The notes under the pieces: model-generated
What the model saw: the letters and a program-made list of their open reading frames with translations, nothing else
What the model was told of the DNA's origin: nothing
The model's database searches: none
Shown here: in pieces, positions 1 through 64,000 of the stretch
Position numbering within the stretch: position 1 is the stretch's first letter
How the letters are laid out: the number at the start of each line of letters is the position of its first letter
Assembly (NCBI RefSeq): GCF_025502585.1
Contig: NZ_CP106679.1
Span: 973,001 to 1,037,000 of the forward strand
Length of the DNA: 64,000 nt
Direction of reading: 5' to 3'
From: Reichenbachiella agarivorans
GTDB taxonomy: Bacteria; Bacteroidota; Bacteroidia; Cytophagales; Cyclobacteriaceae
Made by a program: the position numbers and the translations under genes

Positions 1-1
1 A

Positions 2-586
2 CGCGCATATACGGACAACTTGGCTCTAGAGAATGTAGGCATCCAAACCGACAAAGCAGGTAGAATCGAAACCGACGCTCACCTGAGAACGAGCGTAGAC
101 AACATCTATGCGATCGGTGACGTGGTGAAAGGTGCCATGTTGGCTCACAAGGCTGAGGAAGAAGGCGTATTCGTCGCAGAGACGATGGCTGGTCAGAAGC
201 CACACATCAACTACAACTTGATCCCTGGTGTCGTGTACACATGGCCAGAGGTAGCAGGTGTAGGACAGACCGAGGAGCAACTCAAAGAAGCGGGTGTGGC
301 ATACAAGACTGGTTCGTTCCCGTACAAAGCACTGGGAAGAGCGAGAGCAAGTATGGATACCGATGGCTTGGTCAAGGTCTTGGCAGATAAAACTACCGAC
401 GAAATTTTAGGTCTGCACATCATCGGTGCGAGAGCTGCAGATATGATTGCTGCGGGCGTCACTGCGATGGAGTTCAGAGCATCTGCAGAGGACGTATCGC
501 GCATGTCGCATGCACACCCGACCTATATGGAGGCAGTCAAAGAAGCCTGCCTAGCAGCTACCGAAGACAGACCGATCCACATGTAA
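2..586 (+). CDS. lpdA: Dihydrolipoyl dehydrogenase, C-terminal part (5' end outside window)
   Basis: E3 subunit of 2-oxoacid dehydrogenase complexes; it reoxidises dihydrolipoamide using FAD and NAD+. The reading frame is open from base 2, so the N-terminal FAD domain with the redox cysteines lies outside the window. Visible are the end of the FAD-binding region (AIGDVV followed by LAHKAEEEG) and the dimerisation domain. The catalytic base segment HAHPTYMEAVKEA near the C terminus has the family's His and Glu dyad. A strong stem-loop with a T tract follows the stop. Family identity is clear from the conserved blocks; which dehydrogenase complex it serves cannot be told from here. Confidence 0.95.
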   Translation, partial: RAYTDNLALENVGIQTDKAGRIETDAHLRTSVDNIYAIGDVVKGAMLAHKAEEEGVFVAETMAGQKPHINYNLIPGVVYTWPEVAGVGQTEEQLKEAGVAYKTGSFPYKALGRARASMDTDGLVKVLADKTTDEILGLHIIGARAADMIAAGVTAMEFRASAEDVSRMSHAHPTYMEAVKEACLAATEDRPIHM

Positions 587-608
587 GAATTAGGTTTGAA
601 ACAAGTAG

Positions 609-646
609 AAGCCCTTGTCCAGCAATTGGTCAAGGGCTTTTTATTT
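609..646 (+). terminator. Intrinsic terminator after lpdA
   Basis: AAGCCCTTG (609-617) pairs with CAAGGGCTT (630-638), followed by a T-rich run. It lies between convergent lpdA and the DUF6952-like gene, so it may serve both strands. Confidence 0.8.
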
Positions 647-678
647 TCCATTCTAGATTTTTTGTCTAATGTCTAAAA

Positions 679-936
679 TTATTTCCCAATAGAACCCATC
701 ACACGGCTCATGAAGCCATTGAGGGCGTCTTTCTCTGGAGTACCTGATTTGATTTCTTTGTTGACCTCTAGGGCACCATACATGTTGGACAATAGCTCGG
801 CGATCACTTCTACTTCTTCGTCTTTGATTCCTTTGGCATCTGCCATGTGCTCTAGAAAATCGATGGTCTCGTGCACCCAATCCTCGTCATGTTCGTGGAT
901 GAAGGCCAGGGTATGCTTGATGATAGGTAATTTCAT
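679..936 (-). CDS. DUF6952-like small conserved protein
   Basis: An 85-residue soluble, acidic, probably all-helical protein. It starts MKLPIIKH, continues with an HEHDEDWVHETIDFLEH helix, and ends in a conserved NGFMSRVMGSIGK segment. The pattern matches a small Bacteroidota-only family that I recall as DUF6952, often found beside thioredoxin and peroxiredoxin genes. No function is established. Here the expected redox neighbours are absent; upstream lie only a 31-codon open frame and a transposase remnant, so the locus may have been rearranged. No signal peptide or membrane segment is visible. Confidence 0.7.
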   Translation of the reverse strand: MKLPIIKHTLAFIHEHDEDWVHETIDFLEHMADAKGIKDEEVEVIAELLSNMYGALEVNKEIKSGTPEKDALNGFMSRVMGSIGK

Positions 937-948
937 ATCTGTAGTTCT

Positions 949-1044
949 TTATTTTGATTCTAGTGATGTCGCAATATTAGGCATCTCTTGCAGTGTGTAG
1001 GAGATATTTTCATCAATAAAATTAATCATGCCATAGGTAATCAT
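949..1044 (-). other. Short open frame upstream of the DUF6952-like gene (possible gene remnant)
   Basis: A 31-codon frame beginning MITYGMINFIDEN and ending NIATSLESK ends 12 nt before the DUF6952-like start codon. The frame is open only about eight codons further upstream before a stop. Its composition looks coding-like, but I recognise no family. It could be a small peptide, or the C-terminal scrap of a former operon partner cut off when the IS3-type element inserted. Confidence 0.25.
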
Positions 1045-1124
1045 CGAGGACTTCAGCAGGTCAGCATATCATCATAGGGGGAAATCTACTGGATATAGAG
1101 AAGTGTTTACCTCTGCTGTACAAA

Positions 1125-1500
1125 TCATGTCACGCCTTGTGCCGAGAAAGCTAAACATAAGCCAATCTGCCTACTAGGTCCGACTATCTGGACTTGCAAC
1201 AAAAAAATGGACAAATAGTTAAGCGCATTTTGAATAATTATCTTTCCCAAATTCATTGGGTGTTTATAGCCTAGATAGGCATGTTTCCTTTTTCTATTGT
1301 ACCAAACTTCAATGAATTCAAATATTTGAGTTTTAGCTTGAAGGATACTGTAGTAATTGACATGGCTGACCATTTCAGACTTGAGTATTTCGAAAAAGCT
1401 TTCAGCAACAGCCCCCCTACTCAGCCATACACATTATTCACTTGGTATTTGATTTTCAAAGGAGCTCATGAAATCGCAGGTTCGGCAAAGCCAATGCCTC
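1125..1500 (-). pseudogene. IS3-family transposase OrfB remnant (integrase-core C terminus)
   Basis: The minus strand encodes AVAESFFEILKSEMV followed by FEFIEVWYNRKRKHAYLGY, the typical C-terminal DDE/integrase-core signature of IS3/IS150-group OrfB; the E of AESFF is the last catalytic acid. Upstream in the same frame is CVWLSRG, where the usual residues between SR(K/R)G and DNAVAESFF are missing, and before that an in-frame stop. The N-terminal two thirds are absent. After PMNLG the frame runs on into a T-rich stretch (about 1165-1215) that resembles an IS3 terminal region. It is a dead fragment; no target-site duplication could be recognised. Confidence 0.75.
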
Positions 1501-1560
1501 GCATTTGCCAAATCACTCAAGGCAAGTATACAAATGCTTAAAATATTCTACCCCGTCAAT

Positions 1561-1929
1561 TCAATCCTCCCCAACTAAATAATCCAAAGCTGCCGATTTA
1601 GTATCAAAGGGCTGCATGCCCTTTGCGCTACTGAGGGCATTGTATCCATTGAGTAGGATTCGTTTGATACCACTGATACCGATTGCGGCACTTTTGGTGG
1701 TTTTGGTTTGGTAGATTTTGTCTCTGCTTTCTTTAGCCAGTCTCATATACTCCGAACTGCCATGAGCATGTGTGTAGTCAAACAGGATCAGCAGGTGCTT
1801 GTCAGGCTGTGCCAAGAGATAATCCGTACTCTGCACAACCATATCCAGCATGTCCTGTTTGTTGCGACAACCTTCGTAATCTACGAATATAATTTTCTTT
1901 CCTTGGTGGGTGATTTGTGTGATAGGCAT
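1561..1929 (-). CDS. STAS/SpoIIAA-like hypothetical protein
   Basis: A 122-residue soluble protein. The layout is a short beta hairpin with GKKIIFVDYEGC, an amphipathic helix, the strand HLLILFDYTHA, a basic helix, the strand KSAAIGISGIKRILL and a C-terminal FDTKSAALDYLV helix. This strand/helix order and the closing 'F-x-T/D-x-x-x-A-x-x-x-L' resemble small STAS-like proteins of the SpoIIAA-like group. No catalytic residues are apparent and no function is known. It lies alone between the transposase remnant and the SDR gene. Homology is inferred from pattern only. Confidence 0.6.
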   Translation of the reverse strand: MPITQITHQGKKIIFVDYEGCRNKQDMLDMVVQSTDYLLAQPDKHLLILFDYTHAHGSSEYMRLAKESRDKIYQTKTTKSAAIGISGIKRILLNGYNALSSAKGMQPFDTKSAALDYLVGED

Positions 1930-2040
1930 AAGTCAGGTTTTTTTGATAAATAAGAATTTAACAAAAAAATAGACAAATGCATTTGAAGGAATAAAGAATA
2001 ATGTAGACCATGCTTGTTGCTCATGTACAGTCGACCGCAT

Positions 2041-2889
2041 TTAACCACCCACAACCTCACCCCCGTTGACATGGATAATCTGCCCAGTGATGTAGGTACT
2101 GTCCTCAGATGCGAGGAACACATATGCCGGAGCTACCTCTGAGGGCTGTCCTGCTCGACCTAGAGGTGTATCTGATCCAAACTCACTGACATCATCAAAG
2201 GTGGCAGGAATCAGTGGTGTCCAAATAGGGCCAGGCGCCACGCCATTGACTAGTATACCTGATGGTGCTAGATTCTTTGCTAGAGATCGTGTGAAGGATA
2301 CAATTGCTCCTTTGGTCGAGGCATAATCTATGAGGTGGTCGCTGCCTCTATATGCTGTGACGGAAGTAGTATTGATCACACGATCTCCCTTATGCATATG
2401 TGGCAAGGCAAGCTGAGTCATGTAAATAAACGAGAAGATATTGGTCTGGAAAGTTTCTACCATATGATCCTGACTCACGTCTTGTAAAGTATCCTCAGGA
2501 AACTGCACAGCTGCATTGTTGACTAGAATATTGATTTTCCCGAACTTGGCTATCACCTCTTGAATGCATTTTTTACAAAAAGATTTGTCTTTGACATCCC
2601 CCCGCAGCAATATGCACACACCTCCCAATGACTCCACCAGAGTACTTGTTTCCTCGGCATCTTCATCCTCATTGTAATAGACGATGGCAACACTGGCACC
2701 TTCTGCAGCATAATGCATGGCTATAGACCTACCTATTCCGCTATCCCCTCCAGTGATGATGGCCACTTTGCCTCTCAGTTTACCACTAGGTATGTATTCT
2801 GTCCGCATGGTTTCAGGTTGAGGTCTCATTCGTTTCTCTTCGCCTGGTTGCTTCTTTTGAGATTGATCTGGAAATTGAGCTGATGTCAT
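2041..2889 (-). CDS. SDR-family oxidoreductase (YhdF/YdaD general-stress type)
   Basis: A 282-residue NAD(P)-dependent short-chain dehydrogenase. After an extended hydrophilic N terminus of about 40 residues come the cofactor motif TGGDSGIGR, the NNAAVQ motif and the catalytic YASTK (Tyr-x-x-x-Lys) with an upstream serine in NTTSVTAYRGS. The C terminus carries the SDR consensus APGPIWTPL and ITGQIIHVNGG. The long N terminus with Gln/Pro-rich residues is typical of the stress-associated glucose/ribitol dehydrogenase-like subgroup. The substrate cannot be assigned. It is monocistronic, with about 110 bp to the downstream STAS-like gene. The upstream region contains an unexplained inverted repeat and the sRNA array on the other strand. 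Confidence 0.9.
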   Translation of the reverse strand: MTSAQFPDQSQKKQPGEEKRMRPQPETMRTEYIPSGKLRGKVAIITGGDSGIGRSIAMHYAAEGASVAIVYYNEDEDAEETSTLVESLGGVCILLRGDVKDKSFCKKCIQEVIAKFGKINILVNNAAVQFPEDTLQDVSQDHMVETFQTNIFSFIYMTQLALPHMHKGDRVINTTSVTAYRGSDHLIDYASTKGAIVSFTRSLAKNLAPSGILVNGVAPGPIWTPLIPATFDDVSEFGSDTPLGRAGQPSEVAPAYVFLASEDSTYITGQIIHVNGGEVVGG

Positions 2890-3000
2890 GATTAGATAGT
2901 TTTAGTGATCAATAGATTGCTTGAACCATGTTGCATGAACCTTGCCAACTGAATTCTGACAATTTCAGCAATATTTACTCAATACATCGTAGAAGATAGA

Positions 3001-3019
3001 CCCCTTGTTGGGGATTTTT
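3001..3019 (+). terminator. Weak terminator-like hairpin in the upstream region
   Basis: CCCC (3001-3004) pairs with GGGG (3010-3013), followed by ATTTTT. The stem is only 4 bp. No transcript is known to reach it, so it may be chance. Confidence 0.25.
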
Positions 3020-3072
3020 GTCACCATGCAATACGAGCTAATCTACTCTCTACAGAAGACTGTTCTATCTCA

Positions 3073-3114
3073 TTTATGATATACACGCCTTTCACTTATG
3101 CCATATATCATAAA
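3073..3114. repeat. 10-bp perfect inverted repeat with 22-nt spacer
   Basis: TTTATGATAT (3073-3082) and ATATCATAAA (3105-3114) are perfect reverse complements. The pair lies about 85 bp before the first LytTR-type repeat and 185 bp upstream of the SDR start on the other strand. It could be an operator or an RNA stem; no family is recognised. Confidence 0.4.
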
Positions 3115-3197
3115 GTACAATGTCTTGTGACAGACTATCAAAAACACATCCTATTTACCTTGAAAGCCACTTTCTATTGACCTACATTGAAATATAG

Positions 3198-3264
3198 TTC
3201 ACCAAGAAAATCATACAGTTCACCGATTCTTGTTTTAAGAAATTGATTTGGGATAGTATCATTG
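3198..3264 (+). promoter_or_regulatory. LytTR-type direct-repeat promoter, copy 1
   Basis: TTCACC occurs at 3198-3203 and 3219-3224, exactly 21 bp apart, the second in the context ACAGTTCACCGATT. The -7-like element TATCATTG (3257-3264; consensus TAnnTTTG with one mismatch) starts 38 bp after the second repeat. ACAGTTCAC resembles published LytTR half-sites such as the AgrA-type ACAGTTAAG. Repeat spacing and distance to -7 are identical in the three other copies. Confidence 0.75.
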
Positions 3265-3269
3265 CATTG

Positions 3270-3412
3270 TAGTCAAACGGTAAAAGAGAAGAGAAAAGTT
3301 GGAGTTGATTACAAGAGAAAAGGGAAACCTACTCAACCAAAATAGAATAGTAATTTAGTCTTTCATAATCATGCTTAAGCTGCTGATCCAGACGGGATGA
3401 GCAGCTTTTTTT
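3270..3412 (+). ncRNA. Putative small RNA, tandem copy 1
   Basis: A noncoding unit of about 143 nt between the predicted start (6 nt after the -7 element) and an intrinsic terminator. The 3' part from 3337 (CCAAAATAGAATAG) through the terminator is nearly identical to copies 2 and 3. The 5' half has diverged from them, but still holds a short hairpin with a GAAA tetraloop (GG 3322-3323, GAAA 3324-3327, CC 3328-3329) just before the common core. No convincing protein reading frame is present. The start is predicted from promoter position only. This is inferred to be a trans-acting sRNA family member. Confidence 0.65.
3377..3412 (+). terminator. Terminator of sRNA copy 1
   Basis: AAGCTGCT (3377-3384) pairs with AGCAGCTT (3400-3407), followed by a run of T. 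The stem is shared with copies 2 and 3; this copy has CCAGACG where they have CCGGACG in the loop. Confidence 0.85.
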
Positions 3413-3542
3413 GTACCCTCCTCGACGTACTAGATACGACAACACTCAAAACGTCTCTCCAAAAGATGAGTTTGACACCCAAGATTCAACATCGTCAATT
3501 CAAGAATTTATACCTAAACTCTTCAAACAATTATTCCTTCAC

Positions 3543-3609
3543 TTCACCTAAATAATTATGCAGTTCACCGATTTCAACTTTAGAAATATACACTGCATGC
3601 ATATCATTG
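3543..3609 (+). promoter_or_regulatory. LytTR-type direct-repeat promoter, copy 2
   Basis: TTCACC at 3543-3548 and 3564-3569 (21 bp apart) and TATCATTG at 3602-3609, 38 bp after the second repeat. An upstream block CTTCAAACAATTATTCCTTC before the first repeat is shared with copy 3 and, with a few changes, with the promoter of the secreted-protein gene. Confidence 0.75.
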
Positions 3610-3614
3610 CATTG

Positions 3615-3757
3615 TAGTTAAACAGGTAGTGAAGTAAGAACAGGAAAAATTAACTACATGAGCTGAGGCAACTCGCTCCACCAAAATAGAATAGTAATTT
3701 AGTCTTTCATAATCATGCTTAAGCTGCTGATCCGGACGGGATGAGCAGCTTTTTTTT
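3615..3757 (+). ncRNA. Putative small RNA, tandem copy 2
   Basis: About 143 nt from the predicted start to the end of the T tract. It contains a hairpin at 3660-3678: GAGC, bulged T, GAG, loop GCAA, CTC, GCTC. The loop is a GNRA tetraloop. From 3681 it joins the common 3' core and terminator. It is most similar to copy 3. Against copy 3 the hairpin stem is unchanged and the loop changes from GCAA to GTAA, still GNRA, which argues for selection on RNA structure. No coding frame of credible length exists on this strand. Confidence 0.7.
3721..3757 (+). terminator. Terminator of sRNA copy 2
   Basis: AAGCTGCT (3721-3728) pairs with AGCAGCTT (3744-3751), followed by a long T run. Confidence 0.85.
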
Positions 3758-3894
3758 GCGCCCTTGCGTACTAGCTGCATTCGTAAAGCGCAAGGCTTTT
3801 CTGATAACAACCCGAAAATGATTTGTGTGTTGCAAATCTGGAATCACTGCACATGAAAATTACTCGAAAACTCTTCAAACAATTATTCCTTCAC

Positions 3895-3961
3895 TTCACC
3901 TGAATAATAATACAGTTCACCGATTTCAACTTTAGAAATATACGCTGCGTGCATATCATTG
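3895..3961 (+). promoter_or_regulatory. LytTR-type direct-repeat promoter, copy 3
   Basis: TTCACC at 3895-3900 and 3916-3921 (21 bp apart), with TATCATTG at 3954-3961, again 38 bp after the second repeat. The spacer and upstream block are close to copy 2. Confidence 0.75.
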
Positions 3962-3966
3962 CATTG

Positions 3967-4108
3967 TAGTTGATCAGGTAGCGAAGTAGAAACAAGAGAA
4001 ATTAACTACATGAGCTGAGGTAACTCGCTCCGCCAAAATAGAATAGTAATTTAGTCTTTCATAATCATGCTTAAGCTGCTGATCCGGACGGGATGAGCAG
4101 CTTTTTTT
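3967..4108 (+). ncRNA. Putative small RNA, tandem copy 3
   Basis: About 142 nt. It has the same layout as copy 2: GNRA hairpin at 4012-4030 with loop GTAA, common core from 4033, and terminator stem AAGCTGCT (4073-4080) with AGCAGCTT (4096-4103). The three -7 elements are spaced 345 and 352 bp apart, so the array arose by tandem duplication of a promoter-RNA-terminator unit. The intervening spacers (3413-3530 and 3758-3880) have diverged. Confidence 0.7.
4073..4108 (+). terminator. Terminator of sRNA copy 3
   Basis: AAGCTGCT (4073-4080) pairs with AGCAGCTT (4096-4103), followed by T residues to 4108. Confidence 0.85.
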
Positions 4109-4257
4109 ATGCCCTTACCAAAATAAGTCCCCCCACGGAATCCGTCCAATTGTTGGGCCAAGTGATAACCCTAATAGATGACAGGTTTTGAACTGTCACC
4201 TCCAAATACAGTCAAATCCAAGAATAGTTCTATTTGTTCAAATAATTTATCCTTCAT

Positions 4258-4324
4258 TTCACCCAAAAAAAATTAAAGCTCACCGATTTTGGGTTTCAGA
4301 CTCACTATAGTCCCCGTAATCTTG
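4258..4324 (+). promoter_or_regulatory. LytTR-type direct-repeat promoter of the secreted-protein gene
   Basis: TTCACC at 4258-4263 and CTCACC at 4279-4284 (21 bp apart, followed by GATT as in the other copies). A -7 element TAATCTTG lies at 4317-4324, 38 bp after the second repeat. It precedes the ATG at 4360 by 36 nt. The -7 sequence and spacer differ from the sRNA copies, yet spacing is identical, so the repeats are probably a true binding site and not just a copied unit. Confidence 0.75.
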
Positions 4325-4359
4325 TATCGTAATCAATTTCAAAATTAAATATTGAACCC

Positions 4360-4710
4360 ATGAAAACTACATTTAAAACAATTGCAATTGCAGTGATGGT
4401 AGCCATGTCTACTCTTTCATTTGCAGGTAAGAATGGAGAAAAAGCTGAAAAAGCAGTAAGTGCTGAATTGGCTGTAAGAATTGTGGCTGTAGACGAAGCT
4501 AGTGTCGCAGTAATATTCGCTAAACTAGAAGGCGAAGAAGTAAAGGTTAAGATCTACGATGCATACGGTGCATTGGTACATACTGAAAAGGAAACAGAAG
4601 GCACGAGCTTCACTAAAAAGTTTGACATCTCTGCTTTGCCTGCAGGAGACTACACATACATGGTTGCTAACGACCTGTATTCTGTAAAGAAAGTAATTGC
4701 TAAAAATTAA
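4360..4710 (+). CDS. Small secreted protein with a T9SS-tail-like / DUF3244-like beta domain
   Basis: A 116-residue protein. A Sec signal peptide (MKTTFKTIAIAVMVAMSTLS, then FAG) takes up the first 22-23 residues. The rest is an Ala/Glu/Lys-rich linker and one beta-sandwich domain of about 80 residues. The domain includes VKVKIYDAYGALVHTE and ALPAGDYTYMV and ends VKKVIAKN, the pattern of DUF3244 proteins and of type IX secretion C-terminal domains ('G-x-L-V ... L-P-A-G-x-Y'). It is therefore nearly a stand-alone tail domain without a passenger. It shares its promoter design with the three sRNAs upstream and precedes a LytTR two-component pair. Function unknown; periplasmic or exported location is inferred. 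Confidence 0.8.
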   Translation: MKTTFKTIAIAVMVAMSTLSFAGKNGEKAEKAVSAELAVRIVAVDEASVAVIFAKLEGEEVKVKIYDAYGALVHTEKETEGTSFTKKFDISALPAGDYTYMVANDLYSVKKVIAKN

Positions 4711-4734
4711 TTCCCTTTTAGCCAAAAGAATAAG

Positions 4735-4766
4735 ACCCTGAGCAGTTAACTGCTCAGGGTTTTTTG
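4735..4766 (+). terminator. Intrinsic terminator after the secreted-protein gene
   Basis: ACCCTGAGCAGTT pairs with the following AACTGCTCAGGGT, with a T run immediately after. It separates the secreted-protein gene from the kinase gene, which thus needs its own promoter. Confidence 0.85.
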
Positions 4767-4815
4767 TGCATTACCTATTTTTATATTAGTAATTATGCAC
4801 GTACTTCGTGTATCA

Positions 4816-4823
4816 TACAATTG
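4816..4823 (+). promoter_or_regulatory. Possible -7 element of the kinase/regulator operon
   Basis: TACAATTG matches TAnnTTTG except for one base, the same mismatch as in the sRNA promoters, and is followed by CATTG exactly as there. The ATG at 4829 would lie near the transcription start, giving a leaderless or nearly leaderless mRNA. No TTCACC repeats are seen at the expected distance, so autoregulation through that motif is not evident. Confidence 0.35.
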
Positions 4824-4828
4824 CATTG

Positions 4829-5908
4829 ATGTCAGATTTTTTGAGAGTGTTTAGATGGTCTAGGGTTAATTGGTGGAGATGGTTGAGTGTCGTATTTATG
4901 GGTGCGGGTATTCGACTGTTCATCGATATTATTTACAGTGTATTTTATTCAGATTTACCCATCTTCCTAGAGTTGAATGAGTATCTATATGCCATCATAC
5001 TTGCACTTTTCGTGCTGGAGGGTATTCGATTCATCAACCGACTACTAGACAAGGTTCGTCCCTGGGAGCAAGGAGCCAAGAGCCGATTCATTATTCAACT
5101 ATCTTCCAATACCATCTACGCTTTCGCTATCATTGCGTTTTTTGGTGCGTACTTATACCAATTCATCAATGAGCATCATTCTAGACCTCTATTTGATGAT
5201 ATAGTAGTGATCTCCACTGCATCATCTTTGACTATTTTGGTAGTATCAATTGAGATGGGCATGTTTTTTCTCAACAAGTGGAAAGTATCTATGATAGAAA
5301 TCGAGCGATTCAAAAAAGAAGGATTGGAGTTTAGACATGAAATGTTGAAAACACAGGTGAACCCTCATTTTTTGTTCAATAGTCTCAACACCTTGTCTTC
5401 TTTGGTATATTCGGATCCCAATACAGCCTATAGTTTCATTCGCAAATTGTCCAACGTCTATAGGAATGTGTTGGAGCATCGCAACAAAGGTCTGGTAAGC
5501 ATCAAAGAAGAACTGGAATCCATAGAATCTTACGTAGAACTAATCCGTATGAGATTTGGTGAAAAACTGATCATCACGATAGACCCGATGAAAGAAGTAG
5601 AAGACTGGCAAGTGCCACCATTGATTTTTCAGTTGCTCATCGAAAACGCTATTAAACACAATGTCGTATCTACCAAGTATCCTTTGTCTATTTGGGTCTA
5701 CCACGAAGGAGATCAGATTGTCATCAAGAATAGTTTGAGATTAAAATCCTCCAAGGGATATTCATCCAAAATAGGATTGGACAACATCATCAGTCACTAT
5801 GACATTGTAACTGATAAAAATGTAGAAATAAAGCAGACAGAAGAACATTTTATTGTATTATTACCATTATTAAGCCCTGATTATGAAGGTATTGATTATA
5901 GAGGATGA
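4829..5908 (+). CDS. LytS/YehU-type sensor histidine kinase
   Basis: Membrane sensor kinase that should phosphorylate the overlapping LytTR regulator. I chose the ATG at 4829; a GTG seven codons upstream is possible. The N-terminal ~165 residues carry about four membrane segments, with no large extracytoplasmic domain. Then come a short helical linker, the PF06580-type dimerisation segment TQVNPHFLFNSLNTLSSLV (phospho-acceptor His in NPHFLFN), and an ATPase domain with N box LLIENAIKHN and a later GLDNI segment. It overlaps the regulator by 26 bp, so the two are co-translated. The stimulus is unknown; the membrane-buried sensor suggests a membrane or lipophilic signal (inference). Confidence 0.93.
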   Translation: MSDFLRVFRWSRVNWWRWLSVVFMGAGIRLFIDIIYSVFYSDLPIFLELNEYLYAIILALFVLEGIRFINRLLDKVRPWEQGAKSRFIIQLSSNTIYAFAIIAFFGAYLYQFINEHHSRPLFDDIVVISTASSLTILVVSIEMGMFFLNKWKVSMIEIERFKKEGLEFRHEMLKTQVNPHFLFNSLNTLSSLVYSDPNTAYSFIRKLSNVYRNVLEHRNKGLVSIKEELESIESYVELIRMRFGEKLIITIDPMKEVEDWQVPPLIFQLLIENAIKHNVVSTKYPLSIWVYHEGDQIVIKNSLRLKSSKGYSSKIGLDNIISHYDIVTDKNVEIKQTEEHFIVLLPLLSPDYEGIDYRG

Positions 5909-6668
5909 AAAATTCGCCCAAGAAGAATTGAAAAGATTGCTGGCGGAGACATCTTATGACATAGAAGTTTTAGCCTGTTTTGAGTCTATCGAAGAAACGG
6001 TAGAATGGTACGAAGAAAATGACGAACCAGATTTGATCTTTATGGACATACAGTTGTCCGACGGATTGAGTTTTGAGATATTTCAGCAAGCAGAAGTGAC
6101 CTGTCCCATTATTTTCACAACTGCTTTTGAAAACTACGCAATCAAGGCTTTCAAAGTCAATAGCATTGACTACCTACTCAAGCCTATCGAGAAGGACGAT
6201 CTAGAAGCTGCTATCAAAAAGTACGATGACCTAAAAAACAACGCACCCCATTCAGCCGAAGAAGGTACCGTTTCGTTGAGTGTCGATCAGGTACAGCAGT
6301 TGCTCAAGTTGTCGGACGATCAAAAGGATTACAAAAAGAGATTTATCATCAAGTCTGGTGATAGAATGAGACATGTGTCCGTAGAGGACATCGCCTATTT
6401 TTTCGCAGAGGACGATTACACCTATTTGGTAGCCAAAGAAAATGCTAAATTCATTATTTCCTTCAAGCTCGACGAATTGGTCAAAATGCTGGATCCCAAT
6501 GACTTTTTCCGTATCTCTAGGAAATACATCGTCAACATCCATTCGGTAAAATTGGTCAATAAATATTTCAACAGTAGACTAGAAGTAATTCTACAACCAG
6601 AGACCAAAGATCAAATTCTGATCAGTCGTGTGCGAGTCCCAGAGTTTTTGAACTGGCTGGAAAAGTAG
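5883..6668 (+). CDS. LytTR-family response regulator
   Basis: A 261-residue two-component regulator. The receiver domain (about 1-120) has acidic residues ED at 7-8, phospho-acceptor D55 in LIFMDIQLSDG, the TTAF switch residue and the conserved lysine in YLLKPIEKDD. A linker leads to a LytTR DNA-binding domain (about 155-260) with VEDIAYFFAEDDYTYLV and FFRISRKYIVNIHSV. LytTR domains bind two direct repeats of about 9 bp roughly two helical turns apart. The 21-bp spaced TTCACC repeats before the nearby sRNAs and secreted protein fit this well, making them the best candidate targets. A hairpin follows at 6713-6746. Confidence 0.95.
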   Translation: MKVLIIEDEKFAQEELKRLLAETSYDIEVLACFESIEETVEWYEENDEPDLIFMDIQLSDGLSFEIFQQAEVTCPIIFTTAFENYAIKAFKVNSIDYLLKPIEKDDLEAAIKKYDDLKNNAPHSAEEGTVSLSVDQVQQLLKLSDDQKDYKKRFIIKSGDRMRHVSVEDIAYFFAEDDYTYLVAKENAKFIISFKLDELVKMLDPNDFFRISRKYIVNIHSVKLVNKYFNSRLEVILQPETKDQILISRVRVPEFLNWLEK

Positions 6669-6712
6669 TCAGGTTTCGACTCCCATCATTCGTGGCTATA
6701 ATCATCGATGCA

Positions 6713-6746
6713 ACAAATGAGACCTTAGATTTGGGGTCTCATTTGT
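6713..6746 (+). terminator. Stem-loop after the response regulator
   Basis: ACAAATGAGACC (6713-6724) pairs perfectly with GGTCTCATTTGT (6735-6746). The stem is 12 bp, but no long T tract follows, so it may act as terminator or mRNA stabiliser. Confidence 0.55.
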
Positions 6747-6863
6747 CGTCATGCATCACTGCCTACAGTGTTTTTTGTCTTTCCTTCCTCTTTTACCTAG
6801 TTTCATACCTAGGGTTATCAATCGCCCGCTCATTTACATCTTGAATCCATCAACCATCTAGCT

Positions 6864-7565
6864 ATGCACAATCCAGATTTTAGTCATCTCAAAGCAATAT
6901 ACATCAACTGTACGTTGAAAAAATCTCCTGAAACCAGTCACACAGCTGGTCTCATGAAGGTCTCACAAACAATCATGAAAAATGAAGGCGTCACCATAGA
7001 TGAAGTCCGATTCATAGATCATGACGTAGCGAGTGGTGTGTACCCAGACATGACAGAGCATGGCTGGACAACAGACGAATGGCCACAGATTTTTGAGAGA
7101 ATCGACCAAGCAGATATCCTCATCATCGGCACACCCATATGGCTGGGCGAAAAATCATCTGTTGCACAAAAACTCATCGAACGACTATATGCCATGAGCG
7201 GCATGACCAATGACAGAGGACAATACCTGTATTATGGAAAAGTAGGCGGCTGCATCATCACAGGCAATGAAGATGGTATCAAACACTGCGCCATGGGGAT
7301 ATTGTATGCACTACAGCATATAGGATACTCTATTCCTCCACAGGCTGACTGTGGATGGATCGGTGAAGTAGGACCAGGCCCCAGCTATTTGGACAAAGAG
7401 TCTCATGCTAGCAGCAATGACTTTACAAATCGTAATACTACCTTCATGACCTACAATCTTTTGCACCTAGCCAAATCCCTCAAAGAACAAAATGGATACC
7501 CAAGCTATGGCAACTCTCGAAAAGATTGGGACAAGGGATCGAGATGGGGATTTGAAAAACCCTGA
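6864..7565 (+). CDS. Flavodoxin / NADPH-dependent FMN reductase-like protein
   Basis: A 233-residue flavodoxin-fold protein, probably an FMN-binding NAD(P)H oxidoreductase. The first strand IYINCTLKK is followed by the phosphate-binding segment SPETSHTAGL. ADILIIGTPIWLGEKSS (about 90-106) is the typical loop contacting the flavin ring. The following GKVGGCIITGNEDG and a C-terminal helix complete the fold. The family includes multimeric flavodoxins and FMN reductases; the substrate is unknown. It is a stand-alone gene convergent with the ABC permease gene. No signal peptide is visible, so a cytoplasmic location is likely. Confidence 0.85.
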   Translation: MHNPDFSHLKAIYINCTLKKSPETSHTAGLMKVSQTIMKNEGVTIDEVRFIDHDVASGVYPDMTEHGWTTDEWPQIFERIDQADILIIGTPIWLGEKSSVAQKLIERLYAMSGMTNDRGQYLYYGKVGGCIITGNEDGIKHCAMGILYALQHIGYSIPPQADCGWIGEVGPGPSYLDKESHASSNDFTNRNTTFMTYNLLHLAKSLKEQNGYPSYGNSRKDWDKGSRWGFEKP

Positions 7566-7626
7566 AGAATGACTCTTCTCTAATATTCCGTTTTTATTGA
7601 TGGCAGGATCAAAACGAATAGCACAC

Positions 7627-10182
7627 TCATGCTTCCTTCCTCAAGATCGTCAGTGGCAGCTCCTTGAGAACTGGGCGAATGTTGAATAATCCCATTACCA
7701 AAGTAGCAACAGTCACAGCTAGCAAAATGTATAAGGTCGCATCACCATCAAAGGAATAATCTGCTTTGAACAGACTCTCTGATAGTACCCAAGTCATCAA
7801 GTGAGCTGTGATGATCCCTGTCATGGCAGAGATAAACCCCAGCACGCTGTATTCAATGGTAATAATGGCGATGATTTGTCGGGCTTTGGCTCCAATCGTA
7901 CGCATCAGCACACTTTCTTTGACACGCTGCGACTTGCTCAGGACGATAGAGTTGATCAACACCAACAAACCTGTGATGACACTGATCAGCGCCATAAATC
8001 GAATTACAAAGGAAATTTTGGTCAGAACTTCTTCCACGGTTTTTAGAATCAATTCTAGGTCTATGATGGAGATGTTCGGAAAGTTTCTGACTATGGCCTG
8101 TTGAAACTTGGCAGAGACCTCATTGTTGTCCACTTTGGTCACTAGCACATGAAATTGCGGCGCTTGTTCGAGAACACCAGACGGAAAGAGAATAATGAAG
8201 TTGGTTTGTATCCGTCTCCAATCTATTTTTCGAAAGCTTCCGATGTAGGTTTTCATGACCGCTCCTTGTACGTTGAAGGTGATTTCATCTCCCAGTTTCC
8301 ATTTGCGTCCCTCTGCAAAACCTTCTGCCACAGAGACGAAAATACTGTCTTGATGATAGGGTTTTAATTCACCGTCGGTGATTGTCTCAGAGTCGATGAG
8401 CGAGTCTCTGAAAGTCACCCTGTATTCTCTATTGTAGACCCAATCTGGGATTTCCAAGGTAGAGTCTAGGCTAGCTTCCTTTTTAGAAATCCCATTGATC
8501 TCTAACAACCGCATAGTTACCACTGGTACACTCTGAACGACTGGGAGATCAAAGTTGGTAACGAGATTTTCCACCTCCTCAGTTTGGTGCGTCTGGATGT
8601 CAAAGAGTACCATATTAGGACGCTCCTCCCTACCAGCCATGGTGATTTGGTCGATCAGCACGTGCCTGGAGAAATACATGATGGAGATCAACATCGTACA
8701 CATCCCAATGGTGATGATGAGCAATCCCGTTTGGTTCTGTGGACGGTGAAGATTGGCTATCCCATGTCTCACAAGAAAATTCCACTTAGGAGAAACGATA
8801 GATTTGGCCAAATAAATTAAGCCTTTGGACAACACAAATAAAATCAAGAAAGTACCCAACAGCCCTCCCATGAAAATGCCTGCTTGCATCCATTCCTGAA
8901 TTTGGAGATAGGAGAACAAAAACAAGAAAAGTGTGATCACACCATACAAGACACTTTTTAAAATCAAATTGGTCTGACGTGATTCTTCCAATTGATACCC
9001 CGATCTAATCGAGCTGAGCGGCGAGACTTTCAGAATGGATAGGAGTGGCAAAAGAGAAAACAGTACGGTCACCACCAATCCAAGCAACAGACCTTCCAGC
9101 GCAATAATCCAGTAAAAATGTGTTTCGATTGAGAATGGAAGCACTTCCTCTACCAACTCAGGCAGGAAAAACTGTATGCTTGTCCCTATCCCTGTCCCTA
9201 CCAATGAGCCAAATGCTCCCATAAAGATGACTTGATAAAAATAGATAATGAAAGCATCTCGACCGCTCAAACCCAAACACCTGAGTATAGCCACGGAAGC
9301 GTTTTTCTCTTTGAGATAACTATACACAGCGCCTGCAACACCTATGCTGCCCAGTAGCAAAGCAATAAACGCCGACATATTCAAAAACACCGTTGTATTG
9401 TTAAAAGCCTCACTGGTGTTCTCTTTCCGCTTTTGCACCGTTTCGTATCTGAGTGACAACTCTTCAAACCTGTCTTCATACTGCTTGTCAAAAGCTTCTG
9501 TGTCTATTTCATCTGGTGTTTTATAGAAATACGAATAAGTAATGCGACTCCCTTTTTTGACTAATCCAGTTTGTTGTAGGTATTGATTTGGGATATAAAC
9601 GACTGGTGAAACGGAGGTGTTGATGCCACTTTGTCCAGGGATGTTCTGTAGCTTTCCTTGGATTTGAAAATTCAAATTTCCGATTTTGATGTCATCTCCT
9701 ATATCGACGTTGTACTGCAGCATCAATGTTTCATCCACCAATGCATACTGTCCAGATTTAAATGTTGAAGAAGCATGGGTTGGAACAGTTTCTATCTCAC
9801 CATAATAGGGGTATTTCCCTTCTAGACTTCTGATCTGAACCAGACGTGTCCCTCCTGTGCTAGGGAAGTAAACCATGGATACAAATCGTGTCTGAAAGGA
9901 TCGTTCGTCGCCCAGAGAATCTATCAATCCTGACTGCTCCTCAGTAAAAGGCTGCTGTGAGGACACTTCCAAATCTGCTCCAAGGAGAGACTTGGATTGT
10001 ATATTGATCTCGTCATTGAGATTTTCTTTGAACGAATTGATAGCTACCAGTGCTGCTATGCCAATAGTAATGGATAGTGTGAAGAGCAAGAGCTTACCTC
10101 GACTGCTGCGACTGTCTCGCCAAGCCATTTTGAGCAACCAGAGATGAGAGAATTTTCTTGAGTTTTTGGGTGTAGCTTCCAA
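7627..10182 (-). CDS. ABC transporter permease, FtsX-like (MacB/YbbP superfamily, duplicated core)
   Basis: An 851-residue membrane component of a type VII-like ABC system. One N-terminal membrane helix (LLLFTLSITIGIAALVAI) is followed by a large extracytoplasmic region, then an FtsX block with three helices (about 270-390), further helices around 415-460, a second large soluble region (about 500-730) and a final FtsX block (about 735-845). This YbbP-like architecture acts mechanically on the envelope or exports amphipathic substrates; the substrate is unknown. It begins 2 bp after the stop codon of the ATPase gene, so it is translated in the same operon, downstream of a membrane-bound LytTR regulator. 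Confidence 0.9.
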   Translation of the reverse strand: MEATPKNSRKFSHLWLLKMAWRDSRSSRGKLLLFTLSITIGIAALVAINSFKENLNDEINIQSKSLLGADLEVSSQQPFTEEQSGLIDSLGDERSFQTRFVSMVYFPSTGGTRLVQIRSLEGKYPYYGEIETVPTHASSTFKSGQYALVDETLMLQYNVDIGDDIKIGNLNFQIQGKLQNIPGQSGINTSVSPVVYIPNQYLQQTGLVKKGSRITYSYFYKTPDEIDTEAFDKQYEDRFEELSLRYETVQKRKENTSEAFNNTTVFLNMSAFIALLLGSIGVAGAVYSYLKEKNASVAILRCLGLSGRDAFIIYFYQVIFMGAFGSLVGTGIGTSIQFFLPELVEEVLPFSIETHFYWIIALEGLLLGLVVTVLFSLLPLLSILKVSPLSSIRSGYQLEESRQTNLILKSVLYGVITLFLFLFSYLQIQEWMQAGIFMGGLLGTFLILFVLSKGLIYLAKSIVSPKWNFLVRHGIANLHRPQNQTGLLIITIGMCTMLISIMYFSRHVLIDQITMAGREERPNMVLFDIQTHQTEEVENLVTNFDLPVVQSVPVVTMRLLEINGISKKEASLDSTLEIPDWVYNREYRVTFRDSLIDSETITDGELKPYHQDSIFVSVAEGFAEGRKWKLGDEITFNVQGAVMKTYIGSFRKIDWRRIQTNFIILFPSGVLEQAPQFHVLVTKVDNNEVSAKFQQAIVRNFPNISIIDLELILKTVEEVLTKISFVIRFMALISVITGLLVLINSIVLSKSQRVKESVLMRTIGAKARQIIAIITIEYSVLGFISAMTGIITAHLMTWVLSESLFKADYSFDGDATLYILLAVTVATLVMGLFNIRPVLKELPLTILRKEA

Positions 10183-10183
10183 C

Positions 10184-10879
10184 TTATGCTAGGGTTTTGC
10201 TGAGCATGTTTGATTCTAAGACTTTGCCGCCTTTGAGCCGGAGCAGGTGATCCGTTTTGTGAGCCAGTTCTATGTCATGGGTGACGAGGACAAGCGCCGT
10301 CCCTTTTTCTCGGTTCAGATCGAAGAGCAATTTTTCGATTTTCTCTCCAGTCTCTTCGTCCAAGTTACCCGTTGGCTCATCTGCAAATAGGATTTTGGGA
10401 CTGTTGGAGAATGCGCGAGCCAGCGCAATCCTCTGTTGCTCTCCACCTGACAACTGGGTAGGGTAGTGATTTTTGCGATTGGACAAGCCCACTTGGTCTA
10501 GCAGCTCCATTGATTTTTGTATCGCACCATTGTCTCCCAATAGCTCCAGAGGAATCATTATATTTTCTAGGGCAGTGAGTGTAGGGATGAGCTGAAAATT
10601 TTGAAACACAAAACCTACATTTTCATTTCTGATCTGTGCTTTTTGGTCTTCTGAGAGCAAACTTAGATCTTGGCCATTAATTGTCACACTGCCTTCGTCG
10701 ATCACATCCAAGCCAGCACATAGTCCAAGTAGCGTAGTTTTTCCACTACCAGACGGACCAACGATGGATAGTGATTTTCCTGATTCTAGTGCAAAATTGA
10801 TGTCGGAGAGTACCGTGAGTTTCTTTTGACCACTTTGATAGGATTTGGTGAGTTGGTTTACTTCCAGGATATACGACAT
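10184..10879 (-). CDS. ABC transporter ATP-binding protein (LolD/YbbA type)
   Basis: A 231-residue ATPase. Walker A is GPSGSGKTT, the Q loop lies in VFQNFQLIPTLTALEN, the signature is LSGGEQQRIALARA, Walker B is ILFADEPTGNLD and the switch histidine lies in LVTHDIE. These residues identify the LolD/MacB/YbbA subfamily that partners with FtsX-like permeases. Stop and start codons are adjacent to the permease gene. The LytTR gene ends 49 bp upstream on the same strand, so the three probably form one transcription unit. All catalytic motifs are intact. Confidence 0.95.
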   Translation of the reverse strand: MSYILEVNQLTKSYQSGQKKLTVLSDINFALESGKSLSIVGPSGSGKTTLLGLCAGLDVIDEGSVTINGQDLSLLSEDQKAQIRNENVGFVFQNFQLIPTLTALENIMIPLELLGDNGAIQKSMELLDQVGLSNRKNHYPTQLSGGEQQRIALARAFSNSPKILFADEPTGNLDEETGEKIEKLLFDLNREKGTALVLVTHDIELAHKTDHLLRLKGGKVLESNMLSKTLA

Positions 10880-10928
10880 AGAATATAGACTTAAGTCACA
10901 ATTTACGCAGGGAAGCCGAAATGGTTGG

Positions 10929-11675
10929 TTAGTTCAGGGATGAAAACACTTTTTGCTTGTAAGTCCTGCTGATGGGCAGAGTTTGATTGGCAATAGTAAT
11001 CTGCTCCTTGTTGAAAGAAGAGATGTGTAGTCTGTTGACCATAAATGATCGGTGGATTCTCACGAAAATCTGGGGCATTCGGTTTTCCAAGGAACTGATT
11101 TTCTCTTTAGTAATGATTTTTTCATTGAATAGATGAATCGTGACGTAATCACCGAGACTCTCAATGTACCGTATGTCTTCGAAAAACACCTGCCTATTGC
11201 TCCGATTTTCTTTGATGGTAATTGAGTCTATTTTTGATTTTTCTACCTCGTCTTGGTAGTAACTAATCGATTTTTGATTGTGGAAATAGAAACGAATCAG
11301 GCGAATGAAGGATAAGCCAAAGACCACGAAGTACAAAGTGATGGTAAGAATGGAGACATCTGTGGTGATTGGATTCATATTGGCATAATCATACTCTGCC
11401 AATAGGATGAATGCAGTTGTGATCACTAGCATTTCTAGATTGAGGGAAATGATGAGCAGATAAAAACTGTAGAGCACAAATTTGAAATATCTCCTAGCGA
11501 ACAAGTATTTCACGACTATGTAATAGTTAAAGAAATAGGCCGTGCCTACTATGACAGGCAGGAGTAGGCATACAAAGTAAAATGACTCGGAAAAGCTCTG
11601 GTACGATCTGCCAAATATCAACGTGAGCAATCCTGTGATCGTGATCCAAAACAAAATGTGTCCAACAATTTTCAT
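10929..11675 (-). CDS. Membrane-anchored LytTR transcription regulator (no receiver domain)
   Basis: A 248-residue one-component regulator. The N-terminal half has about four membrane helices (among them FWITITGLLTLIFG and FVCLLLPVIVGTAYFF). A short helical linker (YYQDEVEKSKIDS) follows, then a C-terminal LytTR DNA-binding domain (about 150-248) with FEDIRYIESLGDYVTIHL and VRIHRSFMVN. No phospho-acceptor domain exists, so the signal must come through the membrane part. It heads the ABC transporter operon and is divergent from the ExbB-like gene across 138 bp, making these two units its likely targets. Membrane-linked LytTR regulators are common in Bacteroidota; the ligand is unknown. Confidence 0.9.
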   Translation of the reverse strand: MKIVGHILFWITITGLLTLIFGRSYQSFSESFYFVCLLLPVIVGTAYFFNYYIVVKYLFARRYFKFVLYSFYLLIISLNLEMLVITTAFILLAEYDYANMNPITTDVSILTITLYFVVFGLSFIRLIRFYFHNQKSISYYQDEVEKSKIDSITIKENRSNRQVFFEDIRYIESLGDYVTIHLFNEKIITKEKISSLENRMPQIFVRIHRSFMVNRLHISSFNKEQITIANQTLPISRTYKQKVFSSLN

Positions 11676-11750
11676 GTTGCTAAAATGCCTAAAAAATAGG
11701 AATCTATAGGCTATAGTCGATGAGTTACCTATTTAGCGATGGATTCTACA

Positions 11751-11781
11751 TTGACTTGACAAAGGCTCAATTCTACCTTTG
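11751..11781 (+). promoter_or_regulatory. Bacteroidota-type promoter of the ExbB-like gene
   Basis: TTG at 11751-11753 and TACCTTTG at 11774-11781, an exact TAnnTTTG, with a 20-bp spacer. The start codon follows at 11814. The divergent LytTR gene starts 75 bp upstream of the TTG. Confidence 0.65.
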
Positions 11782-11813
11782 ATCTCAAATTATTTCACTT
11801 AAATTTAAAAATC

Positions 11814-12194
11814 ATGGTAGATTTATTTTACATGGGCGGGAGCCTATTTATGGGGATTCTTACTCTATTGCTTTTAGTTATTATAGTTGTGATGACAATA
11901 CAAGTTGTCGTGATGTTGAAACAGAAAGAAAGCTTTTCAATGGATCTTGGCATCATCAAGTCGATTGGTACGTTTGCAATGGTTTTTGGAGTACTTGGGC
12001 AGTTTATAGGATTGTATGCGGCGTTTCAGTCAATTGAAGTGGTGGGGCAAGTATCCCAAGCCTTGCTGGCAAGTGGATTGAAGGTCTCTTCGATTACAAG
12101 TATCTATGGTATACTCATTTTCTTGATCTCATATCTGCTGTGGTTTGGACTGAAAGCCTTGAAGGCCAATTTTCAGCAACCAACAGGAGTGTGA
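11814..12194 (+). CDS. Small MotA/TolQ/ExbB-like membrane protein
   Basis: A 126-residue integral membrane protein with three predicted helices: one near the N terminus (LFMGILTLLLLVIIVVMTIQ), one around residues 50-68 (IGTFAMVFGVLGQFIGLY) and one near 98-115 (SIYGILIFLISYLLWFGL). The order and the G-x-x-G-Q-F-x-G pattern resemble the last two helices of MotA/TolQ/ExbB proton channels, but it is only half their length. It has no ExbD-like partner here. Divergent placement next to the membrane LytTR regulator suggests co-regulation. Whether it conducts protons is unknown. Confidence 0.7.
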   Translation: MVDLFYMGGSLFMGILTLLLLVIIVVMTIQVVVMLKQKESFSMDLGIIKSIGTFAMVFGVLGQFIGLYAAFQSIEVVGQVSQALLASGLKVSSITSIYGILIFLISYLLWFGLKALKANFQQPTGV

Positions 12195-12203
12195 CAGCAC
12201 AAA

Positions 12204-12240
12204 AAAAGGTTGATGGACCTTATGCTCCATCAACCTTTTC
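12204..12240. terminator. Bidirectional terminator between ExbB-like gene and panD
   Basis: AAAGGTTGATGGA (12205-12217) pairs with TCCATCAACCTTT (12226-12238), flanked by A and T runs. It lies between convergent genes and can serve both. Confidence 0.85.
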
Positions 12241-12260
12241 AATCGTTATGTTTTTTCAGC

Positions 12261-12638
12261 TTACAAGAACCTGTTCAGTTCCACTGATTCTTCGAGGTAT
12301 TCTACGAAGTTGTTGTGCTGATCTAGTAGGATCACACTTGGAGTGATTTCCTCATTGGTCAGTTCATAGCCAATGATGATGATTTCCTCTCCTTTGCCAA
12401 TCAGATGCGATGCAGCACCATTCATACATATTTCTTTAGAGCCTCTTTCACCCTCGATGACATACGTTTCGAGTCTTGCCCCAGAGGTATTGCTCACGAT
12501 CTGAACCTTCTCGTTTTTTCGCAAGCCAACCATCTCGATAAAATCTTTATCGATCGTGATACTCCCTACATAATTAAGATTCGCCTCGGTAACTACCGCT
12601 TTGTGAATCTTAGATCTCATCATCCATCTCATACTCAA
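12261..12638 (-). CDS. panD: Aspartate 1-decarboxylase
   Basis: Pyruvoyl-dependent enzyme that makes beta-alanine from aspartate for pantothenate and coenzyme A. The precursor self-cleaves between Gly and Ser in YVGSITID (residues 25/26 of the longest form), giving the Ser-derived pyruvoyl group. Other family marks are the KIHKAVVT start, the GARLETY segment and NGAASHL. Length (125) is normal. Two in-frame ATGs lie close together at the start; the longest form is given. It is monocistronic. No PanM-like maturation factor is nearby. Confidence 0.93.
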   Translation of the reverse strand: MSMRWMMRSKIHKAVVTEANLNYVGSITIDKDFIEMVGLRKNEKVQIVSNTSGARLETYVIEGERGSKEICMNGAASHLIGKGEEIIIIGYELTNEEITPSVILLDQHNNFVEYLEESVELNRFL

Positions 12639-12779
12639 GTCGTTCTATCAGGTTTTGCACTTACGATTTGTTGCAATTATATGTTGTTTATGAACCGACA
12701 AAATTAAATATTAATTTATTTCAAATCATTTAGAATCTGAAAGAAAGATACACAATAGCTCAATCCTCCCTCCTATCGT

Positions 12780-14033
12780 CTATTTGACAACAGCCGAACT
12801 GGTGTATTCCTTCCAATCCAAGGTGTTTTTGATGCTTCGGCTGATGGGATAGATGCTCCAGAGGCAAATCAATCCAAGGAGAACAACTCTTGTTGTCTTA
12901 TGTTCGATGAGTGGTAACTTTTGACTCAACCAAACAAAAAGTAGGAGGATGACAGGGATGTAAATGATCGAAAGGTAACGTTCGAAATCAGACAAACCTC
13001 CAAATGTCATGTCAGGATGAATGATGGCAGAGTAGTCGATGAGATTGAGGAACAAAAAATAAACCCCCGATAAGATTAAAAGCGATTGAATTTCGAACTT
13101 GAATCGAGGTACTTTGAGCTGCTTACGAAATAGAATAACCAAAATCAGGGTGCCAAGTACATAATAGTGCCCAAGCTCGAATGTCAGAGAACTAGGGACG
13201 AACCAAGAGAAAAAGACATCTTGATAATAGCTGCGGTATAAGTTGCTGAAGAAGCTAGCATAGAGATTAGTCAAAAACATGCTGAATCCCCCGCCACTGG
13301 ATTGGTAGCGACTATACATCCAAACCAGTACTGGAAGACAAGCAAGCCCTCCATAAACAAAGCTGATAAGAAAGGATCTCAGCTTATAGCCACGGTCCAT
13401 GATGATCAACAGAGCAAAGCCAGGAATGATAAATAATCCTGCATAGCGTTGCAAACAGGACACGGCACTCAGGACAATCAAGAGTATCAGCCAACCCATT
13501 TTGTTTGTTTCGCGGTAGCGGAAGAAAACGATAATCTGAACGAGAAAAAGAAAGATGAAAATGGACTCGGACCACAAGAAATTGAACTGCATCAATACCG
13601 GGGTGGAAAACGCAATCCAGAGGGAAACCAACAACCTCAGTATGGGAGTATCAACCATACGAACAATCAGCAGATGACTCAGCCAAAACAACATAGCATA
13701 CACGACCAAATTGACGGCTCGATAATTATCTACATCTGCCACAAAGGAAAGAATCACAGGAAACATAGGCCCCCAATTCGAATACACTGAGCCATCTGCA
13801 TTGAGCAAAGTGCCTGAGTCGGCGAAACTTTGAGCAGCTGCCAAATATTGGTACGAATCAAAGGACATGTTCAGGTCATGACTGGAATAGTACAGCAGCA
13901 GAGCTGAGAGTATATAAATCAGCAAAGAAATGTAATGTATGAGCTTTGTGCTTTGATCCGTGGCAGCCAATTTCCCGTCTTTTAGTAAAAGCAAATGAAA
14001 AGGAATAACTTCGAATATTAATAAATTGAACAT
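12780..14033 (-). CDS. Multi-spanning glycosyltransferase-like membrane protein (ArnT/PMT-like)
   Basis: About 417 residues with some ten membrane helices and a first extracytoplasmic loop containing MSFDSYQYL. That loop, with its acidic residue, followed by the alternating helix pattern resembles GT-C transferases of the ArnT/PMT (glycosyltransferase 39-like) type, which use polyprenyl-phosphate sugars. I recognise no specific subfamily. The start is uncertain: the ATG at 14031-14033 overlaps the start codon of the divergent esterase, and a TTG at about 13970 would still keep the first membrane helix. Longer forms would run antisense through the esterase gene and are rejected. Confidence 0.7.
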   Translation of the reverse strand: MFNLLIFEVIPFHLLLLKDGKLAATDQSTKLIHYISLLIYILSALLLYYSSHDLNMSFDSYQYLAAAQSFADSGTLLNADGSVYSNWGPMFPVILSFVADVDNYRAVNLVVYAMLFWLSHLLIVRMVDTPILRLLVSLWIAFSTPVLMQFNFLWSESIFIFLFLVQIIVFFRYRETNKMGWLILLIVLSAVSCLQRYAGLFIIPGFALLIIMDRGYKLRSFLISFVYGGLACLPVLVWMYSRYQSSGGGFSMFLTNLYASFFSNLYRSYYQDVFFSWFVPSSLTFELGHYYVLGTLILVILFRKQLKVPRFKFEIQSLLILSGVYFLFLNLIDYSAIIHPDMTFGGLSDFERYLSIIYIPVILLLFVWLSQKLPLIEHKTTRVVLLGLICLWSIYPISRSIKNTLDWKEYTSSAVVK

Positions 14034-14703
14034 GAAACTTAACTTCATCATACTCATAGCACTGCTTGTGCTGGGGATCTCTTGTACGAGCAAAACAGAG
14101 AATACTACCGAAACCCAGACTCCTGTGGAAGAACGCAGCGAAGAGCTTACTAACCAAAAAACCATCCTCTTCTTTGGCAACAGCATCACAGCAGGCTACC
14201 AGTTGGATTTGACAGAGGCTTTTCCAGCCTTGATACAAGAGCGATTGGATTCCTTGGGATTGTCTTATCAGACTATCAATGCCGGCCTGAGTGGAGAGAC
14301 AACTGCCAGCGGTGATTCGCGAGTGAATTGGGTACTGAAAAACCCAGTAGATATTTTCGTTCTCGAACTCGGAGCAAACGATGGCCTCAGAGGGATCAGC
14401 ACCACCGAAACCCGCAAAAATCTGAAATCTATCATAGAGAAAGTACAAGCCAAATACCCCAAATGTAAAATCGTCCTAGCAGGAATGATGATCCCTCCCA
14501 ATATGGGCATTGCCTATAGCAAGGATTTTCAAACCATCTATCCAGAGTTGGCTGCAGAGTATGATCTGGCATTGATTCCTTTTATTTTGGAAGGAGTGGC
14601 TGGCATCAAAGAATTAAATTTGGAGGATGGGATTCATCCTACCGCAGAGGGGCATCAGATACTTGCTGACAATGTTTGGAAGATACTGCAGCCTTTGCTT
14701 TAA
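14032..14703 (+). CDS. SGNH/GDSL lipase-esterase, lipoprotein (TesA/arylesterase-like)
   Basis: A secreted lipoprotein of about 223 residues. The signal peptide MKLNFIILIALLVLGISC has a lipobox-like end, so Cys18 would be lipidated. The SGNH blocks are all present: FFGNSITAGYQLD (catalytic Ser), the glycine in INAGLSGETT, GANDGLRG (Asn) and DGIHPT (catalytic Asp and His) near the C terminus. Such TesA-like enzymes hydrolyse esters, thioesters or lysophospholipids. It lies 10 bp before the AgcS symporter gene, so the two are probably co-transcribed. Start chosen at ATG 14032 over the TTG two codons upstream. Confidence 0.92.
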   Translation: MKLNFIILIALLVLGISCTSKTENTTETQTPVEERSEELTNQKTILFFGNSITAGYQLDLTEAFPALIQERLDSLGLSYQTINAGLSGETTASGDSRVNWVLKNPVDIFVLELGANDGLRGISTTETRKNLKSIIEKVQAKYPKCKIVLAGMMIPPNMGIAYSKDFQTIYPELAAEYDLALIPFILEGVAGIKELNLEDGIHPTAEGHQILADNVWKILQPLL

Positions 14704-14713
14704 ACCCTTTTGA

Positions 14714-16081
14714 ATGGAATTTTTATATACTTTAGAAGCCTTCTTCAAAGAGGCCGAGTCCTTTGTCTGGGGCAAGCCCTTGTTGTTTTTATTGATAGGA
14801 GGAGGTCTCTTTTTCACACTTTACTCGCGATTTTTACCCTTTAGATACCTCCGTCACGCCATCAATGTCCTCAGAGGAAAATATGATGAATCCGACGAAC
14901 CTGGAGACATTTCTCACTTTCAAGCCTTGTCTGGACACCTAGCTGCCACAGTTGGGATGGGCAATGTCAGTGGAGTCGCCTTGGCGATTGTAGCGGGAGG
15001 TCCTGGAGCCATTTTTTGGATGTGGGTCAGTGCATTTGTAGGGATGGCTACCAAATTTTTCACTTGTACCCTGGCCGTCATGTACCGTGGCTATGACAGT
15101 GACGGCAAACTGCAAGGCGGACCTATGTATGTGATCCGTGAGGCCATGCCATCCTACTTCAAACCCCTAGCTGCTTTCTTTGCCATCGCTGGATTCTTTG
15201 GTGCCACGCCGATTTTTCAAGCCAACCAGATCGTACAAGTCACCAAAGATGTACTGATCAGGCCTCTTGGCTGGATCGATGGCAATGAGTTCATCGTAGA
15301 CTTATCGATAGGCTTGGTGATTGTGTTTTTCGCTGCCTTGGTGATTTTTGGAGGAATCAAACGAATCGGAGAGGTAGCCTCTCGCATGGTGCCTATGATG
15401 GTAGTGGTCTACATATTGAGCGTGGTAGCAATCATGCTGATCAATTGGTCTCATGTAGTGGATAGTTTTATTTTGATTTTCCAAGATGCCTTTCAGGCCA
15501 AAGCAGTACTAGGTGGTGCAGTAGGTGCGATCATGATCGAAGGAGCGAAACGAGCGGCCTTTTCCAACGAAGCGGGAATCGGCACAGCACCCATGATGCA
15601 CGGAGCTGCCAAAACCAACGAGCCCATCCGAGAGGGTTTGGTGGCGATGTTGGGCCCTTTTATAGATACTTTGGTGATCTGCACGATGACCGCACTTTGT
15701 ATTCTTTCTACTGGCGTTTGGACAGATACTAGTTTGGACGGAATCTCATTGACAGCCAAGGCCTTTGATCACTCGATCCCTTATGTAGGCACCTATATAC
15801 TTTTGGCTTGTGTATTGATTTTTGCATTCACTACCGTCTTCGGATTTTCCTATTTGGGACAGAAATGCCTTTCTTATTTGGTGGGCGTGAAATACGGCAA
15901 ATATTTTAACTACTGGTATGTTGGGATCATCATCATCGGCTCGGTCTGGAGTCTTGACGGAGTAGTGAGTCTCATCTTTGTGATGTATGGATTGATGGCG
16001 ATCCCTACGATGGTGTCCACGCTCTACCTAGCCCCAAAAGTCATGAAAGCCGCCAAGATTTATTTCGCGAAGGTGGAGTAA
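14714..16081 (+). CDS. Sodium:alanine (amino acid) symporter, AgcS family
   Basis: A 455-residue inner-membrane transporter for Na+-driven uptake of alanine or glycine. Family marks: SGHLAATVGMGNVSGVALAI (signature near residues 75-95), FWMWVSAFVGMATKFFTCTL, GGPMYVI, and the segment GAKRAAFSNEAGIGTAPMMH, where substrate and sodium bind. About 10-11 membrane helices are visible. Length is typical. It follows the esterase closely and is the last gene before the toxin-antitoxin pair. Substrate choice between alanine and glycine cannot be told. Confidence 0.94.
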   Translation: MEFLYTLEAFFKEAESFVWGKPLLFLLIGGGLFFTLYSRFLPFRYLRHAINVLRGKYDESDEPGDISHFQALSGHLAATVGMGNVSGVALAIVAGGPGAIFWMWVSAFVGMATKFFTCTLAVMYRGYDSDGKLQGGPMYVIREAMPSYFKPLAAFFAIAGFFGATPIFQANQIVQVTKDVLIRPLGWIDGNEFIVDLSIGLVIVFFAALVIFGGIKRIGEVASRMVPMMVVVYILSVVAIMLINWSHVVDSFILIFQDAFQAKAVLGGAVGAIMIEGAKRAAFSNEAGIGTAPMMHGAAKTNEPIREGLVAMLGPFIDTLVICTMTALCILSTGVWTDTSLDGISLTAKAFDHSIPYVGTYILLACVLIFAFTTVFGFSYLGQKCLSYLVGVKYGKYFNYWYVGIIIIGSVWSLDGVVSLIFVMYGLMAIPTMVSTLYLAPKVMKAAKIYFAKVE

Positions 16082-16212
16082 GTTGGTTTTTCTGGTTTGT
16101 CTAGTTTTCTGGTGGACTGGTTATGCTGGTTTTGTGGCTGGTAGTCGCCAATGCTTTAGTTTCCCTGTCATGGTGAGGTTCATGCTTATAGATGCTACGT
16201 GTCATGTTAGCA

Positions 16213-16225
16213 TTGATAATATCAA
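16213..16225. repeat. Perfect palindrome upstream of the toxin-antitoxin operon
   Basis: TTGATAATATCAA is a 13-nt perfect palindrome, and AACTT...AAGTT arms follow at about 16224-16241. They lie between the AgcS gene and the YefM-type operator and may belong to its promoter region. Confidence 0.35.
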
Positions 16226-16259
16226 CTTAATATATCAAGTTTTATGATAATTGCTGATA

Positions 16260-16281
16260 TTTGTACGTTATTGAGTACAAA
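16260..16281. promoter_or_regulatory. Palindromic operator of the yefM-yoeB-like operon
   Basis: TTTGTAC (16260-16266) and GTACAAA (16275-16281) form a perfect inverted repeat with an 8-nt spacer, 15 bp before the antitoxin ATG. YefM antitoxins are known to bind TGTACA-type palindromes, so autoregulation through this site is likely. Confidence 0.7.
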
Positions 16282-16295
16282 ATAAATACATAATC

Positions 16296-16550
16296 ATGTT
16301 GACGACTACCATTTCAGATTTTAGAAAGGACATCAAAAGTTACTTTGATTCCGTGACAGAGAATTTTGAAACACTGATTATCAACCGTGGGAAGAAAAAT
16401 GCAGTGGTCATTATTTCCTTGGATGAGTACAATTCTCTCTGTGCAACTCAACACGAATTATCCTCAAAGACCAACGAACAGCGGCTTGATTCTGCTATCT
16501 CCAAGTTAAACAAGCACGAGGGTGTCACGCGTGATCTCATAGTAGAATGA
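16296..16550 (+). CDS. yefM: Antitoxin, YefM/Phd family
   Basis: An 84-residue antitoxin of a type II system. The N-terminal DNA-binding fold is recognisable by TTTISDFRKDIKSYFDSVTE and LIINRGKKNAVVIISLDEYNSL, the classic Phd/YefM pattern. The C-terminal 30 residues, which neutralise the toxin, are charged and probably disordered when free. The stop codon overlaps the toxin start by 4 bp. It should repress its own promoter at the palindrome just upstream. Confidence 0.93.
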   Translation: MLTTTISDFRKDIKSYFDSVTENFETLIINRGKKNAVVIISLDEYNSLCATQHELSSKTNEQRLDSAISKLNKHEGVTRDLIVE

Positions 16551-16804
16551 AGTATGTCTTCGTAGAGGAATCTTGGGAAGACTATTTGTATTGGCAAAAG
16601 ATGGACAAAAAAATTCTTAAGAGAATCAATGCTTTGCTAAAAGAGATTTCTAGAAATCCATTTGACGGGATAGGGAAACCAGAACCACTGAAATATAAAT
16701 ATCAAGGATTTTGGTCTAGGAGAATAGATGGAGAACACAGAATCATTTACAAAGTCCGCGAAGATGAAATTTTGATCGCCAAATGTAGGCATCACTATGA
16801 TTAG
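16547..16804 (+). CDS. yoeB: Toxin, YoeB family (ribosome-dependent mRNA interferase)
   Basis: An 85-residue RelE-superfamily toxin that cleaves mRNA in the ribosomal A site. Conserved YoeB residues are visible: Glu in GKPEPLKY, Arg in GFWSRRIDGEHR, and the C-terminal His-Tyr of CRHHYD. The WEDYLYW N terminus is typical. The protein appears intact and active. It overlaps its antitoxin by 4 bp and its stop overlaps the end of the convergent ypdA gene by about 3 bp. Confidence 0.94.
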   Translation: MKYVFVEESWEDYLYWQKMDKKILKRINALLKEISRNPFDGIGKPEPLKYKYQGFWSRRIDGEHRIIYKVREDEILIAKCRHHYD

Positions 16805-17775
16805 TTTTTCGAACTCACAATCTCCTTCATAATTACCTCAGCGTGTACGCGACTGTTTTCGATGAACCATTTGTTGGTTTGTAGGCCGCCGCATACCACT
16901 CCAGCAAGGTAGAGTCCTTTGACGTTGGTCTCCATGGTGTCGGGGTTGTGGACGGGCGTTTTCATGGGGTCGTCTCCGATCTGGATTCCCATTGCTTTCA
17001 TCAGGGTGAAACTAGGTTGATAACCCGTCATCGCTAGAACGAAATCATTTTTGAGTGTCAAGCTACCTCCTGGTGTCAGGATATCCACTTCATGTTCTCT
17101 TATCTCCGTGAGAGACGAGTTGAAATAGGCCTTGATCGAACCCTCAGCGATGCGGTTTTCTATGTCTGGACGCACCCAATATTTTACTCTCGAATTGATC
17201 TCCGCATCGCGGATCACCATGGTGACTGCAGCTCCTTTTCGATAAGTCTCTAGTGCTACATCTACTGAAGAGTTGGCCGCTCCTATCACCACGACTTTCT
17301 GTCCAAAATAGGGGTGAGGTTCGGTGTAGTAGTGCTTTACTTTTGGTAGGTCTTCTCCAGGCACGTTGAGCAAGAATGGCAAATCATAGAATCCCGTCGA
17401 TAGCACCACATGCTTGGAATGATAACTGTCTTTATCCGTCTGGATGAGAAATACTTCTTTCCTTTCTACGGAGGTCACCTTTTCATATAGTCTAATTTTT
17501 AAGTCCCAATTCATAGTGACTCTGCGGTAATATTCCAATGCTTCTGTGCGGGTAGGTTTGGGACTGTGTGAGATGAAGGGAACCCCACCGATTTCGAGTT
17601 TCTCCGAAGTGGAGAAAAAGGTCATGTTCATCGGGTAGTTGTAGAGGGAGTTGACCAAGCAGCCTTTCTCGATGATGAGGTAGCTCAAATTTTTCTTTTT
17701 TGCCTCGATCGCGCAGGCCAATCCTATCGGACCACCACCTATGATGATGACGTCATACACTTTGTGTTCACTCAT
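16801..17775 (-). CDS. ypdA: YpdA family putative bacillithiol disulfide reductase
   Basis: FAD-dependent pyridine-nucleotide oxidoreductase that reduces bacillithiol disulfide with NADPH, the bacillithiol counterpart of glutathione reductase. Motifs: FAD-binding IIIGGGPIGLACAIEAKK at the N terminus, the NADPH-binding VVVIGAANSSVDVALE around residues 165-180, and GLYLAGVVCGG with TNKWFIENSR near the C terminus, typical of YpdA. No CxxC redox pair is present, as expected for this family. Start at ATG 17775 (the codon two residues upstream is TTG). It overlaps the folate gene by 8 bp. Implies bacillithiol as the low-molecular-weight thiol. Confidence 0.9.
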   Translation of the reverse strand: MSEHKVYDVIIIGGGPIGLACAIEAKKKNLSYLIIEKGCLVNSLYNYPMNMTFFSTSEKLEIGGVPFISHSPKPTRTEALEYYRRVTMNWDLKIRLYEKVTSVERKEVFLIQTDKDSYHSKHVVLSTGFYDLPFLLNVPGEDLPKVKHYYTEPHPYFGQKVVVIGAANSSVDVALETYRKGAAVTMVIRDAEINSRVKYWVRPDIENRIAEGSIKAYFNSSLTEIREHEVDILTPGGSLTLKNDFVLAMTGYQPSFTLMKAMGIQIGDDPMKTPVHNPDTMETNVKGLYLAGVVCGGLQTNKWFIENSRVHAEVIMKEIVSSKN

Positions 17776-18352
17776 GCCCAAAACTATACGTTTTTAGCGG
17801 TGTGACGCAGTAATCCAGCGCAATATCAAAGGGATCGGTACAAGAGATGACATCCAGTGGTGGCGACATACTCAGCCCCACTTTGATGCATGTATCGCGA
17901 CAGTCACTCAAGAACTTGTCGTAGTAGCCCTTGCCATACCCGATCCGATGCCCTCGTCTATCAAAAGTGACCATCGGTATCAAAATAATATCCAGTTCTC
18001 CGCTCAACACCTCTTGTCCAAATGTCGGTTCGGGTATTCCCCATTTGTTGTTTTCTAGCTGCGATTCATGTTCAAAAATAAAATGAGTGAGTTCGTTTGA
18101 CTCTACATTGGATTTGGACACCACGACGGTTGTTCCCCTTTCTTTGAGGTATTGGACGATGGGCCAAGTATTGATTTCGTTGTGTTTCAAAATAGGAAGA
18201 AAAACATGCACCATTTTGAACCGCTGCATACCCAAAAATGTAATCAAGCGATTCGTGATTTGTTGAGACAAAAACGCACACTGATCTGAGGAAAGCATTT
18301 TTCTTTTTCTCAGATACACGGCTCTTAGTTTGGCTTTGTCCACAGTACTCAT
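17768..18352 (-). CDS. 5-formyltetrahydrofolate cyclo-ligase
   Basis: A 194-residue enzyme (MTHFS family) that converts 5-formyl-THF to 5,10-methenyl-THF with ATP, recycling a folate storage form. Family blocks: the N-terminal RAVYLRKRKML helix, INTWPIVQYL, WGIPEP, and the nucleotide/folate site MVTFDRRGHRIGYGKGYYDKFL near residues 130-150. Length is normal. It overlaps the start of ypdA, suggesting an operon. A divergent sigma factor gene starts 125 bp away. Confidence 0.93.
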   Translation of the reverse strand: MSTVDKAKLRAVYLRKRKMLSSDQCAFLSQQITNRLITFLGMQRFKMVHVFLPILKHNEINTWPIVQYLKERGTTVVVSKSNVESNELTHFIFEHESQLENNKWGIPEPTFGQEVLSGELDIILIPMVTFDRRGHRIGYGKGYYDKFLSDCRDTCIKVGLSMSPPLDVISCTDPFDIALDYCVTPLKTYSFGHE

Positions 18353-18477
18353 CTCATGACAATTAAAGTGTTTTGAAATTAAATTGCTACAATTATTAAT
18401 TTTTTGAACGAATAATTGTGACTTTATTGACCCTAACGGATTGTAGAGGTAAATAATTGCTCACATAAGCCAACGTG

Positions 18478-19020
18478 ATGAACTCAGAAGCAGACATGAT
18501 ACTCAAGGCACAGGCTGATATCCAGCACTTTGAGCCGCTGTATCATCAATACTACGAGCCCATTTTTAGATTTGTGTATCGAAGAACTGACGAAGAAAAT
18601 GCAGCGGCGGATATTACCTCTCGTGTATTCATGAATGCCATCAAAGCACTGCCAAAGTATCAGATCAGAGAGGTAGGATTCGGCGCATGGCTCTACAAAA
18701 TTGCTGCCAATGAGATCAAAAAGTGTTTTAGAGAAACAAAGCAGCGGCAATGCTTGAGTTTGGAGGATGAAAAAGTCAAACTAGTCATGAGTTGTGATGA
18801 TTTGGAAGACTATGAGGAAAAGCAAGAGGTACTGATGCAACTCATCGCCGAACTGGATGATGACGAGATCCAGATACTAGAACTGAAGTTTTTTGAGAAC
18901 AAGAATTTTAAAGAAATCGCCTTCATTTTGGATAAAAAAGAAAGTGGAATCAAAATGAGAATGTACAGATCTCTAGACAAGTTGAAGGCGAAATTTGATT
19001 CAATAAAGGAGGAATCATGA
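18478..19020 (+). CDS. ECF-type RNA polymerase sigma factor
   Basis: About 180 residues. Region 2 spans FEPLYHQYYEPIFRFVYRRT to AWLYKIAANEIKKCFRE, with the conserved core-binding and -10 recognition helices. An acidic linker follows, then region 4 around residues 125-175 with LELKFFENKNFKEIAFIL as helix-turn-helix. ATG 18478 follows immediately on a GTG. It overlaps the next gene by 4 bp; that gene encodes a small membrane protein that may act as its anti-sigma factor, and tonB follows. Target promoters are unknown. Confidence 0.93.
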   Translation: MNSEADMILKAQADIQHFEPLYHQYYEPIFRFVYRRTDEENAAADITSRVFMNAIKALPKYQIREVGFGAWLYKIAANEIKKCFRETKQRQCLSLEDEKVKLVMSCDDLEDYEEKQEVLMQLIAELDDDEIQILELKFFENKNFKEIAFILDKKESGIKMRMYRSLDKLKAKFDSIKEES

Positions 19021-19280
19021 CCAAGTATGACATCAGATTGAAGAGGGAGGCCGTCAAAAAGAGCCAAATAGATCAACACAAGGATTTCAAATCTTTGAGT
19101 AATCTGATTGCACAAGAAAAACATGCAGTCGCCAATCGCAAACTATGGTTGCTATTGATCTCTGTTTTTCTATTGATCGCTATGGTCGCAGGTGGCGTCA
19201 TTAAGATCACCCAACAGGAAGAAAAAAAGAAAATTGAAAATGTTGACCAACTCTTATTCGAGGAGTTTGAACACAAGTAA
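19017..19280 (+). CDS. Small single-span membrane protein, possible anti-sigma partner
   Basis: An 87-residue protein: about 40 charged cytoplasmic residues, one membrane helix (LWLLLISVFLLIAMVAGGVI, about 43-62) and a short charged tail. It overlaps the ECF sigma gene by 4 bp, a layout typical of sigma/anti-sigma pairs, but it lacks a recognisable zinc motif or known anti-sigma domain. It could simply sequester the sigma factor at the membrane. Function is inferred from context only. A GC-rich hairpin (about 19291-19312) follows. Confidence 0.6.
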   Translation: MTKYDIRLKREAVKKSQIDQHKDFKSLSNLIAQEKHAVANRKLWLLLISVFLLIAMVAGGVIKITQQEEKKKIENVDQLLFEEFEHK

Positions 19281-19290
19281 ACTGTAATTG

Positions 19291-19312
19291 AGACTCCGCC
19301 CGGGAGTAGTCT
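19291..19312 (+). terminator. Short GC hairpin before tonB
   Basis: AGACT with AGTCT encloses a second ACTCC/GGAGT pairing in ACTCCGCCCGGGAGT. No strong T tract follows, so termination may be partial and allow read-through to tonB. Confidence 0.4.
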
Positions 19313-19357
19313 TAATTCTGTGATTGAATATTTATTTAACCATTAAAATCTACAATT

Positions 19358-20032
19358 ATGGAATTGAGAAAAAATCCAGCATTCGATCTGGAAAGAAAGA
19401 GAGGTATGTTTTTTAGCATCGGCTTGTTGCTCAGCGTGTCAATGGTCTTGATGGCCTTTGAGTGGACGAGCAAAGTAGAAAAAATAATTGTTCCAGACGA
19501 TCAAGAGGACCTAGACTTGGTTCATTTCATGGAACCAGTAGCCACAGTGATCAGGCCACCAGAGAGATCACAACCCATAGTCAGGAAATCAGTGCAAGCA
19601 CCTATTTTCGTAGAAACCAAGGAAGAAGTGGAAGAAGTCTTGAAAGAATTAATCCCCGATGAACCAGAAGAAATCAGCTTGCCATTCATTGACGAACCCA
19701 TAGAAGAAGAACCAGATGTTTGGATAGGAATAGTCGAGGAGATGCCTGCACCTGTTCATGGGATGAGCAGTTTTTACAGTCATATCGGCAAATCGCTGCG
19801 CTACCCCAAGACGGCCCAGCGTATGGGGATCGAAGGCCGTGTGTTTGTGCAATTTGTGGTAGATCGCGATGGATCGCTGACAGATATTCAAGTAATCAAG
19901 GGTATAGGTGCAGGGTGTGATGAGGAAGCTATGCGGGTAATCGCCAACTCCCCCTCATGGAAACCTGGAAAACAAAGGGGAAAACCAGTGAAAGTACGAA
20001 TGATAGTCCCCATTGTTTTTAGGTTGAATTAA
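19358..20032 (+). CDS. TonB family energy-transducing protein
   Basis: A 224-residue protein with one N-terminal membrane helix (MFFSIGLLLSVSMVLMAF, about 17-34) and a periplasmic linker rich in Pro/Glu. The C-terminal TonB domain is marked by RYPKTAQRMGIEGRVFVQFVV, the DGSLTDIQVIKGIGAGCDEEAMRV stretch and a PSWKPGKQRGKPVKVRMIVPI end. It transmits proton-motive force to outer-membrane receptors or serves as a generic envelope linker, as in many Bacteroidota paralogues. It follows the sigma/membrane-protein pair on the same strand; its stop lies 1 bp from the convergent exchanger gene. Confidence 0.93.
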   Translation: MELRKNPAFDLERKRGMFFSIGLLLSVSMVLMAFEWTSKVEKIIVPDDQEDLDLVHFMEPVATVIRPPERSQPIVRKSVQAPIFVETKEEVEEVLKELIPDEPEEISLPFIDEPIEEEPDVWIGIVEEMPAPVHGMSSFYSHIGKSLRYPKTAQRMGIEGRVFVQFVVDRDGSLTDIQVIKGIGAGCDEEAMRVIANSPSWKPGKQRGKPVKVRMIVPIVFRLN

Positions 20033-20033
20033 A

Positions 20034-21212
20034 TCATTTGATGCTGAAAAAATGCACAGTCTCAACGAGATAATGAGCAATTGTATTGGTAAATTCATTG
20101 CCTGCGCTTCTGCCTATAATGTACATCACGAAAAGGAGATACAACAAAAGCAAAACAAAGGCTTTGGTTTTACCAATATATTTGGTCGCGGTGAATATCA
20201 CTACAATGATAATCGTCAAGAGCAAAAGCAAAAGTCGGAGTTCACTACTCAAATCAATCAACTCTGGGGGCATATGAATTGGCCCATATATGATCGTAAA
20301 TAAAAAGAGTGGGAATCCCAAGGCAAAACAAACATCGAAAATATTGCTCCCCAAAGCATTGGATATGGCATCATCATATTGCCCTCTTTGAGCATCTTTG
20401 ATAGAAATGATTGTGTCAGGAAAACTTGAAGCGGCAGAGGCCAATATCAAGGCTACAAACATCAGCGGAATGTTGAGTCCTTTGAAAGTCCCTAGAAAGG
20501 GCACCTCATAACTGTCCGCCCCCATCCACTCACAAGCCACCACGAGCAAATAACAAACCGCTGCGATAGCTGCTGTTGAAAACAACAACAATGACCATGC
20601 ATTAGAACCAGACATCTTGCGTCTGATAAATATATTTTCAAGATCAAAAGTACAGCAACTCTTGAAGAAAGAAGGTTTTGGTTCATTCTCCTCTTCTTCC
20701 TCTATTTCACCTTCAGAAGAAAGGGTCTCTCCTTTTTTCATAGACAGAAACATGTATGAAATGTAAACCAAATACACTCCCATCAACACCAAACCATGGT
20801 ACCAATTCAATTCAGATCCCGAGATGAGAATCAAGAAAATCAATTCTGTGATAATCAATGCTATGCCATCGCGAAGCATCACCTTTTTGGACACCTCAAT
20901 TCTTTTGGCCAAACCGATTCCAATCACCGCAATGACTGATACAGCAGGAATCACCATGCCGTTGAAGATTGCACTTCCTGCTGTAGTGCCAATCCCTCCA
21001 GAAAACCCCGAAGCATCTTTGAGTACAAATAGGAAAAAAATCGAGGTAAAAACCTCAGGCATAGAACTGGCTATCGCATTGATAGAAGCACCTCTGACCC
21101 CTTCTGATAGGTTGCGACCGATATACTCTGATGCGGTCATAAAACCATCGCCAGCTCGCCAGATGACAAGACAACTGATGGCAATAAGTATTAGTGGAAT
21201 TATTATGCCCAT
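20034..21212 (-). CDS. Sodium/calcium exchanger-like protein (CaCA superfamily)
   Basis: A 392-residue cation antiporter. Two inverted alpha repeats are visible: an N-terminal one with GASINAIASSMPEVFTSIFF, and a C-terminal one with ASAASSFPDTIISIKDAQRG followed by ALGSNIFDVCFALG, containing the conserved acidic residues of Na+/Ca2+ exchangers. A cytoplasmic acidic loop (GEIEEEEENE, about 168-177) separates them. It probably extrudes Ca2+ or related cations across the inner membrane. Monocistronic. Confidence 0.88.
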   Translation of the reverse strand: MGIIIPLILIAISCLVIWRAGDGFMTASEYIGRNLSEGVRGASINAIASSMPEVFTSIFFLFVLKDASGFSGGIGTTAGSAIFNGMVIPAVSVIAVIGIGLAKRIEVSKKVMLRDGIALIITELIFLILISGSELNWYHGLVLMGVYLVYISYMFLSMKKGETLSSEGEIEEEEENEPKPSFFKSCCTFDLENIFIRRKMSGSNAWSLLLFSTAAIAAVCYLLVVACEWMGADSYEVPFLGTFKGLNIPLMFVALILASAASSFPDTIISIKDAQRGQYDDAISNALGSNIFDVCFALGFPLFLFTIIYGPIHMPPELIDLSSELRLLLLLLTIIIVVIFTATKYIGKTKAFVLLLLYLLFVMYIIGRSAGNEFTNTIAHYLVETVHFFSIK

Positions 21213-21523
21213 TCTTTAAGTTTTAGGTATGGTTTTGAGGCCATGATTTGTGGTTAGTTTTTGATTCCTTGCTGATTGGAAGCCTAAATTAAACTATTTT
21301 TTTTATTTGACAGATGGCGTATTGTGAATATGAATTTTCACAAAAACTTAACACTTGGCGAAAGCCTGCTTATTCTTGCACAGACTTCATTTATTTCTGG
21401 CATTTTTCACAAATGAGTCAAAAAACATGCGCTAATGAAAAACTTCACAGAAGAATGATTTGCATAGTGAGTGAATGTTTCAAATTTTTGTATCTTTAAT
21501 TTTAAAGTATTAAAAAGAATCTT
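21213..21523 (+). other. Intergenic region, promoter side of the TerB-like pair
   Basis: This AT-rich region holds no credible gene. A possible -7 element TATCTTTA (21491-21498) lies 26 bp before the first TerB-like ATG. I see no RNA or repeat structure otherwise. Confidence 0.4.
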
Positions 21524-21937
21524 ATGAATTTCAAAGCTCAGATGAGTGTTTTGGTCCAGCTGGCACTGATAGATAACAAACTCTCTAACATAGAAAAAAG
21601 GTATGTATATGCATTGGGCAAGGCCAATGGAATACCAGAACGTGAATTGGACGCAATGTTTGATGAGTTGATGGGTAGCAAGAAGCTTGTTCTTCCTGAT
21701 TTGGGATTGTTATCTGAGGATGAAAAATTCGAATACTTATACAACATCGTACAGTTGATGAAGGTTGACAAGAGAGTTTACCTCAGTGAAATTCGTTTTT
21801 GTCAAAAACTGGCGACCAAATTGGGTTACAAGGCATCCGTTGTCTCAGAGTTAAGCAGTGGTATATTCAGTGATCCGGATGTCACAGGAGATAGAGACCA
21901 TTTGAAGGCCATGATCCAAAAACATAAGACAACTTAA
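21524..21937 (+). CDS. TerB-like protein, paralogue 1
   Basis: A 137-residue soluble all-helical protein. The fold resembles TerB (tellurite resistance/DjlA N-terminal domain): an N-terminal helix with LALIDNKLSNIEKRYVYALGKANGIPE, and a later YNIVQLMKVDKRVYLSEIRFCQKLATKLGY helix pair with acidic residues that could bind a metal. The downstream gene is a clear paralogue with the same two signatures. No ter operon is nearby, so a role in tellurite resistance is not implied. Function unknown. Confidence 0.78.
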   Translation: MNFKAQMSVLVQLALIDNKLSNIEKRYVYALGKANGIPERELDAMFDELMGSKKLVLPDLGLLSEDEKFEYLYNIVQLMKVDKRVYLSEIRFCQKLATKLGYKASVVSELSSGIFSDPDVTGDRDHLKAMIQKHKTT

Positions 21938-21984
21938 TTTTGAAAATAATTAATATCTTGTATTGAGATATCCTATTAACTAAA

Positions 21985-22386
21985 ATGACTATGAATATTA
22001 AATCCCAACTCAGCATGCTTATTGGATTGGCAAATATCGACAATGATTTTGCTGATGATGAAATGGACATGATCTATATGGTCGGCAAGGCCAACGGTGT
22101 CCCAGAAAGCGAGATTGAAGATTTGTTGAAAAATCCAGTGCCGCTACCTCCATTGGGGACTATGTCGGATGACGAAAAATTTGAATACCTCTTCAATGTC
22201 GTCCAATTGATGAAAATTGACAAAGAAGTTTTCTTGAGTGAGGTCAAATACTGCGAAGACGTAGCTGTCAAGTTGGGCTTCAAAAAGGCAGTCATCGCTG
22301 AACTCTCGGCCAAAATCTATTCTAACCCTGCCATTACTTCAAACAAAGACTCCTTGAAAAAGGCAGTCATGAAGTATCAAAACTAA
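21985..22386 (+). CDS. TerB-like protein, paralogue 2
   Basis: A 133-residue homologue of the preceding gene. Shared segments: LANIDNDFADDEMDMIYMVGKANGVPE, the MSDDEKFEYLFNVVQLMKIDKEVFLSEVKYCEDVAVKLGF region, and the AELSAKIYSNP tail. It lies 47 bp downstream and ends before a strong terminator, so the pair is one unit produced by tandem duplication. The paralogues have diverged, especially in the central Gly/Pro loop. Function unknown. Confidence 0.78.
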   Translation: MTMNIKSQLSMLIGLANIDNDFADDEMDMIYMVGKANGVPESEIEDLLKNPVPLPPLGTMSDDEKFEYLFNVVQLMKIDKEVFLSEVKYCEDVAVKLGFKKAVIAELSAKIYSNPAITSNKDSLKKAVMKYQN

Positions 22387-22417
22387 TGTTTTGGTTGGAG
22401 GATATAAAAACAATATT

Positions 22418-22440
22418 GGAGGGGCCTTGCCCCTTTTTTT
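22418..22440 (+). terminator. Intrinsic terminator after the TerB-like pair
   Basis: GGGGC (22421-22425) pairs with GCCCC (22429-22433), followed by seven T residues. Confidence 0.85.
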
Positions 22441-22503
22441 GTAATCTGTAATGGCATAAGATTCGAAGATCTATATTGCTCTTTCTTAGTATTCAAAAAT
22501 CTT

Positions 22504-22511
22504 TACCTTTG
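22504..22511 (+). promoter_or_regulatory. -7 element for the MMPL-ileS-lspA operon
   Basis: TACCTTTG is an exact TAnnTTTG match, 18 bp before the ATG of the MMPL gene. No clear -33 TTG at usual spacing was found. Confidence 0.5.
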
Positions 22512-22528
22512 CACTTCTTTTTTCAGGC

Positions 22529-24940
22529 ATGTGGAATCTACTCTCTAGTTTAATAATTAAGTTTCGTTTGTATCTGATCATCTTACTGTTAGGCATCACA
22601 GCCTTCATGGGATACAAGGGTCAGTACGTGAAATGGTCGTTTGTCTTAGCAAACGTAGTGCCCGATCATGACCCAGACATGATCGATTTCAAGGCATTCA
22701 AAGAGTCTTTTGGCGAAGACGGGAATATTCTTGCCTTAGGTATTTTGGACAGTGCCATCTATAAAACCGATAACTTTAGAAAGTTGGGTTACATGTCAGA
22801 TGAGTTGATGAATATCAATGGCGTCAATGATGTGCTCAGTCTACCCTCACTCAAAAAGCTGGTCAAAGACCAAGAGGCAAAACAATTCAAACTAGAACCA
22901 GTTTTTGACAAAATACCCTCTGATCAAGCAGAGCTAGATAGTTTGATCCAATACGCATTGGGTATCAAATTCTACAGCGGACAGTTGATCAACCCTACCA
23001 ATGGCGCCAATATGGTCCTGGTGACGATCCAGAAAGAGCTTATGAACTCCGACGAACGAAACCGTGTGATTTCAGACATTTTGTTCATCACACATGCATT
23101 TGAAAAAGACACAGGTATCAAATTGCGATATGCAGGATTGCCATATGTGCGCTACATCAACACTTCATTACTCAAAGATGAACTCAGAATGTTCCTGATA
23201 TTGTCAGTGATTGTCACAGGCTTTATATTATTTCTTTTCTTCAGATCATTCAAGGTACTGTTGGTTGCACTGTGTATCATAGGCATGGTAGTGGTCTGGG
23301 TCATAGGGACTTTGGTTCTACTCGATTATGAGATTACTTTGTTGACAGGCTTGTTACCTCCAATCATCGTCGTGATTGGGATACCCAACACAGTCTATAT
23401 GATCAACAAGTACCATCAGGAATATTTTGCACATGGTGATCAGGAACGTGCGATCCGTACCATCATCAGAAAAATAGGGATCGTCACTTTCATCACCAAC
23501 ATGACTACTGCAGTTGGGTTCTTGGTCTTGGCCTTGACAGATATTGTGATCCTCAAAGAATTTGGTATTGTAGCAGGCATCAATATATTGGCAACTTTCA
23601 TGGTCAGTATGATCATGATACCTGCAGTGTTCTCCTACCTCAAACCTCCTAGCAAGCGTCATTTGAAGCACTTACAGTTCAAACCATTAGATAGGGTATT
23701 GACAGCTTTGGATTTGTTGGTTCATAGATACAAAGAGGTTGTTTTTGTCGTGACAGCAGTAGTATGTGTAGTATGTGTGTATGGCATTAGCAAGATTGAA
23801 GCTGTGTCTTTCATGGTGGATGATTTGCCAGAAGAGAGCCAAACCAAACAAGATTTGTTGTTTTTTGAAGAACATTTCGCTGGGGTGATGCCTCTGGAGA
23901 TCGTGGTAGACACCAAAAAAAGAAAGGGTGTCCAGAATCTCAACAACCTGCGGAAAATTGACCAATTTGAGTCTTTTTTGGATTCTATTGATTTCATATC
24001 CAAGCCACTATCTGTGGTGAGTTTCATCAAAGCAACGCGACAGGCTTTCTACAATGACAAACCGATCTATTATGATCTGCCCAATGAGAGAGACAAAAAT
24101 TTCATCCTGCGGTATTTGAGTAAGGCTACGGATGAGGGTGATTTGGCTTCTGCTTTCGTGGATTCAACAGGGCAAAAAATCAGAATTTCTCTCAAGATGG
24201 CTGACATTGGTTCAGTCAAAATGGACTCACTAGTCAATCAAGTAATTCAGCCAAGAATTGACACCATCTTTGGCGACAAAAAATTTGATATAGCGATCAC
24301 AGGAACAACACTATTGTTTATCAAAGGAAACAAGTTTCTGATCGATAATCTCGTCATGAGTATGGTGATAGCCTTTGTGATCATTGCATTCATCATGGGG
24401 CTTTTGTTCAAAAATTTCAAGATGATCGTCATCTGTTTGATTCCTAACATCATCCCCTTGCTTATTACAGGTGGAATGATGGGGCTGGTAGGGATACCAC
24501 TCAAACCCAGTACTGCATTGATCTTTAGCATTGCATTCGGGATTTCAGTTGATGATTCGATTCACTTCCTAGCCAAATACAGACAAGAACTATTTGCGAA
24601 TAACTTCTTCGTGCCAGTGGCAGTGAGCAAGAGTATTCGTGAGACTGGTGCCAGTATGATTTATACGTCAGTAATCCTGTTCTTTGGGTTTGTGATTTTT
24701 GCTGCTTCAGATTTTGGAGGTACAGTTGCTTTGGGAACTTTGACTTCCACTACCCTGTTGATGGCGATGTTGACGAATCTGACTTTGTTACCTGCATTGC
24801 TACTCAGATTTGACAATGGCAAGCGCAACAAGCAAGAGCATCCGCTGATTGAGCAATACCCAGAATTTTATGAAGAATCAGAGGATGAGGAAATTGACCT
24901 AGATATGATAGAGGTAGATCCCAACACTACGAAAGAATAA
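22529..24940 (+). CDS. MMPL/RND-family transporter
   Basis: An 803-residue proton-driven exporter-type membrane protein. Each half has one helix, a large periplasmic loop and then five clustered helices. The first cluster (about 220-375) holds LLTGLLPPIIVVIGIPNTVY; the second (about 610-780) holds IFSIAFGISVDDSIHFLAKYR, the sterol-sensing-type signature with acidic residues of the proton relay. MMPL and HpnN-like proteins export lipids or hydrophobic molecules; the substrate here is unknown. It ends in an acidic tail. It lies 30 bp before ileS on the same strand and probably heads the MMPL-ileS-lspA operon. Confidence 0.92.
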   Translation: MWNLLSSLIIKFRLYLIILLLGITAFMGYKGQYVKWSFVLANVVPDHDPDMIDFKAFKESFGEDGNILALGILDSAIYKTDNFRKLGYMSDELMNINGVNDVLSLPSLKKLVKDQEAKQFKLEPVFDKIPSDQAELDSLIQYALGIKFYSGQLINPTNGANMVLVTIQKELMNSDERNRVISDILFITHAFEKDTGIKLRYAGLPYVRYINTSLLKDELRMFLILSVIVTGFILFLFFRSFKVLLVALCIIGMVVVWVIGTLVLLDYEITLLTGLLPPIIVVIGIPNTVYMINKYHQEYFAHGDQERAIRTIIRKIGIVTFITNMTTAVGFLVLALTDIVILKEFGIVAGINILATFMVSMIMIPAVFSYLKPPSKRHLKHLQFKPLDRVLTALDLLVHRYKEVVFVVTAVVCVVCVYGISKIEAVSFMVDDLPEESQTKQDLLFFEEHFAGVMPLEIVVDTKKRKGVQNLNNLRKIDQFESFLDSIDFISKPLSVVSFIKATRQAFYNDKPIYYDLPNERDKNFILRYLSKATDEGDLASAFVDSTGQKIRISLKMADIGSVKMDSLVNQVIQPRIDTIFGDKKFDIAITGTTLLFIKGNKFLIDNLVMSMVIAFVIIAFIMGLLFKNFKMIVICLIPNIIPLLITGGMMGLVGIPLKPSTALIFSIAFGISVDDSIHFLAKYRQELFANNFFVPVAVSKSIRETGASMIYTSVILFFGFVIFAASDFGGTVALGTLTSTTLLMAMLTNLTLLPALLLRFDNGKRNKQEHPLIEQYPEFYEESEDEEIDLDMIEVDPNTTKE

Positions 24941-24970
24941 GTAATAAACAAGTCGAAGAAGATTAACACT

Positions 24971-27900
24971 GTGAAATACAGAGAATATAAAAACATCAAT
25001 TACGCTGAGGTAGCGGACGAAGTATTGGATTTTTGGAAGAAAAACGAAGTCTTTAGGAAATCCGTGGATGAGAAAGAGGGGGCTGAGTCATTTGTGTTTT
25101 ACGAAGGGCCACCATCTGCCAATGGCACCCCTGGTATTCACCACGTGATGGCAAGGGCTGTCAAAGACATCTTCTGTAGATACAAAACACTGAAAGGCTA
25201 TCAAGTCAACCGAAAAGGCGGCTGGGACACCCATGGTCTGCCTGTTGAGCTTCAGGTCGAAAAGGAACTGGGAATCACCAAAGAAGACATTGGCAAAAAA
25301 ATATCTGTAAAAGAGTACAATCAGAAGTGTCGTGAAGCGGTCATGAAATTCAAGAATGAATGGGATGAACTTACCGAAAAAATGGGGTATTGGGTCGATT
25401 TGGACAATCCCTACATTACCTTCGACAAGGACTACATGGAGACCCTCTGGCACTTGCTCAAGAGATTCTATGACAAAGACCTCCTGTACAAAGGATACAC
25501 CATCCAACCATATTCTCCAGCTGCTGGGACTGGATTGAGTTCTCACGAGTTGAATCAGCCAGGTACCTATAGAGATGTCAAAGACACGACCGTAGTAGCG
25601 CAATTCAAAGTAAAGAAAACGCCAGCTAGCGAAAGACTGTTTGACGGAGACGAAGAGGTATTTTTCCTGGCATGGACGACTACCCCATGGACGTTGCCTT
25701 CAAACTCTGCCTTGGCGGTGGGCAAAAAAATCACTTATCTCAAAGTAAAAAGCTTCAACCCCTACACTTTCAAGCCTGTGTCTGTGATACTGGCCAAAGA
25801 CCTAATGGGTAAATACTTTTCCGATAAGGCAAAGGACATTGCTCTCGAAGACTATAAGGAAGGAGATAAACTAATCCCTTGGGCTATCCAACAAGAATTT
25901 GTCGGCGAAGAACTAGTAGGTATGCCCTACGAGCAATTGATGCCTTATGTGACCAATGCTGAACTAGAGGCAAAGGCATTCAGAGTAATCCCTGGGGATT
26001 TTGTATCGACAGAGGATGGTACAGGTATCGTGCACATCGCACCGACCTTTGGTGCGGATGACTTTTTGGCAGCAAAACTGGCAGACGTACCTGCCGTGAT
26101 GGTCAAAGACGAAACAGGCAAAGATGTCCCCCTAGTAGATCGTCAAGGCAAGTTCGTGGATGAAGTAACTGACTATGCTGGCAAATATGTCAAACCAGAA
26201 TACTACAGTGATGAAATCGTTGCTGACAAGGATTTCAAAGCGACAGATGTACTGATTGCCATCCAACTCAAAGAAGAAAACAAAGCATTCAAAGTAGAGA
26301 AATATGAGCACAGTTACCCACACTGCTGGAGAACTGACAAGCCCGTATTGTATTATCCTTTGGATTCATGGTTTATCAAGACCACGGCTTACAAGGATAG
26401 ACTGGTGGAACTCAACAAGACCATCAACTGGAAACCAGCCTCTACAGGAACGGGGCGTTTTGGCAACTGGTTGGAGAATTTGGTGGATTGGAATCTATCA
26501 AGATCTAGGTATTGGGGTACGCCGCTGCCTATCTGGGTGTCGGAGGACAAAAAGGAACAAAAGTGCATTGGTTCGATTGCTGAGCTGAAAGCTGAGATAG
26601 AAAAGGCCGTTGATGCTGGATTCATGACTGAGCAAATCGGTGATAATTTCGATCTACACAGACCTTATGTCGATGATATTTATTTGGTCAGTGATTCTGG
26701 ACAAAAAATGTTCCGTGAGCCTGACCTGATTGATGTGTGGTTTGATTCTGGTGCCATGCCTTATGCACAATTCCACTTTATGGGAGAAGATCCCAAAGCT
26801 GATAGTGTGAAACAAGGCGGTTTGAACGAAGTGTATCCAGCAGATTTCATCGCAGAAGGTGTAGATCAGACCCGAGGTTGGTTTTTTACACTGCATGCCA
26901 TCTCTGTGATGCTTTTTGATCAAGTTTCATTCAAAAATGTCATAGCAAACGGACTCGTCTTGGATAAAAATGGAAACAAAATGTCCAAACGTTTGGGCAA
27001 TGCCGTCAATCCATTTGAAACACTCAAAAAATATGGCCCTGATGCTACGAGGTGGTACATGATCTCCAATGCCAATCCATGGGACAACCTCAAATTTGAT
27101 ATCGAAGGAGTCGCAGAATCACAAAGAAGGTTCTTTGGCACCCTATACAATACTTATTCATTCTTTGCGCTCTACGCCAATTTGGATGGTTTTTCCTTCA
27201 AGGAAGAAGAAATTCCATTGGAGAAGAGAACAGAAAGTGACCGATGGATCATCAGCAAACTCAACACCCTGGTCAAACTAGTAGATCAAGCCTACGATGA
27301 ATATGAGCCAACCAAAGCAGCCAGATTGATTCAAAGCTTCGTGATCGATGATTTGAGTAACTGGTACGTGCGTCTCAACAGAAAGCGTTTCTGGAAAGGC
27401 GAGTACAACGAGGACAAATGTGCGGCCTATCAATCGCTCTACACTTGTCTCAAAACTGTGGCCAAATTGGGTTCTCCGATCGCACCATTCTTCTTGGATA
27501 GAATGTATGCTGATCTAAATGCTGTATCACAGAGCGAATCGCATGAGTCGGTTCATCTGGCAGATTTTCCTGTAGCCAATGAGCAAGCCATAGACAGCGA
27601 ACTGGAAGCAAGAATGGAAATGGCACAAAATATCTCATCTCTCGTACATTCTCTGCGCAAGAAAGAAAGATTAAAGGTACGTCAACCGCTATCTAAGATT
27701 ATGATTCCTGTGCTGAACGCCAGTACGGAAGCTCGGGTGAATGCCGTCAAAGATTTGATCTTGAACGAGGTAAATATCAAGGACATTGAATTCCTGAACG
27801 ATGCTTCTGGCGTATTGGTCAAGTCAATCAAACCGAATTTCAGAAAATTGGGTAAAGAGTACGGTCCAAAAATGAAGGACATTGCCAATCTCATCACTGC

Positions 27901-28342
27901 GCTAGGTCAAGATCAAATCGCCGAGATCGAAAAGAATAATTCTCTATCAGTAGAATTGAATGGTGAAACCTATCAGTTGACACTAGAGGATGTAGAAATC
28001 GCTTCGCAAGACATCCCTGGATGGCTGGTTGCTAGTGAAAATGGATTGACTGTAGCACTAGACATCAATCTGACTGAGGAACTGAAACAAGAAGGGGTAG
28101 CTAGAGATTTGGTCAATAGGATTCAAAACCTGAGAAAGGATCAAGGACTAGAAGTCCAAGACAAGATTAAAATTAGCCTGAGTAGCAATGAAATAATCGT
28201 ATCAGAGGCCGTCAATGCTTTCAATGAATACATCTGTGTGGAGACACAAGCCAACGAATTGGCGCTGGTAGAATCCATCAATGGTGGAGAGGAATTGGAT
28301 ATTGACGATTTGAAAATGATTGTTCAAATCGAAGTTTGCTAG
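24971..28342 (+). CDS. ileS: Isoleucyl-tRNA synthetase, type 2 with swapped GXHH signature
   Basis: An 1123-residue class I synthetase charging tRNA-Ile, started at GTG 24971. The active-site motif reads GPPSANGTPGIHH (residues 46-58): where most IleRS have HIGH, this one has GIHH (G55-H58). The second signature KMSKRLGN is normal. The editing domain with WTTTPWTLPSNSAL, and the DTHGLPVE and WFDSGAMPY blocks, are present. Length and the C-terminal domain fit the eukaryote-like IleRS2 of Bacteroidota. IleRS2 is generally resistant to mupirocin, and a swapped GXHH motif has been linked to hyper-resistance. It is followed 22 bp later by lspA. Confidence 0.97.
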   Translation: MKYREYKNINYAEVADEVLDFWKKNEVFRKSVDEKEGAESFVFYEGPPSANGTPGIHHVMARAVKDIFCRYKTLKGYQVNRKGGWDTHGLPVELQVEKELGITKEDIGKKISVKEYNQKCREAVMKFKNEWDELTEKMGYWVDLDNPYITFDKDYMETLWHLLKRFYDKDLLYKGYTIQPYSPAAGTGLSSHELNQPGTYRDVKDTTVVAQFKVKKTPASERLFDGDEEVFFLAWTTTPWTLPSNSALAVGKKITYLKVKSFNPYTFKPVSVILAKDLMGKYFSDKAKDIALEDYKEGDKLIPWAIQQEFVGEELVGMPYEQLMPYVTNAELEAKAFRVIPGDFVSTEDGTGIVHIAPTFGADDFLAAKLADVPAVMVKDETGKDVPLVDRQGKFVDEVTDYAGKYVKPEYYSDEIVADKDFKATDVLIAIQLKEENKAFKVEKYEHSYPHCWRTDKPVLYYPLDSWFIKTTAYKDRLVELNKTINWKPASTGTGRFGNWLENLVDWNLSRSRYWGTPLPIWVSEDKKEQKCIGSIAELKAEIEKAVDAGFMTEQIGDNFDLHRPYVDDIYLVSDSGQKMFREPDLIDVWFDSGAMPYAQFHFMGEDPKADSVKQGGLNEVYPADFIAEGVDQTRGWFFTLHAISVMLFDQVSFKNVIANGLVLDKNGNKMSKRLGNAVNPFETLKKYGPDATRWYMISNANPWDNLKFDIEGVAESQRRFFGTLYNTYSFFALYANLDGFSFKEEEIPLEKRTESDRWIISKLNTLVKLVDQAYDEYEPTKAARLIQSFVIDDLSNWYVRLNRKRFWKGEYNEDKCAAYQSLYTCLKTVAKLGSPIAPFFLDRMYADLNAVSQSESHESVHLADFPVANEQAIDSELEARMEMAQNISSLVHSLRKKERLKVRQPLSKIMIPVLNASTEARVNAVKDLILNEVNIKDIEFLNDASGVLVKSIKPNFRKLGKEYGPKMKDIANLITALGQDQIAEIEKNNSLSVELNGETYQLTLEDVEIASQDIPGWLVASENGLTVALDINLTEELKQEGVARDLVNRIQNLRKDQGLEVQDKIKISLSSNEIIVSEAVNAFNEYICVETQANELALVESINGGEELDIDDLKMIVQIEVC

Positions 28343-28364
28343 TCGTATAACATAAGAGCAATAA

Positions 28365-28988
28365 ATGAAATACTATAAATATTTTTTGATCAGCATAGCG
28401 GTTATCGTCTTGGATCAAATCGTGAAACTGGTCGTACACTTCAACATGGACATGGGTGTCAATGGTCAGATTCAGATCATAGGAGAGTACTTCAAACTCC
28501 ACTACCTTACCAATCCAGGAATGGCCTTTGGTATGAAACTCGGTACAGAGTATGGGAAATTGTATTTGACCTTGTTCAGGTTGATTGCCATGGTCGGGAT
28601 AGGGTATTACCTCCATACCTTGATCAAAAAGGAAGTTCCTACTGGATTGCTGGTTTGTATTGCATTGATATTAGGAGGAGCGATTGGCAATGTCATTGAT
28701 AGTACTTTCTACGGTGTGTTCTTGGACAATGCTCCCTATGACGCACCGACTCCTTGGTTTTATGGCCAGGTTGTAGATATGTTTTACATAGATATATGGG
28801 AAGGAAGACTTCCTGACTGGTTGCCCATCATGGGTGGCAAGTACATGTCTCTCTGGCCTGTATTCAACATCGCAGATGCTGCCATTTTTGTAGGTGTAGC
28901 AATTATCCTCATCTTCCAGAAAAAATTCTTTATCGCCCCAAAAGAAGAAGCAGGGCAAGAGGTAGAAGAAGCAGGTACAACTGAGTAA
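28365..28988 (+). CDS. lspA: Lipoprotein signal peptidase (signal peptidase II)
   Basis: A 207-residue inner-membrane aspartyl protease that removes signal peptides from prolipoproteins. Four membrane helices are visible. Both catalytic aspartates are present in GNVIDSTFYGVF and FNIADAAIFVGV; LDQIVKLVV and LTNPGMAFG are also family blocks. A Bacteroidota-type extension with WFYGQVVDMF and PIMGGKYMS sits in the periplasmic loop between the catalytic segments. The charged C-terminal tail is cytoplasmic. It ends the MMPL-ileS-lspA operon, and the window encodes several lipoproteins it would process. Confidence 0.95.
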   Translation: MKYYKYFLISIAVIVLDQIVKLVVHFNMDMGVNGQIQIIGEYFKLHYLTNPGMAFGMKLGTEYGKLYLTLFRLIAMVGIGYYLHTLIKKEVPTGLLVCIALILGGAIGNVIDSTFYGVFLDNAPYDAPTPWFYGQVVDMFYIDIWEGRLPDWLPIMGGKYMSLWPVFNIADAAIFVGVAIILIFQKKFFIAPKEEAGQEVEEAGTTE

Positions 28989-29375
28989 AACTTTCACCTA
29001 GCAGGGACACCCAGTATTTTCAAGCAAAGTCTAGCTCGCTGGCTTATAAATCTAGGTTCGATTCATAAGAAAGGCTCTTGAGTGACATCAGAGCCAATTA
29101 AAGGACACTTGACAAATAGGCAAAGAAACCCTTGAAGGGGCATCAGTTGCAAGATATTTATACTCTAAATAAGGGTGGCACATGATTTGGTTGTCTGCTA
29201 AACATAAGACAACAAAAATGAAACAGTTCATCATTATATTGATTATCGTCCTACTCAGTGGCTCATTGATGGCTTTTGCAATATAAAAGGCAGCACCATT
29301 CGTCCCTTCTTTCACCCACTGACATACAGACACTTGATTTAGTTGCCATTTAATCGCAACTTCTACCTCAAAAAG
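28989..29375 (+). other. Intergenic region with one possible micro-ORF
   Basis: A weak hairpin GGCTCT/AGAGCC lies at 29073-29095. A 22-codon hydrophobic open frame is at 29218-29286. I see no tRNA, repeat or other gene. Confidence 0.4.
29218..29286 (+). CDS. Possible 22-residue hydrophobic micropeptide
   Basis: The frame begins MKQFIIILIIVLLSG and ends LMAFAI. It is a lysine plus a hydrophobic helix, like a signal peptide or a single-span micropeptide. It has no recognised family and no clear promoter. It could also be the leftover signal sequence of a decayed gene. It lies 90 bp before a lipoprotein gene on the same strand. Confidence 0.25.
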   Translation: MKQFIIILIIVLLSGSLMAFAI

Positions 29376-29891
29376 ATGAAAGTTCACTCGACAATTTATG
29401 CCATTCTGAGTAGTGCGCTCATATGGTCCTGTAATGAACAGAGCCCGAAAATCACTCAATACAGCCCTTCTTCACAAGAAATTGAAGTCAGACAAGTTGT
29501 ATTGGATCTTTTTCAGGCAATGTACGACGGGGACAGTAGCAAGGCCAGCAAGGTTTTCAGACCTGAAGCAAAACTATACTCCATCTTTCAGCAAAATGAT
29601 TCTACCCAATGGCACGAAGGCAGCGTCCCACAGTTTCTGACAGCCATAGGGAGCCCACACAACGTCAAATGGATTGAAAAAAGTTGGGATTACCAAATCA
29701 CTATTGACGATGGTCTTGCTCAGGTTTGGTGCCAATATGCCTTCTTTGCTGGAGAACGATTTAGCCACTGCGGAGTGGACGCATTTCAACTAGTCCATAC
29801 CCATGAAGGCTGGAAGATTTTTTCACTTGCCGATACAAGGAGAAAGGACGGTTGCATCTTTCCTACTGGTGAGTTTTTTGAACCGAAGTAG
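29376..29891 (+). CDS. NTF2-like (lumazine-binding-like) lipoprotein
   Basis: About 171 residues, started at ATG 29376. The signal peptide MKVHSTIYAILSSALIWSC ends at a lipobox-like Cys, so an outer-membrane or periplasmic lipoprotein is likely. The rest has the NTF2/SnoaL fold seen in small 'lumazine-binding' proteins: a first helix with VRQVVLDLFQAMYDGDSSKAS, then FRPEAKLYSI, and beta strands with AQVWCQYAFFAGERFSHCGVDAFQLV ending in WKIFSLADTRRKDGC. The ligand or activity is unknown. Monocistronic; a perfect hairpin lies downstream. Confidence 0.75.
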   Translation: MKVHSTIYAILSSALIWSCNEQSPKITQYSPSSQEIEVRQVVLDLFQAMYDGDSSKASKVFRPEAKLYSIFQQNDSTQWHEGSVPQFLTAIGSPHNVKWIEKSWDYQITIDDGLAQVWCQYAFFAGERFSHCGVDAFQLVHTHEGWKIFSLADTRRKDGCIFPTGEFFEPK

Positions 29892-29948
29892 GTTTTGTCA
29901 GCAGAATTAAGTTTCGTGAGGACAAGAAACTTGGTAAGTAGAAAAGAA

Positions 29949-29981
29949 ACTGTCGTCCACACTCTCAGCGAGGACGACAGT
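29949..29981 (+). terminator. Perfect 10-bp hairpin after the NTF2-like gene
   Basis: ACTGTCGTCC (29949-29958) pairs with GGACGACAGT (29972-29981). No T tract follows; it may terminate or stabilise the mRNA. Confidence 0.45.
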
Positions 29982-30003
29982 AAAGTCACTAATCCCAAGG
30001 CAC

Positions 30004-30032
30004 AAAAAAAGGGCAACCGTATGGCTGCCCTT
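30004..30032 (-). terminator. Intrinsic terminator of glnII
   Basis: On the minus strand AAGGGCAGCC pairs imperfectly with GGTTGCCCTT and is followed by seven T residues, 25 bp after the glnII stop. Confidence 0.8.
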
Positions 30033-30056
30033 CTTACATTCTTATTGCTAAATAAC

Positions 30057-31070
30057 TTAACCAGTTACAGTTTTAACTGTTTTGATGATTCTAGCAGCCA
30101 CTTTGTACGGATCTGCGTTAGACGCTGGTCTTCTATCTTCTAGGTATCCACTCCATCCTTTGTTTTTAGTATAAAGAGGGATTCTGATTGAAGCTCCTCT
30201 ATCAGATACTCCATAAGAGAAGTCATTGATAGAAGCCGTTTCGTGCTTACCAGTCAATCTTTGATCATTGTATGCACCATATACCTCGATGTGTTCTTTC
30301 ACTACACCTCTGAATGCTTCACATACTTTTTTCACTTTTTCCTCAGATGCAGCCGTTCTCAAGAATGAGTTAGAGAAGTTGGCGTGCATTCCAGAACCAT
30401 TCCAGTCAGTTTGACCTAGTGGTTTTGGGTGGTATTCTACATATACCCCATATTTTTCAGAAAGTCTTTCCATCAAGAATCTTCCGATCCAGATTTCATC
30501 ACCCGCTTGTTGCGCGCCTTTTGCAAAAATTTGCCATTCCCACTGACCAGCAGCAACTTCACCATTGGTACCTTCGATGTTTAGACCAGCAGCGATGCAA
30601 AGATCCAAGTGCTCATCTTTAAATTCTCTACCGAATACATTTTGCCCACCTACACCACAGTAATATGGTCCTTGTGGCGCTGGATAACCGTTAGCAGGGA
30701 AGCCAACTGGACGGTTAGTCGCAGGATCCATCAAGAAGTACTCTTGCTCAAAACCAAACCAGAAATCATCATCCTTGTCGTCGATAGTTGCTCTTCCGTT
30801 GGTTACGTGAGGAGTACCGTCAGCATTCAATACTTCAGTCATTACCAAGTATCCATTCTCGATAGCTGGATCTGGACAAACGAAAACAGGTCTCATGATA
30901 CAATCAGACGAACCACCTTCTGCTTGCTGCGTAGATGAACCATCGAATGACCAATCTTCACAATCTTCTAGTTTGCCACTGAAGTTGCTAACGACTTTCG
31001 TCTTGCTTCTTAGGGATTGAGTAGGCTTGTAACCATCTAGCCAAATGTACTCTAATTTTGATTTTGCCAT
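30057..31070 (-). CDS. glnII: Glutamine synthetase type II
   Basis: A 337-residue ammonium-assimilating enzyme, ATP- and glutamate-dependent. Length and sequence are of the eukaryote-like GSII class: the N-terminal beta-grasp with KLEYIWLDGYKPTQSLRSKT and WSFDGSSTQQAEGGSSDC, then the catalytic FWFGFEQEYFLMD, the GTNGEVAAGQWEWQI segment and GSGMHANFS. The metal and glutamate ligands in these blocks are intact. A late GKHETASINDFSYGVSDRGASIRIP block completes the active site. It lies near the outer-membrane barrel and amt genes on the same strand, forming a nitrogen block, but terminator-like hairpins separate the three. Confidence 0.95.
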   Translation of the reverse strand: MAKSKLEYIWLDGYKPTQSLRSKTKVVSNFSGKLEDCEDWSFDGSSTQQAEGGSSDCIMRPVFVCPDPAIENGYLVMTEVLNADGTPHVTNGRATIDDKDDDFWFGFEQEYFLMDPATNRPVGFPANGYPAPQGPYYCGVGGQNVFGREFKDEHLDLCIAAGLNIEGTNGEVAAGQWEWQIFAKGAQQAGDEIWIGRFLMERLSEKYGVYVEYHPKPLGQTDWNGSGMHANFSNSFLRTAASEEKVKKVCEAFRGVVKEHIEVYGAYNDQRLTGKHETASINDFSYGVSDRGASIRIPLYTKNKGWSGYLEDRRPASNADPYKVAARIIKTVKTVTG

Positions 31071-31260
31071 TTTTCTATAAGTATTTAATAATTTTCTAAT
31101 TCTAAGCTTTTTTCAATTTTTGGGGTTGTCGATTTTTTAAAGCAGATGAGTCAGATCTGTTTGGTTCTTTATGGAGAACTTACGTATAAATACGGAATCA
31201 AATTTAGCAACTTTTTTCAAACCATCATACTCTCAATAGATTCTATCCGGCTTTAATAGT

Positions 31261-31290
31261 TTTTGGTGTGGTCATATGACCACACCAAAA
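31261..31290. terminator. 30-nt perfect palindrome after the outer-membrane barrel gene
   Basis: TTTTGGTGTGGTCAT is followed directly by its reverse complement. It lies 37 bp after the stop of the barrel gene (minus strand), so it probably forms a terminator hairpin; an operator for glnII is the alternative. Confidence 0.6.
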
Positions 31291-31326
31291 CCATAAAATT
31301 GCTTAAACACTTAAATAAGTTCTTTA

Positions 31327-32340
31327 TTAGAATGCAAACACTGCCGCAATACCAGCCTCTATAAATGAACCAGTACCTGCATCATCAGCATCTACGAAAA
31401 TATCTTGATCAGATGAATCAAATCTAATCTCTGGGATAATTGTCAAAGGACCAGCAAAGATATTTCCTGACAAAGTCAATGAATTAATAGATGGCGCTCC
31501 ATCAAACTCATATGCAAAATTCTCATATCTCAAGCCTAAAGCGAAAGAATCAGAGATTCCGTACTGTAGGTATGCCGCAGCACCAAAGAATCCTCCATCA
31601 GGATCGTCTCCATACTCCATGTTTTGAGAAACATTCGCACCGATGTAAAGTGCATCAGTAGCTTGGTATCCAGCAGTAATATCCCACTGCTTGAACTGAG
31701 AACCAGTGATGTAATTCAAATAAATATCTAAACCATCTACTGGAGACAATGTCAGCTGAGTACCAAAGTTATCCATACCTGTATAACTGTATGAATCCCA
31801 CTGGGTTCCGAATACTCCTACCATCAAAGATACTTTATCCGAAAAAGCATAATCAGCTCTAACACCTGCGTTTTGGAAAGGACCATTTGAGAAAAGGTAA
31901 GAAGCTGTATAGTTAAAGTTAGCAGCTGGAGATATAACCTCATAACCTACAAACGTTCCCATAAAACCTCCAGTCATTGAGAATTTATCAGAAAATGCAT
32001 ATGAAACATACAAATTTTGGATACTTCCAGCAGCTGTTGCAGCTAAACCTGTATTATCACCAGCGCCATCACCACGAGGACCAAAACCTAATTCTCCTAC
32101 GAAAGTAGCTTTACCTACAGTTTTGGAGAGTGCTAAGTCAATCATACCAATACCAACAGCTGCTTGATCCTCAGCAAACCAAGTTGTTCTATTCTTAGTA
32201 TCAGAAAAATCGGCAAAATAATAAGTATCAACGGATCCTGAAATCTCCAATGGAGAAGAAGATTCCTCTTCATCTTGTGCATTAGCAGCAAAAGAGGCAA
32301 TTAAAAGTGCAGCCAATAATATTTTGGTAAATTTTTTCAT
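31327..32340 (-). CDS. Outer-membrane beta-barrel (porin-like) protein
   Basis: A 337-residue protein with a signal peptide (MKKFTKILLAALLIASFAANAQ). The mature part has alternating aromatic/hydrophobic strands such as ISGSVDTYYFADFSD, GKATFVGELGFGPRGDGAG and FALGLRYENFAYEFDG. It ends in an aromatic residue (AAVFAF), as outer-membrane barrels do. The opening SGSVDTYYF resembles carbohydrate- or OprO-like porins of Bacteroidota. It sits between amt and glnII, suggesting passage of nitrogen compounds across the outer membrane; this role is inference from context only. Its mRNA is bounded by hairpins on both sides. Confidence 0.85.
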   Translation of the reverse strand: MKKFTKILLAALLIASFAANAQDEEESSSPLEISGSVDTYYFADFSDTKNRTTWFAEDQAAVGIGMIDLALSKTVGKATFVGELGFGPRGDGAGDNTGLAATAAGSIQNLYVSYAFSDKFSMTGGFMGTFVGYEVISPAANFNYTASYLFSNGPFQNAGVRADYAFSDKVSLMVGVFGTQWDSYSYTGMDNFGTQLTLSPVDGLDIYLNYITGSQFKQWDITAGYQATDALYIGANVSQNMEYGDDPDGGFFGAAAYLQYGISDSFALGLRYENFAYEFDGAPSINSLTLSGNIFAGPLTIIPEIRFDSSDQDIFVDADDAGTGSFIEAGIAAVFAF

Positions 32341-32378
32341 TTTAATTTTGATTTAGAGTTGAAATATTTTTAGAGAAT

Positions 32379-32427
32379 AAAAAGACCTGCTCGCTGTGTT
32401 CGCACCACAGTGTGAACAGGTCTTTTT
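32379..32427. terminator. Terminator between amt and the outer-membrane barrel gene
   Basis: AAAAAGACCTG (32379-32389) pairs with CAGGTCTTTTT (32417-32427) around a long loop that has its own partial pairing (CTGTG...CACAG). T tracts exist on both strands. It ends the amt transcript on the minus strand. Confidence 0.8.
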
Positions 32428-32444
32428 TTATGTTTTAATGATTA

Positions 32445-33725
32445 TTACTCAACAATGATGGTATAACCTCTGATACCGTGCTCATGGCTGTCAAGACCTT
32501 CGGTCTCATGTTGCTCAGACACTCTGATACCAATAGTTTTCTTCATCACAAAGAACAAGATGAAAGCGATTGGGAATGCTGCAGCAGCATAGCAAAGCAC
32601 TCCGATCAATTGAGTCATGAATGAGAACTCACCGATACCGAAGATACCTACGGCCAGTGTACCCCAGATACCACATGTCAAGTGAACAGAAACTGCACCT
32701 ACTACGTCATCCAATTTGAACTTGTCCAAAGTAATCGCAGAGAATACCACAATCACACCAGCTACTGCACCAATGATCAATGCAGAAGGAACTGAAACCA
32801 CATCAGCACCAGCTGTGATACCTACTAGACCAGCCAAGATACCGTTGAGCATCATACCCAAATCCATTCTTTTGAAGACGAATTTTGCAGTGATGAAACC
32901 AAATAGACCACCTGTACATGCAGCAAGACAAGTTGTAACCAATACATAAGATACTAGATCTGGATCAGCAGACAAGACAGAGCCGCCGTTGAATCCGAAC
33001 CAACCTAACCATAGCAAGAATACACCGATAACTGCCAACGGAACAGATGCTCCTGGCTTGTCGATCACTTTGCCATCTACGTATTTGCCCAATCTTGGTC
33101 CCAAAACCATGATACCGGCCAATGCACCCCATCCACCAACAGAGTGAACCAAAGTAGATCCTGCGAAATCATAGAAGCCCATGCCATCAAGGAATCCACC
33201 ACCCCATTTCCATGAACCTAGGATAGGGTAAACCAAACCTACGTAGATCACAGTGAAGATCATGTAAGCAGAAACTTTTACGCGCTCAGCGATTGCACCT
33301 GATACGATAGTTGCAGCTGTCGCAGCAAACATCCCTTGGAACAAGAAGTCAGTCCAGTAAGTGTAACCAGCACTTGCGTAATCAATTGAATCACCATCAG
33401 TTGCTGAATCAAATCCAATGAATGGACCAGCAAAACCCAAATAACCGTTGAATTCACCAGGATACATCAAGTTGAAACCACAGATGTAGTAAGTCAACAA
33501 ACCGATGATAGGTGTGATAGTGTTTTTAAACAGGATGTTTACTGTGTTTTTGGATTGTCCAAAACCAGCCTCCACACCTGCAAAGCCTAAGTGCATGATA
33601 AACACCAAAGCTGTAGCCAACATCATCCAGATGTTGTTTGCCGTAAAAAGTGCAACAGCTCCTTCGGAAGCTTGAGCCGCAACCTCTGTAGACATCTCAC
33701 TCATTACATTAGTCAAAATTGTCAT
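32445..33725 (-). CDS. amt: Ammonium transporter
   Basis: About 426 residues, with eleven membrane helices expected. Start chosen at ATG 33725 (MTILTNVMSEM). Family blocks: MMLATALVFIMHLGFAGVEAG in the first helix, a middle YPILGSWKWGGGFL followed by DFAGSTLVHSVGGWGALAG containing the twin-histidine channel's first His, and LLWLGWFGFNGGS. A later VHLTCGIWGTLAVG carries the second His. It conducts NH3/NH4+ across the inner membrane. The C-terminal tail (QHETEGLDSHEHGIRGYTI) is the usual regulatory segment. No glnK/PII gene is adjacent, which is unusual. Confidence 0.96.
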   Translation of the reverse strand: MTILTNVMSEMSTEVAAQASEGAVALFTANNIWMMLATALVFIMHLGFAGVEAGFGQSKNTVNILFKNTITPIIGLLTYYICGFNLMYPGEFNGYLGFAGPFIGFDSATDGDSIDYASAGYTYWTDFLFQGMFAATAATIVSGAIAERVKVSAYMIFTVIYVGLVYPILGSWKWGGGFLDGMGFYDFAGSTLVHSVGGWGALAGIMVLGPRLGKYVDGKVIDKPGASVPLAVIGVFLLWLGWFGFNGGSVLSADPDLVSYVLVTTCLAACTGGLFGFITAKFVFKRMDLGMMLNGILAGLVGITAGADVVSVPSALIIGAVAGVIVVFSAITLDKFKLDDVVGAVSVHLTCGIWGTLAVGIFGIGEFSFMTQLIGVLCYAAAAFPIAFILFFVMKKTIGIRVSEQHETEGLDSHEHGIRGYTIIVE

Positions 33726-34222
33726 AGCAATAATTTTAAGTTTAAAATAATTTATAGTTCTAGTCAGCCTAAAAAATGAGACTGCTGCTAGCCTCATTCT
33801 GCTGAGTGAAACACTTAGTTGTGTGCCACTGTTGACTTATCGTTTCCCTTTAAATCTTCGGTGACTGTGAGTGCTTTTTTATTTCCTCAGACGCTAAAGT
33901 AACAAAACCAAGTAGAACTACTTAGTTGTTACGCATAAATTCACATGATTTCAGTAATATTTATAGTATTTCTAATTTTGCACGTAATTCTTTGATTTAT
34001 TTGAAATTCACTGCACACAACATGTCATTCATTGATAAATATTCAATAAAACAGCTCTAATATTGACAGAAACACACCTATTATGCGGTGTTTACATTTT
34101 ATTTATTGCGTTATAGCAGGTTTATTGCTCGGTATTTTTACCCGAAGCACCTAAAAACGCAAAGATGGGAGATACGTAAATTTTTACGTACATTAGTATA
34201 TAGTGAAACTGTAGCACTTAGC
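33726..34222. other. Intergenic region between divergent amt and yraN
   Basis: About 500 bp without a gene. It holds two palindromes: AAGTAGAACTACTT (33910-33923) and the inverted repeat TACGTAAA/TTTACGTA (34173-34190). The first may be an operator for amt, the second for yraN; no family motif is recognised. Confidence 0.4.
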
Positions 34223-34564
34223 ATGAATAATCAACAAACTGGAGTAGACGCAGAAAATCTAGCGGCAAACTATTATGTACAAAGAGGTTTCAAGATATTG
34301 GAAAGAAACTACCGATACCGAAAAGCTGAAATCGATATCATTGCAAGGAGCAAGGATCTGATTGTTTTTATTGAAGTGAAATTTAGAAAAGGCAATAGAT
34401 ACGGATACCCCGAGGAATTTGTCTCTAAAAATCAAAGGTCACTCATTCTGTCTGGTGCGGATCACTACCTCACCAAAATTGACTGGCAAAAAAATATCCG
34501 GTTCGACATCATATCAATAGATGCACAAATGAAGATCACACCATTTGAGGATGCGTTTCACTAA
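34223..34564 (+). CDS. YraN family (UPF0102) endonuclease-like protein
   Basis: About 113 residues from ATG 34223 (MNNQQTGVDAENLA), which matches the usual YraN start; longer upstream forms would be atypical. The nuclease-like fold has AENLAANYYVQRGFKILERN, then AEIDIIARSKDLIVFIEVKFRK, with the Asp and the Glu-x-Lys of restriction-endonuclease-like enzymes. Activity is not established for the family. Stand-alone gene. Confidence 0.9.
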   Translation: MNNQQTGVDAENLAANYYVQRGFKILERNYRYRKAEIDIIARSKDLIVFIEVKFRKGNRYGYPEEFVSKNQRSLILSGADHYLTKIDWQKNIRFDIISIDAQMKITPFEDAFH

Positions 34565-34817
34565 GAACCTGAGTTCGATTCTGAAAGAGGGTTCATGATC
34601 CACAAGAGACTATAGTACTCCTTATTGGTAGGACCACAAACTGTGGTTATTAAGCTTCTGGACTTGGCTTGGTAGTGTAAATTAAACTCTGCCTTCTTTG
34701 TTTACTCATTAGGTTTATGATCTAAGGGTAATCTATAATACTCCCTCATAGGAATGTGTGATGCCATCAATTGTTTTGTTTTAGGTAATGGGATGACTCC
34801 AAAAGTCCACCCCCTAA

Positions 34818-34833
34818 CCCCCGCCAGCGGGGG
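34818..34833. repeat. REP-like GC-rich palindrome
   Basis: CCCCCGC (34818-34824) and GCGGGGG (34827-34833), preceded by CCACCCCCTAA. Similar C/G-run palindromes are dispersed in many Bacteroidota genomes. It lies 22 bp after the acyl-CoA synthetase stop on the minus strand and could terminate that transcript. Confidence 0.5.
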
Positions 34834-34854
34834 AAACTTAAAATCGAACTCTGG

Positions 34855-36624
34855 TCAAGACGAAAGACCATAAATACGCTCTATCAAGTTCGCAAATTTA
34901 TCTCTGATCACTCTTCGCTTCAACTTGAGTGTAGGTGTCAACTCCCCTGTGTCAATTCCCCAAACGCTTTCCACGATTTCAAATCGTTTGACTTGTTCCC
35001 AGTTACCAAAGTCTTCATTGAAGCGATTGATTTCAGCCTGATAAAGTTCCAAAACTTTTGGATGACGGTACAAGATTTCAGGATTGGTGTCAATTATATT
35101 TTGACTTTTGCTCCACTCCTCTAGCGCCTCTTTGTTCGGTACAATCAGTGCTGACGGAAATTTCTGCCCCTCACCCAATATCATGATTTGTTCTATATAG
35201 GGAGACTCCTTGAATCGATTCTCCATCTGCTGTGGCGCAATATATTTTCCTCCTGAAGTCTTAAACATTTCCTTCTTCCGGTCAGTGATGCGCAAAAAAC
35301 CGTCTTCCAGCACACCAATGTCTCCAGTATGAAACCAGCCCTCGACCATGACATCTGCAGTCTGCTCAGGAGACCTATAATATCCCAACATCACATTGGG
35401 ACCTTTGCAAAGAATCTCGCCATCTTCGGCAATCTTCACCTCTATTCGATCCAAAACTTTGCCAACACTCCCTACCTTCACACCACCTTCATATGGCACG
35501 TTGAAGGCGATACCTGGAGACGTCTCAGTCAACCCATACCCCTCACATACAGGAATCTCGGCGGCCCAAAACACCCTAGCCAATCTAGGCTGCAATGCTG
35601 CCGCACCCACCAATATATATGACAAATCATTCCCCAATGCTTCCTTCCACTTGGAGAACACTAGCTTTCTAGCCAATGTCAATTGCAGATTGTACCAAAG
35701 GCCTTGATCTGTGAAGGGTTCAAATTGCAATCCCAAATCCACCGCCCAAAAGAACAGTTTTCTCTTGGCCCATGACAATTCATATCCCTTTGAAATGATC
35801 TTATCGTAGATTTTTTCAAGCAACCTAGGGACTGTGGTAAACATTTGCGGACGCACCTCTTTCAGGTTTTCACCAATCGTATCCATGCTTTCGGCATAAT
35901 AAACAGATATCCCGCTATAGAAATAGAAAAAGGAAGCTGTCCTCTCCAAAATATGGCAAAGGGGCAAAAAACTCAATGCTTTGGATCCTGCATCCAGCAA
36001 ATCCTTCAAGGCACTTTTCACCGCCAGTGCATTGCTGACTACATTCTCATGGCTGAGCATGACACCCTTGGGTCTGCCTGTGGTCCCTGATGTATATATA
36101 ATGGTGAACAAATCGTTTGGTACAATTGCCGCTTTGCGCTGCGCCATCACGTGCAAATCTCCCTCTGGATCCAGACTCAAAATCTGCTTCCAATTCGCCG
36201 CACCCTCCACATCATCAAAAGAATACAAATGTTCAATAGACAAATCCTGACTTGCCAATTGTGCCTTTGAGATCAACTCACTGCTTGACGCAAAGATGAC
36301 TTTGACTCCTGCATGTTCGAAAATATATTTGAAATCATCCGCAGTAATCGTAGGGTACATCGGGACTGAAACAGCACCGATTTCTGCACAGGCTTGATCC
36401 ACAAAATTCCACTCTGGCCGATTGGATGAGATGATGGCCACCTTATCACCAGGCTCCACACCCAACTTGATGAGGCCTAGTCCTAGCTTGGCAACAATAT
36501 CGAGTACGTCCTGTGTAGAATATTTCTTCCAACTCCCATTTTGCTTGTGAGCCAAACAAACGCTCTGAGGCGTCATATCCCTTTGATAATATAGAAAATC
36601 AAATACGCGAGTTGGTGTTTTCAT
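34855..36624 (-). CDS. Long-chain acyl-CoA synthetase (AMP-dependent synthetase family)
   Basis: About 589 residues, started at ATG 36624 (MKTPTRVFDFL). Activates fatty acids to acyl-CoA through an acyl-adenylate. Motifs: TIIYTSGTTGRPKGVMLSH (P-loop), VCEGYGLTETSPG (A5), GWFHTGDIG and DRKKEMFKTSGGKYIAPQ (adenylation C-domain hinge). The long insert with ILERTASFFYFY and the C-terminal LTPTLKLKRR are typical of FadD15-like long-chain enzymes. Substrate length is not shown by the sequence. Probably monocistronic. Confidence 0.93.
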   Translation of the reverse strand: MKTPTRVFDFLYYQRDMTPQSVCLAHKQNGSWKKYSTQDVLDIVAKLGLGLIKLGVEPGDKVAIISSNRPEWNFVDQACAEIGAVSVPMYPTITADDFKYIFEHAGVKVIFASSSELISKAQLASQDLSIEHLYSFDDVEGAANWKQILSLDPEGDLHVMAQRKAAIVPNDLFTIIYTSGTTGRPKGVMLSHENVVSNALAVKSALKDLLDAGSKALSFLPLCHILERTASFFYFYSGISVYYAESMDTIGENLKEVRPQMFTTVPRLLEKIYDKIISKGYELSWAKRKLFFWAVDLGLQFEPFTDQGLWYNLQLTLARKLVFSKWKEALGNDLSYILVGAAALQPRLARVFWAAEIPVCEGYGLTETSPGIAFNVPYEGGVKVGSVGKVLDRIEVKIAEDGEILCKGPNVMLGYYRSPEQTADVMVEGWFHTGDIGVLEDGFLRITDRKKEMFKTSGGKYIAPQQMENRFKESPYIEQIMILGEGQKFPSALIVPNKEALEEWSKSQNIIDTNPEILYRHPKVLELYQAEINRFNEDFGNWEQVKRFEIVESVWGIDTGELTPTLKLKRRVIRDKFANLIERIYGLSS

Positions 36625-36705
36625 AATCACAATTTTACCCTTTAAGATAACAAATTGCCTCACAAAAGCCTATTGAGGAGCTGCCTGTGTGACAAGATTC
36701 TTAAA

Positions 36706-37563
36706 CTAAAGTCTGTCTAAAACCTTCTTGATTAAAGAATCAATTACTTTATCTGGATCCTTAGAGAATTTGTTCTTGACTCTATTGGCGATGATGGCAT
36801 TGAGGCTGAGTACTTCGTGTCCCATCAATCTACCCAGTGCATAGTAGCCTGCAGTCTCCATCTCAAAATTTGTCAACCAAAAATCCTCCATATGAAAATA
36901 CATCAGATCTTCCATCAAATGGGGATAGGTCACATCCATCCTTACGATCCTACCTTGTGGTGCATAAAAACCAGGGCACGTTACAGTATTGCCTCGCACC
37001 ATATCATGGGCAAATTTTTCCCTCAGTATGGTAGAACCCTCCACACAATAAGGTTTGAAAGGAAAATTGAGATACTCTTTGAGTTTATTGGTCAGTGTGT
37101 TTTCAAAACCAGTCTGGCGTAGGTTGTAAAAAGTCATCAAAGTATCCAGTCCGATTCCGAAATCGGAAACCAAATGAGAACCCAACCTGAGGTCTTCCTG
37201 AAGGCTCCCTGAGGTACCGATGCGTATGATATTAAGCTTTCTCTTTTTTGCCCTGACTTCTCTGGTTTCTAGATCTACATTGGCCAATGCATCAATCTCT
37301 GTCATGAAGATCTCGACATTATCAGTTCCCATTCCTGTGCTAATGACCGTGACCTTTTTGCCTTTGTATGTACCCTTGTGCGTGATGAACTCACGACGAT
37401 TCATCTCAAAATCAATCTTATCAAAGTATTGACTGACCCGAAACACACGGCTAGGATCTCCAACCGTGATGATGGTATCAGTAATGTTTTCAGGTTTCAG
37501 ATTCAGATGGTAGACACTACCGTCTTTGTTGATTATTAGATCAGTCTCAGATATTACTTGCAT
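36706..37563 (-). CDS. Nucleoside phosphorylase (uridine phosphorylase-like)
   Basis: A 285-residue PNP/UDP superfamily enzyme. The conserved blocks are: ITVGDPSRVFRVSQYFD near the N terminus, THKGTYKGKKVTVISTGMG, IRIGTSGSLQED (phosphate-binding region, with GTSGS) and WLTNFEMETAGYYALG, in which FEMETA contacts the ribose. It splits a nucleoside with phosphate into base and ribose-1-phosphate. The base specificity is uncertain; uridine phosphorylase-like is the best fit. It lies alone between two minus-strand genes. Confidence 0.88.
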   Translation of the reverse strand: MQVISETDLIINKDGSVYHLNLKPENITDTIITVGDPSRVFRVSQYFDKIDFEMNRREFITHKGTYKGKKVTVISTGMGTDNVEIFMTEIDALANVDLETREVRAKKRKLNIIRIGTSGSLQEDLRLGSHLVSDFGIGLDTLMTFYNLRQTGFENTLTNKLKEYLNFPFKPYCVEGSTILREKFAHDMVRGNTVTCPGFYAPQGRIVRMDVTYPHLMEDLMYFHMEDFWLTNFEMETAGYYALGRLMGHEVLSLNAIIANRVKNKFSKDPDKVIDSLIKKVLDRL

Positions 37564-37642
37564 TATGTTAAGAGCTCAAGAGAGATTTCAAGATAATGAA
37601 AAGTTTGAATACCCACCGAATAGAATGATTTCAAATAGAAAA

Positions 37643-38281
37643 TTACTTTTTCACCTCTACTGCTGGATTACCAAATACAGTTTGATTGGCAGCTACGTCA
37701 CTGATCACGACAGAGCCTGCACCCACTCTCGCTCCCTTGCCCAAAGTCACGCCAGAAATAATCACTGATCCAGACCCAATAAAAGCGCCACTCTCAGCAA
37801 CTACACCTGCTCCCACAACCGCTCCAGCACCTACTTGCACAAAATCACCCAGTTGGGCTGAGTGATCCACAGTAGATCCAGAATGTATCAAACAGTGATT
37901 TCCTATCGTCACACCCGCACCGATAGTCACTCCTGCATTGATAAAATTGCCATGACCCATGATACTTGATTTAGAGATATGAGCACCCCTGTGGATAGCA
38001 TTGACGGGCATTTTTTTTCGCTCATCGATGAGCATCTTAGCAAAACTCTTTTTCTCTTTGTTATCGTCCGTCGCAATAAATGCCTCGCACTTTTTACCAA
38101 TCACTTTCAAAAGTTCTTCATCCGAGGTGCTGCCTAAAACGGGCACATTGTCTATTTCAGTGTTGTGCAAACCTTTGTTGTCATCCAAAAATCCATAAAT
38201 CACATTGCCGTTTGACTCAAAAATCTCCAAAGCGGCTCTTCCCAAACCGCCAGCACCAAATATTATTACTGGGTTATCCAT
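37643..38281 (-). CDS. NeuD/PglD-like sugar O-acyltransferase (hexapeptide repeat)
   Basis: A 212-residue enzyme of the left-handed beta-helix acyltransferase family. The N-terminal nucleotide-sugar-binding part starts VIIFGAGGLGRAALEIFE, and the C-terminal half has hexapeptide repeats such as INAGVTIGAGVTIGNHCLIH and VGAGAVVGAGVV. The SGSTVDHSAQLGDF segment carries the conserved catalytic His. NeuD and PglD acetylate amino sugars for surface polysaccharides; the exact substrate is unknown. No other sugar-pathway gene is adjacent, so its glycan is not shown. Confidence 0.88.
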   Translation of the reverse strand: MDNPVIIFGAGGLGRAALEIFESNGNVIYGFLDDNKGLHNTEIDNVPVLGSTSDEELLKVIGKKCEAFIATDDNKEKKSFAKMLIDERKKMPVNAIHRGAHISKSSIMGHGNFINAGVTIGAGVTIGNHCLIHSGSTVDHSAQLGDFVQVGAGAVVGAGVVAESGAFIGSGSVIISGVTLGKGARVGAGSVVISDVAANQTVFGNPAVEVKK

Positions 38282-38376
38282 GCGGCAAAGTTATCTATTC
38301 TAGTAGATATCTAAATACTAGAACCAGGAAGCAAGACTTAAAAATGAGAATATTGCCATTATCGTGATTCTTAAAC

Positions 38377-39639
38377 TCACTTAGTATTATGCTTTTTATT
38401 TTGTACCTCATCATTGCTGCTATCAATTCGGGAGCGAAAGCCTACAATTAGCATCACAAGGAAGGGTAGATAATACACTTTGTATCTGGCAATAGTACCC
38501 AAATTGGGCACGCTATAAGACAGAAATAAAGCACAAAGAATAACATATGCCAACATGGCCAAAATTTCTGGTTTTAGGTTTGGAGGAATGAAAACTTTCC
38601 GTTTGAAGATGCCAATCGCACCAATCAAAAGAAAAGTGTTCTCTACACTACTTAGCCAAAAAGGAAAATAAAATGACTCTCCAATCAAGGGTCTAAACAA
38701 ACCTGAAAATGCAAAGTATAACACATTGATCACATCATCTAGCACAGTGTCGGTTACATGTATGACAGGCAAACGGTTCGCCGCATGGGTTTCCGAGAGT
38801 ATAAAAAGATGGTTGGACTGTATGACTACCGAAAACTTTTCCCAACTAAAATTATAACTCAAGCTGTGTAAAAAAAACCATACAGGAAGTAACATCGCTG
38901 CTGCCAGCATGCCAGATTTTAGCCAAAAAGGCCAAGTTGCGAACATCCTATTTTCACTCCAGTGATACACCCACACAAAAACTAGTGCAGGTAACAAAAG
39001 TGCAGCGATGTAATACTTAAGTACAATCAGTACGCCCAGAGCGCATGAAAGTAACATGTAATCATACCAGCGTCGCTTTGGACCAGATTGAAGTCCAGCA
39101 TAAAAACCCACAATAATAAATACGGCAGCAAAGGCCAGACTTTCCTTGAGCAATCCTGATGACCAAAAAACAGTAGATGGAAAATAAAACAAAGCAATAA
39201 TTGATGCAAGGCGCAGACTCGGCAGCCAAATGGTGAGTTTACAAACCGCATAACAAACCCCTAAAAAACTAAACACTGAAAAATAAATAGCGCACAACCA
39301 ATAATCCGCATGTGTCACATAGATCAGCACTGCCACGCATCGAGAAAACCAAATTGCCCTGACTGGGTCAGAAATCAATACTGTTTCCGTAACAGACCGC
39401 CAAAAATCATCCCTCTGTACATAAATCAATGCCTGCTGATAGTAATAGAAAGTATCACCACCATCATAATGATACTGGTATAGCAACCCAACCAACACAC
39501 CACATAGCAACTTGAAGCTCAACCCCGAAAGAAAAACAAGAGGAGACAGTAACTTCCTGGCTGACCTATAGGCCAGCATGACTACTAGGGTCATAAAAAC
39601 AAGATTGAATAAGTATACCAGGATCGTCTGCAATGTCAA
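38377..39639 (-). CDS. Multi-spanning membrane protein, polysaccharide-polymerase-like (unassigned)
   Basis: A 420-residue protein with some 10-11 membrane helices and two larger loops (YHYDGGDTFYYYQQALIYVQ near residues 55-75 and SNHLFILSETHAANRLPV later). The topology resembles glycosyltransferase-C or O-antigen ligase-type proteins, but I see no decisive motif. Its start codon is the TTG at 39637-39639; it overlaps the DUF2851 stop in the sequence TTGA, so it is probably translationally coupled. A later ATG (39594) would cut off part of the first helix. Function not assigned. Confidence 0.65.
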   Translation of the reverse strand: MTLQTILVYLFNLVFMTLVVMLAYRSARKLLSPLVFLSGLSFKLLCGVLVGLLYQYHYDGGDTFYYYQQALIYVQRDDFWRSVTETVLISDPVRAIWFSRCVAVLIYVTHADYWLCAIYFSVFSFLGVCYAVCKLTIWLPSLRLASIIALFYFPSTVFWSSGLLKESLAFAAVFIIVGFYAGLQSGPKRRWYDYMLLSCALGVLIVLKYYIAALLLPALVFVWVYHWSENRMFATWPFWLKSGMLAAAMLLPVWFFLHSLSYNFSWEKFSVVIQSNHLFILSETHAANRLPVIHVTDTVLDDVINVLYFAFSGLFRPLIGESFYFPFWLSSVENTFLLIGAIGIFKRKVFIPPNLKPEILAMLAYVILCALFLSYSVPNLGTIARYKVYYLPFLVMLIVGFRSRIDSSNDEVQNKKHNTK

Positions 39640-40913
39640 TCGGAAATGAGCTTGAGCCCAATTTTACAGGAAAGACACTTCTTTTTCAAACAAAACTCAT
39701 TCTTCAGTTCGAGCAGTGCCTGACTGTCAAAGGCAGTTTTTGCGCTCATCCCCATGTTCTGCCATGCCTCAATGACTCGATTCTTCTCAGCCTTGAGCTG
39801 GTGAAGCAAATCCACTGCGCGATCCATATACAACTCATCACCGACATATTGACTATATGCCGCCAACACGGGCGCAACTGTATTGATCAACAGCACATCG
39901 ATACTTGCAGATCCCAATCCATGATGGGGTCGTGTAGACTTCTTACCAAAATCATAATGCACTTGCCAATACGGAGAAAGCTCCGCTTCAAATAATTGCC
40001 TGAGCTCTTTGATAGAAGTATGGTGAAGAATCAAATGAAAAAATTTAGCATGCGCAAAAATGAAAGCTGACAACTCTGCTAGTCTCACGGTAGGGAAATT
40101 ACCTGGTCGCATGCGGAGAAAATTCCACTCCACCCTTAGCATCTGAAAGTCCCCTGTTCGGTATTTCTTAGACAAATATGCATAACGCTCGGTCAGTTTT
40201 TCAGCATATTCATCTAGCCCTGTTTGATCCAAAAATCCTGCTACACCGAATAACAATGCCTCTGTATCCAGCCTGTCTGTCTGCTGTTTGAGCAAAACTT
40301 TGTGAGAGAGCACTTCAGCAAGTTTTAGCATCGAGTCTGCGTTCTTCTTAAAGCCAAAACTCTGAGCCACCAACTGATACACAGTCTCTTCCCAAGAACC
40401 TTTGTTTCTCTCCAGTCGATCCAAAATCAAAGTCGACTTTCTTCTGAGGCGTTCTATAGCCATCTGATCCAACATAGACAGTTTATCAATGTCTCTCACT
40501 TGACTAAATTGGTCTTGGCAAGGAATCTCATGTGGATCATACACCAATTTTTTGTACCGATCAATCAATGCAATTGGCACTCTGTTTTTCAATTCCAAAA
40601 CGGGCAACACCTCGCCATCTGACCTGTAGCAGTCAACATCATGGTTCCATACTACATGGAGAATTACATTGTTGTACTTCTCATCGAGATGATGGTTGTG
40701 ATGATTCCAATCCGACGAATTGACATGGATTTCGACACTTCCATGCCATTGGATACCAGCCAAACTCAACTTAGCATTGAGAAAATCTGGCCCTGCATCC
40801 GTATTGTGATTTCCAATCTTATATATTTCTATCGGTAGATCTTGTGTAGATCTCAGATCAGCATGATCATATCTCTGGTAGTTCCAGACGAAGTGTAAAA
40901 AGGATTCTTGCAC
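39636..40913 (-). CDS. DUF2851 family protein
   Basis: A soluble protein of about 425 residues. Family blocks: QESFLHFVWNYQ at the N terminus, then IYKIGNHNTDAGPDFLNAKL, WHGSVEIHVNSSDWNHHNHH and YNNVILHVVW, in which several histidines and acidic residues could bind a metal. The C terminus has CLKKKCLSCKIG, a short Cys-rich end. I chose the GTG at 40913 because the family begins here; a TTG lies 12 codons upstream. Function unknown. It is coupled to the downstream membrane protein gene by an overlap. Confidence 0.88.
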   Translation of the reverse strand: MQESFLHFVWNYQRYDHADLRSTQDLPIEIYKIGNHNTDAGPDFLNAKLSLAGIQWHGSVEIHVNSSDWNHHNHHLDEKYNNVILHVVWNHDVDCYRSDGEVLPVLELKNRVPIALIDRYKKLVYDPHEIPCQDQFSQVRDIDKLSMLDQMAIERLRRKSTLILDRLERNKGSWEETVYQLVAQSFGFKKNADSMLKLAEVLSHKVLLKQQTDRLDTEALLFGVAGFLDQTGLDEYAEKLTERYAYLSKKYRTGDFQMLRVEWNFLRMRPGNFPTVRLAELSAFIFAHAKFFHLILHHTSIKELRQLFEAELSPYWQVHYDFGKKSTRPHHGLGSASIDVLLINTVAPVLAAYSQYVGDELYMDRAVDLLHQLKAEKNRVIEAWQNMGMSAKTAFDSQALLELKNEFCLKKKCLSCKIGLKLISD

Positions 40914-40980
40914 AGTAGTAAGCTCTACTCCCAAACCCGCTGCAATCAAATAAACAAAATAATGCGCTACTATGCAAGAT

Positions 40981-41562
40981 CTAGGTAAGACCTAATTTTT
41001 GCCTATGGTTGGTTATCTGAGATTGAAAATCAGAAAGTGCCAAGAGCAAATCTTGCACATTATCCTTTACGACAAACAGGTTCATGTTGACTTCTTTAAT
41101 CAGACCTTCCTTCTTCATTTGTGCAAACAAAGCAATCAAAGCATCATAATACCCAGCAACATTCAATATTCCAATGGGTTTTTGAAGCAAACCCAATTGA
41201 CTCCAAGTCAGAATTTCCATCAGTTCCTCCAGTGTGCCAAATCCGCCTGGTAAAGCGATAAATCCATCTGCTCGATCAGCCATGATAGTCTTGCGCTCGT
41301 GCATCGATTCAGTAATCACGATCTCTGTCAAGCCGCGGTGGGTAATCTCCACCTCATCCAAAAAACGAGGGATCACACCCAATACTTGACCCCCAGCGTC
41401 CAAACAAGCATTGGCAACAGCACCCATGAGTCCCAGCGTTGCTCCTCCGTACACCAACGCAATGTCGCCCTCAGCCAATTGCCTACCGAGCAGTTGGGCA
41501 GCAGACAAAAACAAGGGATTGTTACCCATCGAAGACCCACAATACACACAAATACTTTTCAT
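40981..41562 (-). CDS. LOG family protein (nucleoside 5'-monophosphate phosphoribohydrolase)
   Basis: A 193-residue Rossmann-fold protein. Start at ATG 41562 gives MKSICVYCGSSMG, the common family start. The signature PGGFGTLEE (catalytic region, with Glu and Gly-rich loop) and an ALVYGGATLGLMGAVANACL segment are present. LOG proteins split cytokinin or other nucleoside monophosphates at the N-glycosidic bond. Its role in bacteria is often unclear. It lies 60 bp upstream of the DUF2851 gene and on the same strand. Confidence 0.92.
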   Translation of the reverse strand: MKSICVYCGSSMGNNPLFLSAAQLLGRQLAEGDIALVYGGATLGLMGAVANACLDAGGQVLGVIPRFLDEVEITHRGLTEIVITESMHERKTIMADRADGFIALPGGFGTLEELMEILTWSQLGLLQKPIGILNVAGYYDALIALFAQMKKEGLIKEVNMNLFVVKDNVQDLLLALSDFQSQITNHRQKLGLT

Positions 41563-41724
41563 CCCTTCATGTTTTAGATTCAGCAAATATACAAAACCAC
41601 TTCTGTAAGAGACGTGATACCAAGATGCGAGATACAGATCATAAAATGATGGCTCTTGCTTCCTGATTTATTAGTCTCAAATATCATCTTACTATTGACA
41701 TTAGTTCCAAATAGCAAATAAGGA

Positions 41725-41755
41725 TTGCTCCGTAAATATTAGGGCTTTACTTTTG
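41725..41755 (+). promoter_or_regulatory. Bacteroidota-type promoter of the ABC exporter gene
   Basis: TTG at 41725-41727, 20-bp spacer, TACTTTTG at 41748-41755 (exact TAnnTTTG). The ATG lies 22 bp further on. Confidence 0.65.
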
Positions 41756-41777
41756 CGCAAAATTATCTATACACTCA

Positions 41778-43571
41778 ATGGCACGCGAGAAGCTCAAGGA
41801 AGAAGACAAAAGAAAGCTTAACAGTGAGAACTTCAAAAAGCTATACAGCATATTCCAATACCTCATCCCCTACAGAACCAAGTTCATCGTCGGGCTGATT
41901 TTTTTGGTAGTAGGTAGTTTTCTATTGATGGGATTCCCATATATCGCTGGCAAGCTCATAGATGTCGCTGGTGGTGATCAAAGCTGGTATCTGAAGGACA
42001 TCAATCAAGTCGCCCTTGCTTTGATGGCCATTTTGTTTTTACAAGGGGTTATTTCCTACTTCAGAGTGTACCTTTTTGCTCAAGTGAGCGAAAATGCCAT
42101 GGCGGATGTCCGCAATGATCTCTACAAAAGATTGATCCATCTGCCCATCAATTTTTTTGACAAAAATCGAACGGGAGATTTGATGAGTCGAATCACATCA
42201 GATGTGAGCATGTTGCAAACTACGTTTTCCACTACACTTGCTGAGTTGATCCGCCAAGTCGTCACATTGGTTGTCGGACTCACAGCTATCTTCATCACCA
42301 CACCGGCACTCAGTGTATTTATGCTTTGCGTGTTGCCTGTATTGATTGTGGCGGCTATGATTTTTGGAAAGAAGATCAGAGTCTTATCTAGAAAATCTCA
42401 AGATGAGTTGGCAATCTCCTCCACCATTGCTGAAGAGACTTTTCAATCCATCTTAGCTGTCAAATCTTTTACTAACGAAACCTTCGAAAACAGACGCTTC
42501 TCGGCAGCTCAAAGCAGAGTAGCCAGTACAGCTATCGGAGCAGCCAAATACAGGGCTGCTTTTATATCCTTCATCATTTTTGCTCTCTTTGGGGCGATGG
42601 TTGCTATCATCTGGTATGGTGCATTATTAATGCAACGTGGGGAAATGAGCATTGGTGATTTGATTTCGTTCGTACTATATACTGCTTTTATTGGTGGTTC
42701 TATCGCGGGACTGGGTGATTTGTTTGGACAATTGCAAAGAGCCATCGGTGCATCCGAGCGGATTTTGGAGATTCAACAAGAAGACACCGAGCATGAGGAA
42801 GTGGTCGTATCAACTCAACCAGTGGATAATGTGCTCGGGAATATCTCTTTCGAAAATGTGACCTTCTCCTATGAAAGCCGAAAAGACATCAAAGTTCTCA
42901 ATCAACTTTCGCTCAACATACAATCAGGAGAAAAAGTAGCCATCGTGGGCAAAAGTGGTGCTGGCAAGACAACCATTGCTCAGCTACTCATGAGGCTCTA
43001 CAAAGGTTATGAAGGAGCGATCAAAATTGACAACAAGGAAATTGGCACTTATGACCTTGCTCAACTCAGAGCAAGTATTGGAATCGTGCCACAAGAGATT
43101 ATTCTGTTTGGCGGAAGTATCCGTGAAAACATCGCCTATGGCAATCCATTAGCAACCGAAGAGGAAATAATCGCTGCAGCAAAAAAAGCCCACGCCATCG
43201 AGTTCATCGACTCATTCCCAGAGGGTCTCGACACATTGGTAGGCGAACGAGGCATCAAACTATCAGGAGGTCAACGCCAGCGCATCGCCATAGCCAGAAC
43301 CATCCTCAAGAACCCTGCGATCCTTATCCTAGATGAGGCGACTAGCTCTTTGGACGCAGAGTCAGAAAACCAAGTACAGCAGGCTTTCAATGAACTGATG
43401 AAGAACAGAACCACTTTGATCATCGCGCACAGACTAGCGACCATCAAATCGGTAGACAATATTTTTGTTTTGGAGAATGGAAGTATCAAAGAATCAGGCA
43501 ATCACGACGAATTGCTTGGTAGAACAAATAGCACCTACAATCACTTGGTTAATTTACAGTTGGTCGAATAA
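41778..43571 (+). CDS. ABC exporter half-transporter (MsbA/BmrA type)
   Basis: A 597-residue protein fusing a six-helix membrane domain (about 30-330) with an ATPase domain (about 355-595), acting as a dimer. Motifs: Walker A GKSGAGKTT, the Q loop in VPQEIILFGG, signature LSGGQRQRIAIARTI, Walker B ILILDEATSSLD, and the switch His in IIAHRLATI. Substrates of this group include lipids and drugs; this one is unknown. It starts a group of plus-strand genes reaching the SiaC-like gene, though the gaps are large enough for further promoters. Confidence 0.94.
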   Translation: MAREKLKEEDKRKLNSENFKKLYSIFQYLIPYRTKFIVGLIFLVVGSFLLMGFPYIAGKLIDVAGGDQSWYLKDINQVALALMAILFLQGVISYFRVYLFAQVSENAMADVRNDLYKRLIHLPINFFDKNRTGDLMSRITSDVSMLQTTFSTTLAELIRQVVTLVVGLTAIFITTPALSVFMLCVLPVLIVAAMIFGKKIRVLSRKSQDELAISSTIAEETFQSILAVKSFTNETFENRRFSAAQSRVASTAIGAAKYRAAFISFIIFALFGAMVAIIWYGALLMQRGEMSIGDLISFVLYTAFIGGSIAGLGDLFGQLQRAIGASERILEIQQEDTEHEEVVVSTQPVDNVLGNISFENVTFSYESRKDIKVLNQLSLNIQSGEKVAIVGKSGAGKTTIAQLLMRLYKGYEGAIKIDNKEIGTYDLAQLRASIGIVPQEIILFGGSIRENIAYGNPLATEEEIIAAAKKAHAIEFIDSFPEGLDTLVGERGIKLSGGQRQRIAIARTILKNPAILILDEATSSLDAESENQVQQAFNELMKNRTTLIIAHRLATIKSVDNIFVLENGSIKESGNHDELLGRTNSTYNHLVNLQLVE

Positions 43572-43711
43572 ATCGTAGTGTTAAACCCCTGAAAATAAGC
43601 ACTGATCTAAAGCAATCAAAAGTGTTTGTTGAATATATACGTAATGTGCTATATTATGGCTTTCTTTGTGGCACTGACAATTTGAAATTGCGTTATTAAC
43701 GACTTTACTGA

Positions 43712-44740
43712 ATGAACCTAATATTTACGAATCTCTTTTCTGGAACCAACGAACTATTATTGTTTGGTCTTTTTGGAATTGTTATCATACTGTTCCTAGT
43801 CGTCGATTTAGGGCTGGTTCACAAAGGGCCAAAAAAAATCAGTCAAAAAGACGCGCTGCTGCAGACAATTTTTTGGATATTCATATCCACAGTCTTTGGA
43901 GCAATGATCTACTTCTTCGGTGGCGGCACAGAAGATGCCTTAGAGTTCTTCTCGGCTTATGTGACCGAAAAGGCACTCTCTGTTGACAACATATTTGTCA
44001 TTCTTCTCATTCTTCGCTATTTCAAAGTCAAAGACGAATACTACCACGACATCCTGTTTTGGGGTATCCTAGGTGCCATTGTGTTCAGAGCGATCTTTAT
44101 TTTCCTTGGCGCATTGCTCATTGGTGAGTTCCATTGGATTCTGTACATATTTGGTGTTTTCCTTATCTACTCAGGCATCAAGATCTTCAACGAAGATGAA
44201 GAAATGGATATCGAGCCTGAAAAGAACCTCGTGGCAAAATGGGCAAGAAAATTTTTACCTATTTCGAAAGAAGAAAAAGGAGGAAAGTTCTTTTTCAGAG
44301 AAAATGGTAAGTTTTGGTTTACGCCCCTGTTTTTGGTCATCATTTTGATCGAAACCACTGATTTGATCTTTGCCGTGGATTCTATACCTGCAGCATTTGC
44401 TATCAGCCAAAACGAATTCATCATCTATACATCCAACATATTTGCAGTCATGGGTCTGAGAGCCATGTTCTTTTTATTGGCCAATGTTTTGGACAAATTT
44501 TACCTCTTGCAAAAGGGACTTTCTATTGTCTTGATATTCATTGGAGCCAAAATGCTCTTAGAATGGGATTTGATCCAAAGCGGATTCCAGTACATTGGAC
44601 TGGGTCATGTTCACATTCCTGTCATCTGGTCATTTGTGGTGATTATTTTGGCATTGACACTTTCAATTGTCTTGTCTGTCATATTCCCTCAAGCCCCAGA
44701 ACCTGCCGAGCCTATTGAAACTACTGAAAACAAAGCGTAG
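43712..44740 (+). CDS. TerC/Alx family membrane protein
   Basis: A 342-residue protein with about nine membrane helices. The family mark EKALSVDNIFVILLILRYF (around residues 90-108) has the metal-coordinating Glu and Asp; the second copy TTDLIFAVDSIPAAFAIS lies near residue 215. TerC/Alx proteins export or sense metal ions such as Mn2+ in some species. The N-terminal and middle cytoplasmic parts are charged. There is no ter operon nearby; together with the TerB-like genes at 21.5 kb, this could still be a metal-stress protein. Substrate is not shown. Confidence 0.9.
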   Translation: MNLIFTNLFSGTNELLLFGLFGIVIILFLVVDLGLVHKGPKKISQKDALLQTIFWIFISTVFGAMIYFFGGGTEDALEFFSAYVTEKALSVDNIFVILLILRYFKVKDEYYHDILFWGILGAIVFRAIFIFLGALLIGEFHWILYIFGVFLIYSGIKIFNEDEEMDIEPEKNLVAKWARKFLPISKEEKGGKFFFRENGKFWFTPLFLVIILIETTDLIFAVDSIPAAFAISQNEFIIYTSNIFAVMGLRAMFFLLANVLDKFYLLQKGLSIVLIFIGAKMLLEWDLIQSGFQYIGLGHVHIPVIWSFVVIILALTLSIVLSVIFPQAPEPAEPIETTENKA

Positions 44741-44782
44741 CTTTTTTTTCGTTTTTCCGTAAGTCTATAAAAAGTTAGCATT

Positions 44783-45265
44783 ATGATCGTTCCTTTTGAT
44801 GACATGCCAGACTCAGCCAGAGTCTGGATCTATCAAGCCAGCAAAGAATTAGACACGCAAGATATAGACTTGATTCAGCAAGCTGCCGAGCCATTCCTGA
44901 ACAGCTGGGCTGCACATGGTGCTGCACTAAAAAGCGCCTTCAAAGTACTACACAACAAGTTTCTTATCATCACAGTAGATGAATCCTTCAATCAAGCTAG
45001 TGGTTGTTCTATAGATGCCTCAGTGGGCTTGGTCAAAAAACTAGAACAAACTCTCCATACAACTTTCTTTGACAGAACCAAAGTCTGCTTCATGGTTGGC
45101 GATGAAATATTTGAGAGTCCACTCACAGAACTGAAATCTTTGATTCAACAGGGGAAAATCACAAAAAATACGCTTACTTTCAACAACCTAGTGCCAAACA
45201 TCAAGGAAATGAAAGAAGGATGGATGGTGCCAGCTCAAGACACCTGGATCAATAGGTATTTCTAA
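44783..45265 (+). CDS. Conserved hypothetical protein (family often labelled 'ABC transporter ATPase')
   Basis: A 160-residue soluble alpha/beta protein: MPDSARVWIYQASKELD at the N terminus, a WAAHGAALKSAFKVLHNKFLIITVDE segment in the middle and a C-terminal FNNLVPNIKEMKEGWMVPAQDTW. It has no Walker A or signature motif, so the 'ABC transporter ATPase' label I recall for this Bacteroidota family is misleading. No catalytic pattern is evident. It lies 42 bp after terC and 30 bp before the PorE-like gene, so may be co-transcribed. Function unknown. Confidence 0.75.
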   Translation: MIVPFDDMPDSARVWIYQASKELDTQDIDLIQQAAEPFLNSWAAHGAALKSAFKVLHNKFLIITVDESFNQASGCSIDASVGLVKKLEQTLHTTFFDRTKVCFMVGDEIFESPLTELKSLIQQGKITKNTLTFNNLVPNIKEMKEGWMVPAQDTWINRYF

Positions 45266-45295
45266 GCTCCGTTTGATTGATTAGATTACAGTTGG

Positions 45296-47329
45296 ATGAA
45301 AAACATAAATCGATACCTTGGACTTATCGCATGGGTTTTTTGGATTGGATGTAGCCCTCTCAAAAAAGCCAACAAGAGCTTTGAAGCTGGCGAATACAGC
45401 ACCGCCATTCACCAATACCAAAAGGCACTGAAGAAGGATGACCCTGTATCCAACTATGCCCTAGCAGAAGCCTACCGACATTCCAACCAGCTCAAAAAAG
45501 CAGAGCCCTACTACAAGGCAGCCATAGACAACCATACAAATGAGGAAAGGGCCTACTATTATTATGCGCTGGCACTGAAAACCAATCACAAGGAAGAAGA
45601 AGCAAAAAGGGTACTCAATACCTACCTATCCAAAGAAGACACGGACGAAGATGTTGTTCTTTGGGCACAAAGAGAACTTGACAACCTCAACAAAATCGAT
45701 GAGGTGAGAGCACAGGTGAGTTATTTCAGAGTAAAAAACCTAGATGCGCTCAACACCGAGTATGCGGAATACTCTCCCGTGTACAATGATGGTTATCTGT
45801 ACTTCACCTCCAATCGTGATGGAGGAAAAACCTACAAAGGAACAGGTACGCCCTTCACAGACATCTACAGAGTCCGCAGCAAGGGAGCAAAGGTAGAGCT
45901 CAACACACTTCAAATGCTGGATGAGAACATCAATGATCCGGATATCAACGAAGGATCAATTACCATGTCTGACAATGGTCAAACGGTGATTTTTGCCAAA
46001 GCCAACAACGGAAAAGCCAGTGGCACCAATGAAGTCAATCTCTATTTTACACGCTACAGAAATGGTCAATGGAGTGCTGCAAGGCCCCTCTCTATCAACG
46101 GGAGAGATTCATGGGACTCTACTCCTGCACTCAGCCCAGATGGCACAACCCTATATTTTTCTTCGAATCGAGAAGGTGGGTATGGTGGTCTAGATATCTA
46201 TGTAGCCAAGCTTAACCGAAGAGGTAGATGGGTAGATGTACGAAATATGGGACCAAGTGTCAATACACCAGGCAACGAGCTGTTTCCTTATGTAGGAGGA
46301 ACGGGCATGCTCTACTTCGCATCGGATGGGCATCCAGGATTTGGGGGACTTGATTTGTTTCAAGCCACCAGAAATGCTGGAGCAGAGGTGATAGAAAATT
46401 TGGGAGAACCCATCAACTCAGCTGCCGATGATTTTGGTCTGTATCTATTCAACCCATCCAGAGGTTTTTTTACCTCCAATCGGCAAGGTGGCATGGGAGA
46501 TGACGACATCTACACCTTCGTCAATGATGACCCTGATCTCAAAATTGTCAATTACTACCTGTCTGGCAGGACACTTACTCCCGATGACCAAGACCAACTC
46601 GTCCCCTTGTCCAATACCAAAGTGGTATTGGTAGATGAAGAAGACGGCATCATAGATGAGGTTTTCACCAAAGTAGATGGGAAATACAAATTCCGTGTTT
46701 TCCCAGAGGAAAACTACTATCTCATCGCTGAAAAAGATGATTACTTCACCACAAGAATAGACTTTTCAACCATTGGAAAGTCCCTAGACAAGGCTACCCT
46801 TACCGAAATGGTGACTGATGTAAACTTTGAAATAGACCTGCCTTTGGATCAAATCGTCATCCAGAAGCCCATTGTGCTCAACAACATCTACTATGACCTA
46901 GACAAGGCTGACATCAAACCTGAGGCCGCCAAAGAATTGGACAAACTAGTAACCATCATGAAGGACAACCCTGAAATCACGATCGAACTCAGTTCGCACA
47001 CCGACATCAGAGCTGATGATGAGTACAACCTCAAACTATCACAAAGAAGAGCAGAATCAGCCGTCAATTACATCATCTCACAGGGGATTGACAAAAAGCG
47101 ACTCATTGCCAAAGGCTATGGAGAAACCAAAGTCATCATCGTCAATGCAGATACCGAGCTAGAACATCAGCAAAACCGTCGTACAGAATTTAAAGTCACC
47201 AAGTATGACCGCAGAAAGACCAACGATGATGAAGGAGAGATAGAAGGAGAAGAAGTCCAAAAGGATCCAAACGCTGACGATGACACAGATAGATTCTTTT
47301 CTGACCTGGACGAAGACACAGAAAACTAA
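45296..47329 (+). CDS. PorE-like OmpA family lipoprotein (TPR, beta-propeller, CRD, OmpA)
   Basis: A 677-residue envelope protein. The signal peptide ends WVFWIGCSPLKK, giving a lipidated Cys. Next come TPR repeats (about 30-140) and a PD40/WD40-like beta-propeller (about 150-410), with repeats such as DSTPALSPDGTTLYFSSNRE. A carboxypeptidase-like regulatory domain follows (about 420-510), then a C-terminal OmpA domain (about 530-650) with ELSSHTDIRADDEYN and LSQRRAESAVNYI that binds peptidoglycan. This exact order is that of PorE of type IX secretion systems, though Bacteroidota carry several such paralogues. The acidic C-terminal tail is extra. Confidence 0.88.
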   Translation: MKNINRYLGLIAWVFWIGCSPLKKANKSFEAGEYSTAIHQYQKALKKDDPVSNYALAEAYRHSNQLKKAEPYYKAAIDNHTNEERAYYYYALALKTNHKEEEAKRVLNTYLSKEDTDEDVVLWAQRELDNLNKIDEVRAQVSYFRVKNLDALNTEYAEYSPVYNDGYLYFTSNRDGGKTYKGTGTPFTDIYRVRSKGAKVELNTLQMLDENINDPDINEGSITMSDNGQTVIFAKANNGKASGTNEVNLYFTRYRNGQWSAARPLSINGRDSWDSTPALSPDGTTLYFSSNREGGYGGLDIYVAKLNRRGRWVDVRNMGPSVNTPGNELFPYVGGTGMLYFASDGHPGFGGLDLFQATRNAGAEVIENLGEPINSAADDFGLYLFNPSRGFFTSNRQGGMGDDDIYTFVNDDPDLKIVNYYLSGRTLTPDDQDQLVPLSNTKVVLVDEEDGIIDEVFTKVDGKYKFRVFPEENYYLIAEKDDYFTTRIDFSTIGKSLDKATLTEMVTDVNFEIDLPLDQIVIQKPIVLNNIYYDLDKADIKPEAAKELDKLVTIMKDNPEITIELSSHTDIRADDEYNLKLSQRRAESAVNYIISQGIDKKRLIAKGYGETKVIIVNADTELEHQQNRRTEFKVTKYDRRKTNDDEGEIEGEEVQKDPNADDDTDRFFSDLDEDTEN

Positions 47330-47535
47330 AGCCCCTTTATAGGAATATTTCCTAGTCAGGAGCTACTATAGCGTAGCAAATGCATATTTAAAAAGCTGTT
47401 TTAATGATATAATCAGCTAAAAATCAAAAATATTAGATACATTCTATCTCATTTCACATTTAAGAGATTCCTGTATTTTTTATGTGCTAATATTTTTTCA
47501 TTTTTGATTATTACGAAATATAGATAAAGTTCACC

Positions 47536-47955
47536 ATGAAAGGATTTTTTATAAGAGCGACGCGTATCACACCTTCCATTTACTTCAATCCTCAAAAAGG
47601 ATTACTTGACATCAGAGGAAAATCAAGCCCAGAAAATCCATTGGCCTTCTACAAGCACATTCATGAGAGCATCGATGCTTTTGGCAATGCGGATACGCCG
47701 TCTTTGACCCTCAACATCGCCTACGAATATTTTAACACCAGTTCGTCCAAGTGCATTTACATTTTGTTCAAGAAAGTAAATGACCTGAGAATAGACCGAG
47801 GTAAAACCATCAAAGTAAACTGGTATTTTGAAGAAGGAGACGAAGACATGCAAGAGGCTGGAGAAGACTTGAGCTCATTCTTCAACTACGAATTCAATTA
47901 CGTCGAGATTCCAGAAATCCACGTTTTGGGTGAGATGAAGGAAGAAGAAAAATAA
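47536..47955 (+). CDS. SiaC family (DUF1987) regulatory phosphoprotein-like
   Basis: A 139-residue protein with the SiaC/DUF1987 pattern: TRITPSIYFNPQKGLLDIRGKSSPENPLAFY at the N terminus, the central LTLNIAYEYFNTSSSKCIYILF, in which a Ser/Thr is phosphorylated in homologues, and a VNWYFEEGDEDMQEAGEDL end. In known systems SiaC is controlled by a SiaB kinase and a PP2C phosphatase and modulates c-di-GMP or other signalling. No SiaB or SiaA is adjacent, so the partners must lie elsewhere. A strong terminator follows. Confidence 0.87.
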   Translation: MKGFFIRATRITPSIYFNPQKGLLDIRGKSSPENPLAFYKHIHESIDAFGNADTPSLTLNIAYEYFNTSSSKCIYILFKKVNDLRIDRGKTIKVNWYFEEGDEDMQEAGEDLSSFFNYEFNYVEIPEIHVLGEMKEEEK

Positions 47956-47974
47956 GCGCGCAAAGCACGAAACA

Positions 47975-48010
47975 AAAAGACCGCTGAGAATAGCTCTCAG
48001 CGGTCTTTTT
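47975..48010 (+). terminator. Intrinsic terminator after the SiaC-like gene
   Basis: AAAAAGACCGCTGAGA (47975-47990) pairs with TCTCAGCGGTCTTTTT (47995-48010) in a 16-bp perfect stem with T tract. Confidence 0.9.
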
Positions 48011-48055
48011 GTTTTTAATTACAAATTCTATGATAGCAGTAGAAAATGATATAAA

Positions 48056-48078
48056 AGGTGTAGTTACAAACTACACCT
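48056..48078. repeat. REP-like palindrome 1
   Basis: AGGTGTAGT, loop TACAA, ACTACACCT. It is preceded by GCAGTAGAAAATGATATAAA, which resembles the 3' end of the transposase remnant nearby (codons for AVEMI then stop). Confidence 0.75.
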
Positions 48079-48080
48079 AG

Positions 48081-48272
48081 GTGGGCCAACTATGGACACA
48101 TGAAAATCATGCCATAGAGATGAATAGCAATGACAAATGGAACAGTCGAATTGATTATATTCATGATAATCCAGTAAGAGCAGGATGGGTTGAAAGTCCT
48201 TCCGATTATCTTTACAGTAGTGCAAGAAATTATACCGGACAGCAAGGACTATTAGCTGTAGAAATGATATAA
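48081..48272 (+). pseudogene. REP-associated tyrosine transposase (RAYT), C-terminal remnant
   Basis: About 63 codons: LWTHENHAIEM, then KWNSRIDYIHDNPVRAGWVESP and DYLYSSARNYTG, ending AVEMI. The block 'R-I-D-Y-I-H-x-N-P-V-R-A-G-W-V' followed by 'Y-S-S-A-R-N-Y' is the hallmark C terminus of IS200-like Y1/RAYT transposases. The catalytic N-terminal part, including the HUH motif and tyrosine, is missing. A REP-like palindrome lies directly on each side, as expected for a RAYT locus. Confidence 0.85.
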
Positions 48273-48294
48273 AGGTGTAGTGAATACTACACCT
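48273..48294. repeat. REP-like palindrome 2
   Basis: AGGTGTAGT, loop GAAT, ACTACACCT, directly after the stop codon of the transposase remnant. Arms are the same as in palindrome 1. Confidence 0.75.
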
Positions 48295-48446
48295 AGAGGG
48301 GAGAATGAGAGCCAGTGATAACCCAAGAATTAGTGAATTAGGTGATATTTTGTTTAGAAATCTAATCTAACATAGAAGGTTATGTAATGACAATTGATAA
48401 GATCTAAAACAAGTTATTTTTATGAAACTAGATATATTTTAGTATT

Positions 48447-49184
48447 ATGGTTAAAATGTCTCTTGAACGTGCAATAGAACAATCCAAAAGCGATGAGTCG
48501 TTTCTACTAGAGAAAGTGATTATTCCAAAAGAAAAACTATCATTCGTCCTTTCCCTAAAATCAGTAAACGAATACTTTTTTCTTGGAAAGGCCTTTATTG
48601 AAAATGACATTCAGGGCAGTAAAGCGTACTTATACAAAATGGGGATGGTGAATTCCTACTATTCCGAAATTGGCAGCAGGGATATTTTTGAGGTTGTCAA
48701 TACCTTCACTTTTCCCATACTGAGCGATAGCTCGACCCTGATCAGCAGGTACCTGACTTATGAACCTATACAATACTTTGACGCCTTTTCCACATTTTTT
48801 GGCCAGGCAGTGCAGTCTGTCATGAAGAAAGATAACCTAAGTCTTGAAAGGAGCATTCTTGGTTTAGAGAAACATAGCAAGGGTGGCTGGGAGAAGAACT
48901 TTGAAGGTATGGTAACTGCTTTCAAAGGAATACTGAATAAGGATAAAGACAAAGTGGAGCAAGGCATTTATGAACTACTAGGTAAGCACGATAATCAAGG
49001 ACATCCTCCAATCACCAAGGAATATATCAATTATGAAGCTACTACAATAGCTAAATTAGCACTCCAAGCTGGGATCAATATCGAAGTTGATCATTCGCTA
49101 GTACCAAAAGGGTTGCTACAAGTCAATGAATTGGAGAATTATAAAGGGTATCCGTTTTTCGATGAGCTACCCAATATCGAGTAG
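48447..49184 (+). CDS. Imm49-like immunity protein (orphan)
   Basis: A 245-residue soluble, helical protein. The C-terminal part with YEATTIAKLALQAGINIEVDHSLVPKGLL, and the later ENYKGYPFFDEL, matches what I know of the Imm49 family of polymorphic-toxin immunity proteins. The central GGWEKNFEGMVTAFKGILNKD is also compatible. No toxin gene is present; the gene is instead flanked on both sides by REP-like palindromes and RAYT fragments. It could be a retained orphan immunity gene against rivals, acquired with mobile DNA. The family call is from memory and should be treated as moderate. Confidence 0.65.
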   Translation: MVKMSLERAIEQSKSDESFLLEKVIIPKEKLSFVLSLKSVNEYFFLGKAFIENDIQGSKAYLYKMGMVNSYYSEIGSRDIFEVVNTFTFPILSDSSTLISRYLTYEPIQYFDAFSTFFGQAVQSVMKKDNLSLERSILGLEKHSKGGWEKNFEGMVTAFKGILNKDKDKVEQGIYELLGKHDNQGHPPITKEYINYEATTIAKLALQAGINIEVDHSLVPKGLLQVNELENYKGYPFFDELPNIE

Positions 49185-49577
49185 CCCCCACTGAGAGTAG
49201 AATAGAAAATCACTAGGCGTAGTATTCACTACGCCTTCTTCTCATTGGGGCAGAAAGCAGCATTTCTCTCCTCCGGCGGACACGTGTAAATGCATTTTTC
49301 ATTAAAGGTACTATCTTGTTTAGCAGCATTAAAACCTTAGCAATATGGTGGGATCAGCTTATCCAATCAGAGATCAGGAAGCTGCATTTTACCTTTCAGG
49401 TAGTAAATGGCTAGGACTCTCAGCAGTAGAAATGATATAATAAAAGGTGTAGTTACAACCTAGATCACTTGCCACGCTGAGGTTCTCTCCTTGTCACTCT
49501 GAGGTTCTCGAAGAATAGACAAGCAGTACCGAAGCATCAGACAGGATGGGAGGCTCCTCTGGTCGTAATATCCTCTC
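49185..49577. other. Intergenic region with transposase and REP scraps
   Basis: It contains REP-like palindrome 3, then (49376-49440) an open fragment ending KWLGLSAVEMI and stop, a second scrap of a RAYT C terminus, followed by a half palindrome AGGTGTAGT (49445-49453). Near 49490 it has CACTCTGAGGTTCTCGAAGA, resembling dispersed repeats of Bacteroidota. No gene is seen. Confidence 0.55.
49215..49236. repeat. REP-like palindrome 3
   Basis: AGGCGTAGT, loop ATTC, ACTACGCCT. Compared with palindromes 1 and 2, one base in each arm has changed (T to C and A to G), so pairing is kept. This compensatory change supports selection for, or recent copying of, the paired structure. Confidence 0.75.
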
Positions 49578-50954
49578 CTAACTCGACAATTGCTTGAAGA
49601 CCTCTACGATGTTGGAGACTAAGTGAATCTTGATTTTGTATTTGGAGAAATCAAGGCCCTTCTTGTTGACTGTGGAAATATAAATCTCTGAGAAGCCCAA
49701 TTTCTCCGCTTCTGAGATACGGTTTTCTATCCTGTTGACCGCTCTGACTTCTCCACCGAGACCTACCTCGCCAGCAAAACAAATGTCAGAAGACACCACC
49801 TGATCCTCATGCGAAGAGACCACCGCCACACAGATACTCAGATCCAGTGCCGGATCATCTATTTTCAACCCCCCAGCGATGTTGAGGAAGACATCTTGGT
49901 TGCCCAATCTCAACCCTCCGCGCTTTTCTAACACTGCCAGCAGCATATTGAGGCGCTTGGCGTCATAACCTGTCGTCGAGCGCTGTGGCGTGCCATAGGC
50001 CGAGGTACTCACCAAAGCCTGCGTCTCGATCAGCAAAGGTCGATTGCCCTCTATGGATGCACCGATAGACACCCCACTCAACGCATTGTCTTTGTTAGAG
50101 ATCAATATCTCAGAGGGGTTGGTGACTTGTCGCATGCCTGTACCGAGCATCTCGTAGATTCCGATCTCTGAGGTAGAGCCAAAACGGTTCTTAATCGTGC
50201 GTAGGATGCGGTAGCTCAGGTGTCGATCCCCCTCGAACTGCAACACCGTATCCACCATATGCTCCAAAACCTTGGGTCCCGCAATGGTGCCTTCCTTGGT
50301 GATATGACCTATCAGGAAAACAGGCACGCCTGTCGATTTGGCAAACTGCAAGAGTTCAACTGTACACTCTCGCACCTGACTGACACTGCCTGCCGAACTT
50401 TCGATTTTAGCACTGTACAAAGTTTGTATCGAATCTACGATCAAGATGTCTGGTTCCACTTGATGCACTTGTTGGAAAATCTGACTGACAGAGGTCTCCG
50501 CCAGCAAATAGCAGTTGTCCGATGACAAGGGCAGCATTCTTTCTGCTCTCATCTTGATCTGCTGCGGGCTTTCCTCTCCAGACACATAGAGTATCTTTTG
50601 ATCATTCATCATCAGTGCCATTTGCAAAAACAAAGTGGATTTGCCAATACCAGGTTCACCCCCGATCAACACCAGGGATCCTGCGACGATCCCTCCGCCC
50701 AGTACTCTGTTGAGCTCTATATCATGGGTATCGATTCGTTCGCTCTTTTCCGATTGGACTTCTTTGATTTTGACTGGGCGGTTGGGGATTGCTTTGGCAT
50801 CCCGATCCGTCCATATCTTGCTGTTTTTCTCCGATGACTCCACCAATTCCTCCACATAGGAATTCCACTCACCACAACTGGCACATTTGCCTACCCACTT
50901 AGGAGACTGTGCTCCACAATTCTGACAGAAAAAAACTGTTTTTGATTTGGCCAT
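49578..50954 (-). CDS. radA: DNA repair protein RadA
   Basis: A 458-residue RecA-like branch-migration helicase in homologous recombination. The N-terminal zinc finger is visible as CQNCGAQSPKWVGKCASCGEW. The ATPase has Walker A GGEPGIGKST, an ILIVDSIQTLYS Walker B, and the RadA-specific KNRFGSTSE motif. The C-terminal Lon-protease-like domain contains IAGGLKIDDPALDLSICVAV and the FAGEVGLGGEVR segment. All blocks are intact. Monocistronic, ends near the REP-rich region. Confidence 0.96.
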   Translation of the reverse strand: MAKSKTVFFCQNCGAQSPKWVGKCASCGEWNSYVEELVESSEKNSKIWTDRDAKAIPNRPVKIKEVQSEKSERIDTHDIELNRVLGGGIVAGSLVLIGGEPGIGKSTLFLQMALMMNDQKILYVSGEESPQQIKMRAERMLPLSSDNCYLLAETSVSQIFQQVHQVEPDILIVDSIQTLYSAKIESSAGSVSQVRECTVELLQFAKSTGVPVFLIGHITKEGTIAGPKVLEHMVDTVLQFEGDRHLSYRILRTIKNRFGSTSEIGIYEMLGTGMRQVTNPSEILISNKDNALSGVSIGASIEGNRPLLIETQALVSTSAYGTPQRSTTGYDAKRLNMLLAVLEKRGGLRLGNQDVFLNIAGGLKIDDPALDLSICVAVVSSHEDQVVSSDICFAGEVGLGGEVRAVNRIENRISEAEKLGFSEIYISTVNKKGLDFSKYKIKIHLVSNIVEVFKQLSS

Positions 50955-51173
50955 AAAAACTCACTTCTAATAGGCGCAAATTACATCGAATCCTCATCAA
51001 ATACCGATCAGGATTTGATTTTTGAGCTTGATCGTACAAACTCCAACCAGTCCTCTCCATGGCAAAAACCACAGTACAGTTCCTGCATCGGTAACCACTG
51101 GCTAGGATAAACGTTCCATAACTAGTAATTATAAATCCCTTTAAATAGATTTGACTTGACCTTTTTTACAAAA

Positions 51174-51959
51174 ATGGAAGAACTAAAAAATCTACTACTC
51201 GAAAAAAAAGATGGCATTCTAGTCATCACGATCAATCGAGAAAGTGCACTCAATGCACTCAATGAGCAAACGCTCAACGAATTGGATCAAGTATTTCAAG
51301 AAACAGATGTGGACAAAGATGTCAAAGGAGTCATCATCACAGGGGCTGGAGACAAGGCCTTTGTGGCTGGTGCAGACATCAAAGAACTGGCATTGGTTAC
51401 AGAAGTCAATGGTCGCAGCATGGCAGAAAAAGGTCAAGAACTATTTGATAGAATCGAACGGCTATCCAAGCCAGTGATTGCTGCTGTCAATGGATTTGCT
51501 CTGGGTGGTGGTTGTGAATTGGCGATGGCTTGTCATATCAGAATCGCAACGTCCTCTGCCAAATTTGGGCAACCCGAGATCAATTTGGGCATCATTCCTG
51601 GGTATGGAGGAACGCAACGCCTGACCCAGTTGATAGGAAAAGGCAAAGCCATGGAATTGCTGATGACCGCAGACATGATCGATGCAGCAGAAGCGCTACA
51701 TCTGCGTCTGGTCAACTATGTTTTTGATAGCAAAGAAGCCGTCTTGGAAAAAGCATTTGAGATTCTGGACAAAATAAAAACCAAAGCACCCATCGCCATT
51801 GGTCTGTTGATAGACAGTGTCAATGCGGTGCATACCACAGGAGAAAACGGCTACCAAACAGAAGCCAACGCCTTTGGCAGATGTTGCGGAACCGAAGACT
51901 TTTTGGAAGGAACTACGGCTTTCATCGAAAAGCGCAAGCCAAATTTTCAAGGCAAATAA
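51174..51959 (+). CDS. Enoyl-CoA hydratase/isomerase family protein
   Basis: A 261-residue crotonase-fold enzyme; start at ATG 51174. Marks: the first oxyanion-hole segment AFVAGADIKEL, the second NGFALGGGCELAMACHIRIA, and PEINLGIIPGYGGTQRL with catalytic Glu. Both catalytic glutamates of true hydratases appear to be present (in GGCELAMAC and GQPEINLG), so hydration of 2-enoyl-CoA in beta-oxidation or butyrate-type metabolism is likely. It is followed after 16 bp by the flippase gene. Confidence 0.93.
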   Translation: MEELKNLLLEKKDGILVITINRESALNALNEQTLNELDQVFQETDVDKDVKGVIITGAGDKAFVAGADIKELALVTEVNGRSMAEKGQELFDRIERLSKPVIAAVNGFALGGGCELAMACHIRIATSSAKFGQPEINLGIIPGYGGTQRLTQLIGKGKAMELLMTADMIDAAEALHLRLVNYVFDSKEAVLEKAFEILDKIKTKAPIAIGLLIDSVNAVHTTGENGYQTEANAFGRCCGTEDFLEGTTAFIEKRKPNFQGK

Positions 51960-51975
51960 TCCAAAATACGATTAA

Positions 51976-53493
51976 ATGGCAGGGCTAAGAGGGTTGGCAG
52001 GGGACACTATGTGGTATGGGTTAAGTAGTATTGTTGGTCGGCTGATCAACTACCTGCTAGTACCACTGTATACAGCCGTCTTTGCACTAGGAGAGTATGG
52101 AATCGTCACGGAACTCTACGCCTACATTGGCTTTTTCTACGTGATTTATACCTATGGGATGGAAACGGCCTATTTCCGTTTCGCCACCAAAGGAGAAGAT
52201 GAAAAATCCATCTTCAATACCAGTTTTAGTGCCATATTGACCAGTAGCTTCTTGTTTTCTGTCATCTTAGTGATTTTCTCCTCGGACATAGCTGCTATTC
52301 TCGGGTATGAAGGCAAAGAAGTCGTGATCTACTGGCTGGCTGCCATCATTGCCATTGACGCCATCGTATCGATACCTTATGCTCGACTCAGACTACAGAA
52401 GAAAGCCAAAAAGTTTGCCTTCATCAAGCTCTTTCAGGTGATCCTGATCATAGTGCTCAACTTATTTTTTTACCTCCTCTGTTACAAAATCTACCAAGGA
52501 GTTTGGTTTCCAGAAGCCAAAAGCATTGTTGACTCTTTCTTTGACGAGGAGTTCAAAGTAAAATACGTATTCCTCTCCAACATGGTAGCCAATGCCCTGG
52601 TTCTTGTCTTGCTGAGCAAAGAGTTGAAAGATTTCAATTTCACGCTCAAATTCGACCAACTCAAACCCTTGTTGGCATATGCCTTGCCATTGCTGATCAT
52701 GGGGCTCGCTGGGATCACCAACGAAATGCTGTCCAGAGCGCTGCTCAAAGAGTGGCTGCCAGACAATTTCTATCCCGGACAATCTAGCCTTGCCGCCTTA
52801 GGAGTATTCGGAGCCTGCTACAAACTTTCGGTGTTCATGCTTTTGGGCATTCAAGCCTTTCGCTACGCTGCAGAGCCTTTCTTTTTTTCAGAAGCCAGCA
52901 ACAAAAACTCTCCTGTACTGTTTGCCAAAATCATGTCGGGCTTCATTGCACTCAATGCGATCGTATTCATGGCGGTGTCTGTCAATCTGGAACCCATCGG
53001 CATGGTATTCTTGCGCAACCCTGAATACCGAGAAGGCCTGTATATCGTGCCGTTTTTGTTGCTCGGCTACTTGTTTCATGGGATCTATTACAACCTCTCT
53101 GTATGGTACAAAATCACGGATCAAACCAAATATGGTGCTATAATCACAGGTTTTGGTGCTGTGATGACTGTAGTACTCAACTACATTTTGATCCCTATCA
53201 TGGGCTACTTCGGCAGTGCACTTGCTACCTTGTTGACCTTTTTTGTCATGACGGTAATCAATTTTGTGTTGGGCCAAAAACATTTTCCAGTGCCCTATGA
53301 TGTAGCCAAAGCTGCTGAATATTTATTGGTCTCCTCTGTAGCAGTTTGGTTGCTGTTCAATCTGGACGCTGGACACTGGGCACTCAATTTTCTGATCAAA
53401 AATGCATCTGTGCTTTTGTTCGTCACGTACATTTATCTCAGGGAGCGAAAGCACCTTGCAGGCAGAATAATTTTCGGATATAAGCTCCCATGA
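51976..53493 (+). CDS. Polysaccharide flippase-like protein (Wzx/MATE-like)
   Basis: A 505-residue membrane protein of about 12-14 helices. The opening GDTMWYGLSSIVGRLINYLLVPLYTAVF is typical of polysaccharide-biosynthesis flippases (MVF/Wzx group). YGIVTELYAYIGFFYVIYTYGMETAYFRF and the later GLAGITNEMLSRALL are also of that group. It would move lipid-linked glycan intermediates across the inner membrane. It lies 16 bp after the enoyl-CoA hydratase gene, in front of the TPR/DUF4292/EnvC group. The substrate is unknown. Confidence 0.88.
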   Translation: MAGLRGLAGDTMWYGLSSIVGRLINYLLVPLYTAVFALGEYGIVTELYAYIGFFYVIYTYGMETAYFRFATKGEDEKSIFNTSFSAILTSSFLFSVILVIFSSDIAAILGYEGKEVVIYWLAAIIAIDAIVSIPYARLRLQKKAKKFAFIKLFQVILIIVLNLFFYLLCYKIYQGVWFPEAKSIVDSFFDEEFKVKYVFLSNMVANALVLVLLSKELKDFNFTLKFDQLKPLLAYALPLLIMGLAGITNEMLSRALLKEWLPDNFYPGQSSLAALGVFGACYKLSVFMLLGIQAFRYAAEPFFFSEASNKNSPVLFAKIMSGFIALNAIVFMAVSVNLEPIGMVFLRNPEYREGLYIVPFLLLGYLFHGIYYNLSVWYKITDQTKYGAIITGFGAVMTVVLNYILIPIMGYFGSALATLLTFFVMTVINFVLGQKHFPVPYDVAKAAEYLLVSSVAVWLLFNLDAGHWALNFLIKNASVLLFVTYIYLRERKHLAGRIIFGYKLP

Positions 53494-53532
53494 GTAAGCA
53501 ATCTCCCAAAATGCGCTATAAAGGCATCAAAA

Positions 53533-53565
53533 TTGATAAGTAACTCTTCTTTTTAGTTAATTTTG
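53533..53565 (+). promoter_or_regulatory. Probable promoter of the TPR-DUF4292-envC group
   Basis: TTG at 53533-53535 and TAATTTTG at 53558-53565 (exact TAnnTTTG) with a 22-bp spacer, 21 bp before the chosen ATG at 53587. Confidence 0.55.
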
Positions 53566-53586
53566 TTTTTCGTTCAAATCGACACA

Positions 53587-55344
53587 ATGATTTCTTTATC
53601 AAACACTTCTATTCTTCCAAGGGTCTGCGTCATCGCACTGACCATGCTTTTTGTTGTTGAAGCGAACTATGCACAAAACAAAAACCGCAAAAAAGACAAG
53701 GGCAAACAAGCCTCAGTTGTATTGAGCGAAGAGAAGCAGACGGAACTTGAGCATTATTTCATGGAGGGAGAAAAGTGTTTCATTCTCAAGGATTTTTCTA
53801 AGTCCATCACCTACTTCGAACGTGTCTTGGAGATAGATCCATACAATGCAACGGCTAGTTACAAGATTGCACAAATCTACAATGACAAGGGAGAAGCAAT
53901 CAAAGCCCTTCCGTTTGCCAAGGACGCCAAAAACCTGGCTCCTGACAACAAGTTCTACTACTTGCTCCTAGCCAATGTACAAACCAGTCTGGGAGAACTA
54001 GATCAAGCAGAAGTCACTTACCAAGAGTTGGTCAACAAAGTACCTGGGACAGAAAATTATTTGTTTGACTTGGCGGCATTGCAAATCTACCAGCAGAAAT
54101 ACCCACAAGCCATCAAAACCTACGAACAAGCACAACTGCTATTAGGGCCCATGGAAGAGATTTCTCTACAAAAACAACACGTTTACCTCAAAGAAAATCA
54201 ACTCGATCAGGCCATCAAAGAAGGCTATGAACTGATGCGGCTCAACCCTGACGAAAAATCATATGTCATGACACAAGCAAGAATCATGATATCAAATGAA
54301 AGACTAGAAGAGGCAGAAAAATTCCTCGAAGAACAAATCAAACTCGATCCAAAAAATGATGAATTGGCTATCATGCTTTCTGAAGTCTACCGCAAAGATG
54401 GCGAAGTAGTGAAAGCATTGAAAACCTTGCAAATCCCCTTCGAAAGCACGACAGTAGATGTGACAGCAAAGATCCGAACACTCGCTGGCTACCTTGGCAT
54501 GTTGCCCAACGAAGAGCTCAACGAACCATTGCTGGCGCTTGCCGTGACACTCGTAAAGACCCATCCAGATTCATACCAGGCACTCGCGATGACTGGTGAC
54601 CTCTACTACAACCTAGGAAAACTGGAAGATGCCCGAAAATACTACTTGATGACCATCAAAGTAGATGGATCCAACTTTGGTGTGTGGCAAAACATCCTCA
54701 ACCTGGACATGGATTTGCAAGACTATGCAGCTGTCATCAGTCATACCAATCAGGCACTGGAGATGTTTCCCAACCAAGCCTCACTCTATTACTACAATGG
54801 GACAGCTCATCTCATCAACAAGGATTACGAAGGTGCGATCAAGGCTTTCAACGCTGGCAAAGCTTATGCATCTCGTGATGCCAACATGAACAGCCTGTTC
54901 TACGGACAATTGGGTGACGCATACAACAGCATAGGAGATCATAGCAAGTCAGACGAAGCTTACGAACTGGCTCTCAAATCAAAACCAGACAATGATCACG
55001 TCCTCAACAACTACAGTTATTTCCTGTCATTAAGGAAAAAAGACTTAGAAAAAGCAAAGTCTATGTCTTCTAAACTGGTCAAAGATTATCCACAAAACCC
55101 TACCTACCTAGACACCCATGCATGGGTACTCTACATGATGGAAGACTATGCTGGTGCCGTAGAATACCTCAAAGAGGCCATCAAATATGATGCAAGTGCC
55201 GTGATCATCGAACACTACGGTGATGCCTTGTTTCAATTAGGAAAAATAGAAGAAGCAGTCATCCAATGGAAAAAGGCACGAGATTTGAATGGTGACAGTA
55301 CCACACTGGATAAAAAAATCGCGGATCGACAACTTTATGAATAA
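53587..55344 (+). CDS. TPR-repeat envelope protein
   Basis: About 585 residues. A signal peptide (ISLSNTSILPRVCVIALTML, ending VVEANYAQ) precedes a basic stretch (NKNRKKDKGKQ). TPR repeats then fill the protein from about residue 45 to the end, recognisable as 'A-x-x-Y-x-x-A-x-x-x-x-P' patterns, e.g. DYAGAVEYLKEAIKYDASAV. It probably scaffolds protein complexes in the periplasm. ATG 53587 is preferred over an upstream TTG. It overlaps the DUF4292 gene by 8 bp. This order (TPR, DUF4292, EnvC-like) is conserved in Bacteroidota. Confidence 0.85.
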   Translation: MISLSNTSILPRVCVIALTMLFVVEANYAQNKNRKKDKGKQASVVLSEEKQTELEHYFMEGEKCFILKDFSKSITYFERVLEIDPYNATASYKIAQIYNDKGEAIKALPFAKDAKNLAPDNKFYYLLLANVQTSLGELDQAEVTYQELVNKVPGTENYLFDLAALQIYQQKYPQAIKTYEQAQLLLGPMEEISLQKQHVYLKENQLDQAIKEGYELMRLNPDEKSYVMTQARIMISNERLEEAEKFLEEQIKLDPKNDELAIMLSEVYRKDGEVVKALKTLQIPFESTTVDVTAKIRTLAGYLGMLPNEELNEPLLALAVTLVKTHPDSYQALAMTGDLYYNLGKLEDARKYYLMTIKVDGSNFGVWQNILNLDMDLQDYAAVISHTNQALEMFPNQASLYYYNGTAHLINKDYEGAIKAFNAGKAYASRDANMNSLFYGQLGDAYNSIGDHSKSDEAYELALKSKPDNDHVLNNYSYFLSLRKKDLEKAKSMSSKLVKDYPQNPTYLDTHAWVLYMMEDYAGAVEYLKEAIKYDASAVIIEHYGDALFQLGKIEEAVIQWKKARDLNGDSTTLDKKIADRQLYE

Positions 55345-56089
55345 ATTAATCTTGTGCATCATCGGCACTATACTTCTATCTTCTTGCAACAAGAGCTTTA
55401 CGTTGTTCAATAGCAACTCCGAACGCTACCACCTCAATGATCTCAAGTACGACAACATTGCGATCAAATCTAAAGTAAAATACGATGGAGATGACCAAGT
55501 CAAGGTCATAGCAAATATTCGGATGAAAAAAGACAGTGCCGTTTGGTTTTCGCTGTCTCCAGGCCTTGGTATCGAAGCAGCCAGAGGTCTGATCAACAAA
55601 GATTCTATCATTCTCATCGATAAAATCAACAAAGAATACGCGATCCGCAGCTTACACAACATGTTCAAAGGCTTCAACTTTGATTTTGAAATCGGAATGA
55701 TCGAGTCCATGATAGTCGGCAACCTGGTATGGCCCATTACCAACAGAGACCATATCGAAAAAAGAACGGGCTTTTTCGTCGCGGTACAAGAAAAAGGAGA
55801 CCTCCGTCTGACGAGTTTCATTGGCTCCAAATCCATGAAACTGGAGCGACTGCTCGCCGAAAGCATCAGCAGCAACAACAAATTGACCGCTACATTCTCC
55901 GACTTTGAGCAAATCGACCATGCAGTCTATCCCAAAGAAATTACCTTTGACGCGAGCTACTATGACACCAAGTATAAGAAGCAAAAAAGTGCTAATATTA
56001 CCATGAGTCACAACAAAGTAGAAATTGACAAAAAGAACTACAACCTTTCGATCAGTATTCCATCCAAATATGAGCTCAAGAACATTTAA
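55337..56089 (+). CDS. DUF4292 lipoprotein
   Basis: A 250-residue lipoprotein. The signal peptide MNKLILCIIGTILLSSCNKS has a good lipobox (SSC), so lipidation at Cys17 is expected. The rest is a beta-rich LolA/LolB-like fold: YDNIAIKSKVKYDGDDQVKVIANIRMKK, AVWFSLSPGLGIEAARGLINKDSI and LIDKINKEYAIRS. DUF4292 proteins are thought to be related to outer-membrane lipoprotein handling, but this is not established. It overlaps the TPR gene before it and the EnvC-like gene after it, which points to translation as a unit. Confidence 0.9.
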   Translation: MNKLILCIIGTILLSSCNKSFTLFNSNSERYHLNDLKYDNIAIKSKVKYDGDDQVKVIANIRMKKDSAVWFSLSPGLGIEAARGLINKDSIILIDKINKEYAIRSLHNMFKGFNFDFEIGMIESMIVGNLVWPITNRDHIEKRTGFFVAVQEKGDLRLTSFIGSKSMKLERLLAESISSNNKLTATFSDFEQIDHAVYPKEITFDASYYDTKYKKQKSANITMSHNKVEIDKKNYNLSISIPSKYELKNI

Positions 56090-57275
56090 TTGGTGTCTTG
56101 TCGGCCTATTGCTACTGGTTTCTACACAGAGCTTCTCTCAGAAAAGCAAAGCACAGCTAGAGAAAGAGAAGCAGGAGAACCTCAAAAAAATCAGTGAAAC
56201 TGAAAAAATCCTGAAAGAAACCGCTTCGGAAAAGACCTCTTCGCTAGGTCAGCTGAAAGCGATCAATCACCAAATTGACGTGAGTGAAGATTTGATCAAA
56301 GGGATCAACAAAGAAATCTCCATGCTCAATGGAGAAATCGGTGATCTCACCATAGTGACCAAGGCCATGGAATCCGATCTGGCACAGCTCAAAGAGGAAT
56401 ATGCTGACATGATCTACAACGCCTACAAAGCCAACCATGGTTATAGCCAGATTACATTTTTGTTCTCCGCCAAAACATTCAATCAGCTCTTCTTGAGATT
56501 GAAGTACCTAGAACAGTACTCCAATGCACGAAAAAGACAAGTCGCCCAAATCGAAAAAGTCCGTGATGCGCTCAACGGACAAAAATCTAGTTTGCTGCGT
56601 AAAAAGGAAGAACAGAACAAACTGTTGAACTCCAAGATCAAGGAAAACAAAAACCTCAATACCCTAAAAGGCAAACAAAACAACCTGATTCAAGATCTAA
56701 GCAAAAAGGAAAAAGAGTTAAAAAGAGAACTAACAGAGCGCAAAAAATCCATTGAGCAATTGGACAAGGTCATTGCTGACATCATCAAAAAGGAAATCGA
56801 AAAATCCAATGCTGGCAAAGCTGCCAACACGATCGCACTGACCGCAGAGGGTGCTGTGGTGTCGGCCTCTTTCGAGGAAAATAAGAACAAACTACCTTGG
56901 CCAGTCACTTCAGGATTCGTATCCGAAAAATTCGGAAAGCACCCACACCCTGTCTTGAAAAATATCATCGTAGAAAATCAAGGTGTGGACATCCAAACAC
57001 AAAAAGACGCCAGTGTCAATGCCGTATTCACTGGTACAGTGGCTACCACAGCTTTTGTCCCTGGTATGAATAGCGTAGTTATCATCCAGCATGGTGACTA
57101 CTATACACTCTATGCCAAATTGAAAACAGTCAACGTCAAAAAAGGACAGGTCGTCAACGCCAAACAAAATATCGGTACGGTGTTTACCAACAAAGACGGT
57201 ATCTCAGAGTTGCAATTCCAAGTGTGGAAAAACAATGTGAAGCTCGATCCAGAGAAGTGGTTGCAGATTAAGTAA
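56070..57275 (+). CDS. EnvC-like murein hydrolase activator (degenerate LytM domain)
   Basis: About 401 residues from ATG 56070, which overlaps the DUF4292 gene by 20 bp. A signal peptide (NWCLVGLLLLVSTQSFSQ) is followed by a long coiled coil (about 25-250, rich in Lys/Glu/Leu) and a C-terminal LytM/M23 domain (about 275-400). The zinc residues of active M23 peptidases are mostly lost: the usual H-x-G-x-D reads NQGVDIQ and the final H-x-H block reads LQFQVW. This matches E. coli EnvC, which has no hydrolase activity and instead activates amidases during division. Confidence 0.9.
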   Translation: MSSRTFNWCLVGLLLLVSTQSFSQKSKAQLEKEKQENLKKISETEKILKETASEKTSSLGQLKAINHQIDVSEDLIKGINKEISMLNGEIGDLTIVTKAMESDLAQLKEEYADMIYNAYKANHGYSQITFLFSAKTFNQLFLRLKYLEQYSNARKRQVAQIEKVRDALNGQKSSLLRKKEEQNKLLNSKIKENKNLNTLKGKQNNLIQDLSKKEKELKRELTERKKSIEQLDKVIADIIKKEIEKSNAGKAANTIALTAEGAVVSASFEENKNKLPWPVTSGFVSEKFGKHPHPVLKNIIVENQGVDIQTQKDASVNAVFTGTVATTAFVPGMNSVVIIQHGDYYTLYAKLKTVNVKKGQVVNAKQNIGTVFTNKDGISELQFQVWKNNVKLDPEKWLQIK

Positions 57276-57477
57276 GGTTGGTTTCAAATAACCACGAGAC
57301 AAGATTAAAGAACCAAGACGCTAGATTTTAGACGCTAGACCGTAGACATACCATCTTGATTCTCATATCTTGACTTTTGAATCAAGCAATTCTCAATAAG
57401 TACTTTAATCTGTAAGAGCTGCTCAAAATCATGCGCTCTTTTAGTGTATAAACCTTCGATTCAAAGTTGGCACAATC

Positions 57478-57485
57478 TATATTTG
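57478..57485 (+). promoter_or_regulatory. -7 element immediately before gpmI
   Basis: TATATTTG is an exact TAnnTTTG match, and the ATG begins 5 nt after it (57490). Transcription would start at or near the ATG, so the mRNA is probably leaderless. A weaker -33 (TTCG at 57455-57458) lies 19 bp upstream. Confidence 0.5.
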
Positions 57486-57489
57486 CTAT

Positions 57490-59010
57490 ATGAACAAGAA
57501 GGTAATATTAATGATATTGGACGGCTGGGGAATAGGTACAAATCCCGAGGTGTCAGCGATCAACAGTGCGAAAACGCCATTTATCGATTCCATGTACAGC
57601 AAATATGCCAATAGCCGATTGGAGGCTTCTGGTTTAGCAGTGGGACTGCCCGAAGGTCAAATGGGCAACTCTGAGGTAGGCCACATGAACATCGGTGCTG
57701 GACGTGTCGTCTATCAAGATTTGGTCAGACTCAACAAAGCTGCAGAAGATGGCTCATTGGCACAAAACGAAACATTGTTGGAGGCATTTGATTACGCCAA
57801 GAAAAATAACAAAGCGGTACATTTTATCGGACTGGTATCAGATGGTGGGATTCACGCCCATATCAACCACATCAAAGCACTCTGTGACGGAGCAGCGGCA
57901 CAAAAGTTGACCAATGTATTTGTTCATGCCTTCACTGATGGCAGAGATACCGACCCCAAGAGTGGCAAAGCATACCTCACTGATCTACAAAACCACCTAA
58001 ACAAAACCACTGGCCAGATTGCCTCAGTAACAGGTCGATACTATGCGATGGACAGAGACAAACGTTGGGAACGTGTAAAGTTAGCCTATGATGCCATGGT
58101 CAATGGTGTGGGAGAGAAAACTACCGACGTACTCGCAACCATGGATGCGTCTTATGCCAAAGATGTGACCGATGAGTTCATCATGCCTATTGTCAAAACT
58201 GATGATGCTGGCAACCCTGTAGGTGTCATCAAAGAAGACGATGTGGTCATCTGCTTCAACTTCCGTACAGACCGAGGACGTCAGATTACGGAGGCCTTGA
58301 CCCAGAAAGATTTCCCAGAAGTGGGAATGAAAAAACTGAAATTAAAATACTATACATTGACCAACTACGACAACACCTTTGAAGGTGTGACGGTCATGTA
58401 TGACAAAGACAACCTCCAAAACACCTTGGGCGAAGTATTGTCCAAAGCTGGCAAAAAACAAATCAGAATCGCTGAGACTGAAAAGTATCCTCACGTGACC
58501 TTCTTCTTTTCAGGAGGTAGAGAGCAACCATTCGAAGGAGAAAGCAGACTCCTGTGTCCTTCGCCAAAAGTGGCTACCTACGATCTACAACCAGAAATGA
58601 GCGCTGGGGACATCCGAGACAAAATCAACGTAGAGTTGAAAAAGCAAGAGGCAGATTTCGTTTGTCTCAACTTTGCCAACCCAGATATGGTAGGTCACAC
58701 TGGCGTGTTTGAGGCAGCTGTCAAAGCCTGCGAAACTGTAGATGCATGTGCTCAATCTGTAGTAGAGACTGCTGTTGACAATGGCTACTCTGTCATTATC
58801 ATTGCTGACCATGGCAACTCAGACATCATGGTCAACCCTGACGGTTCACCCAACACAGCTCATACGACCAATTTGGTTCCTTGCATCTTTGTAGACAAAG
58901 ACATCAAAGCTCCTGTAAAAGATGGCAAACTGGGTGATTTGGCTCCCACTATCTTGACCATGATAGGTGTAGATATCCCGAAAGAGATGTCTGGTGATGT
59001 GTTGATCTAA
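57490..59010 (+). CDS. gpmI: 2,3-bisphosphoglycerate-independent phosphoglycerate mutase
   Basis: A 506-residue glycolytic enzyme interconverting 3- and 2-phosphoglycerate, with two metal ions. Motifs: VILMILDGWGIG (metal-binding Asp), QMGNSEVGHMNIGAGR with the phosphorylated Ser near residue 61, AFTDGRDTDPKSG, and the second metal cluster with IIADHGNSD and NPDGSPNTAHTTN. Length is typical for bacteria. A strong terminator follows. It stands apart from the preceding envelope group, with 215 bp between. Confidence 0.96.
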   Translation: MNKKVILMILDGWGIGTNPEVSAINSAKTPFIDSMYSKYANSRLEASGLAVGLPEGQMGNSEVGHMNIGAGRVVYQDLVRLNKAAEDGSLAQNETLLEAFDYAKKNNKAVHFIGLVSDGGIHAHINHIKALCDGAAAQKLTNVFVHAFTDGRDTDPKSGKAYLTDLQNHLNKTTGQIASVTGRYYAMDRDKRWERVKLAYDAMVNGVGEKTTDVLATMDASYAKDVTDEFIMPIVKTDDAGNPVGVIKEDDVVICFNFRTDRGRQITEALTQKDFPEVGMKKLKLKYYTLTNYDNTFEGVTVMYDKDNLQNTLGEVLSKAGKKQIRIAETEKYPHVTFFFSGGREQPFEGESRLLCPSPKVATYDLQPEMSAGDIRDKINVELKKQEADFVCLNFANPDMVGHTGVFEAAVKACETVDACAQSVVETAVDNGYSVIIIADHGNSDIMVNPDGSPNTAHTTNLVPCIFVDKDIKAPVKDGKLGDLAPTILTMIGVDIPKEMSGDVLI

Positions 59011-59034
59011 TCAGGATAAAAAACCTAAAAAGTA

Positions 59035-59068
59035 AAAGCGGAGACATGTACATGTCTCCGCTTTTTTT
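59035..59068 (+). terminator. Intrinsic terminator after gpmI
   Basis: AAAGCGGAGACATG pairs with CATGTCTCCGCTTT around TA, followed by a T run. Confidence 0.9.
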
Positions 59069-59252
59069 GTCTCAATTCATTGTGTTCAGTTACACAGTCC
59101 GAAGGTTGTGCACGACAAACCTCCTTCACTAGAGCAGATCACTTTCATTGGAGTCCAATAATTGAGTTCGGATGAAAAAGAAAGTATCGTGTCTTCACCA
59201 ATTTCTCCTTCCTTGGTTTGTGACTCACAAATCAATTGGAATATCAAAAGGA

Positions 59253-60659
59253 TCAAACCTTAACCAATTTCCATCTCCCCTTTCTGAACCAAAAAACACA
59301 TGCACTCGCATGCAAGGCAAACGAAACGGCCACAGAGATAATAGCCCCCATAAATCCCATATCCAACACGAAAGCTAAAGTGTAAGCCAATGGAATCTGA
59401 ACACACCAGAAAAAAATAATGTTCAAAATGGTAGGAGTCTTGGTATCACCAGCACCATTGAATCCCTGACTGATCACCATACCATATGCAAAAGTGATAT
59501 AGCCCAAACAGATGATGCGCAAGGCCAAAGAACCATAGTCAATCACCTCTGCGTCCATAGAGAAAATCCCTACAAACTCGGGTGCCATGATGAAAAACAG
59601 AATAGAAACTGCAAACAAGAACCCCGTATTGATATGGGCAGTGATCCACACGGATTGCTCTGCACGCTCAGGTTTATTGGCTCCCAGATTTTGACCTACC
59701 AAGGTAGCCGCTGCATTGGCCATCCCCCACGAAGGCAAAATGGTGAAAACAATGATCCTGAAAGCAATTGTATAACCTGCCAAGGCAGAAGAACCAAACT
59801 CTGAAATAATCCTGACCAAAAACAACCAACTCGCTGATTCTATCAAAAACTGCCCCATCCCTCCAAGAGCGATCTTAAAGATGTTTCTGATAGTCTTCCA
59901 TTTAAACTTGAGGTTTTCTATGCCTATTGTGATGATTCTTTTTCCTCCCAACAGACCCACTACTTGGTAAAATACGCCCATAGATCGGCCAATTGTAGTT
60001 GCGATTGCTGCTCCCTCTACTCCCATTGCAGGAACTGGTCCAAAACCAAAAATAAACAGCGGATCCAAGATCAAGTTGAGTCCATTGGCAATCCAAAGCG
60101 ACCTCATCGCCATGGATGCATCACCCGCTCCTCTGTAGATCGCATTGATCAAAAACAAGAGCATAATACACAGGTTTCCTCCCAACATGACTTTGGTGTA
60201 TCCAAACCCATTGGCAATCAATTGCTCAGAACCTCCCATCAGTCTGAGGATATCTTCCGCATAGATGATCCCAAAAACTGAAATTATCACGGAGAAAATA
60301 GTGGCAATGAGTATGGCTTGAAAGGCCGCATTGCCAGCTCTCTTGTATTGCTTCTCACCGACTCGACGAGAAACTACAGCCGTGGCTGCCATACTCAGTC
60401 CAATCGCTACCGAATACACAATCATCATCACGGACTCAGTTAGTCCAACAGTTGCTACGGCATCTACACTGACCTTGCCTACATAGTACACATCCACGAC
60501 AGCAAAAAGTGACTCCATCACCATCTCCAATACCATCGGCACTGACAGTAGAAAAATGGCCTTGTTTATACTGCCAGAGGTAAACTCTGTCTCTTCTCCC
60601 TTCAATGCCTGAAGGAAGTATTTATATGCTTTATTGATTTTACTAGAAAATTGTGTCAT
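59253..60659 (-). CDS. MATE family efflux transporter
   Basis: A 468-residue membrane protein with twelve helices in two related halves. The N-terminal half has SGSINKAIFLLSVPMVLEMVME and GVEGAAIATTIGRSMG; the second begins LKIALGGMGQFLIESASWLF and includes GMANAAATLVGQNLGAN. These are characteristic NorM/DinF-like MATE features. It exports drugs or metabolites by Na+ or H+ antiport. The specificity is unknown. Convergent with gpmI, divergent from the next gene. Confidence 0.94.
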   Translation of the reverse strand: MTQFSSKINKAYKYFLQALKGEETEFTSGSINKAIFLLSVPMVLEMVMESLFAVVDVYYVGKVSVDAVATVGLTESVMMIVYSVAIGLSMAATAVVSRRVGEKQYKRAGNAAFQAILIATIFSVIISVFGIIYAEDILRLMGGSEQLIANGFGYTKVMLGGNLCIMLLFLINAIYRGAGDASMAMRSLWIANGLNLILDPLFIFGFGPVPAMGVEGAAIATTIGRSMGVFYQVVGLLGGKRIITIGIENLKFKWKTIRNIFKIALGGMGQFLIESASWLFLVRIISEFGSSALAGYTIAFRIIVFTILPSWGMANAAATLVGQNLGANKPERAEQSVWITAHINTGFLFAVSILFFIMAPEFVGIFSMDAEVIDYGSLALRIICLGYITFAYGMVISQGFNGAGDTKTPTILNIIFFWCVQIPLAYTLAFVLDMGFMGAIISVAVSFALHASACVFWFRKGRWKLVKV

Positions 60660-60867
60660 AAGTCAAATGTTGAATGTAAAAAAAGAAATTAGTGATGGGT
60701 CTAGAGCTAGACGCACATCGAGCTGACGGTATTCTTCTTTCTTACAATTAACATGACACGTAGTATTTAATGGTGGAGCAATTTAAATACAATTTTCAAT
60801 TTTCTGATCGAAAGAATAAATTTTGATCCACTTACAACCAAAGCCAAACAGGCTGTGTCTTGGGGAT

Positions 60868-61296
60868 ATGACCCAAAAACTCATCATAACCTTAGGTGCA
60901 TTGGTAGCTGCTACAATCATTGTTCTGCTTTCTTCTGGCTATGAAAATGACCCCATGAGACTCGTTTCATTTGACCAACCCTTCTCTATTCAGGAAGGAG
61001 AAACTGTACTAATCAAAAAAACGCGTCACCCTATCACTTTCGTCAAGGTTCTCGAACATTCACTTTGTCCTACTGATCTGAACTGCATTTGGGCGGGTCG
61101 ACTAGTCATCAAGGTGGCAATGGACAATCAAGATTTTGACCTGTTGTTGCGAGGGGATGAAAAGCCAATAGTCTCGCACATCAATGGCTTTAACATCACC
61201 TTGAATCGAATCTTGTATCCAAGTGTATCCGATGAAAAAACGGATCAAACCCATCCATTCAAAGTAGAGTTGATTGTTGCAGATAGTAATTCTTAA
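60868..61296 (+). CDS. Conserved hypothetical protein with a CPTDLNCIWAG motif
   Basis: About 142 residues from ATG 60868. One N-terminal membrane helix or signal anchor (IITLGALVAATIIVLLSSGY) is followed by a beta-rich extracytoplasmic domain with FSIQEGETVLIKK and EHSLCPTDLNCIWAGRLVIKV. The pattern C-P-x-x-x-x-C-x-W-A-G is common in small secreted Bacteroidota proteins, and its two cysteines probably form a disulfide. No function is known. It ends 4 bp from the convergent peptidase gene. Confidence 0.7.
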   Translation: MTQKLIITLGALVAATIIVLLSSGYENDPMRLVSFDQPFSIQEGETVLIKKTRHPITFVKVLEHSLCPTDLNCIWAGRLVIKVAMDNQDFDLLLRGDEKPIVSHINGFNITLNRILYPSVSDEKTDQTHPFKVELIVADSNS

Positions 61297-61300
61297 TATT

Positions 61301-63343
61301 TTATCTCAAGCCACTTCGTTCTAACAAAGCATCCACAGTCGGTTCATGTCCTCTGAATCGCTTGTACAGCTCCATCGGGTGTTCACTGCCTCCACGAGAC
61401 AAGATATTTTCTTTGAATGAAGTCGCCACTTCTTTGTTGAAGATGCCTTTTTCCTTGAATACTGAGAAGGCGTCTGCATCCAAGACCTCTGCCCACTTAT
61501 AACTATAATAACCTGCGGCATAGCCTCCTTGAAAAATATGACTGAACTGTGTGCTCATACAAATCCCATTCACCCTGTCAAAAAGCTCCGTTCTGGACAT
61601 TGCCTTTCTCTCAAAATCGGCAACACTGTCAATAGTCAATTCGTCTGAAGTCAAAGAATGCCATGCCATGTCCATCAACGCAAAACTGAGCTGTCTCATG
61701 GTTTGATACCCTTCGTTAAAATTGGACGAATCTTTGATTTTCTGAATGTATTCCTCGGGGATGGCTTCTCCTGTCTCGTAGTGTTTTGCAAATAAATCGA
61801 GACACTCCTTCTCTTGCACCCAATTCTCCAAAATCTGCGATGGCAACTCTACAAAATCCCAATAAACACTCGTGCCACTCAAAGACTCATACTTGCTATC
61901 TGCCAACATACCATGAAGTGCATGTCCAAACTCGTGGAACAAAGTTTCCACTTCGTTGAACGTCAGCAATGATGGTTTCTTCTCTGTAGCAGGTGTAAAA
62001 TTACAAACTATTGAAACAATGGGTCGATGATCTTGTCCGTCTTTGTATTGACTCTTGTAGGACGTCATCCAAGCCCCACCTCTTTTGCCAGGCCGAGGGA
62101 AATAATCCTCAAAGAATACCGCAATATGTTTGCCCTTTTCGTCGATCACCTCGTAAGCTTTCACGTCCTTGTGATAGACTGGTATGCTTTCATTTCGCTT
62201 GAAAGTCAAGCCGTACAGTTTCTTCGCCACATCAAAAATTCCTTGGACAGCCTGATCCAACTTGAAGTAGGGACGCAGCATCTCATCGTTGATTTGAAAC
62301 TTCTCGTTTTTCAATTTCTGAGAGTAATAAGCCCAATCCCACCTGTTGAGTTCTCCTTCCAATCCCAACTTTTTGGCGTATGCCTTTACCTCCTCTACTT
62401 CTTGTTTCGCTTTGGGCAGGGCCTTTTCTAGCAGATCATTGAGGAATGAAATCACCTTGTCGGCTGATTCAGCCATTCTCTCTTCCAATACATAATCCGC
62501 ATAGGAATCATAACCTAGCAATTTCACTTTGTCGTGTCGGAGCTTGACTATTTTCTTCACATTCTCCTGATTGTCGAGGGCATCACCTTTGAATGCCTTT
62601 GACATATAGGCCATGAACATTTTTTGTCGTAGTTCACTGCTATCTGCATACTCCATGAAAGGCAAATAACTTGGAGCCTGTAGGGTAAACAACCACTTGC
62701 CTTTGTAGCCCTTTTCTTCTGCAGCAAGTGCTGCAGCATCTATCGCTCCTTCTGGCAACCCCGCCAAGTCCTTTTCATCATCTATGATCAGTTCATAACT
62801 ATTGGTTTCTGCCAGTACGTTCTCTCCAAACTTGAGTTGGAGCTGCGCCAATTCCTTGGAGATTTCGCTGTATTTCTTTTTCTCATCAGTATTCAGGTTG
62901 GCGCCACTTCTGATAAATCCTTTGTAGGACTTTTCTAGCAGCATTTTATCCTCCTTGTCTAGGCTAAACTGACCAGCATGTTCATAGACAAATTTCACTC
63001 TGGCAAACAAGCCTTCATTTTGCATGATTTGGTTGCCATAATCTGTCAAGATTGGAGACAGTTCTGCCGCGATGGTCTGCATCTCATCAGAGGTCTCTGC
63101 AGAGTTGAGATTGAAAAACACCTCAGCTGCTTGATTGAGTTGCTTGCCACTTCTATCCAATGCCACCACGGTGTTTTCGAAAGTAGCGGGTTCAGGATTG
63201 TTGACCAAAGCATCTATTTCCAACAGTGATTCTTGGATCAGCTGCTCGATAGCTGGTTTGTAGTGTACTAATTTGATTTTGGAAAAAGGGGCAACTTCAA
63301 ATGGGCCTTCGAAAGGCAACAACAAAGGGTTCATCTCAGACAT
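61301..63343 (-). CDS. M3 family oligopeptidase (Dcp/OpdA-like)
   Basis: A 680-residue zinc metallopeptidase. The active site is LFHEFGHALHGML (HExxH-like) in the last third, with the distal Glu about 25 residues later. Family blocks NFTPATEKKPSLLTFNEVE and WDFVELPSQILENWVQ, and the C-terminal GYAAGYYSYKWAEVLDADAF, are typical of the thimet-like M3A peptidases OpdA and Dcp. No signal peptide is seen, so it is probably cytoplasmic and degrades peptides. Monocistronic. Confidence 0.95.
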   Translation of the reverse strand: MSEMNPLLLPFEGPFEVAPFSKIKLVHYKPAIEQLIQESLLEIDALVNNPEPATFENTVVALDRSGKQLNQAAEVFFNLNSAETSDEMQTIAAELSPILTDYGNQIMQNEGLFARVKFVYEHAGQFSLDKEDKMLLEKSYKGFIRSGANLNTDEKKKYSEISKELAQLQLKFGENVLAETNSYELIIDDEKDLAGLPEGAIDAAALAAEEKGYKGKWLFTLQAPSYLPFMEYADSSELRQKMFMAYMSKAFKGDALDNQENVKKIVKLRHDKVKLLGYDSYADYVLEERMAESADKVISFLNDLLEKALPKAKQEVEEVKAYAKKLGLEGELNRWDWAYYSQKLKNEKFQINDEMLRPYFKLDQAVQGIFDVAKKLYGLTFKRNESIPVYHKDVKAYEVIDEKGKHIAVFFEDYFPRPGKRGGAWMTSYKSQYKDGQDHRPIVSIVCNFTPATEKKPSLLTFNEVETLFHEFGHALHGMLADSKYESLSGTSVYWDFVELPSQILENWVQEKECLDLFAKHYETGEAIPEEYIQKIKDSSNFNEGYQTMRQLSFALMDMAWHSLTSDELTIDSVADFERKAMSRTELFDRVNGICMSTQFSHIFQGGYAAGYYSYKWAEVLDADAFSVFKEKGIFNKEVATSFKENILSRGGSEHPMELYKRFRGHEPTVDALLERSGLR

Positions 63344-63490
63344 ATCTACGCAATATTTTGGTTGGCTAAATTATACGATTGTTTCACAAGTATGATCTGT
63401 AAGGTTTCTTTTGTCAAAAATTTTGTCAGACACTATTGCATACTGACACTTTTATGACAAATTTTATATTAAACATAAAATTTTAAACAC

Positions 63491-63991
63491 ATGAAAAAAC
63501 TATTAACACTTGCAGTTATCCTTTTTGCTGCAAACACAATGTATGCTCAACAGGGGAGCATGTATGCTGGTGGTGCATTAGGTTTCCAAGAAGACTATTG
63601 GAAAATTGCTCCTGAAGCAGGCTATTGGTTGGCGGACAATATTCAATTAGGCGTGGTGCTCTTTTTAGAAGGAGACAACAGAGGTGCAACAGAGCAAACC
63701 ACTGTGGCTCCTCATGTATACGGCAGATATTGGGTTCCTATCTCTGAAAAATTCTCGGTGTATGCTGGCGCCAATTTCAGAGTCAATACTGTTTCTCAAG
63801 ATCCAGGAGATTCTCACACGACGGTAGACCTTTTTGTTGATGCTGGTATAGCATATTCATTGGCTCCACGTTGGGGTATGGTCGGTCGATTGGCTGGTGT
63901 AGGTATCTATGACAGCCATTTTGTACTTGACGTGAACATGTCGCCACAATCAATTTTCAACGTAGGTATTTACTACACATTCAAAGAATAA
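63491..63991 (+). CDS. Small outer-membrane beta-barrel protein
   Basis: A 166-residue protein. The signal peptide MKKLLTLAVILFAANTMYAQ (cleavage after AQ) precedes about eight beta strands in OmpX/OprF-like arrangement, among them GSMYAGGALGFQEDYWKIAPE and TVAPHVYGRYWVPISEKFSVYAGAN. It ends NVGIYYTFKE, with aromatic residues next to the C terminus. It probably forms an 8-stranded outer-membrane barrel; function unknown. Upstream is AT-rich DNA with no clear -7 element. Confidence 0.85.
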   Translation: MKKLLTLAVILFAANTMYAQQGSMYAGGALGFQEDYWKIAPEAGYWLADNIQLGVVLFLEGDNRGATEQTTVAPHVYGRYWVPISEKFSVYAGANFRVNTVSQDPGDSHTTVDLFVDAGIAYSLAPRWGMVGRLAGVGIYDSHFVLDVNMSPQSIFNVGIYYTFKE

Positions 63992-64000
63992 CAAAACCAA

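Follow-up and report, generated by a model that had tools for sequence, protein, structure and literature searches.

A probable LytTR operator before a predicted multicopy small RNA family and small secreted-protein genes in Reichenbachiella, with a putative link to carbohydrate genes

In the window, by which we mean the whole 64-kb stretch of the Reichenbachiella agarivorans genome analysed here, three predicted small RNA (sRNA) genes and a gene for a small secreted protein stand in a row ahead of a LytS-type kinase and a LytTR response regulator, and all four carry the same pair of direct repeats before their promoters. Which regulator reads these repeats, how widely is the arrangement found, and on what would the sRNAs act? 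The features concerned are as follows.

3177-3224, + strand: operator of sRNA 1, with TTGACC (degenerate) at 3177 and TTCACC at 3198 and 3219
3257-3264, + strand: -7 element of sRNA 1, TATCATTG
3265-3412, + strand: predicted sRNA 1 (approximate start; the end is the T-run of the terminator)
3351-3366, + strand: conserved block of sRNA 1, TAATTTAGTCTTTCAT, putative seed
3377-3412, + strand: terminator hairpin and T-run of sRNA 1
3522-3569, + strand: operator of sRNA 2, with TTCAAA (degenerate) at 3522 and TTCACC at 3543 and 3564
3602-3609, + strand: -7 element of sRNA 2, TATCATTG
3610-3756, + strand: predicted sRNA 2
3695-3710, + strand: conserved block of sRNA 2, putative seed
3874-3921, + strand: operator of sRNA 3, with TTCAAA (degenerate) at 3874 and TTCACC at 3895 and 3916
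3954-3961, + strand: -7 element of sRNA 3, TATCATTG
3962-4108, + strand: predicted sRNA 3
4047-4062, + strand: conserved block of sRNA 3, putative seed
4237-4284, + strand: operator of the secreted-protein gene, with TTCAAA (degenerate) at 4237, TTCACC at 4258 and CTCACC at 4279
4317-4324, + strand: -7 element of the secreted-protein gene, TAATCTTG
4360-4710, + strand: small secreted protein, 116 aa; residues 39-115 modelled as a DUF3244-like, immunoglobulin-type beta sandwich; Por_Secre_tail match
4736-4766, + strand: terminator-like inverted repeat and T-run between the secreted-protein gene and the kinase (by eye)
4829-5908, + strand: LytS-type histidine kinase (PF06580) with a hydrophobic N-terminal membrane part
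5883-6668, + strand: LytTR response regulator (PF00072 and PF04397)

The repeat pairs start at 3198/3219, 3543/3564, 3895/3916 and 4258/4279, with a period of 21 bp in all four, and the -7 elements begin at 3257, 3602, 3954 and 4317, in each case 38 bp past the start of the second repeat. These positions and spacings, as claimed in an earlier, sequence-only reading of this DNA, are exact. Apart from the CTCACC at 4279, every repeat of the pairs is TTCACC. The pattern YTCACC-N15-YTCACC matches the window four times vs 0.07 times expected, a count that none of 100 dinucleotide-preserving shuffles reached. By eye, a degenerate third repeat can be placed 21 bp 5' of each pair (TTGACC once and TTCAAA three times).

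The anatomy of the operator was worked out on 49 curated sites, comprising 47 promoters of the genus, the site of G040 and a one-mismatch site of G006, with the doubtful L093 and L106 set aside; at sites with three repeats (L102-L105 of G006; L064 and L069) the register adjoining the promoter was chosen. In 46 of the 49 the gap between the second repeat and the start of the -7 element TANNNTTG is exactly 32 bp, and the remaining three (L061_2005, L095 and L102) have a one-base variant of the element at that same position. Reducing redundancy to sites less than 60% identical outside the motif left 26, which gave the half-site consensus TnMAnYTCACC, the invariance of TTCACC in the first repeat being partly imposed by the search pattern. 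The spacer columns of these 26 lie mostly near background and hold little information, except for one invariant A between the repeats and a nearly invariant G after the second. A weaker copy of the repeat is found 21 bp upstream of the pair (T 0.73, C 0.73, A 0.88, C 0.58, C 0.62) and is clear in some of the G006 arrays, so that the array has three phased half-sites. Bacteroidota promoters have a -33/-7 consensus, and a TTT ending 20 bp before the -7 element fits a promoter of that kind; the account in PMC11697453 names the canonical sigma-ABfr promoter. According to PMC4847170, a LytTR site consists of a pair of 9-11 nt repeats, direct or inverse, separated by 11-13 nt, and the YpdB motif is GGCATTTCAT. 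A half-site of TnMAnYTCACC repeated every 21 bp upstream of a promoter agrees with that description, and the LytTR-type geometry proposed by the sequence-only reading fits the published sites to the extent that this source sets them out.

As that reading had also suggested, the genome and its relatives were scanned for TTCACC-N15-YTCACC. The source genome (G000; 4.47 Mb, one contig) has seven matches, namely the four in the window, one each at a fourth sRNA copy (L007) and a second secreted-protein gene (L006), and a last one within the coding sequence of an ABC transporter (L005), which we took to be due to chance. A third secreted-protein paralogue, at 3223127 (L212), has a conserved promoter and a degenerate operator, in which the repeats, aligned by eye, are degraded to CTCGCA (first) and GTCACC (second). 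A regulon of three sRNAs and one secreted protein had been inferred; the numbers were too low, the genome having four predicted sRNAs and three secreted-protein paralogues.

Over the genus set of eight whole Reichenbachiella genomes (G000-G007) the pattern has 63 matches vs 15 for its reversed form. All 63 were inspected in context: 48, amounting to 47 promoters, precede genes of only two kinds, the one sRNA family or the secreted DUF3244-like family, and the other 15 precede neither. Promoters with the exact operator number 18 for the sRNAs (four each in G000, G002, G004 and G007, two in G006) and 29 for the secreted proteins of about 112 aa (two in G000, five in G001, four in G002, three in G003, five in G004, three in G005, four in G006 and three in G007). 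Beyond the 18, G002 and G004 have one extra sRNA copy each, with a mismatch in the operator. In five genomes from outside the genus the short pattern gave 18 matches vs 8 for the control; four of the 18 were inspected, and the G040 match was the sole one of these with a secreted-protein gene after it. A search for related loci over genome contigs returned four loci only, two of them of the genus. The longer pattern, operator plus -7 element, was present in 6 of 390 sampled genomes of the order and its reversed control in none. The six are G000 (six sites), G040 (at the trio of secreted protein, kinase and regulator), G424, G050, G215 and G115; the site in G424 immediately precedes a different pair of LytS-type kinase and response regulator.

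The Pfam domains of the kinase and the regulator all score above their cut-offs, and the two overlapping frames make up a LytS/LytTR system. Orthologues of both are found in all seven other genomes of the genus, with regulators 70-86% identical, and regulators at 52-55% identity are found in G040, G044 and G045. The secreted-protein gene precedes the pair in all eight genus genomes and in G040 and G044; no such gene was found beside the pair of G045. The sequence-only reading had staked its case on conservation of the motif near orthologous LytTR pairs, and the operator stands at this locus in all eight genus genomes, exact in seven and with one mismatch in G006, and is exact in G040, which belongs to another family; in G044 it is at best degenerate. 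A search of solved structures against the LytTR half gave 56 matches, and in all of them the best stretch falls entirely or for the most part within the receiver half. Because the trio locus is conserved and the pattern occurs in six of the sampled genomes of the order, G424 included, the sequences support a LytTR operator with the adjacent pair as the best candidate for its regulator. With the terminator-like element at 4736-4766 between the operator and their genes, the kinase and regulator may or may not be autoregulated.

The identity of the regulator and the origin of the shared spacing each admit another explanation. It is rather unlikely, in our judgement, that the operator is real and is bound by other or several LytTR proteins, the adjacent pair being only one target operon. 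The source genome encodes 14 LytTR proteins, of which 13 have a position among the matches listed; the operators of L006 and L007 are far from every LytTR gene among those matches (nearest about 66 kb), and G003 and G005 have a second LytS/LytTR pair, with regulators 40-42% identical, in divergent orientation beside an operator-bearing secreted-protein gene. Yet the constant neighbour of an operator in the eight genus genomes and G040 is this one orthologous pair, and among the other 12 LytTR genes with a known position in the source genome only that at 983941 lies within 10 kb of an operator, at about 6.7 kb. The similar spacing could, in principle, reflect mere recent duplication of one promoter, as sRNAs 2 and 3 are near copies of each other. 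The divergent sites rule this out as the sole cause: the 26 sites that are less than 60% identical outside the motif keep the repeats, the gap and the -7 element with spacers mostly near background, as do the sites in another family. We therefore give duplication almost no credence, in agreement with the sequence-only reading, and retain the adjacent LytTR pair as the best candidate.

The secreted protein scores above the Pfam cut-off for Por_Secre_tail (32.7 vs 27) and below it for DUF3244 (21.5 vs 25), and it falls below the NCBIfam cut-off for TIGR04183. An AlphaFold model (four sequences) has a mean pLDDT of 72.9, with residues 1-34 below 50 and the rest mostly above 80, and its best Foldseek matches are the Bacteroides DUF3244 structures 4g5a (E-value 8e-4) and 3d33 (E-value 1.6e-3).

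Turning to the sRNAs, each has its own promoter, a terminator and a conserved non-coding body, which by sequence comparison makes them a predicted sRNA family. A model built on the four copies of the source genome found 20 copies in 5 of 98 genomes, the source included, all within the genus; no sRNA was found in G001, G003 and G005 at E-values up to 0.01, though operators and regulator are present there. On the kinase and regulator trees the presence of the sRNA needs one change, the trees being unrooted and weakly supported. Rfam 15 gave no family at gathering score over the window, and Rfam gave no relevant one over positions 2800-4800 at E-values up to 1. An invariant block, AGAATAGTAATTTAGTCTTTCATAATCATGCTT, is common to the 18 copies of four species, and the divergent sRNAs of G006 have kept TAATTTAGTCTT, have UUUAGUCUUA as seed, and have a terminator rebuilt from other bases. 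For two copies the predicted fold is better than that of shuffled sequences (z = -2.14 and -2.35). The RNAalifold consensus of the 18 copies contains the terminator only (12 pairs, one changed on both sides), and a second hairpin was equalled by at most 14 of 300 shuffles only in G004_1 and G006_1 among the 20 copies. The mean unpaired probability of the seed was 0.28-0.62 in the predicted folds of six copies, that is, it is not reliably unpaired.

The conserved block is complementary to the core word AAAGACTAAA. The stretch to which this 10-mer is exactly complementary is unchanged in the 18 copies of four species and differs in both G006 copies by a single terminal U-to-A change. The 16-mer complement ATGAAAGACTAAATTA, allowing at most two mismatches and excluding the sRNAs, has 43 sites in G000, G002, G004 and G007. 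Under a start-region rule (ORF of at least 80 aa) that was fixed once 17 contexts had been inspected, 20 of the 43 lie at ORF starts, as against 3/34 sites of the reversed word (p = 0.0003). A control word keeping ATGAAA did no differently (19/42), and those start-region matches that overlap ATGAAA are explained by the fact that start codons often read ATGAAA. For leader sites, at which the ATG lies at least 12 nt past the start of the match, the counts are 15/43 vs 2/34 for the reversed word and 3/42 for the ATGAAA control (p = 0.002 each). The core word was chosen after this 16-mer start-region comparison. Followed by ATG within 28 nt, it has 65 unique sites, 39 of them at gene starts, vs 43/537 (about 8%) for words of the same composition and 370/3644 for a looser composition class, both counted in the window and 60 control loci; composition-matched words reach 5-11%. 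With orthologues and similar genes collapsed the figure is 30/56, and among sites unseen before the core word was chosen it is 29/54. The pattern is no commoner than its reversed control in the four genomes (77 vs 108 rows), nor is the 16-mer with at most two mismatches in excess outside the sRNAs of the source genome (9 vs 11 for the reversed control) or in G006, where the seed differs (22 vs 25). The seed complement is unusual only in its position and in the type of gene, not in its frequency.

As to gene type, a SusC-like receptor gene recurs with a AAAGACTAAA start in G002, G004 and G007, an FGGY sugar kinase gene and ThuA-like genes do so in G000, G002 and G007 (Pfam having been run on the ThuA-like gene of G007 only), and a sodium:solute symporter gene in G004 and G007. 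Carbohydrate Pfam domains are present in 11 of the 30 collapsed start-region genes vs 1 of 30 random genes from control loci (p = 0.0012), the latter being the longest ORF per locus at 30 of 59 loci, and the sorting into carbohydrate and non-carbohydrate having been made by the analyst, not blind. The eleven comprise an alginate lyase, chondroitinase B, SusE, two TonB receptors, an FGGY kinase, a galactokinase, ThuA, GH39, SusD and a sulfatase; the one in the random set is a sulfatase. The TonB receptors are read as SusC-like, and with both left out the comparison stands at 9/30 vs 1/30 (p = 0.006). Seven of the 30 start-region genes have no Pfam match, and FabH, RluD, YebC, TerB and DUF6851 are non-carbohydrate members of the predicted target set. 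The putative seed is thus complementary to the starts of PUL genes, which would fit a FopS-like mode of action. These probable targets had escaped the sequence-only reading.

Other accounts of the transcripts and of the word were weighed against this one. Each of the four copies in the source genome has the open frame ATGCTTAAG...TGA, and the short transcripts could be imagined to encode a peptide (such as that of the 9-codon frame over the terminator), of the kind used in peptide quorum sensing. Against this, G006 lacks the ATG and G007_3 has the frame shifted by an insertion, with RNA block and terminator kept; the frame not being conserved, we rejected this very improbable reading. A loop inside the regulon, with the sRNAs repressing or titrating the secreted-protein mRNAs, is suggested by the promoter and first transcribed bases that the two kinds of gene share and by the partial complementarity of AUGAAAACUA of some secreted-protein genes to the seed. 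The predicted pairing of 31 secreted-protein starts averaged -11.2 kcal/mol over a 41-nt region and -7.7 kcal/mol over the 20-nt core, vs -12.7 and -7.2 kcal/mol for 43 other gene starts; as these energies are not clearly stronger than those of other gene starts, the loop was set aside as improbable. Greater weight, albeit still on the unlikely side, goes to the view that the AAAGACTAAA words at gene starts serve as an element of the DNA or of translation, unrelated to the sRNA, which would act otherwise, through protein binding or another seed. A-rich leaders are common in this phylum, the counts of the seed complement are not enriched over reversed controls, and the seed is not always unpaired in predicted folds. 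However, the 10-mer exactly complements a stretch that is invariant in 18 sRNA copies and altered only by the one end change in G006, composition-matched words remain at 5-11%, and the genes concerned favour the class repressed by the FopS sRNAs of Bacteroides.

We consider it probable, then, that LytTR-driven transcription yields multicopy sRNAs and secreted proteins, and that the sRNA blocks translation of carbohydrate genes. On receiving its signal, an active LytS-type kinase would phosphorylate the regulator, most probably the product of the gene at 5883-6668, which would fill two to three half-sites, phased at 21 bp, immediately before the -33 region. Acting, we infer, as an activator rather than a repressor, the regulator would switch on the sigma-ABfr-type promoters of the sRNA family (transcripts of about 130-190 nt) and likewise those of the small secreted DUF3244-like protein genes, the kinase-adjacent one included. 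The conserved block of the sRNA (core UUUAGUCUUU) would pair with AAAGACUAAA on or shortly ahead of start codons, and this pairing would repress translation of genes for the uptake and breakdown of polysaccharides and sugars, a step modelled on FopS. The secreted protein, which may be a ligand, a brake or an effector, may report back to the kinase. On the wider proposal opinion could fall either way: the dispersed, trans-acting sRNA under LytTR control would serve as a catabolite-repression-like brake on polysaccharide and sugar programmes through AAAGACUAAA, coupled by its operator to the secreted DUF3244-like family that may signal to the kinase.

Response regulators driving regulatory RNAs, or RNAs tuning the use of secondary carbon sources, are familiar from AgrA-RNAIII, FasA-FasX, LuxO-Qrr and Spot 42. 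The sequence-only reading knew of no described system with this make-up, which was too strong a statement in view of the VirR regulon (PMC2838878) and LhrC (PMC4132741), as those sources present them. In the VirR regulon of C. perfringens a response regulator recognizing direct repeats controls several regulatory RNAs and secreted proteins (PMC2838878). The direct-repeat pair lies immediately upstream of the promoter, as here, and the targets are regulatory RNAs (VR-RNA, virT and virU) together with secreted proteins (PMC2838878). The host, however, is a Firmicute, the repeats are 7-8 nt apart, the secreted targets are toxins and clostripain rather than DUF3244-like proteins, and the RNAs are not described in the available account as one tandem paralogous family (PMC2838878). 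The make-up is analogous by sequence, and the comparison assumes no homology to VirR. LhrC1-5 of Listeria monocytogenes are five near-identical sRNAs, all under one two-component system, LisRK; this is a different phylum, the target is the lapB mRNA, and the account at hand gives LisR no known consensus and does not call it a LytTR protein (PMC4132741).

Closer in phylum is FopS of Bacteroides thetaiotaomicron; the available text of PMC11697453 has this sRNA blocking translation by binding next to the start codon of a susC mRNA, and names no activator of its transcription. The same text describes 14 paralogous sRNAs with a terminator and one shared seed, which pair where translation begins on the mRNAs of SusC homologues and of glycoside hydrolases. 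It differs in placing the FopS seed near the 5' end, and in describing canonical promoters, possibly with an unknown regulator, and no LytTR operator (PMC11697453). The two were compared by description and not by homology, the Reichenbachiella sRNA having no Rfam match. YpdA/YpdB and BtsS/BtsR of E. coli are likewise LytS/LytTR pairs, and the half-site GGCATTTCAT resembles TGCATTTCACC (PMC4847170, PMC5552118, PMC10653868). Their named targets in these sources are transporter genes, not sRNAs, and BtsS is a 7-transmembrane receptor (PMC4847170, PMC5552118, PMC10653868). These E. coli pairs are described as responding to pyruvate (PMC5552118), which a carbon role for the present pair would fit by analogy. 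The open-access literature searched contained neither a small RNA of Reichenbachiella nor the combination of LytTR operator, multicopy sRNA and target word in this phylum. Each element has a precedent (VirR, LhrC or FopS), and it is their predicted combination in this phylum, with operator and target word, that appears new.

R. agariperforans, a named member of the genus, is an agar degrader, and its strain DSM 26134 carries the same array (L152). If the pairing model is true, the word should be lost from the orthologous gene starts of G001, G003 and G005, and TAAGACTAAA should be found in G006. The family would then be the second of paralogous sRNAs in the Bacteroidota to act on glycan-uptake genes, after FopS, and, with an operator, a probable regulator and a 10-nt target word in hand, both the transcriptional input and the translational output would be open to experiment. 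It would also supply the Bacteroidota with a LytTR binding code and assign a role to a conserved secreted protein of DUF3244-like type.

Directly after the -7 element, the bases ~TTGTARTYAA are conserved at window positions 3265-3275 and in most target promoters, and they are common to the promoters of the small-RNA family and of the ~112-aa DUF3244-like secreted protein; perhaps they form an initiation signal. Four operator-bearing copies of the secreted-protein gene (L006, L074, L087 and L097, in G000, G002, G004 and G007) adjoin a gene for an ABC-F-like ATPase (MISINNLSYYLGSRALF..., named by eye). A TTCACC pair also precedes an 89-aa secreted-looking protein in G006 (L106), a candidate member, with the -7-like sequence TACCTTTGG lying at a distance that differs from the other operator sites.

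Other LytTR proteins in the genus:

L061 37-1840 and L062 1923-3729 (G003 and G005): second LytS/LytTR pair
Window 10929-11675, - strand: protein with a C-terminal LytTR domain

The second pair is divergent and adjoins a secreted-protein gene with the operator; its regulators are 40-42% identical, and it is possibly a duplicated system. The window protein, which adjoins ABC-transporter genes, has a hydrophobic N-terminal part and lacks a receiver domain.

In the order-wide sample, operator-like arrays with a -7 element were located upstream of a secreted esterase-like gene (L143, G050; three TTCACY repeats) and of a gene with a TonB-receptor-like N-terminus (L145, G215), both named by eye. In G424, from a different family of the order, an operator with the same repeat and -7 geometry as in the window lies directly upstream of another LytS-type kinase/response-regulator pair (L144). 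No LytTR domain is visible in this regulator because the locus end cuts the gene. The G424 array suggests that the LytTR operator code extends more widely in the Bacteroidota.
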